NCBI GenBank assembly: GCA_001797495.1
Contig: MGPS01000073.1
Coordinates: forward strand, 1-47,876
DNA length: 47,876 nucleotides
Reading direction: 5' to 3'
DNA from: Deltaproteobacteria bacterium GWC2_42_11
Lineage (GTDB): Bacteria > Desulfobacterota > GWC2-55-46 > UBA9637 > GWC2-42-11
In this document: positions 1-47,876 of the stretch, piece by piece
Numbering within the stretch: position 1 is the stretch's first letter
Layout: every line of letters starts with the position of its first letter
Translations under genes and position numbers: made by a program
Notes under the pieces: generated by a model
What the model was told of the DNA's origin: nothing
Database searches by the model: none
What the model saw: only the letters and a program-made list of their open reading frames with translations

Positions 1-293
1 CTGTCTTTTTTTACTACCGCAGACTTTATATGGTTTTCTGTTGCTGCCTGCAGCATGCTGTATTTCATCTGGTCCATTCTTGAATAATAAATTCTCCAGC
101 CGCCCTTGAGTGTGGACTGCAGATGATCTAATGCCTCTTTTTCTAATTGTGCAGAAAGTGTTACAGATGTGTAGTAATATATACTGCCGGCAAGGGTTGC
201 TATTACTATAAGAAATGCTATAAGCGTTTTAATCCCTATCGGGAGATAAAATCTCCACGGGCCCCATATAACCTCATATGTCTTCGGCTGCAT
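1..293 (-). CDS. N-terminus of membrane sensor protein (chemotaxis receptor or histidine kinase type), truncated by window edge
   Basis: Minus strand from ATG at 293 reads MQPKTYEVIWGPWRFYLPIGIKTLIAFLIVIATLAGSIYYYTSVTLSAQLEKEALDHLQSTLKGGWRIYYSRMDQMKYSML...: TM helix then periplasmic sensor-like region; open to edge. Confidence 0.5.
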   Translation of the reverse strand, partial: MQPKTYEVIWGPWRFYLPIGIKTLIAFLIVIATLAGSIYYYTSVTLSAQLEKEALDHLQSTLKGGWRIYYSRMDQMKYSMLQAATENHIKSAVVKKD

Positions 294-303
294 ATTATTC
301 CTT

Positions 304-1401
304 TCACACCCTCATTGGCATAATTACATAAGTATATCCATCATCAAGCCCTGTTTTTATTATCCCTGCACTGCCGCTGTCTTTTAATTCCAGATTAATA
401 TTATTTGTATAAAGTATGTTCAAAACATCCAGCATATAATCAACATTAAATGCCACCTCCATATCATCCCCATCATATTTGATATCTATTTCTTCGAGGG
501 CATCCCCAAGGTCAGGGTTATTCGAGTAAAGAGACATCTTCCCCTTTGATATACTGAACTTAATACCCCGTATTTTGTCTGATGACAGGACAGATACCCT
601 TCTTATAGCAGAGGCAAGAACCTCCCTGCTGATTGTTATCAACTTGTTGTTGTCTTTAGGTATTACCTGCCCATATGACGGGAATTCACCTTCTATAAGC
701 CTGATTATAAGCACTGTATTCCCTTTTTTAAAAGCCATACTGTTGTCTGTAATGCCGGCGAGTAAAGACCCTTCATTGTCTAATATCTTTTTTATTTCCA
801 GAATCCCCCTCCTCGGGATGATAACACCCTTGTTTAGTTTAATCTCTGTTTCTGTTGGTTTCTCTATGGATGCAAGCCTGTAGCCGTCTGTTGCTGCCAT
901 TTTTACCTTCCCTTCTTCTGCCTCAAAGAATATGCCTGTTATATTGTGTCTGTATTCTTCTGTGGATACAGCAAAGATGGTCCTGTCTATCATCTCTTTT
1001 ACTACTTCTGTGTCTATAACTGTCAGTACGCCTTCATTATATTCAGGGAATGACGGGAATTCGCTTGCCGGGAGGCCGTTTATATTAAACCTTGATTTAC
1101 CGCTCTTTATAGTTATCCTTGAGTTTTCGCCTACTGATATTTCTATGTTTTCTTCAGGGAGTTCTTTTGTTATCTCAAAAAATTTCCTTGCGTTTATTGT
1201 TATGTCCCCGCTCTTTTTAATTTCCGCTGGTATTGTGCTTTTACACGATGTCTCTATGTTTGTTGCATATATTTCTATCTTATTGTTGTCTGCAACTAAT
1301 TTAATATTTGAGAGTATGGGAAGCGTAACCTTTCTTTCAACAATACTCTGAATGTTCTGAAGTGTTTTTATAAGATTGTTTTTCTGGATGGTTAGTTTCA
1401 T
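304..1401 (-). CDS. dnaN: DNA polymerase III subunit beta (sliding clamp)
   Basis: 365 aa; MKLTIQKNNLIKTLQNIQSIVERKVTLPILSNI... and C-terminal YVIMPMRV typical of DnaN; next to dnaA. Confidence 0.97.
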   Translation of the reverse strand: MKLTIQKNNLIKTLQNIQSIVERKVTLPILSNIKLVADNNKIEIYATNIETSCKSTIPAEIKKSGDITINARKFFEITKELPEENIEISVGENSRITIKSGKSRFNINGLPASEFPSFPEYNEGVLTVIDTEVVKEMIDRTIFAVSTEEYRHNITGIFFEAEEGKVKMAATDGYRLASIEKPTETEIKLNKGVIIPRRGILEIKKILDNEGSLLAGITDNSMAFKKGNTVLIIRLIEGEFPSYGQVIPKDNNKLITISREVLASAIRRVSVLSSDKIRGIKFSISKGKMSLYSNNPDLGDALEEIDIKYDGDDMEVAFNVDYMLDVLNILYTNNINLELKDSGSAGIIKTGLDDGYTYVIMPMRV

Positions 1402-1629
1402 AAAAGCCCCCTGTTATATTTTATTTAAATATTTTTAGTAATAGTTATAGTAGGAAACCATAATATTGTTGAAAAAAGTATAAATATATTGATTTCTTTA
1501 AAAACCATTTCTTAATATTATGTTAAAAACCTTCTGAGTATGTTTGAGATATCCACCCCGAACCATATTTTTTATTTTATATAAACAAACATGCATGTGT
1601 TTTAATAGTTTATTAACAGAAGATTAACA
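1402..1629. other. AT-rich dnaA-dnaN intergenic region, candidate oriC/DUE
   Basis: 228 bp AT-rich spacer between dnaA and dnaN; no perfect DnaA box seen by eye. Confidence 0.3.
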
Positions 1630-2982
1630 TCATTTCAACCGGGACATTATAGACTCCACACTCTTTCTTATTTCAGGGCTGCTGTCAATATTTTTTTTCA
1701 CTTTTTTGCATGCATGTATTACTGTAGAGTGGTCTTTTCCACCAAACAGTTCTCCTATAACAGAGAAAGAGGCATTTATATATTCCCTTGCCAGATACAT
1801 CGCAATTTGTCTTGGAAGGGCAATGTTCTGGTGTCTTCTCTTTGACCTGAGGTCAGAAACCTTTATATTGAAAAACTTTGCAACTGCTTCCTGTATGTCT
1901 TCTATGGTTAGCACCTTTGGATGACTTTCCACAATAATATTTTTTAAAGCGTCTTTCGCAAGGTTCAGTGTTATATCCTTGCCTGAAAGGGATGAGACAG
2001 CGCCAACCCTTATTAAGTAGCCTTCAAGTTCCCTGATATTTGTGCCGCTTATGGCAGCCAGGTAATTTGCCACATCGTCTGACAGGGTAATGCCGTACTC
2101 CTCCGCTTTTTTCTTCAATATCGCTATCTTGACTTCGGTACCTGGCGGCTGGATATCTGCTATCAGACCCCATGCAAACCTTGAACGTAGCCGGTCGTCA
2201 AGACCGCGTATATCTTTTGGATACTTGTCGCTGCTTAAAACTATTTGCCTGTGCGAGTCGTACAAGGCATTAAATGTGTGGAAGAACTCCTCCTGTGTTC
2301 CCTCCTTGCCTGCCCAGAACTGGACATCATCAATTAGTAGGATATCAGTATTTCTGAGTTTGTTTTTGAAATCTGTCATCTTTTCATGCCTGACACAGTT
2401 TATGAATTCGTTCATAAACCTTTCAGATGTATAATAATACACCTTTATAGTATGCCTGTTGTGTATGACCCTGTTCCCTATGGCCTGCAAAAGATGTGTC
2501 TTGCCAAGTCCTGCGCCGCTATATAAAAAGAGAGGGTTGTACTTACTGGAAAGGTGGTTTGCAACAGCAAAGCAGGCAGCATGGGCAAACTCGTTATTGC
2601 TTCCAACAACAAAGTTTTCAAATGTATATTTCTGTGCAAGCCCTGCTTCTTTTACAATCCTGTCAGAAGCATTCTCAGAAGCATTTGAAGATGGTTTGTT
2701 TGATTCTGGCAAGGGATGCGCCCTTATTGATACCGAACCCTTGTCTTTGCCTATACGCCATACAATTGAATATTCCCGCTTGGTCGCCTCTTTCAGAGAG
2801 TCCTGAAGCAGCGGGGTATAATTATCCTTTAACCATTCGAGGAAAAACCTATTGGGGACTTCAAGTTCAATGGAGGTCTCGTTTGCAGCCAATTGTTTTA
2901 TTGGTTTAAACCATGTGTCAAACACCCGGGGGTCAACGCGGTGCTTTACTACTAACAAACTCTTTTGCCATATGTCGTTCAT
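1630..2982 (-). CDS. dnaA: Chromosomal replication initiator protein DnaA
   Basis: 450 aa; YSGAGLGKTHLLQAIGN Walker A, LLIDDVQFWAGKE Walker B, C-terminal GGKDHSTVIHACKKV DnaA-box binding signature. Confidence 0.98.
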   Translation of the reverse strand: MNDIWQKSLLVVKHRVDPRVFDTWFKPIKQLAANETSIELEVPNRFFLEWLKDNYTPLLQDSLKEATKREYSIVWRIGKDKGSVSIRAHPLPESNKPSSNASENASDRIVKEAGLAQKYTFENFVVGSNNEFAHAACFAVANHLSSKYNPLFLYSGAGLGKTHLLQAIGNRVIHNRHTIKVYYYTSERFMNEFINCVRHEKMTDFKNKLRNTDILLIDDVQFWAGKEGTQEEFFHTFNALYDSHRQIVLSSDKYPKDIRGLDDRLRSRFAWGLIADIQPPGTEVKIAILKKKAEEYGITLSDDVANYLAAISGTNIRELEGYLIRVGAVSSLSGKDITLNLAKDALKNIIVESHPKVLTIEDIQEAVAKFFNIKVSDLRSKRRHQNIALPRQIAMYLAREYINASFSVIGELFGGKDHSTVIHACKKVKKNIDSSPEIRKSVESIMSRLK

Positions 2983-3000
2983 TTATTTAGCAAGCCCAAC

Positions 3001-3032
3001 TTATGCACAAGGTTATCAACAGGCGTTGATAA
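3001..3032. promoter_or_regulatory. DnaA box (TTATGCACA) plus perfect inverted repeat TTATCAAC-AGGC-GTTGATAA upstream of dnaA
   Basis: 3001-3009 matches TTATNCACA; 3013-3032 is 8-bp arms with 4-nt spacer, 20-30 bp upstream of the dnaA start. Confidence 0.55.
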
Positions 3033-3062
3033 GTCCACGTTTTTTGGGAGGACGGCACTTTA

Positions 3063-5153
3063 TCAGAGACACAGATTTTTTTCAAGATATATTTTGGTAC
3101 TGTCATCTAATACCTCAATGGTTAGTCCTATAGATACAGTATCTCCTCCCGCAACCCTTATATCCCAGCACGGCATTATGCATAGTGCCTGAAAATTTTT
3201 CTCAAAGCCCATTTCTGATACAGATACAGTCTCAACAGGATATATATATAGGTGTGCCTGCGGCTTTAAGCCCATATTAAACTTTATCCCGAGCCAGTCT
3301 TCCTGAAGTTCAAACTCTTCCATATCCCCCATATCCCGCGCCTTTAATCCAAAGCCCAAAAGCGTATTCCATTCAGAAACAAAAACCGTATGTAACAGGG
3401 TATCAGATAAATTGGTTATCCTGTAATTAACAGCGATGACCGTACCCTCGGTTTTTATGCCCTTTTCAACCCTAACAGGGATACCGAAGGCAGTGCTGGT
3501 GCAGTGCAAGACAACCTCATTGATTTCCGGAACAACCCTGTAATCATAGACTGCATTAACAAAACCTCCACCCTCTTCAAACTCTCCTGCCCTGATGGCA
3601 TCAAGGATGACATCAGGGGTTGTGCCCAGTTTTATGAAATGGTCAATCAGCGACCTTCTTTCATACTTATCATATATCAGCGCCCTTTCGAGCCCTGTCT
3701 CCCTGACTTTAGTTACATCGTGTATGCTTTTTGCAGCATTATCCCTTTGTTCCGATGCCTTCTGCCTAACCATATTATGGTATCCCTCATACCGCCGCGT
3801 GAGGACATTTGTAAGGTTGTAAGCCTTTGGTTTAAAATCAAGTTCCTGGATTGAGCCCCCCTTATGGGGCAGAAGAAAGATGTTAAAGATGTGTGTCCTG
3901 ATAAGGATTTCTTCCTGGGTGTCAGCATCAATGTCCGCAATTTCAACCCGTGTCTCAGAAGACCTTTTATCATCGCCTTCTATAATGTTTTCCGCAGTTA
4001 TAAGGTTTTCATAAACCGCGCTCCTTATGTGAGGCAGATAAAGACCGCCGAAGATGCCATGCCAGTAAGCATCGTTGCACTGTGCCATGTATAAATGGCG
4101 GGAGGCTGTTGCCATATTGCCTTTTTTGATTTTTGATTTTTGATTTTTGAGTTGTTTACTTACAGAGAGCATCCTCTTGTGCATCCAGTTTGCCTCAGGG
4201 TATTTTGCCATGAAATTACGCCACATGCCTCCCTGAAGGAACCTCCTTATCCTTTCTCCGTCATGCCAGGTTTTTATATCATTTACCAGATTCGTGTAGT
4301 CCAGAGATGCCTCTGCAGGAAGCGCCCATTCCCCCATTTCCATATACGATGTCGTTGGAAGATATACCCTGCCAACAGGTTCATTCTCTTCAATATATTC
4401 GGAGAATGTAACAGGTTTTATCCAGTCAAGGTTGTTTGTCAGGGTGTCCAGAAATTTCTTAAGCCACCTCTCTTTGTAGACCCAGTCATGTGTGCCCGGC
4501 CATACTCCGAACTTTTCACCGTCATCAGCAAAGACAAACAGGGATGACTCGTTTTTCGCATTTTTCAGGAAACCAATAAATTTCTCAGGATGCTCAAATG
4601 GTATGATATAACGAAGTCTCTCGCTGCCCGGAAATACCTTCAATATATGCCCCTGCTCCTCTGTTATATAGTAACCCGAAAGGTCTTCTTTCTTTAACCC
4701 TGCCTTGACAAAGTGATAATCATCAACAACAACATATTCAACGTCTGCATTGCTCAGAGATTCGGGCAGATGCGGTTCCCATACCCGCTCTGTAAGCCAT
4801 ATGCCGCGGGGTCTCACGCCAAAATATTTGTTCAGTTTATCAGACATGAGATTAATCTGTCCTGTCCTGTCGGCTTCAGGGATTACTGTCAGCACAGGCT
4901 CGTAATAGCCGGCGCCCAAGAGTTCAACCTGCCCTGCCTTCACCATGGTCCTTAACCGTTCTATATAACTCCTGTGATGTTCATGTATATAGTCCAGGAG
5001 ATAACCTGAAATATGGAGAGACAGTTTTATGGAAGGATATTCTGACAATATCTTAAGAAACGGGAGATATGCATTTTTGCAGGCATCTTCAACAACAAAG
5101 TCAAAGTTGCCTACAGGCTGATGGATATGGACACAGAAGATAAAATTCGGCAA
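3063..5153 (-). CDS. Glycoside hydrolase family 57 (alpha-amylase / 4-alpha-glucanotransferase type)
   Basis: 696 aa; HIHQPVGNFDF N-terminus, GYYEPVLTVIPEADRTGQI, YVVVDDYHF, VFADDGEKFGVWPGTHDWVYKERWLKKF typical of GH57. Confidence 0.9.
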   Translation of the reverse strand: MPNFIFCVHIHQPVGNFDFVVEDACKNAYLPFLKILSEYPSIKLSLHISGYLLDYIHEHHRSYIERLRTMVKAGQVELLGAGYYEPVLTVIPEADRTGQINLMSDKLNKYFGVRPRGIWLTERVWEPHLPESLSNADVEYVVVDDYHFVKAGLKKEDLSGYYITEEQGHILKVFPGSERLRYIIPFEHPEKFIGFLKNAKNESSLFVFADDGEKFGVWPGTHDWVYKERWLKKFLDTLTNNLDWIKPVTFSEYIEENEPVGRVYLPTTSYMEMGEWALPAEASLDYTNLVNDIKTWHDGERIRRFLQGGMWRNFMAKYPEANWMHKRMLSVSKQLKNQKSKIKKGNMATASRHLYMAQCNDAYWHGIFGGLYLPHIRSAVYENLITAENIIEGDDKRSSETRVEIADIDADTQEEILIRTHIFNIFLLPHKGGSIQELDFKPKAYNLTNVLTRRYEGYHNMVRQKASEQRDNAAKSIHDVTKVRETGLERALIYDKYERRSLIDHFIKLGTTPDVILDAIRAGEFEEGGGFVNAVYDYRVVPEINEVVLHCTSTAFGIPVRVEKGIKTEGTVIAVNYRITNLSDTLLHTVFVSEWNTLLGFGLKARDMGDMEEFELQEDWLGIKFNMGLKPQAHLYIYPVETVSVSEMGFEKNFQALCIMPCWDIRVAGGDTVSIGLTIEVLDDSTKIYLEKNLCL
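4122..4150. repeat. Heptanucleotide array inside GH57 ORF, unit TTTTGAT (4 GAT steps exactly 7 nt apart)
   Basis: GAT/GA at 4128, 4135, 4142, 4149; encodes ..KNQKSKIKK.. in frame. Confidence 0.8.
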
Positions 5154-5239
5154 ATTTTTTCCTGGAAAAGATTTTTAATGCAGACTATTATACAGTTTGA
5201 GCAGCAAAAGGCAAGGCTGTTTTTCATACTATTTTTCTC

Positions 5240-5268
5240 TTGACTTTTTTTGTCTGCTATTCTATTTT
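5240..5268 (+). promoter_or_regulatory. Putative sigma70-type promoter TTGACT-17 nt-TATTTT for the cytochrome/NosZ-like operon
   Basis: TTGACT 5240-5245, TATTTT 5263-5268, 17-nt spacer. Confidence 0.45.
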
Positions 5269-5387
5269 TTACACGCAGAAATATTTATAAATTACTTAGA
5301 AAGATAACAGACAAAAAGGAAAGGAGGTGCATGACATTTACTTTTTAAGTAAGGTGTAAGCCTTAAACCTAAAAGGAGGTGAAAGAC

Positions 5388-6329
5388 ATGAAAGGAAAGA
5401 TGTGGTTGTTAGCAACATTGTTGGCTGCGGTCTTTATTGCAGCGCCTATTGCCAATGCCGCTGAAAAGAGGTGCAGGACAGGGAATGAAAAGGTAGAATG
5501 TCCTACCCGTACGGATGAAGAGTTGAAAAAGGCAATAGATAATTTTGAGAAAGAGGCAATGGACATGATGAAAGGCATTGCCGCAAGCACCTACGGTATT
5601 GGAGGTTTTGACTATCTTACAGGGGTTGGAAAGAGGTTTACAAGGGATGCATCTAAAGAGATATCAAAACTTGAAAAGGGACAGAGCGGATATGGCGCAA
5701 CATCTGGGAAGACAGAACTCTGGGCAAGGAAAAAGGATGCAAAGGCATCAGATGATACATTATATAACCAGTGGACAAATAACTGGTCTGCGTCATTCAA
5801 GACAACCCTTGTTCCGGGAGCGGATCCCAATGAAGGGAAACAGTGGTATTATGTATACTGTGTAGGATGTCACGGCTGGCTGCTGCACGGTGATGGCCCT
5901 AATGCAGTATATCTTGACCCAAAGCCAAGGATACTTACAAAAGGTTCATACATGAACAAGAAGACAAATGTGGAACTCTTTGCAACGATAAAAGGCGGCG
6001 GCGGGGCAGTGGATTTATCAGATATAATGCCTGCATGGGGAAATCTTTTACAGGATCAGGACATCTGGAATATTATAGCATGGGTAAGGGCAAATGCAGA
6101 TGCAAAACCGCCTAAAGACATAAATGAGTATCTGAATCCAAAATCTTCTTTTGACCCAAAGTCAAAGGAGAATGCTGTTACGCCTCTGAATGCCGCAAAG
6201 AATGCTGAATTTAAGGACGCACAGGAGTCAGTTGAGGCGCAGTTAGCAGGCAGGGGCGGCAAATTAAAAGGCGGCGGATTTGTTGAAGGTGGTTTAAGAA
6301 AGTCGCCTGAAAAGGTTACAATAAAATAA
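5388..6329 (+). CDS. Secreted mono-heme c-type cytochrome, NosZ-like operon partner
   Basis: ATG 5388 after AAAGGAGG; Sec signal peptide, YCVGCHGWLLHGDGP heme site, MPAWG axial Met region, DIWNIIAWVRA class I cyt c ending. ORF track starts at upstream GTG 5379. Confidence 0.85.
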   Translation: MKGKMWLLATLLAAVFIAAPIANAAEKRCRTGNEKVECPTRTDEELKKAIDNFEKEAMDMMKGIAASTYGIGGFDYLTGVGKRFTRDASKEISKLEKGQSGYGATSGKTELWARKKDAKASDDTLYNQWTNNWSASFKTTLVPGADPNEGKQWYYVYCVGCHGWLLHGDGPNAVYLDPKPRILTKGSYMNKKTNVELFATIKGGGGAVDLSDIMPAWGNLLQDQDIWNIIAWVRANADAKPPKDINEYLNPKSSFDPKSKENAVTPLNAAKNAEFKDAQESVEAQLAGRGGKLKGGGFVEGGLRKSPEKVTIK

Positions 6330-6356
6330 ATCTATAAAATAAGGAGGTGAATAAAA

Positions 6357-8054
6357 ATGCAATTTAGGAAGATTGGTTTTCTAATAGCAGTATGTATAAT
6401 GCTGGCTGCGGTTCCTTTGGCAGTAAATGCTGCTGAAAGAGACTGGCATGTGACAGAGACATCGCCGAATGATGCCCCGCTGCAGGATACAATGCTCATG
6501 TATAATGCCGGTGGAACAGACGGTTCTGTTGCTGTATTTGGTGTCCCGAGTATGAGGACATACAGGCATATCCTTGTGGGTGTTGACCTGCATGAGCCTG
6601 TGTTCAGCGCCAAGGACAATTCAGGTAATAAGAACTTAAATCCTGACGGTAAATTTTTGTATGTTAATGACAAGGCTGCCAATACCATTGGAGTAATCAA
6701 CCTGCAGTTGGGTTCCCTTGAAAGGCTTATTGCACTGCCATTTCCATTCGGTGTTCATCATATATCGTTAAGCAGGGATGGTAAGAGCCTTTATGCAACA
6801 GGTGAACTTACAGGCAAGATGGCAAAGGTGGATATTGCTACAGGCAAGGCACAGGTCATTGACTGGGGTCCTGCGCCAAGCGCACCTGATTATCTTGATG
6901 TAAGCAAACCGCCGAAAAAGGAATTGATATTCTCAGGCAACTACTATCATTCAACAGTCGGTGTATTCCAGCCAAATCCTTTTAAACTTATAAAAGAGAT
7001 ACCAGTTGGAAAAAACCCGCATGGGACAGATGCTGAACCAAAGGGAAGGTATATCCAGGTTGCAGATAAACTCTCTGCAACAATTACAATCATTGATGTG
7101 GACAGTCTTTCTGTAAAAAAGGTTATACCAGCAGGAGCGGGACCGCTCCACAATGTGTTTGACACAAAAGGGAAATATGCTTACACATCCTGCTTTGTTG
7201 CAGACTCTATTGTAAAGACAGATCTGGATAAACTTGAGGTTGTTGACGAATTCCCGGTTCACTATAGGATAGGACACATTTCTATTAGTGCGGATGATAA
7301 GTATGTGTTTGCGCTCAATAAGTTTTCTACAGGTCTTTTCAGCCCCACAGGCATCCGTTGGCCTGTAAATCACGAGATGATTGATGCAAATGAAAAGAGC
7401 CCGACTTATGGCAAGACTCTTAAGATTATCCCTGTTGACGGCGAACCTCATAATGCAAAGGTCATGTTTGCCAATCTGGTTAAAGACTGGACAATGGGTC
7501 AGGCTGGGAAAGGGGGGCTTGTTGATAAGCCGTTAACTGAAATTAGACCCGTACACCTCGGCGGTGCAAAGATTAGTTATCTTCCTGTTGACACCGGCAA
7601 ACCGGGTATTACAGTTGCAAAGGATGGTGTGAAGGAGATAAGAGTAAAGGCATTCAGTTATGGTTATATCCCGAGGCAGATAAGGGTCAACAAGGATGAC
7701 AAAGTCAGGATTATTGTTACAAACATTGATAAGGCATCAGGCATCACAAAGAACCCTGATGTTATCATGGGCTTTACCATCTATGGTCCTTATGCAACAA
7801 GGACAATGCTGCATATACCAAGAGGTGTTTCGCTAATGACAGAGTTTGTCGCAGACTATGCAGGCGAGTATGAAATCTACTGCGAGACATTCTGCGGACC
7901 TCTGCATTTAGAAATGAGAGCGGCATTCTTTGTTGATGACCCGAAGAAAGGTCCTTCAAACCTTGGTGTTGGAGATTATGAAGAGGCTCAGAAGCAGAAG
8001 CAGTTAAATGTCCCTGAAGGGCAGATTACAGCACCAAAGCCAGAGTATCTATAA
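6357..8054 (+). CDS. Divergent NosZ-like protein: Sec signal peptide, beta-propeller, C-terminal CuA-type cupredoxin
   Basis: NPHGTDAEPKGRYIQVADKLSATITIIDV, GPLHNVFDTKGKYAYTSCF, VHYRIGH, GEPHNAKV match NosZ propeller blocks; C-terminal YCETFCGPLHLEM = C-x3-C-x3-H-x2-M CuA motif. Confidence 0.75.
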   Translation: MQFRKIGFLIAVCIMLAAVPLAVNAAERDWHVTETSPNDAPLQDTMLMYNAGGTDGSVAVFGVPSMRTYRHILVGVDLHEPVFSAKDNSGNKNLNPDGKFLYVNDKAANTIGVINLQLGSLERLIALPFPFGVHHISLSRDGKSLYATGELTGKMAKVDIATGKAQVIDWGPAPSAPDYLDVSKPPKKELIFSGNYYHSTVGVFQPNPFKLIKEIPVGKNPHGTDAEPKGRYIQVADKLSATITIIDVDSLSVKKVIPAGAGPLHNVFDTKGKYAYTSCFVADSIVKTDLDKLEVVDEFPVHYRIGHISISADDKYVFALNKFSTGLFSPTGIRWPVNHEMIDANEKSPTYGKTLKIIPVDGEPHNAKVMFANLVKDWTMGQAGKGGLVDKPLTEIRPVHLGGAKISYLPVDTGKPGITVAKDGVKEIRVKAFSYGYIPRQIRVNKDDKVRIIVTNIDKASGITKNPDVIMGFTIYGPYATRTMLHIPRGVSLMTEFVADYAGEYEIYCETFCGPLHLEMRAAFFVDDPKKGPSNLGVGDYEEAQKQKQLNVPEGQITAPKPEYL

Positions 8055-8070
8055 TTTTTGTAGTTCTTAT

Positions 8071-8122
8071 TATGTCCCGGCTTTTGTGGGTATTTACCCA
8101 TAAGTCGGGACATATTTTTTTT
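8071..8122 (+). terminator. Rho-independent terminator after NosZ-like gene
   Basis: TATGTCCCG...CGGGACATA outer arms with inner TGGGT/ACCCA, followed by T8. Confidence 0.85.
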
Positions 8123-8209
8123 AACAGGATTAAGGCGCCCTAAAAATGTATTGCTAAAAAATACAATTCTGCCTATGATATTCAAGAAACTTTAAGAGAG
8201 GGTACGGCC

Positions 8210-8665
8210 ATGAAAAACATATTAAATTTTTGTGTACTTATGGCAATTGTCTTTATATTTGCAGGCTGCAGTGCGAATGGGAATACTGCAATGACAAAAG
8301 GCATTGAGAAACCTGAAGAGGTTGTGAAGAAATTCTATTCTTATGTCGCAGAAGGCGGACCAACAACATTGAGAGAGGCATATAAACTGATAAGCACCAA
8401 GCACTACAAAATGAACGAAGAGCAGTTTAAGGGGGTTGTTTCCAACTACTCGAAGGACATGAAGGTAAATATAATAAGCAGTGATATTAAAAAAGACCTT
8501 GCTGTTGTTACCATAGAGTACAGCATGCCTTCTGCATTGGGAGGGAGTTTTACCGCGCAGAGCGATATGCATCTTGAACTTGATGCGGCATCAAAGAGTT
8601 GGAAAATAGATTTTACAGGTGAAACCTATGACAATGAAACAGGTCAAACAGCGACTAAATTATAA
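8210..8665 (+). CDS. Small lipoprotein, DUF4878-like (NTF2-like fold suspected)
   Basis: Lipobox IFAGCS; KPEEVVKKFYSYVAEGGPTTLREAYKLIS; WKIDFTGETYDNE. Confidence 0.65.
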   Translation: MKNILNFCVLMAIVFIFAGCSANGNTAMTKGIEKPEEVVKKFYSYVAEGGPTTLREAYKLISTKHYKMNEEQFKGVVSNYSKDMKVNIISSDIKKDLAVVTIEYSMPSALGGSFTAQSDMHLELDAASKSWKIDFTGETYDNETGQTATKL

Positions 8666-8687
8666 TTAGGGAGGGGAGGTTACAAGC

Positions 8688-9545
8688 ATGAACTATTTGA
8701 AGACAACAATCTTACTTGCTGTGCTTACCGCTATACTTGTTTTTGCGGGTGATGCAATTGGCGGAAGGCAGGGCGCAATTACAGCACTTATTTTTGCAGG
8801 GGTAATGAACTTTGTCACATACTGGTGGAGCGATAAGATTGTGCTCATAATGTACGGTGCTAAGAGGGTGGAGGAAGGCGATGCGCCGCAGTTGTACGCA
8901 GTAGTGAGAGACCTTGCAATGAGGGCAAACATGCCTCTGCCAAAGGTATATACTATGGAGAATGATACCCCCAATGCCTTCGCAACAGGGAGAAACCCCA
9001 GCCATGCAGCAGTTGCAGTTACAACAGGTATAATGCGGATACTCAGCAGAGAGGAACTCGCAGGCGTTATAGCACACGAACTGGCACACATAAGGCACAG
9101 AGACATTCTGCTTTCAACAATAGCAGCGACCATTGCCGGTGCGATAAGTTATCTTGCACACATGGCACAGTGGGCAGCGGTGTTTGGCGGCGGAAGAAAC
9201 AACGATGAAAGGGGCGGCAACCCAATAGCCCTTATAGCAATGATGATAATAGCACCCCTTGCTGCAATGCTTATACAGATGGCAATCTCGCGCTCAAGGG
9301 AATATGCTGCAGATACAGGCGGGGCGAATATATGCGGCAACCCCCTTTACCTTGCAGATGCACTCAGAAAACTTGAAATGGCAAACAAAAGGATACCAAT
9401 GTTGAATGCAAACGAGGCAACAGCACACATGTTTATAGTTAGTCCCTTAAGCGGCGGCGGGATACTCAAACTCTTCAGCACACATCCACCTATAGAAGAA
9501 AGGGTAAGAAGGCTTGAGGCAATGGCTGGCGGTTTGAGGTATTAA
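8688..9545 (+). CDS. htpX: Zinc metalloprotease HtpX
   Basis: 285 aa; [13 protein letters not shown] zinc site, [29 protein letters not shown]. Confidence 0.95.
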
Positions 9546-9605
9546 TGCACAGCATGGACTAAATAACAGTACCCACCGAACTTATTTCTGAGAATATACT
9601 CTTCA

Positions 9606-10358
9606 ATGAAAATATCTGACAACTCCCTCGCAGGCAAGACTGCCCTTGTAACAGGAGGGGCAGTGCGTATCGGCAGTGCAATGGTTAACGCCCTCGCAAA
9701 AAATGGGGTAAATGTTGTTATCCATTACCATGCCTCAGAAGATGAGGCAGAAAAACTTGTCAAAGAGATTAAAAAACTCGGGGTAAATGGGTGTAAAGTA
9801 TGTGCAGATTTATCTAGAGTCCATGAAACCGAAGAACTGTTTAAGGAGGTTCAGTCAAAGGCAGGCAAAATCGATTTCCTGATAAACAGCGCCGCGGTTT
9901 TTGACAAATCCAGTATCCCGGATATATCTATTGAAAACCTCCACCGCACTTTAATGATAAACTCTTTTGCACCACTGCTATTGTCCCGTAAATTTTCAAA
10001 ACAGACAAACAAAGGGGCAATAATCAATTTACTGGACAGCCGTGTAACCCGATACGACTTGAAAAGGGTTTCATACCAATTGAGTAAAAACCTGTTATGC
10101 CATCTTACAAAGATGATGGCGCTGGAGTTTGCACCTGATATACGAGTGAATGCTGTTGCACCCGGTTTAATACTGCCTCCTTGCGGGAAAGATGAGTCCT
10201 ATATTGAAAAAGAGCGGCACAGAAACTTATTGCAGCAAGGCGGCAAATTGAATAATATAACCGATACAATCATCTTCCTCCTTTCAAACGAGTTTGTTAC
10301 AGGAGAAACCATATTTGTGGACGGCGGCGAAAATTTAAAGGAAAGGCTTTTAGATTAG
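9606..10358 (+). CDS. SDR-family oxidoreductase, FolM/pteridine-reductase-like
   Basis: GKTALVTGGAVRIGSAMVNALAKNG Rossmann motif, YQLSK catalytic motif; followed directly by a FolB-like gene. Confidence 0.75.
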   Translation: MKISDNSLAGKTALVTGGAVRIGSAMVNALAKNGVNVVIHYHASEDEAEKLVKEIKKLGVNGCKVCADLSRVHETEELFKEVQSKAGKIDFLINSAAVFDKSSIPDISIENLHRTLMINSFAPLLLSRKFSKQTNKGAIINLLDSRVTRYDLKRVSYQLSKNLLCHLTKMMALEFAPDIRVNAVAPGLILPPCGKDESYIEKERHRNLLQQGGKLNNITDTIIFLLSNEFVTGETIFVDGGENLKERLLD

Positions 10359-10359
10359 A

Positions 10360-10732
10360 ATGCAAGAAAACCTTGATAAAATTTATATCCGGGACCTTTT
10401 GCTTCGCTGCATAGTTGGCATCAACCCCGAGGAACGTAGGGAGAAACAGGATGTTATTATAAATGTAGCGCTCAATTGCGACTTAAGGCATGCCTGTTCA
10501 ACTGACTGCATAGAGGATACAATAGACTATAAGAATATAAAAAAGGGCATAATATCTCTTGTGGAAAACTCCTCTTTCCTTTTGATTGAAAAACTATGTG
10601 GCGAGATAGCCGCACTCTGTCTTAAGAATAAGAGGGTGCAGGGCTGTGACTGTTACCGTTGACAAGCCAGGGGCGCTCCGCTACTGCCGTTCTGTTGCAG
10701 TAGAAATTACCCGCAGGCACAACAATGCCTGA
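10360..10732 (+). pseudogene. folB: Dihydroneopterin aldolase family (FolB/FolX) with a single-nucleotide frameshift near 10640
   Basis: Frame 1: MQENLDKIYIRDLLLRCIVGINPEERREKQDVIINVAL...; after CAGG the other frame continues VTVTVDKPGALRYCRSVAVEITRRHNNA*, the expected C-terminus. Confidence 0.75.
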
Positions 10733-10910
10733 TGATAAAAGAGTAAAGGCTTATATCTGAAACCCGACCTTGAATTTACAGAAAGGTTAAGAAAGAAGAT
10801 TCACGGAGATCTGTGAATTAAAATACTGTTGCTTTTTTGGGGGAGAAAAGTATAATTTCGGGACATATCTTTTTAACAGGATTGCAGTAGAGGCTAAAGC
10901 CTCGCTGTGA

Positions 10911-12263
<1,353 letters not shown>

Positions 12264-12290
12264 TTACTAATGCTGTGGCATATAAATTCC

Positions 12291-12414
12291 AATGGCAAAG
12301 TAAAAAGCTCCAGATGCAAAGCGGAGTAAGGCTTCAAGCGAGGCATACTTTTTTGTATGTTGAGCGCAGAAGCCGCAGCGACAACACAGCAGATGGACTT
12401 TTTACAAAGCCATT
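12291..12414. repeat. ~124-bp imperfect inverted-repeat element (MITE/REP-like) ending exactly at the next start codon
   Basis: AATGGCAAAGTAAAAAGCTCCAGATGC ... GCAGATGGACTTTTTACAAAGCCATT with nested stems GGCTTC/GAAGCC and CATAC/GTATG. Confidence 0.75.
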
Positions 12415-12753
12415 ATGATTGAACATTACGAATTCGGCAAAATAATCATTGACGGCAGGACATTTACGAGCGATTTAATAATCCTTCCTGACAGGATAAT
12501 AGACAACTGGTGGAGGAAGGAAGGACATAATCTAGTCCTTGCTGATATAGAGGTTGTTATGCTTGAATGGCCCATAACCCTTGTTATAGGCACAGGCGCA
12601 GACGGCATGATGAAGGTTTCAAAAGAGATAAGAAGAATGCTGCCTTTGCGAGGCATAAAAATCATTGAGATGAAGACAAAAGAGGCTTGCGAGGCATATA
12701 ATGAAATGTATAGGTTTGAAAAAACTGCTGCTGCCCTGCATCTTACTTGCTAA
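12415..12753 (+). CDS. Mth938-like domain protein (DUF498)
   Basis: 112 aa; IIIDGRTFTSDLIILPDRI..WWRKEGHNL..DIE.V......LVIGTGADGMMKVS. Confidence 0.8.
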   Translation: MIEHYEFGKIIIDGRTFTSDLIILPDRIIDNWWRKEGHNLVLADIEVVMLEWPITLVIGTGADGMMKVSKEIRRMLPLRGIKIIEMKTKEACEAYNEMYRFEKTAAALHLTC

Positions 12754-12767
12754 ACCAACCAACCCAG

Positions 12768-12830
12768 TTGGCAGTTTACAGTTTGCAGTTTGCATAACTG
12801 CCAATTGCCAACCACCATCTGCCAATTACT
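12768..12830. repeat. Nine-unit palindromic heptad array
   Basis: TTGGCAG TTTACAG TTTGCAG TTTGCAT AACTGCC AATTGCC AACCACC ATCTGCC AATTACT; second half resembles the reverse complement of the first. Confidence 0.85.
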
Positions 12831-12842
12831 GAAGGAGACATT

Positions 12843-14168
12843 ATGTCAGCAGACACAATATGGCTTGAAGCCGCTATAATATTTATACTTATCCTTGCAA
12901 ATGGTTTTCTTGCAGGCGCTGAGATTGCAATAATCTCTGCGAGGAGAAGTAAACTTGAGCAGATGGAAAAGGAAGGAAGGCAGTCTGCTGCAATTGTAAA
13001 GGGGCTGAAAGACAACCCAGAAAAATTCCTTGCAACGGTTCAGGTCGGCATAACTTTTGTCGGAAGTCTTGCAGCCGCAGTTGGCGGCGTCGCTGCCATT
13101 GAGTTTTTAAAGCCTGTACTTCAAAGTATCCCGGTTTGGCCATTGTATGTCTTAAGCGAGGCGATATCTGTTGCCATTGTTGTAATAGTTATTTCCTATG
13201 TTACCCTCATACTGGGCGAACTTGTGCCCAAATCAATAGCGCTTCGCTATGCAGAAGGGTTTGCGTGTTTTTCCGCAAGACCCATTGATTATCTTGCAAG
13301 GGTATCATCTCTATTTGTAAGGATATTGACAGCATCTACAAATTTTATCTTAAAACTTTTTGGCGCAAAGGGACTTGAGGAAAGGGCGTTTGTATCAGAG
13401 GAGGAGATAAAATACTTTATAAAAGAAGGTATGGGAAAGGGGATATTTGAGGAGACAGAGCAGGAACTAATCCACAGCGTATTTGATTTTGCAGATACTA
13501 CTGTAAAAGAGGTAATGGTGCCAAAACACAAGTTCAGCGCCATTGATATAGATACACACCATGACAAGGTCTTGGACTTCCTGATAGAAACAGGTTTTTC
13601 CAGATACCCTGTGTACAGGGAAACACCTGACCAGATAGTGGGCATACTTTATAATAAAGATGTATTTAAGGTGCTGAAAGAGAATAGACCGCTGGTTTTG
13701 AGCGAGATAGTCCGCACACCATACTTTGTCCCCGACACAATCATGATAAGCAAACTCTTAAAAGACATGCAGAAAAAAAGGGTGCATATGGCGATTGTGG
13801 TGAATGAACACGGCGATGTAGACGGCCTTGTGACTATTGAAGACCTGCTTGAAGAGATAGTCGGCGAGATAGAGGACGAGTATGATGTAGAAAAAGGGGG
13901 GCTTATTGAAAAACTCAAAAACGGCACAATGATAATAGATGGCTCTGCATCTATACGGGATTTAAGGGATGTGGGACTCCCGTTTGAAGAAACAGAGGAG
14001 TTCCACACGCTTGCAGGATTTATGCTTGCAAAACTTCAAAAAATACCAAGGGGCGGCGAATTTGTAAACCACGCAGGTTACAGGTTTACAATTGTTGATG
14101 TTGAAGGGAAAAGGGTAGTGAAGGTGAAGGTGGAGCCGTTAGTAAAAGAGGTCGTACAGAGTAAGTAA
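12843..14168 (+). CDS. CNNM/CorC-HlyC family membrane protein with CBS domains (hemolysin family)
   Basis: 441 aa; N-terminal DUF21 TM region, VKEVMVPK, HMAIVVNEHGDVDGLVTIEDLLEEIVGEIEDEYD. Confidence 0.93.
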   Translation: MSADTIWLEAAIIFILILANGFLAGAEIAIISARRSKLEQMEKEGRQSAAIVKGLKDNPEKFLATVQVGITFVGSLAAAVGGVAAIEFLKPVLQSIPVWPLYVLSEAISVAIVVIVISYVTLILGELVPKSIALRYAEGFACFSARPIDYLARVSSLFVRILTASTNFILKLFGAKGLEERAFVSEEEIKYFIKEGMGKGIFEETEQELIHSVFDFADTTVKEVMVPKHKFSAIDIDTHHDKVLDFLIETGFSRYPVYRETPDQIVGILYNKDVFKVLKENRPLVLSEIVRTPYFVPDTIMISKLLKDMQKKRVHMAIVVNEHGDVDGLVTIEDLLEEIVGEIEDEYDVEKGGLIEKLKNGTMIIDGSASIRDLRDVGLPFEETEEFHTLAGFMLAKLQKIPRGGEFVNHAGYRFTIVDVEGKRVVKVKVEPLVKEVVQSK

Positions 14169-14206
14169 AAAATAAAGGGGACAGCCTGACCATCCCGATT
14201 CTCTTC

Positions 14207-14530
14207 TTATTTTATCGGTTCCTTCAGAGTTTCCCTGTATGTTCTTGCTTTTTTGAGGGTATCTTCCATCTCTTTGATAGATGTCTTCGATGGGTCATAA
14301 TAAACCGTATTTATCTCCATAGAGTTATAAAACCCCTTTTCCACTTTCTTAATGCCTTCAAGCCCCTCCAGGGCTTCTTTGCCTATATCAAATCACCCTA
14401 CCGCAAAAGTGACTGCCGCCTTTTTATTATCTTCTGCAAAAGATGTCTGATTTGTTATAGTTATAGCAACAAATAAAATAACTAAAAGTCCTAAAAAGAT
14501 AGATTTTTTAAACAAACTAACAAGATACAT
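14207..14530 (-). CDS. Candidate selenoprotein: secreted HMA-like protein with in-frame UGA at 14393-14395
   Basis: MYLVSLFKKSIFLGLLVILFVAITITNQTSFAEDNKKAAVTFAVG-[UGA]-FDIGKEALEGLEGIKKVEKGFYNSMEINTVYYDPSKTSIKEMEDTLKKARTYRETLKEPIK*; hairpin AAGCCC-UGGAG-GGGCUU 16 nt after UGA. Confidence 0.6.
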
Positions 14531-14612
14531 AATTTTAATCCTCCTTGTGATAAGAGAACAGTGCCTTGTTATCTGCTGTGGTTTATTATCTTCCAAATTA
14601 ACTATACTACAG

Positions 14613-17600
14613 TCACGTTTTATAATCAATATCTGCTTTCCCCCCCGGACTTCTTGCTAAAAACCTTGCACTCTTTTTTCTTATCTCTTCAAAGAGAAGT
14701 AAAATCAAAGGAAAGAAGGAAAGGAGAATCAGGTCATTTATCTCAAGCGGCGCGAGTCCAAATACCTTCTGCAGAAATGGTATGTAGATTAGGGCTGATA
14801 TTAAGATAACCTCAACAAGTATGCCGAATAAGACAAACCTGTTTTTGAAAAGTCCTATTGTGAATATAGATTCCTTTTCTGTCCTGCATGCAAAGACATT
14901 ACCTATCTGGGATGCAACTATGCCTGCAAGGGTCATGGTTGTGGCGGTTGTATAGATTATACCTTCTGATGGCATAGATGTTCCCCACTGCCAGCCTTTG
15001 CTCAAATACACAAAATAAAAACCAGCCATACAGAACAGAGCCTCAATTGGCCCAAGAAAAAAATATGCCCTTGAGAGCAATTTAAAGTCCAAAAGCCTTT
15101 TATTTCTTGGTCTCGGCGGCTCATCCATTATCCCCTTTTCAGGAGGTTCAACGCCAAGTCCGAGTGCAGGCACAACATCTGTGCCCAAATCCACAGCAAG
15201 TATCTGCATCACTGTCAGAGGCAGAGGTATTTTAAACATAACAAAGGCAATAAACGGGATAATCTCAGGTATGTTGCTGGCAAAGATATATGTCACAAAT
15301 TTTTTTATGTTTGCATAAACTGCCCTGCCTTCTTTTATTGCCTCAACAATGGTTGCAAAATTATCATCTGTTAGGATTATCTCTGCGGATTCTTTTGCAA
15401 CATCGCTCCCGCGCATACCCATTGCAATTCCTATGTCAGCCTTCTTTAGAGCAGGCGCATCATTCACGCCGTCCCCTGTAACAGCAACAACCTCGCCAAT
15501 TGACTGAAGCACCTCAACAATCCTTAATTTATCCTTTGGCTCAACCCTTGCAAAGATTATCTCTCCATGTTTTAAAATCTCTTTTAATTCTCTGTGGGAT
15601 AATCTGGATAGTTCAGCGCCTGTTATTATCTTTGTTCTGTCTTTATCTATTCCCGCCTTTTTTGCTATTGCCTCTGCTGTTAGTCCGTAGTCACCTGTTA
15701 TCATTACTATCCGTATCCCTGCCTTATGGCACATAGAAACAGCGTCCTTTACCTCTGGTCTCAGCGGGTCATTTATTGCAATAAGTCCTAAAAATATCAA
15801 ATCCCTCTCAACCTCATCTGCTGTGTATTTTGTTTCGTCCTGTGTCAGACTGTGATTGTGGTGACTGCCGGCTATTTCTTTATACGCAACTGCCAGTATC
15901 CTCAAACCTTCTGACGCCATTAAATCATTCTGCTTTAAGATTTCATTTCTTTTTTCTTCAGTAAGGTTAATAACCCCTTCACCTGTTTTTATATATGCAG
16001 AGAGTTTTAATATCTCAAGAGGCGCACCTTTTACATATGCTGTAACCTCCTTGCCCGCGCCCAGAGGGCACCCGCTATGCCCCATGCCCCTCTCATGTAT
16101 CGTGGTCATCCTCTTCCTTACCCTCTCGAATGGCAGATGTCCAATTCTGGGGTTTGTCTTTTTCATTTCATCACGATTAAGTCCTGCTTTTTCTGCAGTA
16201 ACAATCAAAGCGCCTTCTGTAGGGTCTCCTGAAATTAACCAGAAAGGTTTTTCTGAGGATGGTTGTATAAGATGTGCATTGCTGCAGAGACTGGCAGCCT
16301 TTAAGATTTCAATCACACCTTCGTCTTTCAATGCCTGTTCTTCCAGTATACTGTCATTTAGCAAAAATCTGCCAACAGGCTTATAACCTGTGCCTGCAAC
16401 TTCAATTATCTTTCCATTTACCCACAACCTCGTAACACACATCTCATTGGTTGTGAGTGTCCCTGTCTTGTCAGTGCATATAACTGTTGTGCAGCCAAGG
16501 GTTTCAACAGCAGAGAGTTTTTTTACAATAGCCTTTTTCTTTGCCATCCTCTGCACACCCATGGCAAGGGAAAGGGTTACCGTGGGGAGCAGTCCCTCAG
16601 GCACATTTGCAACGATGATGCCTATGGCAAATATAAAACTCGCTGCAAGGGAAAGTCCGCCCAGGTTGTATCCAAGTCCAAAGAATATAATCCCTGTGGT
16701 AAGGGCTATAACTGTTACAGTCTTTGTTACCCGGATCATCTCCTTTTGAAGGGGGCTCATCTCATCCTTTATTGCCTGAGTCAGATATGCGACCTTGCCT
16801 ATTTCAGTGTCCATGCCTGTTGCTGTAACAACTGCCCTTCCCTGCCCTGAAATAACCCCTGTGCCTGCAAATATGAGATTAGGCATTTCAGTCCATATAA
16901 AGTTTTTTCCGTTTTCAATAGACTCCGCTGTTTTATAAACAGGCTTTGATTCACCGGTCAGGGCACTATTATCAACCCGCATGTTCTCTGCTTCAATAAG
17001 CCTCCCATCAGCAGTCATATTATCCCCCTCTGAAAGGAGAACAATATCCCCCGGTACGATCTTTTCCGCTGAAATTTCTTTTTCAATGCCGCCCCTCAGG
17101 GCATTTACCTTTTGCGGCAGGAGTCTCTGAAGCGCCTCTACAGCCTTTTCTGCCTTATATTCCTGCCAGAAACTGAAAAGTGCATTTATAATAATTACAA
17201 GAAATATTGCCCATCCAAGTTCAGGCATGCCGGCAATAAATGCCATTGCACCGCCCAGCCATAAAAGGAGTGCAAAGAGATTTGTAAGGTTCTGCAGGAA
17301 ATCATAAATAAGTCTTTTTTTCTTTATCCTCCTGATAACATTTTGACCAACGATTCCAAGCCGCTTTTCAGCCTCTTCATTTGTAAGCCCGTTTTCTGCT
17401 GTATTGAGTTCTGAAAATATCTCTTCCCTGCTTAAAGGGATATATGCATCCCTTCCCATGCCCTCTTCCATATTTACTGCCTTTATAATATCTTCCTTTA
17501 TCTTTGCTGTAAGGAGTTTATGCCTGAATGCCCTGTTTAAAAGAAACCCTTCCAGTTTTGAAAGTATCTGGAAGTGCGTCCCGCTCTCCTTTATGGGAGA

Positions 17601-17909
17601 TATGATGAGAAAGATGATATGTATATTTTGCTTTCGTTTCATTGGATGTGGAATCCCGCGGGGAGAGACTGCAATGACAATCTTTATATCATCAACAGCT
17701 TCTGATATAGAGTGGAATATTGCGGAGCCTGTGCCTGAAAGTATGCCGTCAATACTCTCATGGTCTAAAAATGTTTTTATGGATTCCTCTGTTCCGCATT
17801 CTCTGCCAAGAATGCAGACCATATTTTTCAATGCATCCCTGTGGCTCCGTACATTGAGGTTAAGGAGGATTTGTTTATCTGATAGAAATTGTGAGAGGTT
17901 TAGGGTCAT
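14613..17909 (-). CDS. P-type cation-transporting ATPase (type II) with N-terminal PTS EIIA-Ntr-like domain
   Basis: 1098 aa; CTDKTGTLTTNEM, ANVPEGLLPTVTLS, MITGDYGLTA, TGDGVNDAPALKKADIG; first ~150 aa resemble PtsN (GSAIFHS, FLIISPIKESGTHFQILSKLEGFL). Confidence 0.9.
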   Translation of the reverse strand: MTLNLSQFLSDKQILLNLNVRSHRDALKNMVCILGRECGTEESIKTFLDHESIDGILSGTGSAIFHSISEAVDDIKIVIAVSPRGIPHPMKRKQNIHIIFLIISPIKESGTHFQILSKLEGFLLNRAFRHKLLTAKIKEDIIKAVNMEEGMGRDAYIPLSREEIFSELNTAENGLTNEEAEKRLGIVGQNVIRRIKKKRLIYDFLQNLTNLFALLLWLGGAMAFIAGMPELGWAIFLVIIINALFSFWQEYKAEKAVEALQRLLPQKVNALRGGIEKEISAEKIVPGDIVLLSEGDNMTADGRLIEAENMRVDNSALTGESKPVYKTAESIENGKNFIWTEMPNLIFAGTGVISGQGRAVVTATGMDTEIGKVAYLTQAIKDEMSPLQKEMIRVTKTVTVIALTTGIIFFGLGYNLGGLSLAASFIFAIGIIVANVPEGLLPTVTLSLAMGVQRMAKKKAIVKKLSAVETLGCTTVICTDKTGTLTTNEMCVTRLWVNGKIIEVAGTGYKPVGRFLLNDSILEEQALKDEGVIEILKAASLCSNAHLIQPSSEKPFWLISGDPTEGALIVTAEKAGLNRDEMKKTNPRIGHLPFERVRKRMTTIHERGMGHSGCPLGAGKEVTAYVKGAPLEILKLSAYIKTGEGVINLTEEKRNEILKQNDLMASEGLRILAVAYKEIAGSHHNHSLTQDETKYTADEVERDLIFLGLIAINDPLRPEVKDAVSMCHKAGIRIVMITGDYGLTAEAIAKKAGIDKDRTKIITGAELSRLSHRELKEILKHGEIIFARVEPKDKLRIVEVLQSIGEVVAVTGDGVNDAPALKKADIGIAMGMRGSDVAKESAEIILTDDNFATIVEAIKEGRAVYANIKKFVTYIFASNIPEIIPFIAFVMFKIPLPLTVMQILAVDLGTDVVPALGLGVEPPEKGIMDEPPRPRNKRLLDFKLLSRAYFFLGPIEALFCMAGFYFVYLSKGWQWGTSMPSEGIIYTTATTMTLAGIVASQIGNVFACRTEKESIFTIGLFKNRFVLFGILVEVILISALIYIPFLQKVFGLAPLEINDLILLSFFPLILLLFEEIRKKSARFLARSPGGKADIDYKT

Positions 17910-17956
17910 TTTTTAACATTAACCGCTTAATTTTCGGAAAATCACCTCTTATCAAG

Positions 17957-19693
17957 TTACTTTCTTTTCAATATCTTTAGCGCCTTATTCAGCGGCATTG
18001 TATTCAACACATCCTTCTTTTCCAGCCAGCCCCTGCGGGCTGTGTATATGCCGAACCTTATATTTTCCAGATGGAATCTGCTGTGGGAGTCTGTTGATAT
18101 TGCGATCATCACACCCATTTCTTTTGCAAGTTTGCAGTGTATGTCATTCAAATCCAGCCTGTCAGGATATGAATTCAACTCCATTATTACATTGTGCATC
18201 TTTGTAGCCCTTAAAACCTCTGTCATATTTACTGCATAAGGCATCCTCTCGTTTATAAGCCTGCCTGTCGGATGTGCGATTATATGTACAATGCCTGATG
18301 ATATTGCCTTTACAATCCGTGCAGTCATCTCCCCTTCTGTCATATTGAACCTTGAATGAACAGCAGCGGCAACCACATCAAGTTTAGCCAGAACATCCTT
18401 ATCCAAATCCAGTGAACCGTCAGCCTTGATATCCACCTCTATACCTTTTAGGACCGTAAACCGTGAACCGTAAACCGTGAACCGTTTGTTGAGTTTGTCT
18501 ATCTCCTCAATCTGTCTTAAAACCCTTTTTTCATCAAGCCCATGGGCAATGCTCACTGCCTTTGAATGGTCTGTTATTGCAATATACTCATAACCCTGTT
18601 TAATTGCAGATTCAACCATCTCATCAAGGGTGCTGGCGCCGTCGGTCTCTGTTGTATGGACATGCAGGTCCCCCTTCAAATCTTTCACATCTATTAAATG
18701 CGGAAGTTTATCATTTAATGCAGATTCTATCTCGCCTGCATTTTCCCTGATTTCAGGCGGTATCCACGGAAGCCCCACTGCCCTGTAAACATCCTCCTCT
18801 GTTTCGCCTGCAATCCATTTATCCGTTTTCTCATCAAACACGCCGTATTCACTCACCTTGAGGCCCATCTTCTTTGCCCTTTCCCTTATTGCAATATTAT
18901 GCGCTTTTGAACCTGTAAAATACTGAAGCGCCGCGCCATACGATTTTTTATCGAGAACCCTTACATCTGCCTGAAGCCCGCACCGCAGTATTACTGTTGA
19001 TTTTGTATCGCCCTTTGCAAGAACCTCCCTGACCTCCGGATATGCTATAAACCTGTCCATTACACGCGAACCTTTTTTACATGCAACAAGGATATCTATA
19101 TCTCCTATGGTCTCTTTTCTTCTCCTTAAACTCCCTGCCTCTGAAACATGGATTACACCATCAATATTTTTCAGATATTCTATAAGCGGGACTGCATATG
19201 TCATTGCAATACCCAGTTTAAACCGCCCCTTGCTCTGCTTTAGGTTCTCAATCGCCTTTAAAATATTTTCTTCTGTCTTTTCACCCATGCCTGCCAGAGT
19301 GTGGATTTTATGTGCCTTTGCAGCCTTTTCCAAATCAGAGACACTCTGGATGCCAAGTTCTTTGTAAAGTAACTGAACCTTCTTTGGTCCAATGCCTGAC
19401 ACCTGAAGGAGTTCAAGGATGGTCGGCGGAAGTTCTTTTAAGAGTTCATCATGGAACTTGCATTTTCCTGTCTTTACTATCTCAACAATCTTTTCATGGA
19501 TGCTCTTGCCAATCCCGCTTATTTCATCAAGTATGGGCTCATCATTTTCAACGATTGATTTTAGATTTTCAGGGAGTTCTGCAATGACATGCCCTGCATT
19601 TCTGTATGAACGGACTCTGAAGGGGTTTTCATTTTTTATCTCAAGGAGGTCTGCAATCTCATGGAATATCTTTGCAATCTCAATGTTTTCCAT
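17957..19693 (-). CDS. polX: DNA polymerase/3'-5' exonuclease PolX (PolX + PHP domains)
   Basis: Start at MENIEIAKIFHEIADLLEI; HhH repeats, GDIDILVA, DLHVHTTETDGASTLDEMV, ITDHSKA. Confidence 0.93.
   Translation of the reverse strand: MENIEIAKIFHEIADLLEIKNENPFRVRSYRNAGHVIAELPENLKSIVENDEPILDEISGIGKSIHEKIVEIVKTGKCKFHDELLKELPPTILELLQVSGIGPKKVQLLYKELGIQSVSDLEKAAKAHKIHTLAGMGEKTEENILKAIENLKQSKGRFKLGIAMTYAVPLIEYLKNIDGVIHVSEAGSLRRRKETIGDIDILVACKKGSRVMDRFIAYPEVREVLAKGDTKSTVILRCGLQADVRVLDKKSYGAALQYFTGSKAHNIAIRERAKKMGLKVSEYGVFDEKTDKWIAGETEEDVYRAVGLPWIPPEIRENAGEIESALNDKLPHLIDVKDLKGDLHVHTTETDGASTLDEMVESAIKQGYEYIAITDHSKAVSIAHGLDEKRVLRQIEEIDKLNKRFTVYGSRFTVLKGIEVDIKADGSLDLDKDVLAKLDVVAAAVHSRFNMTEGEMTARIVKAISSGIVHIIAHPTGRLINERMPYAVNMTEVLRATKMHNVIMELNSYPDRLDLNDIHCKLAKEMGVMIAISTDSHSRFHLENIRFGIYTARRGWLEKKDVLNTMPLNKALKILKRK
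18454..18488. repeat. Heptad array CCGTAAA CCGTGAA CCGTAAA CCGTGAA CCGTTTG inside polX
   Basis: 5 consecutive 7-mers; encodes KRFTVYGSRFTV just before LKGIEVDI. Confidence 0.9.
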
Positions 19694-19822
19694 ATTGCAA
19701 TGATAACAGATTAAAGATTTGATGGCAATTGTTAACAACCCGTCTCTAAAATATATTGACTATAGTATATGCTCCCTGTTATTTTAAGGCAGAAATTTTT
19801 AGTGTAAAGGAGGATTATTGAA

Positions 19823-20617
19823 ATGGACTGGGGAATGAAGAATCGTTTGTCGCAGATAATAAAGCCTGACGGGAAATGCCTGTTTATGCCTATTGACCAC
19901 GGGTATTTTCTGGGGCCCACATCAAAATTGGAAAAACCGGGAGAAACTATAAAACCTCTTCTTCCTTACAGTGACGCCCTGTTTGTTACAAGAGGTGTGC
20001 TGCGTTCCTGTGTACCGCCTGATACAGATGTGCCGATAATTTTAAGGGTATCCGGAGGCACAAGCATTGTAGGAAAGGATTTGGCAAATGAAGGCATTAC
20101 CACATCCATACAAGAGGCAATAAGGCTCAATGCCTCTGCTGTTGGACTGTCTGTGTTTATAGGCACTGATTATGAGCGGCAAACATTATTAAATTTATCA
20201 GAACTTGTAAATGAGGCTGAAGGATACGGCATTCCGGTTATGGCAGTTACTGCGGTGGGCAAGGAATTGGAAAAAAGAGATGCCCGCTACCTTTCCCTCT
20301 GCTGCCGCATTGCCGCTGAGCTCGGCGCAAAGGTTGTAAAGACATACTGGTGCGAGGATTTTGACAAGGTTACAAACACCTGCCCTGTGCCGGTAGTGAT
20401 TGCAGGAGGACCAAAGACAGAAACGGATTTTGAGGTATTGGAATTTGTTTATGACGGTATGCAGAAGGGTGCAATAGGCGTAAACCTAGGCAGAAACATC
20501 TGGCAAAATCCACACCCTGTGCCAATGATTAAGGCAATCCGCGCCATTATCCACGAAAACGCTACAGCCAAAGAGGCGAATAAGATATATGAGAGCGAGA
20601 AGAAGAGAAAGACTTAA
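19823..20617 (+). CDS. DeoC/LsrF-family aldolase (class I aldolase or thiolase type)
   Basis: MPIDHGYFLGPT, GAKVVKTYWCEDF, PVVIAGGPKTE, GAIGVNLGRNIWQ. Confidence 0.85.
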   Translation: MDWGMKNRLSQIIKPDGKCLFMPIDHGYFLGPTSKLEKPGETIKPLLPYSDALFVTRGVLRSCVPPDTDVPIILRVSGGTSIVGKDLANEGITTSIQEAIRLNASAVGLSVFIGTDYERQTLLNLSELVNEAEGYGIPVMAVTAVGKELEKRDARYLSLCCRIAAELGAKVVKTYWCEDFDKVTNTCPVPVVIAGGPKTETDFEVLEFVYDGMQKGAIGVNLGRNIWQNPHPVPMIKAIRAIIHENATAKEANKIYESEKKRKT

Positions 20618-20757
20618 GGCATAAAGACTTAAACAAAACCCCTAACCTTTCGCCCGAAGACTGTTGACTACAACCTACACCCATTTGGATTCAAGTTTGA
20701 CAGGCGCTTTCTTTTGTGTTACGCTGTCTTACAGATTGTCAAAAGAGGTGAATAAAA

Positions 20758-20976
20758 ATGCCTGAAACAATAACAATAAGGCTGCCTGAAAAGTTACAGC
20801 AGGAATTGGAAACAGTAGTAAAAAAAGAAAAGACCTCAAAAAGCGAGGTCATCAGGGCTGCTGTTTCCCGGTATCTTGCTGCTAAAAGATTCAAACAGTT
20901 GAGAAGGCAAGCGCTGCCATTCGCTGAAGCAGAAGGGCTGCTGACTGACGAGGATGTTTTTAAAGCCATTTCATGA
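20758..20976 (+). CDS. RHH/CopG-type antitoxin
   Basis: 72 aa TITIRLPEKLQQELETVVKKEKTSKSEVIRAAVSRYL; overlaps the PIN toxin gene by 4 nt. Confidence 0.8.
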   Translation: MPETITIRLPEKLQQELETVVKKEKTSKSEVIRAAVSRYLAAKRFKQLRRQALPFAEAEGLLTDEDVFKAIS

Positions 20977-21386
20977 GGGTTGTTTTAGATACCAATGTCA
21001 TTATTGCCGCCTTTGCCGCCAGAGGATTATGTGCGGAGATATTTGAGGTGTGTCTTGCAGAGCACACCATTATAATAAGCGAACATATACTATCCGAGAT
21101 TCATAAAAATCTGATTGAAAAAATACACCTGCCCCGGATTGTTGTTCAAGACATAGTAAAATATTTAAAAGATACGGCAGAATTGTTTGAACCAAAAGAA
21201 CTTGATAAATTGGTTTGCCGTGATAAAGAGGACAATAAAATACTTGGCACTGCCTTAAGTGGAAATGCCGAATTTATAATAACAGGTGATAATGACCTGC
21301 TGACATTAAAAAAATATAAAGGGGTAGAGATAATTACACCACGGGAATATTGGAATTTTTTAAGGGAACAAACAAAAGGCACTTGA
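20973..21386 (+). CDS. PIN-domain toxin
   Basis: MRVVLDTNVIIAAF, CRDKEDNKILGTAL, FIITGDNDLL PIN signatures. Confidence 0.88.
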   Translation: MRVVLDTNVIIAAFAARGLCAEIFEVCLAEHTIIISEHILSEIHKNLIEKIHLPRIVVQDIVKYLKDTAELFEPKELDKLVCRDKEDNKILGTALSGNAEFIITGDNDLLTLKKYKGVEIITPREYWNFLREQTKGT

Positions 21387-21663
21387 GATTTATGAGAGTG
21401 GGAAAAAGGCAAAATCCTGATAAATTCTAAATACCGCGCTGTATCCTGTATAATTTTCTCATAGATTATACCGAAGCAGCATAACATTGTTTTTATCAAT
21501 CTTTTCTAAAAAAATTGATGCTGATTACTTATATATAAGCACCTAAAAAAGTATTGATAGTGTCATTTATCTGGTGTATTTGGTAAAGTCTAATTGCAGC
21601 ATAAAAAAGAATGTTCTCTTGAAAAGTAAATAAAAGTGAATGATAATATAACAGGAGGCAAAA

Positions 21664-21882
21664 ATGCAAATTACATTACCTTTAGAGAAAATGTCTACCG
21701 AGGAAAAAATTCAGACTATGGAAATAATTTGGAATGATTTGTGCAGAACGGCAGATAACATACCATCTCCTTCTTGGCATAAAAAGGTTTTACAAGAAAG
21801 AGAGAATAGAATTAAAAAAGGAGATGATGAATTTGTAGATTGGAATAGCGCTAAAAAACACATACGGGATAAAATCTCGTGA
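21664..21882 (+). CDS. Addiction-module antitoxin (Unstab_antitox type)
   Basis: MSTEEKIQTMEIIWNDLCR...PSWHKKVLQERENRIKKGDDEFVDWNSAKKHIRDKIS. Confidence 0.8.
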   Translation: MQITLPLEKMSTEEKIQTMEIIWNDLCRTADNIPSPSWHKKVLQERENRIKKGDDEFVDWNSAKKHIRDKIS

Positions 21883-22177
21883 AAATCAAAATACTTGCTT
21901 CGGCAACTCAAGATTTGATTGATGGTTACTGGTTTTATGAAAAACAAGCTGAAGGACTTGGTTCATACTTTTTAGATACTCTTTTTTCTGATGTTGATTC
22001 ATTGGCAATTTATGGAGGAATTCATCCCAAATATTATGACAAATATCATCGTTTACTTTCAAACGATTCCCTTTTGCCATTTATTACCGCGTTGAAAACG
22101 ATATAGCGCTTGTTCATGCAATTCTTGATTGTCGTCGAAATCCAGCATGGATAAGAAAGAAATTGAAAACAGATTGA
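21879..22177 (+). pseudogene. RelE/ParE-family toxin with a 1-nt frameshift near 22061
   Basis: Frame 1 MKIKILASATQDLIDGYWFYEKQAEGLGSYFLDTLFSDVDSLAIYGGIHPKYYDKYHRLLS then other frame RFPFAIYYRVENDIALVHAILDCRRNPAWIRKKLKTD*. Confidence 0.78.
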
Positions 22178-22184
22178 GATACAA

Positions 22185-22254
22185 GAGAATAAATCGCTCC
22201 ACCTGACCGCTTTTCCGCTGCGCTCCATTGCTGACGGTGAGCTTGGTTATTCTC
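22185..22254. other. attC-like folded hairpin downstream of the TA module
   Basis: GAGAATAA...TTATTCTC 8-bp arms, inner GCTCcACC/GGTGAGC with an unpaired C, loop CGCTTTTCCGCTGCGCTCCATTGC typical of environmental attC sites. Confidence 0.45.
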
Positions 22255-22379
22255 CCGGAAAATGTATAACCACCCAATCAGATACCGCAAAGCCGCACCT
22301 GTAAATCATTTTGATTGTAAAACAGAATAAATTATATTAAATAACAAACAACAATTCAGCAGACAGGATATTTCAAACT

Positions 22380-23411
22380 ATGCGAGCAGCAGTTTATTAC
22401 AATAACAATGATGTAAGGCTTGAGGAAAGACCTGTTCCGAAAATCGGCGACGGTGAACTCCTTGTAAAGGTCATTGCAAGCGGTATATGCGGCAGTGATG
22501 TTATGGAGTGGTACCGGATTAAGAAGGCGCCTCTTGTTCTGGGGCATGAGATTGCAGGTGAAATTATTGAGGTTGGCAAAGGTGTTGAAAAATACAAAAA
22601 AAAGGATAGGGTCTTTGTTTCCCATCATGTGCCGTGCAATACATGCCATTACTGCCTTATAGGACATCACTCCGCATGTGATACGCTCCGAACTACAAAC
22701 TTTGCCCCCGGTGGCTTTGCTGAATATATCCGGGTTCCGAAGATAAATGTTGACAGGGGAACATTTGTCCTGCCTGACGAAATCTCTTATGAAGAGGGTA
22801 CTTTTATAGAGCCGCTTGCGTGCTGTTATAGAGGGCTTCGGCTTGCAAACTTTAAGGCAGGGCAGAGGGTGCTTGTTATAGGCAGCGGCATATCAGGGCT
22901 ATTACACGCTCAACTTGTAAAGGCGCTTGGTGCAGGTCGTATTACTGCAACTGATATAAGTGAATATAGATTAAATGCTGCCAAAAGATTCGGCGCAGAT
23001 GAGATTATAAATGCTAATGTAGGCACGAATTTATTCGTGCATTCGGGCACGGTTAAAACCGTGCCTACAGCTGACCTTGTAATTATATGCACTGCTCAGG
23101 AATCAGCAATCCAGCAGGGTTTGCAATCTGTTGATAGAGGCGGCACAGTCCTTTTCTTTGCACCAACAAACCCTGATGTGAAAATTCCGCTTCCGCTTTG
23201 GGATATATGGCGGAATGAAATAACACTTACCACCTCTTATGCAGCGAGTCAATTGGACATTGAAACCGCGATTGAACTCATAGCAAACAAGAGGGTCAAT
23301 GTAAAAGACATGATAACACACCGCCTACCCCTTGAAGATACAGGCAGAGGCTTTAAACTCGTTGCAGAGGCAAAGGAATCTATAAAGGTGATTATAGAGC
23401 CGCAAAGATAA
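22380..23411 (+). CDS. Zinc-dependent alcohol dehydrogenase (sorbitol/threonine DH-like)
   Basis: GICGSDVMEW, LGHEIAGEI, C.TCHYCLIGHHSAC structural zinc cluster, VLVIGSGISGLLHAQLVKALGA. Confidence 0.92.
   Translation: MRAAVYYNNNDVRLEERPVPKIGDGELLVKVIASGICGSDVMEWYRIKKAPLVLGHEIAGEIIEVGKGVEKYKKKDRVFVSHHVPCNTCHYCLIGHHSACDTLRTTNFAPGGFAEYIRVPKINVDRGTFVLPDEISYEEGTFIEPLACCYRGLRLANFKAGQRVLVIGSGISGLLHAQLVKALGAGRITATDISEYRLNAAKRFGADEIINANVGTNLFVHSGTVKTVPTADLVIICTAQESAIQQGLQSVDRGGTVLFFAPTNPDVKIPLPLWDIWRNEITLTTSYAASQLDIETAIELIANKRVNVKDMITHRLPLEDTGRGFKLVAEAKESIKVIIEPQR
23018..23069. repeat. 52-bp palindromic element with two inner hairpins, in frame within the alcohol dehydrogenase
   Basis: TGTAGGCACG...CGTGCCTACA ends; inner GCACGAATTTATTCGTGC and GGCACGGTTAAAACCGTGCC. 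Confidence 0.85.
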
Positions 23412-23482
23412 CCTTCGCCGCTTTTCTAAACCCTTTTATCCAATCCCTTCAATATGATATACTAAAAAACATTGGAGGATTT

Positions 23483-24871
23483 GTGTTTTCCCAGAATATC
23501 ATCAAAGAACTAACCAACATAGTCGGCAGGGATAACATCCTTACAAAAAGGGAAGACCTCATCTGCTATTCGTATGATGCTACAAACCAGAAGTTCCTGC
23601 CTGATGTAGTGGTGTTTCCAAGGGGTGCAGAGGAAATCTCGCTTATCTTGAAGATGGCTAATTTTGAGGACTTTCCTGTTATACCAAGGGGTGCAGGTTC
23701 AGGGTTTTCAGGGGGCAGTCTGCCTGTGGAAGGCGGTGTTGTAGTCTCTTTGGAAAGGATGAATAGAATCTTAAATATTGATACTGAAAATCTGACTGCG
23801 GTTGTCGAGCCTGGTGTTGTTACAGGTGAATTTCAGGCAGAGGTTGAAAGCCTCGGACTTTTTTATCCACCTGACCCATCAAGTTTAAAGTTCTGCACCA
23901 TCGGAGGCAATGTAGCAGAATGTGCGGGCGGACCAAGGGCTGTGAAATATGGTGTTACAAAAGACTATGTTTTAGGACTTGAGGTTGTCCTGCCAACAGG
24001 TGAGACAATAAATACCGGCGCTCAAACACTGAAAGGGGTCGTAGGCTATGACCTGACCAAACTCTTTGTCGGTTCAGAAGGCACACTCGGTATTGTTACA
24101 AAGATAATTCTAAAACTTTTGCCTCTGCCTGCGACTACAAAAACTATGCTTGCTGCATTTCCTGACATGAAAAACGCTGCAAGGGCTGCTTCAAGCATTA
24201 TCTCTTCAAAGATTATCCCTTCGACTATGGAGTTTATAGACAAAAACTGTGTTAAATGTGTAGAAGACTATTTGAATATCGGCCTACCGATAGATACGGA
24301 TGCGATTCTCCTTATAGAAACAGACGGGGACAAAGACCTTGCAGAAAAAGAGGCAGATGCTATGAGAAAGATATGTCTTGATAATAGTGCGATAGAGGTA
24401 AAGACTGCAAAGGACAAAAGAGAGGTGAAAGAACTCTGGAAGGCAAGGAGGGCGATATCGCCGTCTCTTAAGAAACTAAATCCTGACAAGATAAACGAGG
24501 ATATTGTTGTCCCAAGGAATAAAATCCCTGATGCAATAGCAGGGATACAAAAGATTGCTGAAAAATATAATCTAACTATTGCAAATTTTGGCCACGCAGG
24601 TGACGGCAATATCCATGTAAATGTAATGATTGACAAATCAAACAAGGATGAACTTTCAAATGCCCAAAAGGCTGTAGAGGAGATATTCAAATTGACCCTG
24701 AACCTCGGCGGCACAATCTCAGGAGAACACGGCATAGGCATATCCAAGATGCCGTATATCGGGATGGAACTCAGCCCTGCTGCAATAGATGTAATGAAAA
24801 GGGTAAAACAGGTTTTTGACCCAAAGGGAATATTGAATCCCGGGAAGATTTTTCCAAAGGGGAGGGAATAA
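23483..24871 (+). CDS. glcD: FAD-linked oxidase, glycolate/lactate oxidase GlcD family
   Basis: PRGAGSGFSGGSLPVEGGVVVSL, GGNVAECAGGPRAVKYGVTKDYVLGLE, GEHGIGISK, FDPKGILNPGKIF. Confidence 0.92.
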   Translation: MFSQNIIKELTNIVGRDNILTKREDLICYSYDATNQKFLPDVVVFPRGAEEISLILKMANFEDFPVIPRGAGSGFSGGSLPVEGGVVVSLERMNRILNIDTENLTAVVEPGVVTGEFQAEVESLGLFYPPDPSSLKFCTIGGNVAECAGGPRAVKYGVTKDYVLGLEVVLPTGETINTGAQTLKGVVGYDLTKLFVGSEGTLGIVTKIILKLLPLPATTKTMLAAFPDMKNAARAASSIISSKIIPSTMEFIDKNCVKCVEDYLNIGLPIDTDAILLIETDGDKDLAEKEADAMRKICLDNSAIEVKTAKDKREVKELWKARRAISPSLKKLNPDKINEDIVVPRNKIPDAIAGIQKIAEKYNLTIANFGHAGDGNIHVNVMIDKSNKDELSNAQKAVEEIFKLTLNLGGTISGEHGIGISKMPYIGMELSPAAIDVMKRVKQVFDPKGILNPGKIFPKGRE

Positions 24872-24872
24872 A

Positions 24873-26155
<1,283 letters not shown>

Positions 26156-26159
<4 letters not shown>

Positions 26160-26305
26160 TTGCTTACAAGGACAATGTCATCATAATATGCAACAGCAGA
26201 CCCACCTGTGTTGTCAGTATCTGTCATGATTGCAATCCCTATTATCCTCGTCGGCTCTTTACCAAAAAGTTTTTTGTAGTCTTCATAAATTTCTCTGTAA
26301 ATTGA
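26156..26305 (-). pseudogene. C-terminal remnant of a DUF3047-like gene
   Basis: Minus strand SIYREIYEDYKKLFGKEPTRIIGIAIMTDTDNTGGSAVAYYDDIVLVSN*; no upstream part, overlaps lpd-like 3' end and glcF stop. Confidence 0.5.
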
Positions 26306-27719
26306 TTAACCATCTTGTTATTTTCGGAAACACTCCCTTAAACAGTTTTTCCCTGTAATACTGGTCGCAAGCCCTTTTTACAGACTGGGAGAGGGTCGGA
26401 TAGGCATGTATGGTCCGGGAGATTTTTGTAATAGGGATATTTGCCTTCATTGCAAGGCAATATTCGTGAATGAGTTCGCCAGCGTGCGGTCCAAGTATGT
26501 GTGCACCCAGGATAAGGTTTTTCTTATCGCAGATAAGTTTTATAAGCCCCTCTGTCTCCCCCTCAATAATTGCCCTGTCAATATCTCTGAAATAGAAACG
26601 GAAGACCCTGATATCTCTATTTCCGTATTTCTCCTTTGCTTCATCCTCTGTGAGTCCGACCCGTGCAAGTTCAGGGTCAGTGTATGTTACCCACGGCACA
26701 ACCCTGTAATCAGCCTTTCTCTTAAAAAACGGGAATAAGGCATTGCTTATTGCAATACCCGCCTGGTATTCTGCCACATGTGTAAATGCCATGCCTCCTG
26801 TGACATCACCAATTGCATAAATATGTTTTATGTTGGTGCGCATCGTCTTATCCACAGGGATACCCATTTTATTATAATTAACAGCGGCAGATTCAAGGTT
26901 GAGCCCTTCAGTATTTGGCACCCTCCCGATTGCAGCCATAATCTCATCAACAGCATAAAGAGACTCACCTTCAGAACAGGCAGCTGATATAGATTTTTTA
27001 TCCCCTTCTCTCTTTATCCCCTTCACCTCTGTGCATGTATGTATCTCCGCCCCTTCTCTAACAAGTATATTGTGAAGCCCTTCTGATAGTTCTTTGTCTT
27101 CACGCGGAAGTATCTGTCCCATCTTTTCCATGACAATTACCTTTGAGCCGAGTCTATTAAAAATCTGGGCATATTCAATGCCGATATGACCTGCACCCAG
27201 AATTGCAATTGACTCAGGCAGTTTTTTTAATTCAAGCGCAGTAATGTTGTTAATGGCACCTGCCTCATTAAGCCCAGATATTGGCAGCACGGCAGGTCTT
27301 GTACCTGTTGCAATAATAAATTTTCTGCCATAGAGTTTTTGTCCGTTTATTTCAAAGGTATGACTGTCTATAAACTTCCCGCTGGCGAAAATAACATTCA
27401 CCCCCATTTTGCGGAACCTTTCAGGGTCATCGTGTTTTCCTATTTTTTCCTGTACATCACGCACCCCCTGCACTACCTTTTCAAAATTTACTTTTAGACT
27501 CTCTCCATCCAGACCAAAGATTCCTGCCTTTCTTACCATGTTAAAAGCCTTTGCTGAATAGAGAAATCTTTTTGTGGGCACGCAGCCGTAGTGAAGGCAG
27601 TCACCGCCGAGGGATTTTTTTTCAACAAGTGCAACTTTTGCGCCTAACTGTGCTGCACCGCTTGCTGACACAAGCCCTCCGACTCCGCCGCCTATAATAA
27701 CGAGGTCATATTTTTCCAA
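26283..27719 (-). CDS. FAD-dependent pyridine nucleotide-disulfide oxidoreductase (mercuric reductase/dihydrolipoamide dehydrogenase-like)
   Basis: GGDCLHYGCVPTKRFLYSAK redox motif, IGAGHIGIEYAQIFNRLGSKV-like NAD motif, HAYPTLSQSVKRA. Confidence 0.93.
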   Translation of the reverse strand: MEKYDLVIIGGGVGGLVSASGAAQLGAKVALVEKKSLGGDCLHYGCVPTKRFLYSAKAFNMVRKAGIFGLDGESLKVNFEKVVQGVRDVQEKIGKHDDPERFRKMGVNVIFASGKFIDSHTFEINGQKLYGRKFIIATGTRPAVLPISGLNEAGAINNITALELKKLPESIAILGAGHIGIEYAQIFNRLGSKVIVMEKMGQILPREDKELSEGLHNILVREGAEIHTCTEVKGIKREGDKKSISAACSEGESLYAVDEIMAAIGRVPNTEGLNLESAAVNYNKMGIPVDKTMRTNIKHIYAIGDVTGGMAFTHVAEYQAGIAISNALFPFFKRKADYRVVPWVTYTDPELARVGLTEDEAKEKYGNRDIRVFRFYFRDIDRAIIEGETEGLIKLICDKKNLILGAHILGPHAGELIHEYCLAMKANIPITKISRTIHAYPTLSQSVKRACDQYYREKLFKGVFPKITRWLINLQRNL

Positions 27720-27754
27720 TTTAGTTACCCTTGCTCCGAAAATGTCTTGTTGCA

Positions 27755-27829
27755 GTTGCCTGTCCTGCCGGCAAACCGTCTAGATGGGAGGCTTTTAGAG
27801 GCAACGGGTTTGCAGGTGGGGCAGGCAAC
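27755..27829. repeat. 75-bp imperfect inverted repeat, MITE-like
   Basis: GTTGCCTGTCCTGCCGGCAAACCGT...ACGGGTTTGCAGGTGGGGCAGGCAAC around CTAGATGGGAGGCTTTTAGAGG. Confidence 0.75.
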
Positions 27830-27845
27830 CGCAAATACTAATAAT

Positions 27846-28529
27846 TTATCTCCCTTTGTGCCGATAGGTCGGCATGTGAGTTTCACGTCGCTTTTTATAT
27901 AAAACAGGGATTACTGAAACGACTGTTATCAGGATAATACCTATTATAAGTTCACGGGAGATTTTACCTTTCAGTATATCAAATATAGAACTTGAAAACA
28001 TGACATAGGCAGCAGTTGCAGGGAGCATACAGAAAAAAGAGGCAATTACATAGTGGCTGAATTTTATTTTTGTAAGACCAAATGCATAATTCAAGAGATT
28101 AAATGGGAATAGAGGTATAAGGCGTGTTATTGCCACAAAAACCCACCCCCTTTTCCCCACCTCCTCATCTATGGTTTTAAACCTGCCTTTCAAGAGATCT
28201 TCAACAAAGCCTCTTGCAAAATATCTTGCAACAAGGAATGCAATGGACGCACCGATTGTTGCACCGATGATTGCATAGATTGTCCCATACACAGGACCGA
28301 ATGCCAGACCTGCAGCCATTGTAACCGGCAGCCCCGGCACGAACAGACTCGGTGTAATGGAATAGATGAGGATGTAAACCAATGGTCCCCATATACCGAA
28401 CCCTTTAATCCATATCTGGAGTCTGTCCTTATCAAGATAATCACCAAGCCCTGAAATTTTCACTATGATAATAATGACGATGAGAATAATGGTAAATACC
28501 GAAAGTTTGATAAAGATGTTTCTCTTCAT
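27846..28529 (-). CDS. TVP38/TMEM64-family (SNARE-associated/DedA-like) membrane protein
   Basis: PSLFVPGLPVTMAAGLAFGPVYGTIYAIIGATIGASIAFLVARYFARG; likely start MKRNIFIK. Confidence 0.88.
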   Translation of the reverse strand: MKRNIFIKLSVFTIILIVIIIIVKISGLGDYLDKDRLQIWIKGFGIWGPLVYILIYSITPSLFVPGLPVTMAAGLAFGPVYGTIYAIIGATIGASIAFLVARYFARGFVEDLLKGRFKTIDEEVGKRGWVFVAITRLIPLFPFNLLNYAFGLTKIKFSHYVIASFFCMLPATAAYVMFSSSIFDILKGKISRELIIGIILITVVSVIPVLYKKRRETHMPTYRHKGR

Positions 28530-28557
28530 GAGTATATGAGTAGATGGGTATATGAGT
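28526..28557. repeat. Octanucleotide array TCATGAGT ATATGAGT AGATGGGT ATATGAGT
   Basis: Four 8-nt units between the pgi stop and the likely TVP38 start. Confidence 0.7.
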
Positions 28558-28567
28558 TTACTAATTC

Positions 28568-29875
28568 TCAAGGTTTTTCAAGCAGGGTAAACATATTCTT
28601 CTTATAAAACTCCACGCCCGGCTGATTGAAAGGATTTACGCCGAGTAGATAACCTGACACTGCAATTGCCCTTTCAAAGAAATAAAAGAGTTGCCCAAGA
28701 GAATAGGGTGTTCTGTCTTTAATAGAAATAGCCATATTTGGCACATTGCCGTCCCTGTGTGCCTGTGCAGTACCCATGTATGCCTTATGATTTACATAAT
28801 CCAGAGATTTTCCTGCAATATAATTTAGCCCATCGCCATCATCTTTTGTAGATGGTATAAGCAATTCCCTGTTTGACCTTTCAATCACCATAAATGTCTC
28901 AAATATGATTCTCTGTCCGTCCTGTATCCACTGCCCCATAGAATGCAAGTCAGTTGTAAAATCAACAGATGCAGGGAAGATGCCTTTGCCTCCCTTGCCT
29001 TCGCTTTCTCCAGCCAACTGCTTCCACCATTCTCCGATATAATGCAGACACGGATGAAATGAAGAAAGGATTTCTATGGATTTGCCTTTTTGATAAAGAA
29101 GATAGCGGATAGCAGCATAAAGATAAGATGGGTTTGATTTAATGTCATGGTTTGCTCTTAATTCTTCAAAATCCTTTGCCCCTTCCATGAGTTCAAAAAT
29201 ATCAATGCCTGCGACTGCGATTGGTAAGAGCCCTACAGGTGTCAGCACCGAATACCTTCCGCCGATATCATCAGGCACAACAAAGGTTTTGTAGCCCTCT
29301 TGAGCAGCAAGTTTCTTTAATGCGCCTTTTTCTTTGTCAGTCGTGGCGATAATCCTTTTCCTTGTTTCATCCTTGCCGTATTTTTTTTCCAGAGCATCTT
29401 TTAAAATCCTAAATGCAATTGCAGGCTCAAGTGTTGTCCCTGACTTAGATATAACATTGATGCAGATATCTTTGTTTTCAATTATATCCAGTAAATCTGA
29501 AAGGTAATCCGAACTTATATTCTGCCCTGCAAAATAAATTTCAGGAGTTTTTCTTTTTGTTTGCGGAAGTTGATTATAAAATGTGTGATTGACAAACTCT
29601 ATTGCAGCCTTTGCGCCAAGATATGAGCCGCCGATGCCGATGCAGATAAACACTTCAGCATTGTCCCTTATATATTCTGCCGTGTCATTTATTTTTTTAA
29701 TTAAATCTTTGGATGTATTTGAAGGAAGATGAAGCCACCCAATAAAATCACTCCCCTCTCCTTTACCCTTTTCCATATCTTCATGGATTTTTGAGATTTG
29801 AGGCTGGAGATTAAATATTTCACCTTTTGGAAGAAATGGGGTGATGTTGTCTATGTTGAGATTTATATTTGACAT
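28568..29875 (-). CDS. pgi: Glucose-6-phosphate isomerase
   Basis: GIGGSYLGAKAAIEFV, NVISKSGTTLEPAIAFR, GGRYSVLTPVGLLPIAVAG, NQPGVEFYKKNMF. Confidence 0.97.
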   Translation of the reverse strand: MSNINLNIDNITPFLPKGEIFNLQPQISKIHEDMEKGKGEGSDFIGWLHLPSNTSKDLIKKINDTAEYIRDNAEVFICIGIGGSYLGAKAAIEFVNHTFYNQLPQTKRKTPEIYFAGQNISSDYLSDLLDIIENKDICINVISKSGTTLEPAIAFRILKDALEKKYGKDETRKRIIATTDKEKGALKKLAAQEGYKTFVVPDDIGGRYSVLTPVGLLPIAVAGIDIFELMEGAKDFEELRANHDIKSNPSYLYAAIRYLLYQKGKSIEILSSFHPCLHYIGEWWKQLAGESEGKGGKGIFPASVDFTTDLHSMGQWIQDGQRIIFETFMVIERSNRELLIPSTKDDGDGLNYIAGKSLDYVNHKAYMGTAQAHRDGNVPNMAISIKDRTPYSLGQLFYFFERAIAVSGYLLGVNPFNQPGVEFYKKNMFTLLEKP

Positions 29876-29901
29876 TACCTTATGTTTGGAAATTCACTCC
29901 T

Positions 29902-29936
29902 CCCATTGCCTATTGCCTATAACCCATTGCCTGTAT
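29902..29936. repeat. Heptad array CCCATTG CCTATTG CCTATAA CCCATTG CCTGTAT
   Basis: 5 x 7 nt, abuts the argJ stop codon (29937). Confidence 0.85.
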
Positions 29937-31151
29937 CTATGTCCTATACGATGCATTGATTTTTACATATTCGTAAGATAAATCGCTTGCCCAGACTATT
30001 GCACTGCCTTTGCCTAAACCAAGTTCAATCTTTATGCAGATGTGTTTTTGCTTGACTGCCTTTGATGCCTTTTTTTCTATATCTTCTGCCTTTAGCCCTT
30101 TGCCTTTCGCCTTTTGCCCGTTCAATACAACAGGCACATCATTGAAATAGATGTTGATTTTTTCTTCTTTTACATCCACGCCTGCCCTGCCTATTGCAGC
30201 CATAATCCTGCCCCAGTTTGCATCCTCGCCAAAAAATGCTGTCTTAACAAGAAGTGAATTTGCAGCAGTATCTGCAACCCTTTTTGCATCTTTATTATTT
30301 TTTGCGCCTGTTATTTTAAATTCTAAAAACTTTGTTGCGCCTTCACCATCCATGACGAGCATAAAAGCAAGTTTTTTGCAGACCTTTTCAATCATTGCTT
30401 GAAAAGCCGCAAGTCGGGGGTCGGGGCTCGTGAGTCGTGGATTTTTTGCAAAGCCATTTGCAAGCACAAGTACAGTGTCATTTGTTGATGTATCGCCGTC
30501 TACTGTTATGCAGTTAAATGAATTGTCAACCGCCATTTTCAAAGTCTTTTGCAAAGCATTCCTTTCAATATTAACATCCGTTGCAATGAATGAAAGCATT
30601 GTTGCCATATCAGGCTTTATCATCCCAGCGCCCTTTGCAATGCCAAGCATGGAGATTTCTTTACCGTCTATTGTGCATTTTTCAAAGGCAATCTTTGGGA
30701 AGGCGTCTGTCGTCATTATTGCTTGTGCTGCATTCTCCCACCCATCGGTTGAAACTTTACTTGCTACATTTGCAATACCTTTTTTAATTTTATCCATTGG
30801 CAGAGGCTGTCCAATAACCCCTGTTGATGCTACAAAGGCAAGACCTTTTTTAATGCCAAGCGCATTTTCAGCAAGTTCAACCATTGTCTTTGCATGGTTT
30901 AAGCCCTGTTTTCCTGTGCAGGCGTTTGCATTCCCGCTGTTTATAATTACTGCCTGACACAAGCCGTTTTTGAGCCTCTGCATGCCAAGCAAAACAGGCG
31001 CTGCCTTGATTTTATTCTTTGTAAACACACCTGCCACAAGTGCAGGGACTTCAGAATAGATTATTGCAAGGTCTTTTTTCCTGTCCTTCTTTATCCCGCA
31101 GTGAATGCCTGCTGATTTAAAGCCGTTTATGGATAGATTCTGAACTTTCAT
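29937..31151 (-). CDS. argJ: Bifunctional ornithine acetyltransferase/N-acetylglutamate synthase
   Basis: INSGNANACTGKQG, STGVIGQPLPMDKI, KGAGMIKPDMATMLSF, NSFNCITVDGDTSTND; start taken at MKVQNLSING. Confidence 0.96.
   Translation of the reverse strand: MKVQNLSINGFKSAGIHCGIKKDRKKDLAIIYSEVPALVAGVFTKNKIKAAPVLLGMQRLKNGLCQAVIINSGNANACTGKQGLNHAKTMVELAENALGIKKGLAFVASTGVIGQPLPMDKIKKGIANVASKVSTDGWENAAQAIMTTDAFPKIAFEKCTIDGKEISMLGIAKGAGMIKPDMATMLSFIATDVNIERNALQKTLKMAVDNSFNCITVDGDTSTNDTVLVLANGFAKNPRLTSPDPRLAAFQAMIEKVCKKLAFMLVMDGEGATKFLEFKITGAKNNKDAKRVADTAANSLLVKTAFFGEDANWGRIMAAIGRAGVDVKEEKINIYFNDVPVVLNGQKAKGKGLKAEDIEKKASKAVKQKHICIKIELGLGKGSAIVWASDLSYEYVKINASYRT
30084..30118. repeat. Heptad array TTCTGCC TTTAGCC CTTTGCC TTTCGCC TTTTGCC inside argJ
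   Basis: 5 x 7 nt; encodes GQKAKGKGLKAED. Confidence 0.88.
30411..30438. repeat. Heptad array AAGTCGG GGGTCGG GGCTCGT GAGTCGT inside argJ
   Basis: 4 x 7 nt; encodes PRLTSPDPRLA. Confidence 0.75.
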
Positions 31152-31153
31152 AT

Positions 31154-33877
31154 TCACTTCCCGCAGCACTTTTTATATTTCTTCCCGCTGCCGCATGGGC
31201 ATGGGTCGTTTCTGCCGACCTTTGGTCCAACATGGACAGGCTTTGGTTTTTCTTCTGACAGGCGAGACGTCTGTCCTACATCATGTATCCTAGCCGCTGT
31301 CGGCATTTCACCTCTGCCCAGAACAAACTGCTGCCTTTTTCTTGTCTCTAAACCTGCCACATCCTCTTCCCTTGCAACCTGAACCCTGAAGAGCCTTTCA
31401 ACGATTTCCTCCTTCAACCTGCAAATCATGTCTGTAAAAAGGTCAAAACCCTCTTTTTTGTATTCCTGCAAGGGGTTTTTCTGTGCATATCCGCGGAGAC
31501 CTATCCCCTCTTTTAAATGGTCCATTGCAAGGAGATGGTCTTTCCAGAGTGTATCAATTGTCTGAAGCATTATGATTTTTTCAAGGTAGGAGAGTATTTC
31601 GTTACCCAATACTTCTTCCTTATGTTTATAAAATTCTTTTGCCTTTCCTGAGATTGTGTCTGCAAGCGCTTCTCTTGTATGAATATTTTCAAAGTCAAGT
31701 TCCATATGTGATGTAAACTGTTTGAAGACCGCATCCTTTATTGCCTTGATATCCCATTCCTCAGGATGGGTTTTTTCATCAATATGCGACAGAACAATAC
31801 CCTCTGCCATCTCATCAATGCATTCCGTTACAAGTTCCCGTAACCCCTCCTGTTTCAGTATCTGTCTCCTGTAATCATATACAACTGTCCTCTGCTGGTT
31901 CATTACATCGTCGTACTCAAGGAGATGTTTTCTTATATCAAAGTTGTGTGCCTCTACCTTCTTTTGTGCGTTTGCTATTGCCTTTGTAACAAGGTTGTGT
32001 TCAATAGGTACACCCTCATCCATACCCAGTCTGTCCATTATAGATGAAATCCTGTCAGAACCGAATATCCGAAGCAAGTCATCTTCAAGGGACATAAAGA
32101 ATTTTGATGCACCGGGATCACCCTGCCTTCCTGCACGTCCCCTCAACTGGTTGTCAATCCTTCTTGACTCGTGCCTTTCTGTGCCGACGATATACAGCCC
32201 TCCGAGTTCAATGACCTGTTTCTTTTCTTCTTCGCAGATATTCCTTGCTGCCTCAAGTGCTGCCTTATATTCAGGTGTTGTGTCGTCCTTACCTGCCCTT
32301 GTGGCAGCCATAAATTCAGGGTTTCCGCCAAGGATGATGTCAGTCCCCCTGCCCGCCATATTTGTTGAGAGGGTGACTGCACCGAACCTGCCTGCCTGCG
32401 CTACTATATCTGCCTCCTTCTCGTGGTGTTTTGCGTTTAATACATAGTGTTTTACCCCCTGCCTTGAGAGGAGGTTTGAAAGTTTTTCAGAATTCTCAAT
32501 TGAGATTGTGCCAACCAGCATGGGTCTCCCCTTTTCATGCCACTCCTTTATCTCGTTTATAACAGCATTGAACTTTTCCTTAACGGTCTTGTATATGAGG
32601 TCAGGGTAATCTGTCCTTATCATTGACTTGTTTGGCGGGATTACCATGACATCAAGTTTATATATTGCATGAAATTCTGCTGCCTCTGTGTCTGCCGTTC
32701 CTGTCATCCCTGCAAGTTTATTATACATCCTGAAGTAGTTCTGGAATGTTATTGTTGCAAGGGTCTGGTTTTCGTTTTCAATCCTGACATTTTCTTTTGC
32801 CTCTATTGCCTGATGCAGCCCGTCGCTCCACCGTCTGCCGGGCATAAGCCTTCCTGTAAACTCGTCAACAATTACCACCTGGCCGTCTTTGAGCATGTAA
32901 TCCACATCCCTGTGGAATAAGTTGTATGCCCTCAAAGCCTGATTCACATGGTGCAGTGTTTCAATCTGCCTCGGGTCGTAAAGGTTTTCAATGTTCAACA
33001 ATTCTTCAACCTTTGCAACACCCTCATCTGTCAGGATGACCTGCTTTATCTTCTCATCTATTGTAAAATGGTTATCCTTTTTTAAGCCCGGGATAATCCT
33101 GTTTATAGTGTAATACTTATCGGTTGATTCCTCTGCAGGGCCTGAGATTATAAGCGGAGTCCTTGCCTCGTCAATCAGGATGGAATCAACTTCATCCACT
33201 ATCGCAAAGTTTAGTTCTCTCTGGACATAATCGTTTATATCAAACTTCATATTATCGCGGAGATAGTCAAAGCCGAATTCGTTGTTTGTGCCGTAGGTAA
33301 TATCAGCCCTGTAAGCCTCCTGCCTTGTGCATGGTCTTAAGTGGTAATACCTCGGCTCCACCCTCCCCGGGAAGGTCGGGTCATAAATGAAAGATGCATC
33401 ATGCTGGATAATCCCAACTGTCAAACCAAGTGTATGATAGATTGGTCCCATCCACTGCGCATCCCTCTTTGCGAGGTAGTCATTCACTGTAACAAGGTGT
33501 ACACCTTTACCTGTAAGGGCATTCAGATATATAGGGAGAGTTGCAACAAGGGTTTTGCCTTCGCCGGTTTTCATCTCTGTAATTTTACCTTCGTGCAGGA
33601 CGATGCCGCCAATCAACTGGACATCAAAGTGTCTCATATTAAGTTTTCTTTTTGAAACTTCCCTTACAACAGCAAACGCCTCTGGAAGTATATCGTCAGG
33701 TGTTTTACCCTCATTAATTACCTTTTTAAGTTTGTCAGTTAAGCCTCTCAGTTCAGCATCATTCATGCGGTTCATTTCAGGCTCAATAGAGTTTATTTTT
33801 TCAACGAAAGGGGCAAGTCTTTTTATTTCTCTTTCGTTTTTACTTCCGAATATCTTTTTTAAAATATAACCTATCAT
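31154..33877 (-). CDS. secA: Preprotein translocase ATPase SecA
   Basis: 907 aa; [31 protein letters not shown]-terminal [18 protein letters not shown] zinc site. Confidence 0.98.
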
Positions 33878-33949
33878 GAAATTACCCCTTTAATTGTTAC
33901 TTTAAGCAGGATATTTTTATAGCATACGCAACTTGTATTATTCTACCCT

Positions 33950-33992
33950 AAAATAAAAAACCCTGCACAGAAAATCTTAATTCCGGCAGGGT
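33950..33992 (-). terminator. Intrinsic terminator of the M23 peptidase gene
   Basis: Minus strand ACCCTGC...GCAGGGT followed by TTTTTTATTTT. Confidence 0.7.
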
Positions 33993-34017
33993 CCTTTACT
34001 TTTGATTTTAAAGATTA

Positions 34018-34926
34018 TCAATCCAGTATATATTTATACGGGTTTACAGGGATGCCATTTTCCTCAATCTGGTAGTGGAGGTGAGGACCCGTGGTCTTGC
34101 CTGTATTGCCTATTGCTGCAATCTTTTCACCCCTTTTAATCTTTTTGCCCATATGGACATATATCTCTGAGAGATGACCGTATCTTGTTATAACACCGTA
34201 GCCGTGATTTATTACAAGCATCTTACCCATGGCAGGGTCTCTGTCTGTCTTTATTACTACACCGTTACCAGGCGCTGCCACATGGGTTCCAACAGCATTT
34301 GCTATGTCCAGCCCCTCATGAATACTCTTCAAACCTGTAAAAGGTGAGACCCTGTTGCCAAAACCTGATGTAACCCACCCGCGGACCGGCCATATAGCAG
34401 GGGTTGACGCCAGCATAGAGGATTGTTTCAGGAGGTGCTCATGCAGTTCGCTGAAACTCTTTTCCTGCTTATTTGCTTCTGCCTTCAGTTCGTTCAGGTC
34501 TGAATGTAGTCTCCGGACAAGGTTATTTTTTGCCTCTTCCGGAGCAGTAAGTATTTCATCAGTAGGGGACGGTCCACCCATGCCAAGATATTGTCCCTGC
34601 CCCGCTCCTCTTGGCTCCAGGTTTGTTATGATGCGGAGTTTCCTGTCGAACTGCTGTAATTTATTCATCTGCAGTTCAAGGTCAGATATTTTTGTTGAAA
34701 ATGCCTGGAGTTGCAGTTTCTGCTCAACATTTTCTTTTCTCAGGGTGTGGATTTCATAAGATTTAAATTTTAGTGAAACATAGTCATAGGCAAGAAAGGA
34801 CACGGCTATAAAGAATATGCCAAGTGTGATAAAAAATGTCCTTCTTGATAAGAGCGGAAATTTAAACCTTTTTATCCCCGAATGGTCTTCAGGGACAATA
34901 AATATATTAAAATGCTTTTTCTTCAA
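34018..34926 (-). CDS. M23-family (LytM) metallopeptidase
   Basis: Coiled-coil then FGNRVSPFTGLKSIHEGLDIA..GTHVAAPGNGVV..GHLSEI..IGNTGKTTGPHLHYQI. Confidence 0.95.
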   Translation of the reverse strand: MKKKHFNIFIVPEDHSGIKRFKFPLLSRRTFFITLGIFFIAVSFLAYDYVSLKFKSYEIHTLRKENVEQKLQLQAFSTKISDLELQMNKLQQFDRKLRIITNLEPRGAGQGQYLGMGGPSPTDEILTAPEEAKNNLVRRLHSDLNELKAEANKQEKSFSELHEHLLKQSSMLASTPAIWPVRGWVTSGFGNRVSPFTGLKSIHEGLDIANAVGTHVAAPGNGVVIKTDRDPAMGKMLVINHGYGVITRYGHLSEIYVHMGKKIKRGEKIAAIGNTGKTTGPHLHYQIEENGIPVNPYKYILD

Positions 34927-35176
34927 AAGAACCCCACAGAACTAAAATTATTATTTTTATGCCTAACTATATAAAAAAGGTTTGTTCAGCGAACCAACCC
35001 TTGTTAAAGAGAATTTGTTTGTGTGGTCATTTCGACAGGGCAATACTTTATAGTTTTTGCCCTCAAATAGCATAAGATTTATCATCTTGTCAAGGATTTT
35101 TTGGATAAATTTTGCTGTTGAAAAAAAAGGTTTTGTGGTAAATAAGGGTGCAAACAGGAATATATCTTCACATAAC

Positions 35177-35202
35177 CCAAAAAATGCAGTTGCATTTTTT
35201 GG
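35177..35202. repeat. Perfect 26-nt palindrome CCAAAAAATGCA-GT-TGCATTTTTTGG
   Basis: 12-bp arms, 2-nt centre, in the M23-nadK intergenic region. Confidence 0.8.
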
Positions 35203-35327
35203 CAAATGCAATCTTTGGCCAAATACTGCGTCAAATCTGGCTGTCCAAATACTCACATACTTAAAACAGTATGCTCCGTTTTGTCCAGCCATCTTTTCCT
35301 TGTCTTTGGCTCAAATCTTGCGTTTGA

Positions 35328-35360
35328 CCCGAAAAATAAAAACCAAATGCATTTTTCGGG
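35328..35360 (+). promoter_or_regulatory. Hairpin in the nadK 5' leader (CCCGAAAAAT...ATTTTTCGGG)
   Basis: 10-bp perfect arms, 13-nt loop, ends 15 nt before the nadK start. Confidence 0.5.
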
Positions 35361-35375
35361 ATAAGAGGGTGAGAG

Positions 35376-36200
35376 ATGAAGAAGATAGGGATAATTACAA
35401 AAAAACCAAAAGCCGTCCCGTTAAGCGGGGAGATTGCACAGTGGCTGGCAAACAGAGGGGTTGAGGTTTTTCTGGACGCTGACTATGAGGGTGAGAATAC
35501 TTTACGCAGTAATATAGACAAAATAGAACTCCTGATGGTTTTGGGTGGTGACGGCACCATCCTCCATGCTGCCCGTTTTTTGAACGGGAGGAAAATACCA
35601 ATACTGGGGATAAACCTGGGCAGCCTCGGCTTCCTTACAGAAATAACAGTGGATGAAATATACCCTGTTATGGAGGACATCATTGCCTGTAAGTTTGAAA
35701 CAGATGAGAGGATGATGCTCTCTGTGGATGTCATTAAAAAGGAAGGTGAAAGGTCAAGCCATATTGTCTTAAATGATGTTGTTATAAAAGGCACGACATC
35801 AAGGCTTATAAACATTGAAACCCGTATAAACAAGGAACATGTTACAACATACAGGGCAGACGGGCTTATAATTGCAACACCAACAGGTTCAACAGCATAT
35901 TCTCTTGCAGCAGGGGGTCCGATTCTCTATCCTACAATCCATTCTATAATCGTTTCACCTATATGCCCGTTTACCTTAACAAACAGACCTGTGGTTATAC
36001 CTGACTGGATGACTGTTGATGTAAATGTTAAAGGGGCGGAGCCCAATGTTTTCCTTACACTTGATGGACAGGTGAATATCAAATTGAATATCGCTGACAT
36101 TGTAGAGGTCAAAAGGGCAGATTCCTGCATATATCTTATAAAATCTCCGAGCAGGAGTTATTTTGATGTATTAAGGACAAGGCTCCGGTGGGCAGAGTAA
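35376..36200 (+). CDS. nadK: NAD kinase
   Basis: LMVLGGDGTILHAARFL, LGSLGFLTEI, TPTGSTAYSLAAGGPI. Confidence 0.97.
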   Translation: MKKIGIITKKPKAVPLSGEIAQWLANRGVEVFLDADYEGENTLRSNIDKIELLMVLGGDGTILHAARFLNGRKIPILGINLGSLGFLTEITVDEIYPVMEDIIACKFETDERMMLSVDVIKKEGERSSHIVLNDVVIKGTTSRLINIETRINKEHVTTYRADGLIIATPTGSTAYSLAAGGPILYPTIHSIIVSPICPFTLTNRPVVIPDWMTVDVNVKGAEPNVFLTLDGQVNIKLNIADIVEVKRADSCIYLIKSPSRSYFDVLRTRLRWAE

Positions 36201-36203
36201 TCT

Positions 36204-37892
36204 ATGCTTCTTGAAATCAGCATTAAAGACTTTGCCATTATTGATAACCTTAATGTTTCCTTTAATAAAGGGCTCAACATCCTTACAGGCGAGACTGGCG
36301 CAGGGAAATCTATAATAATAGATGCTGTTAAACTCATCCTCGGCGACAGGGTTACAGGCGAGGTTATAAGGTCATCCTGCGATGAGGCAGCAGTTGAGGC
36401 TGTATTTGATATATCAGGGGAGCAGGGCATTGAAGAATTCCTTGATGCATCAGGGGTTGCAGCGCCTGAAGGCGGCAGTCTTATTGTAAAAAGGGTGGTC
36501 TCCCGGACAGGCAGAAACAGGGTTTTTATAAACGGGAGCAATTCAACAGTCTCAATACTAGCAGAACTTGGCAGGAACCTTGTTGACATATATGGTCAGC
36601 ACGACCATCAGTCCCTTATAAACCCTGAAACACATATTGATATACTTGACAGTTTTGCTGGTCTAATCCCTTTGCGCAGCAGGGTTAATGAGTTATTCAG
36701 CAGGTTTTCGGCAGCAAGAAGTGAACTGGAAAAAATTAAAGAAAATCTCAGGGTGAATAAAGAAAAACAGGACTTTCTTGTATTCCAATCCCATGAGATA
36801 GGTTCTGCAGCACTTAAACAGGGTGAGGATGAAGAACTTAAAAAGGAAAGGGAAAAACTTGTAAATGCAGAGAGGCTGCTTGAAGCAGCAAACAGTGGGC
36901 ACGAAATTTTATACTCGTCATCAGGTTCGGTTGTTGAAAAAATAGGGCAGGCGCTGAACAGATTAAAGGATGCCTTAAAATATGACGAAGACCTTGCAAA
37001 AACTGCCGAAATCCTTGAATCATGTCTTTATCAGGTTGAAGACATATCCGCATTGCTCAGAGACTATTCGCAGGACATAACATTTGACCCCAAATACCTT
37101 GAAGATGTGGATAACAGGCTTGATTTGATAAACAAACTCAAGAAGAAATACGGACAGACAATCCAGGAGATTATTGACAGGAAGGCAGAGATAGACATGG
37201 AACTTGAGTTGGCAGCATCCTGCGGCGAAAAGATTTCAGAACTTGAACAGGAGGTTGAGATAATAAAAAAGGAGGCACTTGAAATTGCAGCGGAACTGTC
37301 AAAGAAAAGGAAAACTACGGTAAAAAACCTTAAAAATACTGTGGAGGCTGAACTTGAACTCCTTAACATGAAGAAGACTGTATTTGAACCGAGGATGGAG
37401 GAGTTGAAGGGAGAAGATGGCTCTATAAGGCTTACTGCCAGCGGTATAGACAGGATTGAATTTTTCATATCCCCTAATGTAGGGGAGGAGCCCAAGCCGC
37501 TTGCAAAGATTGCATCAGGCGGAGAACTTTCCAGGATAATGCTGGCGCTCAAGAGGGTTGCTGCAAGGGCAGCAAGCGTCCCTGTATTGATATTTGATGA
37601 AATAGATGCAGGGATAGGCGGCGGGACTGCAGAGGCAGTCGGCAGAAAACTTAAAGAGGTTTCACAAGAGCATCAGGTAATCTGCATAACACACCTCCCC
37701 CAGATAGCGGCGTATGCGGACAGACATTATTTTGTGTCAAAGGTTGTAAAAGGTTCAAGGACAGTTGCTGAAATTAAGGAGTTGAGCGGTAACGAAAGGA
37801 CAGGAGAAATCTCCAGGATGCTCGGCGGTATGAAGATTACAGACAAGACAAGAGAGCATGCGCGGGAGATGCTGGAAAATGCCAGAAAGTAG
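36204..37892 (+). CDS. recN: DNA repair protein RecN
   Basis: GLNILTGETGAGKSIIIDAV, NLVDIYGQHDHQSLI, IASGGELSRIMLALK, FDEIDAGIGG. Confidence 0.97.
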   Translation: MLLEISIKDFAIIDNLNVSFNKGLNILTGETGAGKSIIIDAVKLILGDRVTGEVIRSSCDEAAVEAVFDISGEQGIEEFLDASGVAAPEGGSLIVKRVVSRTGRNRVFINGSNSTVSILAELGRNLVDIYGQHDHQSLINPETHIDILDSFAGLIPLRSRVNELFSRFSAARSELEKIKENLRVNKEKQDFLVFQSHEIGSAALKQGEDEELKKEREKLVNAERLLEAANSGHEILYSSSGSVVEKIGQALNRLKDALKYDEDLAKTAEILESCLYQVEDISALLRDYSQDITFDPKYLEDVDNRLDLINKLKKKYGQTIQEIIDRKAEIDMELELAASCGEKISELEQEVEIIKKEALEIAAELSKKRKTTVKNLKNTVEAELELLNMKKTVFEPRMEELKGEDGSIRLTASGIDRIEFFISPNVGEEPKPLAKIASGGELSRIMLALKRVAARAASVPVLIFDEIDAGIGGGTAEAVGRKLKEVSQEHQVICITHLPQIAAYADRHYFVSKVVKGSRTVAEIKELSGNERTGEISRMLGGMKITDKTREHAREMLENARK

Positions 37893-37908
37893 CATTTTTC
37901 AGCGTCAA

Positions 37909-39159
37909 CTACTTGCTCATTGAATTAAGAAAATCCTTGTTTGAATTTGTGTTCTGAATCTTTTCAAGCAGGAATTCCATGCTCTCCACAGGGTTCAGCG
38001 GCTGGAGAACCTTTCTTAATATCCATATGCGGTTAAGTGTCTCTTTTGGCAGGAGGAGTTCTTCTTTCCTTGTGCCTGAGCGGTTTAAATCAATTGCAGG
38101 GAATATCCTCCTGTCTGCAAGTTTTCTGTCAAGGGCTATCTCCATATTGCCTGTCCCTTTGAACTCTTCAAAAATAACTTCGTCCATACGGCTCCCTGTT
38201 TCAACGAGTGCTGTTGCAAGGATGGTTAAACTGCCGCCTTCTTCTATGTTTCTTGCAGCGCCAAAAAATCTCTTTGGTTTGTGCAAGGCATTTGAGTCAA
38301 CACCGCCTGAAAGAACCTTCCCGCTCGGCGGGACAACTGTGTTGTAAGCCCTTGCCAGCCTTGTAATTGAATCAAGCAATATCACAACATCCTTCTGATG
38401 TTCAACAAGCCTTTTTGCCTTTTCAATGACCATCTCAGCGACCTGCACATGCCGCTGTGCAGGTTCATCAAATGTGGATGATATTACCTCACCCTTTACA
38501 GAGCGCTGCATATCAGTAACCTCTTCAGGTCTTTCGTCGATGAGAAGGACTATAAGGACTATTTCAGGATGGTTTTTGGTTATACTGTTTGCTATCTTCT
38601 GGAGGAGAACTGTTTTACCTGCCCTCGGCGGAGACACAATGAGTCCGCGCTGACCCATGCCAATGGGTGTGAACAGGTCCATTATACGCATTGATAAATC
38701 ACCTTTGGGGGGTGTTTCCAATTTTATCTTTTCCTGCGGGTATAAAGGTGTGAGGTTGTCAAATAATATCTTCTCACGGGCTATCTCAGGGTCCTCATAA
38801 TTTACCTTTTCTACCTTTAACAAGGCAAAGTACCTTTCACCCTCCTTTGGAGGTCTTATCTGACCTGAAACTATATCCCCTGTCCTCATATTAAATCTCC
38901 TTATCTGGGACGGGGAGACATATATATCATCAGGGCCCGGCAGGTAGTTATAATCAGGCGCCCTCAGGAAACCAAAACCGTCAGGGAGTGTTTCCAGAAC
39001 CCCCTCGCCGTATATGAGTCCATTTTGTGCTGCCTGAGATTGCAGCAGGGCAAATATCAGATCCTGCCTTCTCATACTTGTTGCCCCTTCTATACTATAC
39101 TGCCTGGCAAGGGTAGTAAGGTCGCCGATCTTTTTTTCCTTGAGTTCCTTAAGATTCAT
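37909..39159 (-). CDS. rho: Transcription termination factor Rho
   Basis: [45 protein letters not shown]. Confidence 0.98.
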
Positions 39160-39426
39160 AGATTCTCCTTCTTAAATAATACCTGAAATTTATACTGCAA
39201 GGAAAAAATACCTGCAAGTATTTATCAGGTGTGTTAACAGACTATTTCTGCGTGGCAATATTTAACCAGTTCTAATCATCTAATCAATTTTGACAGGAAT
39301 GGACTACAGATTTTATTTCCTTCTATCCGGCACCTATGAAGATTGTAAGACATTGGTAAGATAATAAGATAAAATGATAAAATTGTTATACCTGAATGGT
39401 TTATTGTTGGCCGATAAGTTTGTTAC

Positions 39427-39454
39427 TTGACACTATGGTAGTATAGTGTATCAA
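39427..39454 (+). promoter_or_regulatory. Promoter with palindromic operator ACACTAT-GGTAGT-ATAGTGT between -35 and -10
   Basis: TTGACA 39427-39432, palindrome 39430-39449, TATCAA 39449-39454 (16-nt spacer). Confidence 0.5.
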
Positions 39455-39513
39455 ATGATGTCAACATATTTTTTTCTTGACTTTAAAAAAAATAAACAAG
39501 TAGAATAGATGCC

Positions 39514-39924
39514 ATGAAACGTGCGGCAGTTATTTTTACAGTGTTTGTAATGGTAACCTTAAACCTTAAGGTGCTTGCTCATGCAGTAACTGCACCGCCT
39601 GCAAAGACAAGGTTCGTGCTGTTCTGTATGACATCTAAAGGCAGTCAGGCTTCGTGCTCCCACAAAAACTGCCCGCTGCATGATAATAGCAAACATGACA
39701 CATCCAAAGAGGACAATCTAATCTATTGCGAAACAAGGATAGAATGCGGCGCGGCACATAATAATGAAACTACTGTTTTATCTGCGAATGATGCAATATA
39801 TATCCATAGTACGCAAACACTGGAAAATTACCAGCCAGAAATCTGCTTAAATAATAAGGAATATCAAGTCCTTAAATATTCTTTCAGTCTCCGAATAGAC
39901 AAACCTCCAAAGCACACCTTTTAA
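39514..39924 (+). CDS. Secreted small Cys/His-rich protein
   Basis: 136 aa, signal peptide, SCSHKNCPLHDNSKHDTSKEDN..YCETRIEC. Confidence 0.55.
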   Translation: MKRAAVIFTVFVMVTLNLKVLAHAVTAPPAKTRFVLFCMTSKGSQASCSHKNCPLHDNSKHDTSKEDNLIYCETRIECGAAHNNETTVLSANDAIYIHSTQTLENYQPEICLNNKEYQVLKYSFSLRIDKPPKHTF

Positions 39925-40063
39925 CCCCCAAAGGGCATTCCTGCCCGCCAATATTCACTTTATTTATTTAAAGCCGTTTTGAAGTTGTTTACAGCAGCCG
40001 TTCATTTTTTACTACAGGTATATTGAGACAGCGGCTGCCCAAAAAATATATTGAGAGGAAACA

Positions 40064-40663
40064 ATGCAAGTGTACAAAAAAAAGTTTTTTACCTCTTTCC
40101 TGCTGCTGGGTATTTATTGTATGCAGATGTTTTTTTTAACTGCATGCACCAGCGAAAAGAAGAACACGGGTGAAAACCTGCTCGGCATACCCGCACCGGA
40201 TTTCAGGCTTAAAGACATACACGGAGAAGAGGTTGCCATTAGCAAAGTAAAGGGGAAGGTAATCCTTTTAAGGTTCTGGTCAACAAGGTGCGTTTCATGC
40301 AAAGAGGAGATGCCTAAATTGGAAGCAAGTTATAAAAAACTTAAGGAAAAGGGTTTTGAGATACTGGCAGTAAATGTAGAAGACCCTTTGGAAAAGGCTA
40401 TGGATTTTGCCCATGAACTGAATCTTACATATCCAATCCTGATAGATGAAGACCAGAAGGCTGCAAACCAATATAAGGTCTTTGGGGTGCCGACATCGTT
40501 TTTTATAGATAAGGAAGGGGTTGTAAGGGGCAGGGTATTCGGTGAACTGGATGAAAAGGGCATAGAAAATATTGTAGTGCCACTGTTGGAAGGCATTGCC
40601 TTAGCACCGAGGATTAAAGAAGAGAAAAACGAAGAGGTTCATAACCACAGTAATCACCAGTAA
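40064..40663 (+). CDS. TlpA/ResA-like thioredoxin-fold lipoprotein with His-rich tail
   Basis: Lipobox LTACTS; RFWSTRCVSCKEEMPKLEASYKKLKEKGFEILAVN; tail EEVHNHSNHQ. Confidence 0.88.
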   Translation: MQVYKKKFFTSFLLLGIYCMQMFFLTACTSEKKNTGENLLGIPAPDFRLKDIHGEEVAISKVKGKVILLRFWSTRCVSCKEEMPKLEASYKKLKEKGFEILAVNVEDPLEKAMDFAHELNLTYPILIDEDQKAANQYKVFGVPTSFFIDKEGVVRGRVFGELDEKGIENIVVPLLEGIALAPRIKEEKNEEVHNHSNHQ

Positions 40664-40672
40664 GCGGTAGGC

Positions 40673-40747
40673 AAGCGAAAAACGAAAAGCGAAAAACTAA
40701 AAATTAATACACCTTTATTTTACGCCTTTTGCTTTTCACTTTTAACA
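40673..40747. repeat. Palindromic heptad array
   Basis: AAGCGAA AAACGAA AAGCGAA AAACTAA AAATTAA, then TTTATTT TACGCCT TTTGCTT TTCACTT TTAACAG (reverse-complement words). Confidence 0.8.
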
Positions 40748-40759
40748 GGTAACTGATAT

Positions 40760-41143
40760 ATGGTAAAGCGATTTTTCATAATAGCAATACTTGCCGTTAT
40801 TACACTGAATGTGAATTTTATATGCCATAGTGTGCATATGGACAGGCACGGCAGGAGTGGGCATGTGTCATCAACTGACACCTGTCCTATTAAAGGTGCA
40901 TGTCCGCATCACAATAATGACAACCATGAGCATAACGGGCACCATAAAGCAGATAAAGGAACATTTATAAAATGCAGCTGCTCTGCTGATTATACATCAA
41001 CAATTGCATATGAAATTATAATGCAGAACAATAGCATCATTATCATGCCTCAATTTTTTGCATATAACCTTACCGAGAATAAACAAATCTTTAGCAGTAG
41101 AGAACCCATTCCATCAGAAGGACCTCCCAGAATTATCGCCTGA
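40760..41143 (+). CDS. Secreted small His/Cys-rich protein, possible paralogue of the 39514 gene product
   Basis: 127 aa; DTCPIKGACPHHNNDNHEHNGHHKADKGTFIKCSC. Confidence 0.55.
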   Translation: MVKRFFIIAILAVITLNVNFICHSVHMDRHGRSGHVSSTDTCPIKGACPHHNNDNHEHNGHHKADKGTFIKCSCSADYTSTIAYEIIMQNNSIIIMPQFFAYNLTENKQIFSSREPIPSEGPPRIIA

Positions 41144-41173
41144 TTTTTCACAGCCAGTTTCACCCATGAAAAG

Positions 41174-41264
41174 AAATTGTAAATTGAAGATTGGAAATTG
41201 GAAATTTTAAAATGAAAAACCAATCTTGCAATTTATAACTTACAATTTGCATTTTACAATTTGA
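41174..41264. repeat. 13-unit palindromic heptad array
   Basis: AAATTGT AAATTGA AGATTGG AAATTGG AAATTTT AAAATGA AAAACCA ATCTTGC AATTTAT AACTTAC AATTTGC ATTTTAC AATTTGA. Confidence 0.85.
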
Positions 41265-41289
41265 GCGAAGCGAATACAGGAGGTCTTAT

Positions 41290-41517
41290 ATGTTCTACAA
41301 GGCTATCGTAGAGTGCGGCCATATGGGCGCAGGAAACAGTTTTGAGAGGGTCTGGTTTATAAAGGGTGATAACCCTCTTTCTGTCCTTAAAAGGGCAAGG
41401 ATGTTCCCAAGGGTGAAGAAGAAAAACTCCCTTATGAGTATTAAACTGCTCCAGAGGATAAGCAAAGAGGAATATATCTGCGGCACGAATCAAATAAGAT
41501 ATGCTGCAGTGCAGTAA
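41290..41517 (+). CDS. Small conserved-looking basic protein of unknown function
   Basis: 75 aa MFYKAIVECGHMGAGNSFERVWFIKGDNPLSVLKRARMFPRVKKKNS; good RBS (AGGAGG). Confidence 0.55.
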   Translation: MFYKAIVECGHMGAGNSFERVWFIKGDNPLSVLKRARMFPRVKKKNSLMSIKLLQRISKEEYICGTNQIRYAAVQ

Positions 41518-41525
41518 GAATTTTA

Positions 41526-41554
41526 CCCGCACACCTATTGCATAGGTGTGCGGG
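41526..41554 (+). terminator. Strong hairpin CCCGCACACCTAT-TGC-ATAGGTGTGCGGG before the TonB receptor
   Basis: 13-bp perfect stem; only a short T run after it (GATTTT), so terminator or attenuator. Confidence 0.5.
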
Positions 41555-41592
41555 GATTTTCAAAACAAATTTCTAATACAAGAGGATACGAC

Positions 41593-43677
41593 ATGAAAAA
41601 GATATTGCCACTATTTTTTATAATAATATTATTCCCTGTAACAGTCTTTGCTGAAGAAGACACAACAAGATTAGAGGATATTATTGTTACAGGCACAAGG
41701 GAGGCTGAGTCGGCAAAAGAGGTTCCGCAGACAGTCGGCGTTGTGGATGAAAAAACGATACAGGATGTGAAACCATCGCACCCCTCGCAGGTTATGAACA
41801 GGGTGCCGGGCGTTTGGATAAGGGCAACAACAGGAGAGGGGCATGTTACGGCAATCCGCCAGCCTCTTACAACAAACCCTGTCTATCTATATCTTGAAGA
41901 CGGCATACCAATAAGGTCAACGGGATTTTTCAATCATAACGCCCTTTATGAAATCAATGTGCCCGGCGCTGACAGGATAGAGGTTACAAAAGGTCCAGGG
42001 ACTGCATTATACGGCAGCGATGCAATAGGCGGGGCAATAAATGTTATGACAAAGGCGCCCTCTCTTACGCCTGAAATAGAAATAACCCCTGAGACAGGTG
42101 AAAACGGCTGGTATCGCATTCTGGCGACAGGCAGCAATACATGGGGCAGTCATGGTTTTCGTCTTGACTTGAATGATACGCATACGGACGGCTGGCAGGA
42201 TGATACGGAATATGACAGGCAGGCAGCAACACTTCGTTATGATTATGCGCTGGATACAACAACGAGCATAAAGACTGTAGTTGCCTATTCTAAGATTGAT
42301 GGACATGGCGAAGCGCTTGGATTGTCAAAGGCGGATTTTGAAACCAGGCCGTCGTATAGTTACACAACCTTTAATTTTAGAAAGGTTGATGCGTTCAGAT
42401 TTTCTTTTGATATTGAAAAAGAGGTAAATGAGGGGAGAGGGCTTATAAGTATTATCCCGTACTACAGAGATAATGAGATGGAACTCTTTCCGGGATGGGG
42501 AATCTTCCAGTCAGGAAGCAACTACTACGGTTCTCATTATACCACAAAGTTTCAATCTTTCGGACTTCTGGCAAAATATCGGCATGATTTTGAGCCAATG
42601 AGGACTAGATTGGTAGTCGGCGTTGATATTGATTACAGCCCCGGAGATTATTTTGAAAGGAGAATCCAGGCTTATAAAACAGGCGACAAATACACATCTT
42701 ATGCCTATGTCAGCAATACAGATAACAATTATGACTATGATGCGACATTTACAGGGCTCTCGCCGTATATACATACCGAGTTTTCTCCATTTGAAAAAAT
42801 AAGATTCACGCTTGGCGCAAGATACGATGATATGGAATATGATTATGAGACCCGCCTTGCGTCAAATGCAAACAGACCTACAGATACAAAAAAATCCTTC
42901 TCCCATGTAAGCCCGAAGGCAGGATTAACTTATTCATTTACAAAAGATGTCAGCGTATTTGTTTCATACAATAACGGATTCAGGGTGCCTTCAGCAGGCG
43001 ATTTGTTCAAAGGAAATAACGGAACCGCTTCAACAGCGGTGAATCTGAAACCAATAAAGATTGACAGTTATGAAACAGGGATAAAGACAAATCTGTTTGA
43101 TAATCTCGTTACATTTGATGCGTCTGTTTATCTGATGCAAAAAGAGGACGATATTGTTTCATACAAGCCCACCTCTTCAACCACTCAGAGGCTAAATGCA
43201 GGCGAGACAGAGCATAAAGGCATTGAGGTTGCCCTCGGCGTAAAACCGATAAAAGAGGTTGGCTTTGATGTTGCATATTCCTACGCAAAACATACATACG
43301 AAGAATACAAGGTTTCATCAACTATTGATTACAGCGGCAAGGAAATACCTGTTGCGCCAAGGCAGATTATAAACACCCGTTTATACTGTGCGCCTTCTTT
43401 TTTAAATGGCGGCAAGGTTGAGTTGGAATGGATAAGCCTTGGCAAATACTGGCTTGATGACGCAAATACTGAAAAGTATGACGGTCACGATTTATTGAAT
43501 GTCAGGGCATCGTATAATTTCAACAAGTCATGGGAAATCTATGCAAGGGCAATGAATGTTACCGATGAACTGTATGCTGAAAGCGCATCCAAATCATCCG
43601 GCAGCGCTGCCCAATATAACCCGGGCATGCCGCAGACATTCTATGCAGGGATTACTTATCATTGGGGAAGTAAATGA
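41593..43677 (+). CDS. TonB-dependent outer-membrane receptor
   Basis: Start MKKILPLFFII; DIIVTGTREAESAKEVPQTV TonB box/plug, RIEVTKGPGTALYGSDAIGGAINVMTK, C-terminal GITYHWGSK. Confidence 0.95.
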   Translation: MKKILPLFFIIILFPVTVFAEEDTTRLEDIIVTGTREAESAKEVPQTVGVVDEKTIQDVKPSHPSQVMNRVPGVWIRATTGEGHVTAIRQPLTTNPVYLYLEDGIPIRSTGFFNHNALYEINVPGADRIEVTKGPGTALYGSDAIGGAINVMTKAPSLTPEIEITPETGENGWYRILATGSNTWGSHGFRLDLNDTHTDGWQDDTEYDRQAATLRYDYALDTTTSIKTVVAYSKIDGHGEALGLSKADFETRPSYSYTTFNFRKVDAFRFSFDIEKEVNEGRGLISIIPYYRDNEMELFPGWGIFQSGSNYYGSHYTTKFQSFGLLAKYRHDFEPMRTRLVVGVDIDYSPGDYFERRIQAYKTGDKYTSYAYVSNTDNNYDYDATFTGLSPYIHTEFSPFEKIRFTLGARYDDMEYDYETRLASNANRPTDTKKSFSHVSPKAGLTYSFTKDVSVFVSYNNGFRVPSAGDLFKGNNGTASTAVNLKPIKIDSYETGIKTNLFDNLVTFDASVYLMQKEDDIVSYKPTSSTTQRLNAGETEHKGIEVALGVKPIKEVGFDVAYSYAKHTYEEYKVSSTIDYSGKEIPVAPRQIINTRLYCAPSFLNGGKVELEWISLGKYWLDDANTEKYDGHDLLNVRASYNFNKSWEIYARAMNVTDELYAESASKSSGSAAQYNPGMPQTFYAGITYHWGSK

Positions 43678-45038
43678 AAATGCAAAGCGCAAAGTGCAAA
43701 CTCGTAACTCAAACCTTCAGGTTTGAAATTATCAAGGCTAAAGCCTTGAGTTATTTTCTCCTTATAGCGTTCTTATCAGTTTACGCTGATTGCCGGGCTG
43801 AATCCATCTCATTCAGCCCAGCGTTTGGTATCAGCCATCCTGATAAAAAGGTGTCATCACCTTCAATTGCATCTGACAAAAATGGCAGGATATACATAGC
43901 ATGGGCAAGAGAGGATGGAGATGAAGCAAATATATATGTCGCCAGTCTCATTCCCTCTCCCCTTGCCCCTCACCCCCTCCCCCTTTACGGGGGAGGGTCG
44001 GGGTGGGGGTGGGGTGAGGGGGTATTTTCTAATCCAGTTGCAGTCAATCCAAAGGGCATGGGTGCGAACGGCACCCATGCAAACCCTGAAATTGCCGCAG
44101 GCTCAAATAACGAATTGTATGTTCTATGGTCGTCTCCGAGAAAAGATGACGGCGCTGATATTTTATTCACCCGTTCCCTTGACAATGGCAAGACATTTGA
44201 AAAACCTGTTGTTGTAAATGATGCTCAATCGCCTATTTCAAGGGGTTTTGAATCTATTGCTGTCGGCAAGGACGGCATCATCCATATTGTCTGGTTTGAC
44301 GGGAGAGACGGCAAAAAAGACGGCACAACATCAACATATTATTCAAGGTCAACTGATGGCGGCAAAACATTTGATAAAAATATAAAACTGGATGAAAACA
44401 CCTGTCCCTGCTGCAGGGCAGCGATAACGGTTGATGTTCAAGGAAATCTTTACGCCTCATGGAGAAAGGTGTTTAAACCTGTCCCTGCGGACATTAAGCA
44501 GGGAGGGGATATTCGTGAGATTGTTGTTGCATCATCCAGAGACAATGGAAAGACATTTTCAGAGCCTGTTATTGTAAGTGAAGACAAATGGGCGATTGCA
44601 GGATGCCCTCACAGGGGTTCTTCATTAGGAACTGCTCAAAACGGTTTCCTTTACATTACATGGTACACAGAGGGTGCGGAAGGCGTGCCTTCAGTTTATT
44701 TTGCGGTTTCAAAGGATAATGCAAAGACATTTTCAAAAAGAATGCAGGTAAATAGTTCAAAGATGGTATTTCCAGACCACCCGAAATTGACAGTAAGCAG
44801 AGACGGCAAGGTTCTTTTCACATGGGAGGAGACAACGCCTGTATTCAGTAAAATCTTTTTCAGATACTTTGACGGAGAGAAACTTTCAGAGCCGGTTCAA
44901 CTCAATGACGGTGTCCGCAAATCACATGACCCTGTGGTTATAATTGATAAAAACGGAAATATTTTAACTGCATGGTCACAGGATGAGATAAGGTTTACGA
45001 AAACGGTGGTAAAAATAGGCAAAATAGAAAATCCGTGA
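43674..45038 (+). CDS. Secreted sialidase/BNR-repeat-like beta-propeller protein with CPCC motif
   Basis: Repeated SxDxGKTF Asp-box motifs (SLDNGKTFEKP, STDGGKTFDKN, SRDNGKTFSEP); NTCPCCRAAITVDVQGNLYASWRKVF. Confidence 0.8.
   Translation: MKMQSAKCKLVTQTFRFEIIKAKALSYFLLIAFLSVYADCRAESISFSPAFGISHPDKKVSSPSIASDKNGRIYIAWAREDGDEANIYVASLIPSPLAPHPLPLYGGGSGWGWGEGVFSNPVAVNPKGMGANGTHANPEIAAGSNNELYVLWSSPRKDDGADILFTRSLDNGKTFEKPVVVNDAQSPISRGFESIAVGKDGIIHIVWFDGRDGKKDGTTSTYYSRSTDGGKTFDKNIKLDENTCPCCRAAITVDVQGNLYASWRKVFKPVPADIKQGGDIREIVVASSRDNGKTFSEPVIVSEDKWAIAGCPHRGSSLGTAQNGFLYITWYTEGAEGVPSVYFAVSKDNAKTFSKRMQVNSSKMVFPDHPKLTVSRDGKVLFTWEETTPVFSKIFFRYFDGEKLSEPVQLNDGVRKSHDPVVIIDKNGNILTAWSQDEIRFTKTVVKIGKIENP
43681..43749. 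repeat. Heptad array plus two adjacent hairpins at the 5' end of the BNR gene
   Basis: TGCAAAG CGCAAAG TGCAAAC TCGTAAC TCAAACC; then TCAAACCT-TC-AGGTTTGA and TCAAGGCT-AA-AGCCTTGA. Confidence 0.8.
43953..44022. repeat. 70-bp C-rich/G-rich palindromic heptad array in frame inside the BNR gene
   Basis: CCCTCTC CCCTTGC CCCTCAC CCCCTCC CCCTTTA CGGGGGA GGGTCGG GGTGGGG GTGGGGT GAGGGGG; encodes PSPLAPHPLPLYGGGSGWGWGEG. Confidence 0.88.
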
Positions 45039-45098
45039 TGCGTGCGCGTGATGCGTTATACGTAAAAGATTTTGTTTTTTTCACGCTAACGTATAACG
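45034..45098. repeat. Degenerate heptad array with inverted arms CGTTATACGT/ACGTATAACG
   Basis: CGTGATG CGTGCGC GTGATGC GTTATAC GTAAAAG; perfect 10-bp arms at 45054-45063 and 45089-45098. Confidence 0.65.
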
Positions 45099-45118
45099 AC
45101 ATTTTACAGGAGGTTTCA

Positions 45119-45796
45119 ATGTTTGAAATCATAGCAAAAGGCGGTTTTGTGATGCTCCCGCTGATTTTATGCTCTGTCATATCATTCGCAGTCATAATAG
45201 ACAGGGGTTTGTTCTGGCTAAGGCAGAGAAAGGGGATCACTGCAATAGAATTTTTAAAACTCGTTGAGACAGGCAAGGAAAAAGAGGGGATGGAAAAGGC
45301 AAAGGCAATCAAATCATCTTTGATTACAATGCTTGCAGCAGGCATTGAAAATAAAAATTCTTCAGCAGATATTGCAATGGAATCAGTTGCGACAGAAGAG
45401 GTGATTAAGATGAAAAGATACCTTCCTGCAATGGATACAATTATAACCCTTGCGCCTCTGCTCGGACTTCTCGGCACAATAATCGGCATGGTAAGGTCGT
45501 TCGATGTTATGTCTTTGGCAGGGCTTGGACAGCCCCATGCTGTTACAGGAGGCGTTGCAGAGGCGCTGATTGCGACTGCAACAGGACTTGCCGTTGCAAT
45601 CACAACGCTTGTTCCATACAACTTTTTTTTGACAAAGGTTGAGAAGACCGTTGAAGAGATGGAATACTATGCAACAAGACTTGAACTGATTTTAGTCAGA
45701 CAGAAAAAACCTGTCCCTGAACGACCTAATCAGGGGACAGGCATGGCTGTTTCACATGTGACGGAAACTGCGGGCAGTCATCTGCAAAGGGGTTAA
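45119..45796 (+). CDS. exbB: MotA/TolQ/ExbB proton channel protein
   Basis: Start MFEIIAKGGFVMLPLILCSV after AGGAGG; LGLLGTIIGMVRSFDVMS, GGVAEALIATATGLAVAITTLVPYN. Confidence 0.93.
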   Translation: MFEIIAKGGFVMLPLILCSVISFAVIIDRGLFWLRQRKGITAIEFLKLVETGKEKEGMEKAKAIKSSLITMLAAGIENKNSSADIAMESVATEEVIKMKRYLPAMDTIITLAPLLGLLGTIIGMVRSFDVMSLAGLGQPHAVTGGVAEALIATATGLAVAITTLVPYNFFLTKVEKTVEEMEYYATRLELILVRQKKPVPERPNQGTGMAVSHVTETAGSHLQRG

Positions 45797-45798
45797 TT

Positions 45799-46242
45799 AT
45801 GAGGGTAAGGTCATTTATAAAAACAAAGAAAAAGGCTCGTATAGAAATCATCCCGATGATAGACACAATGTTCTTTTTATTGGTCTTTTTTATGATAGCA
45901 ACGCTCTCAATGACTGTTATGAAGGGGATGCCTGTTAATCTGCCGAAGGCTTCTGCTGTCAAGAAAGACATTCAAGAAAATGTAAATGTAACCATAGCAA
46001 AAGATGGCAAGGTATATCTCAATAAAAAAGAGGTGAGCATCCATGAACTGCGCGGCGCGCTTGTTGCAGAGGCTTCAAAAGACCCTGAAACGCTTGTGAT
46101 TATCAATGCTGATGAAGAGGTCATGCACGGCAGGGTTGTGGAGGTAATGGATGAAATCAAACTTTCCGGCGTAACAAAACTTGCGATAGCAACAAAGGAA
46201 AAAACTAAACAGGAGGATGATAAAAATGAAATTCTTGATTAA
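45799..46242 (+). CDS. exbD: ExbD/TolR biopolymer transport protein
   Basis: IEIIPMIDTMFFLLVFFMIATLSM; VNLPKA; HGRVVEVMDEIKLSGVTKLAIAT. Confidence 0.93.
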   Translation: MRVRSFIKTKKKARIEIIPMIDTMFFLLVFFMIATLSMTVMKGMPVNLPKASAVKKDIQENVNVTIAKDGKVYLNKKEVSIHELRGALVAEASKDPETLVIINADEEVMHGRVVEVMDEIKLSGVTKLAIATKEKTKQEDDKNEILD

Positions 46243-46708
46243 ACAAATAGTACCCGTAACGCTATTTTTGGCGGTAATGCACTCTGCATTCCAAATATCC
46301 TTCGCTGCTGACAGACACGAAATGACACATGACAAGATACAGCAGAAACAGAGCGGCGATTCTGATAAAAGGGTGTCTCTTAATCTGCCTCCAATGATGA
46401 AAGAACATCAGTTGCAGAACATGAGAAATCATCTGCAGGCAGTGCAGGAAATAGTAAATTATCTAAGCGCCGGCAATTTTGACGCCGCATCAAGAACAGC
46501 CCGTGAAAAATTGGGGTTAACAGAAGATATGAAAAAGATGTGCAATATGTTTGAAAATGAAGGGTTTAGAAAAATGGGATTTGCTTTTCATGAAAGCGGT
46601 GACAGACTCGGTGATGTTCTGAAGGAAAAAGATTTAAAGAAATCTCTCTCTTCTTTGAGCAGCATGCTTCAAAAATGCGTGGCATGTCATGCCACATACA
46701 AGCAGTAA
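46226..46708 (+). CDS. Cytochrome c'-like secreted protein
   Basis: Signal peptide, helical body, C-terminal KCVACHATYKQ heme motif; overlaps the exbD end. Confidence 0.7.
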   Translation: MKFLIKQIVPVTLFLAVMHSAFQISFAADRHEMTHDKIQQKQSGDSDKRVSLNLPPMMKEHQLQNMRNHLQAVQEIVNYLSAGNFDAASRTAREKLGLTEDMKKMCNMFENEGFRKMGFAFHESGDRLGDVLKEKDLKKSLSSLSSMLQKCVACHATYKQ

Positions 46709-46759
46709 ACACAGACAGGCGGCGAGGTTTGGGTTGACAATATTTCTGGAGAAAGCAAT

Positions 46760-47644
46760 ATGCAGAGTAACAATTTAAAGTTGCCTCTTATTATATCCAT
46801 TATGTTTCACAGCGCTATGCTGTTTTCCATTGCAGCATATCTGCCAAATGTAAAAGAGACTGTAATGGATATAACAGCCGTTGAGGTTCTAAAGATACCT
46901 GTAGAAAAAGAGGTTGTTGCAGAGCCTCAGACAGAGGAAAAGAGAGAAAAGCCCAAACCTCTGCCTGAAAGAAAGATAGAAAAGGTTGAAGAAATAAAAA
47001 AGGAAATTCCTCCTGTTGAAAAAAGGGAAGAGGTTAAGTCGCAGGAGGCAAAGGTTGAGCAGCCTCCACTGCCCTCTGTTGAAAAAAAGGAAGAGCCTGT
47101 TGAAAAAGCGAATACTGCCAAAAATGTTGAACTGCCTCCTCCGTTTGCAAAACCTGCTGTTGAAAGCAGCAATATTAAAACAGCAGATACTCTTAAAAGC
47201 GCTGATACAGTTATTAAGGCAGCGGATGGCGTAAGCCGCATAAATGAAGCCCCGGTAGTTTCAACAAATAAACAGATTGCAGCAGAAGCAAAACCGCAGG
47301 AGCATGCAGGCTCAAAATACGGGCTTGAAGGCGGGACAGGCAAGGGCACAGAGGATGAACTTAAGTTATTCAAAACAATGGTCAGGACAAAGATAGAGAG
47401 GGCAAAGTTCTATCCAAGATGGGCAAGGCAGAGGGGTTATGAAGGAGTTGTCGGAGTAAAATTCACTATCCAGCCTGACGGCAGCGTGAACGATGTAAAG
47501 GTTACCAAACCCTGCCACTGCGATGTTTTGAACAAGGCAGCATGCGAGGCAATTATGAAGGCAGCGCCTTTCAACCCGAGACCTGATGAATTAAATGGCA
47601 AAGAAATGGCAATGGAGATAGATATTAGTTTTAAGTTGGAGTGA
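46760..47644 (+). CDS. tonB: TonB-family energy transducer
   Basis: N-terminal TM, Pro/Glu/Lys-rich linker, C-terminal YPRWARQRGYEGVVGVKFTIQPDGSVNDVKV..AAPFNPRPDEL. Confidence 0.93.
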   Translation: MQSNNLKLPLIISIMFHSAMLFSIAAYLPNVKETVMDITAVEVLKIPVEKEVVAEPQTEEKREKPKPLPERKIEKVEEIKKEIPPVEKREEVKSQEAKVEQPPLPSVEKKEEPVEKANTAKNVELPPPFAKPAVESSNIKTADTLKSADTVIKAADGVSRINEAPVVSTNKQIAAEAKPQEHAGSKYGLEGGTGKGTEDELKLFKTMVRTKIERAKFYPRWARQRGYEGVVGVKFTIQPDGSVNDVKVTKPCHCDVLNKAACEAIMKAAPFNPRPDELNGKEMAMEIDISFKLE

Positions 47645-47649
47645 AATAC

Positions 47650-47684
47650 AAATTCAAAATTCAAAAGTCAAAAGTCAAAATTAC
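47650..47684. repeat. Heptad array AAATTCA AAATTCA AAAGTCA AAAGTCA AAATTAC
   Basis: 5 x 7 nt, starts 5 nt after the tonB stop. Confidence 0.88.
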
Positions 47685-47760
47685 AGGCCTGAATTCGTGA
47701 GCCGCATCTAAAGTTATTTCTAAATTGCTTTTGGAGCGTCTGTTTTGATATGCTTCCTGT

Positions 47761-47876
47761 GTGCGAAATTTCCAGATTAAATTATCCAGTCACAAAATTA
47801 AAAACATCATCAAAACCGCCCTTAAAGAGGATATAGGCTCAGGGGACATAACTACGAATGCAATATTAAAAGAAAG
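47761..47876 (+). CDS. nadC: Nicotinate-nucleotide pyrophosphorylase (quinolinate phosphoribosyltransferase), 5' partial
   Basis: GTG start; ...KNIIKTALKEDIGSGDITTNAILKE matches the NadC N-terminus; truncated by window edge. Confidence 0.8.
   Translation, partial: MRNFQIKLSSHKIKNIIKTALKEDIGSGDITTNAILKE

Follow-up and report, generated by a model that had tools for sequence, protein, structure and literature searches.

The enzymatic sink known for N2O, a greenhouse gas, is nitrous oxide reductase (NosZ). Canonical enzymes hold their CuZ site with seven histidines, two of them consecutive on propeller blade II and one each on blades I, III, V, VI and VII, with none on blade IV, and in P. stutzeri six of the seven single His-to-Ala changes at CuZ abolish metalation while the CuA ligand His583 is a flipping ligand and a proposed electron-transfer gate (PMC11573801). 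A NosZ-like clade that combines a lactonase propeller with a cupredoxin domain has been described from groundwater Nitrospirota, where it is transcribed and where a MAG with this lactonase-type enzyme (L-NosZ) bears nosDFLYX (PMC11033732). A passage of PMC13274427 lists clade III NosZ beside clades I and II as acetylene-inhibited N2O reducers, and the source that it cites for clade III, He et al. 2025 (Nature 646:152), is given there as reporting N2O reduction.

Comparing these systems with the window (the whole stretch of 47,876 nucleotides that was analysed), we confirmed two tandem open reading frames on the forward strand, 5388-6329 (313 aa) followed by 6357-8054 (565 aa), each preceded by a strong AGGAGG-type ribosome site. 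The first encodes a c-type cytochrome with a Sec-type signal peptide, a Cytochrome_CBB3 match (5.5e-10) and a single CxxCH at residue 158, in agreement with the initial annotation of an upstream mono-haem cytochrome, and its homologues lie within or near the L-NosZ clusters of relatives (54-80% identity, 10 sequences). The second comprises a 7-bladed propeller (residues about 44-400) and a cupredoxin/CuA domain (residues about 420-528), and its signal peptide looks Sec-type and not Tat-type, as had been annotated, with the twin Arg absent when read by eye. Downstream on the same strand, a hairpin and T run spanning 8071-8122 (-28.7 kcal/mol, z = -8.5), absent from the pattern-scan output, form a likely terminator, which is followed by a small lipoprotein gene (8210-8665, 151 aa, lipobox Cys20) that adjoins L-NosZ in most relatives' clusters at 43-56% identity; the lipoprotein carries no Cys/His metal motif except its lipobox Cys. 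The two genes very probably encode a clade III N2O reductase, its activity predicted, together with the cytochrome c that likely serves as its electron donor.

By its sequence, the 565-aa protein belongs to clade III, the lactonase-type NosZ, an already published and recently recognised third family. The NCBIfam L-NosZ model (NF052460, "clade III lactonase-type nitrous-oxide reductase") matched it at 701.3 bits (5e-211) over the full model (1-480), a minimal margin above the curated equivalog cut-off of 700 bits, whereas the clade I and clade II models (TIGR04244 and TIGR04246) reached 139.9 and 185.7 bits against a cut-off of 625. Several close relatives score under the 700-bit cut-off (658-696), and full-length L-NosZ relatives as a set span 658-786 bits with the next NosZ at about 135 bits; given this gap, the borderline score reflects the placement of the cut-off and not doubt about the clade. 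A tree built from L-NosZ relatives and canonical NosZ, and without the biochemically tested clade III members, split L-NosZ from clades I and II with support of 100/100. The distinct NosZ-like lineage of the initial annotation thus does stand apart from clades I and II, but it is not a lineage of its own, being the named clade III (NF052460). Scanned viral contigs yielded no further L-NosZ relatives, and the best matches to the protein in a plasmid collection were canonical NosZ.

Pfam searches opened another reading of this protein, with YNCE and Lactonase (1.3e-13) as the top matches over cut-off and the cupredoxin model matching weakly, under cut-off, even though the CuA motif is largely intact. 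That it is a lactonase or YncE-like propeller fused to a cupredoxin and unrelated to N2O is nonetheless extremely improbable, as nos_propeller is also over its cut-off, the L-NosZ model is matched at full length, and the aligned ligand pattern contradicts it. The best PDB matches by sequence (8e-28) and by fold (50/50 of the best Foldseek matches of a predicted model with pLDDT 54) are N2O reductases, and the over-cut-off profile matches together with this sequence match argue that the similarity is not due to chance. Built with eight sequences, the AlphaFold model has a pLDDT too low for His-His distances or ligand geometry to be read from it. A lactonase-like propeller joined to a cupredoxin domain is itself a feature of clade III, which the window protein shares along with Sec-type export and the invariant ligand set common to 21 aligned relatives. 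Compared with canonical clade I/II enzymes (PDB 3sbp, 1fwx, 9f8x), L-NosZ has the same fold but only about 27-31% identity over aligned columns.

Evaluating the CuZ site, we found six of the seven histidines at canonical positions, and these six are retained in 21/21 aligned L-NosZ sequences. The blade II pair His129-His130 of P. stutzeri is matched by His79-Glu80 (6591-6596, motif DLHE), such that the pair reads H-E in 21/21 L-NosZ and H-H in 6/6 canonical sequences. At 6756-6761 (motif GVHHISL), His134 is the equivalent of CuZ His178 and is followed by an extra adjacent histidine, His135, which is present in 21/21 L-NosZ while the six canonical sequences have G, V, A or S and never His. The remaining equivalents, His222 (7020-7022), His265 (7149-7151), His307 (7275-7277) and His365 (7449-7451), are invariant across L-NosZ and canonical NosZ, as are the second-sphere Lys322 and Glu363, and the blade IV position in L-NosZ is an invariant D178 (21 sequences). 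Since most single histidine replacements abolish metalation in P. stutzeri (PMC11573801), the loss of His130 needs compensation, and we hypothesize that His135 takes over for it, which would keep the number of CuZ histidines at seven. Two other histidines of L-NosZ, His198 (6948-6950) and His400 (7554-7556), are invariant and lie outside the canonical ligand positions.

The CuA site shows a similar mixture of retained and exchanged positions. The motif C509-E-T-F-C513-GPL-H517-LE-M520 (7881-7916, forward strand), within the block YCETFCGPLHLEM at residues 508-520, keeps the Cys, Cys, His and Met of canonical enzymes invariant, with T511 and not H511 in about half of the sequences, the window's among them. 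The second CuA histidine of canonical NosZ is missing from the window protein: at the place of His583 stands Met471 (7767-7769, motif DVIMGF), and this position is Met in 20/20 L-NosZ and His in 6/6 canonical sequences, so that Met471 probably fills the usual His place in a binuclear CuA. Phe512, Glu363 and Lys322, which correspond to F621, E492 and K454 and form the conduit between CuA and CuZ, are invariant and common to both groups. Loss of Ser550, the partner of the His583 gate, was dropped as a change, as the Ser is not conserved in canonical sequences either. The motifs and codons quoted in the initial annotation (DLHE, GVHHISL, the Met of DVIMGF and the CuA block) were thus exact, and the alignment bears out that the seven CuZ histidines and the CuA histidine are not all at equivalent positions; the altered ligands are real, but they are family-wide and not special to the window protein.

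Genome-wide profile searches with models for NosL and NosD gave no NosL match and no full-length NosD in the window's genome, where NosD scores reached 21 bits at best (cut-off 300), whereas the same searches in two genomes with canonical NosZ returned NosD at 441 and 386 bits and were positive for NosL. The reported absence of NosD/F/Y/L from the ~10 kb around the gene therefore holds and extends to the whole genome for NosL and full-length NosD, although a different conserved accessory set is encoded elsewhere in the genome. Such an absence, together with the replacement in all L-NosZ examined of two His positions found in the 6 canonical sequences, could be taken to mean that this is a NosZ-derived cuproprotein that has moved past N2O reduction (a copper store, a copper sensor or a different reductase), with Glu80 and Met471 as marks of lost chemistry. 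We hold this to be improbable: the six CuZ histidines, His135, the CuA Cys/Cys/His/Met and the Phe-Glu-Lys conduit are all invariant even though identity to the window protein falls to about 61% among aligned L-NosZ, dedicated electron-transfer genes co-occur with L-NosZ, and N2O reduction has been reported for the family (He et al. 2025, as cited in PMC13274427). The same invariance and report leave the different substrate suggested at first unsupported, and a clade III N2O reductase is the reading that we carry forward.

To the accessory set belongs a cluster that in relatives is headed by L-NosZ and contains, with some variation, the lipoprotein, a cytochrome b, a cytochrome c and a C-terminal part of cytochrome b, then two Vgb-like propellers, a dihaem c, a small c, the homologue of the window's cytochrome (large c) and a small CxxCH protein (c4), as well as an ABC ATPase, an ABC-2 permease and a GldG-like protein. 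In the window's family this cluster is split into three islands, of which the window holds large c, L-NosZ and the lipoprotein, while one further contig of the same genome (C3) holds the cytochrome c, the cytochrome b, its C-terminal part and both propellers, and another (C14) holds the dihaem c, small c, c4 and the ABC/GldG genes. In five clusters a NosD domain (PF05048) is joined to the cytochrome c that is encoded between the two b genes, and the window's family retains the cytochrome part alone. These fusions, with a NosD-type beta-helix and a C-terminal cytochrome c, were seen at locus L084 (9583-11046) and locus L040 (4708-6045), and also at L085, L089 and L061. A small UspA-like universal stress protein, read from the sequence (L103, 5350-5817), immediately precedes the cytochrome/propeller island in the window's family.

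The ATPase, the permease and the GldG-like protein match the GldA, GldF and GldG models (TIGR03522, TIGR03518 and TIGR03521), but all three fall under the curated cut-offs, and the genes are linked to L-NosZ and not to gliding genes. The set also resembles the NosD/NosF/NosY complex in its ABC ATPase and ABC-2 permease and in the five NosD-domain fusions, but differs in that the clusters are without a full-length NosD, have two Vgb-like propellers and GldG instead, and in the window's family miss the NosD half altogether. A literature search found no paper containing both virginiamycin B lyase and nosZ. In this genome another gene set appears to take the place of the canonical assembly genes, and we hypothesize that the GldA/F/G-like ABC set and the Vgb-like propellers stand in for NosDFYL in maturation.

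The association of this gene set with L-NosZ was evaluated across 65 genomes of the class, 16 of which carry L-NosZ at E <= 1e-60, with a seventeenth (G700), at first an apparent exception, preserving the C-terminal end of L-NosZ at a contig edge. VgbB occurred in 17/17 genomes with L-NosZ and in 0/48 without (Fisher p = 5e-16, a value that ignores the relatedness of the genomes and so overstates their independence), and c4 in 15/17 versus 0/48 (both L-NosZ genomes that miss it are incomplete or fragmented assemblies). A genome of the same order that is 100% complete (G055) is without L-NosZ, VgbB and c4, and its search for the GldG-like protein gave no match. Separately, contig C24 of the window's own genome (L136, 5531-9288) encodes two haem-copper oxidase subunit I-like proteins in tandem (502 and 492 aa) together with a CuA subunit, and SCO-like proteins and a UbiA/CtaB-like gene, read from sequence, lie close by; the pair scores far under the oxidase cut-offs and is possibly an unusual oxidase or an NO reductase. 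Haem-copper subunit matches were found in the searched L-NosZ relatives, and G055 had one short match only.

Differences of this kind also bear on how far function can be transferred from the demonstrated clade III enzymes. The window's order might be a sister subclade of them, with its own maturation, possibly another range of kinetics or pH, and only partial functional transfer: scores straddle the equivalog cut-off, T511 replaces H511 in about half of the sequences including the window's, and one published L-NosZ genome has nosDFLYX (PMC11033732) while the window's genome is without NosL and full-length NosD. This seems unlikely, though not negligible, given that the catalytic positions are all identical to those of higher-scoring members (up to 786 bits) and that one accessory cluster is common to members above and below the 700-bit cut-off. 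Tentative, and less likely than not, is a combined proposal for L-NosZ in which the seventh CuZ ligand would have moved from blade II to blade III, a Met would stand for the CuA gate His, and NosDFYL would be replaced, for maturation and electron feed, by a dedicated module made up of the GldA/F/G-like ABC system, the paired Vgb-like propellers, haem proteins and an optional NosD-cytochrome c fusion.

For the gene pair as a clade III reductase with its donor, we propose that Sec would export the reductase to the periplasm, where it presumably forms a dimer with CuA in the cupredoxin domain (Cys509, Cys513, His517, Met520 and probably Met471) and a CuZ-type cluster at the propeller hub (His79, His134, His222, His265, His307, His365 and, as a hypothesis, His135). 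Quinol would then feed electrons into a cytochrome b/c set, whose genes lie elsewhere in the genome, and from there they would pass to cytochrome c and on through CuA and CuZ to N2O, to yield N2 and water. At the far end of the window, a thioredoxin-like protein, a TonB-dependent receptor, a BNR/PDIAV-like protein and ExbB- and TonB-like proteins follow in a row (40064-47644) and make up a TonB uptake locus. Its receptor was set aside as a NosA-like copper receptor, as its matches were to siderophore/haem-type models, under cut-off, with no copper-receptor model among the 25 matches listed.

Three features are worth following: the proposed histidine relocation, the Met at CuA and the accessory module that may substitute for NosDFYL. 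If the relocation is true, L-NosZ would represent a natural second way to build CuZ, at a site where single replacements in the canonical enzyme mostly abolish metalation (PMC11573801), and the Met would bear on whether the CuA His gate is essential. Genes found together with L-NosZ supply named maturation candidates for clade III enzymes, open to direct testing on the strength of the 65-genome association.

Follow-up and report, generated by a model that had tools for sequence, protein, structure and literature searches.

A predicted bacterial selenoprotein family with one selenocysteine, no cysteine and a possible role in exported methionine-sulfoxide repair

The selenoprotein gene and its predicted product

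The window is the whole 47,876-nucleotide stretch of Deltaproteobacteria bacterium GWC2_42_11 DNA that was analysed. On its minus strand, an ORF runs for 45 codons to a TGA and continues in the same frame for 61 codons to a TAA (Table 1), exactly as the first-pass annotation had described. With the UGA read as selenocysteine (Sec), the product has 107 amino acids, and Sec is residue 46. A terminator-like hairpin was found after the distal UAA and not after the TGA, which fits the tail being part of the gene.

Table 1. Features of the selenoprotein locus (window coordinates)
Feature	Position	Strand	Details
Predicted selenoprotein gene	14207..14530	-	ATG 14530; Sec-UGA 14395-14393; stop UAA 14209-14207
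Shine-Dalgarno AAGGAGG	14540..14546	-	9 nt 5' of ATG
Predicted Sec-type signal peptide, residues 1-32	14435..14530	-	..TNQTSFA/ED cleavage; sequence pattern; AF2 helix 8-25
Ferredoxin-like (beta-alpha-beta-beta-alpha-beta) HMA/MsrA-like domain, residues 38-101	14228..14419	-	pLDDT, Foldseek, alignment
In-frame UGA, predicted Sec46	14393..14395	-	Same alignment column in 14/14 Sec members; Ser in L098
Predicted bSECIS hairpin	14359..14377	-	Stem of 7 bp (8 in the other members); 14376-14370 pairs with 14366-14360; GGA loop 14369-14367
Terminator-like hairpin	14178..14196	-	Directly 3' of distal UAA; consensus match only
P-type cation ATPase with N-terminal PTS EIIA-2 domain	14613..17909	-	~80 nt upstream, same strand

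The N-terminus was hydrophobic in every aligned member of the family except L093, which is fused to MsrB. Cleavage of this signal sequence at SFA/ED is plausible, and the signal peptide suggests that the product would be exported. The mature part was modelled by AF2 with a pLDDT of 96-98 for residues 41-100. The mature domains of the Sec-containing family members have a single Sec apiece and lack Cys.

Conservation of the UGA among homologues

The initial survey of 398 genomes of the phylum turned up seven more genes that carry a TGA in frame at this site and one that does not, and later profile searches (two classes, then the phylum again) added six more homologues. The aligned set from these searches of this phylum comprised 15 sequences including the window protein, namely 14 Sec members and L098, and the other 14 showed 29-47% identity to the window protein over their full length. 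The 13 other Sec genes, which are divergent and come from other families of the same phylum, share the exact UGA position, so that the UGA occupies a single alignment column. In L098 (G016:C89), this column holds a Ser codon (AGC), and the SECIS region has diverged. No stop, frameshift or Cys replacement was seen among the family members found. The suggestion that homologues would carry Cys or Sec at the UGA was therefore borne out for Sec, in 13 other genes, but not for Cys, the lone non-Sec relative having Ser. Within the alignment, no Cys was present in the mature Sec proteins; two counted for L095 fall past its TAG stop. Cys homologues, a usual though not strictly defining mark of a selenoprotein family, were found only as distant HMA and MsrA domains.

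The conserved block reads F-x-V-x-U-x-D-V-G-K-x-A-L-E-G-x-x-G-V ... R-E-I-N-T-V-x-Y-D-P ... A-x-T-Y. The Ka/Ks comparison of the tail that had been proposed gave NG86 dN/dS values below 1 in close pairs with defined dS (e.g. 0.04/0.16, 0.14/0.44 and 0.16/0.63), supporting purifying selection on the predicted coding tail. A fifteenth Sec relative, L127 (G091:C1:307581-307814), looked degenerate and had an aberrant C-terminus, and two loci (L032 and L064) were left out as members because they represented noise or a contig edge. The family is patchy: in the window's own taxonomic family, three genomes were searched and the gene was present in that of the window alone. Scanning viral contigs with the window protein revealed no relative, and a scan of the genome contigs with one homologue recovered only that homologue's own locus. 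The tblastn searches of plasmids and phages returned just generic MerP/CopA domains or nothing relevant, and PHROGs gave no match.

A covarying hairpin downstream of the UGA

The stem AAGCCC-UGGAG-GGGCUU pointed out in the first-pass annotation begins 16 nt 3' of the UGA. RNAfold added one U-G pair, giving a 7-bp stem whose GGA loop begins 23 nt 3' of the UGA (MFE -12.8 kcal/mol). The rules for bacterial SECIS elements (bSECIS) specify a loop of 3-9 nt, a stem of 4-16 bp, a G in the first two loop positions, a distance of 16-37 nt from the UGA and an MFE <= -7.5 (PMC13188914), and the window hairpin falls within each of these ranges. No SECIS model of Rfam matched up to E 10. Taken alone, the window hairpin was mildly unusual (z = -1.6), with 16 of 200 shuffles folding equally well; the case for Sec decoding thus rests on comparison.

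The comparison showed that all 14 Sec genes have a GGA-loop hairpin 23 nt after the UGA, and the 57 nt from the UGA onward align without gaps. In the 8-pair helix, 94.6% of cells were paired, and the covariation score was equalled by none of 500 shuffles and far exceeded that of slid versions of the helix. The outer pairs showed compensatory changes, with G-C, U-A and C-G exchanges as well as C-G to A-U. Furthermore, Gly56 was encoded by GGG in 14/14 genes compared with 29% of the other Gly codons in these genes (2.7e-8), and Leu54 by CTG in 14/14 compared with 42% elsewhere in these genes (6e-6), both probabilities being optimistic because they ignore shared ancestry.

Selenocysteine decoding in the host genome

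As the first-pass annotation had proposed to check, the selA, selB, selC and selD genes were sought, and the complete set was found in the window's own genome (1.75 Mb, 73 contigs). SelA was matched with an E of 7e-162, and SelB, SelD and a tRNA-Sec with a UCA anticodon lie within ~4 kb on one contig. In the SelD gene, the Sec site is likewise an in-frame UGA (motif SYASCAGUAAKM), which makes it very likely that the organism decodes UGA as Sec at other genes as well. TGA is the ordinary stop of 14 of the 37 window genes, which rules out a recoded genetic code.

The use of TGA as a normal stop, together with the relic state of the genome's own MsrB gene, would also suit an ordinary nonsense mutation that left a truncated pseudogene with a decaying tail. 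Such a mutation should have been accompanied by a sense codon in most close relatives. This was looked for, and the opposite was found: 13 divergent homologues have the UGA at the same codon and intact tails, the SECIS is conserved, the Sec machinery is complete, and the terminator-like site lies past the distal UAA. We consider this explanation exceedingly improbable. UGA can terminate translation when Sec-tRNA or SelB is scarce. The locus might accordingly serve mostly for regulatory termination, with the 45-residue peptide as the dominant product and Sec insertion as a minor, selenium-dependent event; however, those 45 residues are approximately the signal peptide and are poorly conserved, and conservation is found mostly around and after the UGA, making this reading very improbable as well. 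The claim that the UGA is decoded as Sec is strongly supported by the 13 homologues, the SECIS covariation, the Sec machinery with its Sec-containing SelD and the purifying selection. From these sequence data, the UGA is almost certainly read as Sec by SelB with Sec-tRNA, aided by the 3' hairpin.

Fold and comparison with known families

In Foldseek searches, MerP/HMA domains ranked top (1osd, TMt 0.78) and MsrA structures lower (2j89, TMq 0.49; 6yev, TMq 0.45). The hhalign comparison gave 97.0%/8e-11 for HMA versus 95.6%/1e-8 for MsrA. These fold and profile comparisons support a relationship of the domain to HMA/MerP domains, to UxxU (seleno)proteins and, more weakly, to MsrA. They agree with the first-pass description of an HMA-like secreted protein, and the Sec aligns with the second residue of UxxU/CxxC. 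The NCBIfam matches were weak; they involved VPGUxxT type 2, UxxU_metal_bind and MerP, to which the window protein added MsrB/A and MsrA. Glu72, at the spacing of the Glu in the MsrA motif GHxE, and Asn74 are invariant. Judged from the ferredoxin-like topology rather than from coordinates, Sec46, Glu72, Asn74 and the conserved Tyr98 would share one end of the sheet.

All nine members tested weakly matched UxxU_metal_bind (NF041115), an HMA-like (seleno)protein type termed 'putative mercuric reductase' in PMC13188914. Both have a small ferredoxin-like domain and the following stretch K.ALEGL.GV, and Sec46 aligns with the second U (e.g. of L129). However, the present family has one Sec instead of two, the first U/C position is neither U nor C, and its genes adjoin msr genes; the score was 26.7 bits against a cut-off of 95, and the two Sec/Cys of the model are not both present. 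The family also shares with MerP/HMA proteins the beta-alpha-beta-beta-alpha-beta fold, and with MerP the predicted export, but it lacks GMxCxxC and lies outside mer/cop clusters. The MerP model scored 17.7 of the required 92.55 bits, and PF00403 (HMA) gave no match up to E 1, the single U leaving no CxxC/UxxU metal site.

In comparison with selenoprotein MsrA (PF01625, GUFWG), Sec occupies the position of the catalytic Cys, falling within the catalytic-Cys region in the Pfam match, and the distance between the GHxE Glu and YDP is the same. In contrast, the domain has ~70 residues instead of ~150, without the long loops, and the Trp of GCFW and the resolving Cys are missing. GUF is kept only in the window copy (GUFD), and W is absent from all members; the PF01625 score was 19.9 bits, below the Pfam cut-off of 23.7. 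Positions 137-208 of the VPGUxxT thioredoxin-like type 2 profile (NF041383) matched all members tested, and the same stretch also matches MsrA proteins. The family has neither the thioredoxin domain nor the VPGU motif of that type, and the match, confined to the C-terminal part, reached 34.8 bits against a cut-off of 275.

The main rival to a redox function arises from these comparisons: the selenoprotein could instead resemble HMA/MerP/UxxU proteins in binding or chaperoning soft metals (Cu(I), Hg(II)), Sec being a ligand of the metal and not a redox catalyst. The top rank of MerP/HMA in both fold and hhalign comparisons, the NF041115 matches in 9/9 members and the alignment with the second U would all suit such a role. 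However, one chalcogen residue is left, the first U/C and any other Cys being gone in all members, and the lack of a PF00403 match also speaks against it.

Gene neighbourhood

The P-type ATPase reported upstream of the gene, which adds to the case for metal binding, was confirmed in position, but the association is peculiar to the window's own genome. No P-type ATPase was seen beside the homologues, and a partnership as a general rule was rejected. The window ATPase matched cation-ATPase models and has no HMA domain, a further point against metal binding. Its PTS EIIA-2 domain (PF00359, E 2e-17) makes it an unusual fusion, through which ion transport might be coupled to PTS phosphorylation.

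The genes of the relatives adjoin msr and molybdoenzyme genes, not metal genes. Although the count is inflated by related members (same genus or family), 12 of the 15 Sec members, including the degenerate L127, lay beside or were fused to msrB/msrA or a sulfite-oxidase/MsrP-type molybdoenzyme gene, in several arrangements and at least four families. Such neighbours were found at 0/17 HMA-type control loci from the same search, which reach only ~1.5 kb per side. The order msrB-msrA-Sec gene was present in L036, L092 and L104, and an msrAB fusion preceded the Sec gene in L094 and L100, with a molybdoenzyme before the fusion in L100. L099 showed a molybdoenzyme, a radical SAM-like gene, msrB and the Sec gene in this order; in L095, L096, L097 and L101, a PF00174 molybdoenzyme was directly upstream; and in L127, the Sec gene was followed by msrA and msrB. 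In L093, msrB is fused in frame to the Sec domain, which there occupies the place of MsrA in MsrB-MsrA fusions. The exceptions without an msr or molybdoenzyme neighbour were the window, L102 and L103.

The molybdoenzymes are PF00174 proteins of ~220-240 aa with twin-arginine (Tat-like) starts, and those of L095-L097 and L101 are sulfite-oxidase-fold proteins that would stand between MsrP and sulfite dehydrogenases in class. The molybdoenzymes showed similarity to SorA/SoxC sulfite dehydrogenases and to MsrP, in each case without reaching the cut-off; the sulfite dehydrogenases scored higher than MsrP, so that sulfite chemistry is possible.

Proposed function

The msr and MsrP/sulfite-oxidase-type neighbours in relatives make a redox role likelier than metal transport, and we regard the metal-binding explanation as unlikely. 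We somewhat favour the view that the selenolate of the putatively exported, Cys-free ferredoxin-like domain would be the redox nucleophile of a periplasmic methionine-sulfoxide repair system. The Sec might attack sulfoxides directly, as in a stripped-down MsrA with Sec in place of Cys, or MsrB/MsrA, or the MsrP-like molybdoenzyme whose gene lies alongside in relatives, might receive reducing equivalents from it. Since there is no resolving Cys, recycling would occur through an external thiol or a partner. Against an Msr role stand the MsrA score below the Pfam cut-off, the slight preference of fold and profiles for HMA/MerP and the lack of an msr neighbour for the window copy.

In the window's own genome, no PF01625 MsrA match was found at E up to 1e-3. 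Its sole MsrB match (L105, C49:13828-13974) consists of the C-terminal ~50 residues without the N-terminal half and appears to be a relic. Within the limits of assembly completeness, the Sec protein could thus be this genome's sole MsrA-like protein, and it would act there alone or with another reductase. A more specific and tentative proposal is that the family represents a minimal Cys-free, Sec-only methionine-sulfoxide reductase of the cell envelope, or an envelope redox shuttle that serves Msr enzymes through its Sec, on an HMA-like scaffold. It would then supply the sole MsrA-type activity of a genome otherwise devoid of msr genes, would seem to occur in Sec form alone and would form an evolutionary bridge between metal-binding HMA domains and MsrA. 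A link to methionine-sulfoxide repair would widen the role of selenium in envelope oxidative repair.

Relation to catalogued selenoproteins

Among the 119 prokaryotic selenoprotein families/subfamilies listed in a 2026 review, none matched the family by name, motif or model, and it does not appear to be included. No model of Pfam or NCBIfam release 20 passed its cut-off for the family, and our literature search, which returned general selenoprotein papers only, found no name for it. By the features tested, the predicted proteins appear to be a new family within the bacterial selenoproteins, distinct from UxxU, MerP and Sec-MsrA. Overall, it is probable that the gene is a genuine selenoprotein gene of a family absent from current catalogues, with a selenolate redox role in exported methionine-sulfoxide repair. 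Standard annotation would give a 45-residue fragment or nothing at this locus. To our knowledge, known selenoproteins almost always have Cys homologues, and a Sec-only (or Ser) family is the kind missed by searches that depend on them, such as deep-Sep. Families without Cys homologues may be filtered out by deep-Sep (PMC12013277), which would explain the absence of this family from the catalogues.

The searches also recovered other predicted selenoproteins. Six loci (L054, L056, L057, L063, L074 and L075) encode a full-length exported MsrA that has a UGA in frame (e.g. FALGUFWGP) and is extended at its C-terminus, a type recurrent in the phylum. The second half of the NF041383 profile led to these Sec-MsrA genes, suggesting that this profile includes an MsrA-type region. 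Two further loci, L119 (GMIUPAU) and L129 (MTUMSU), encode UxxU HMA-type selenoproteins consistent with NF041115.
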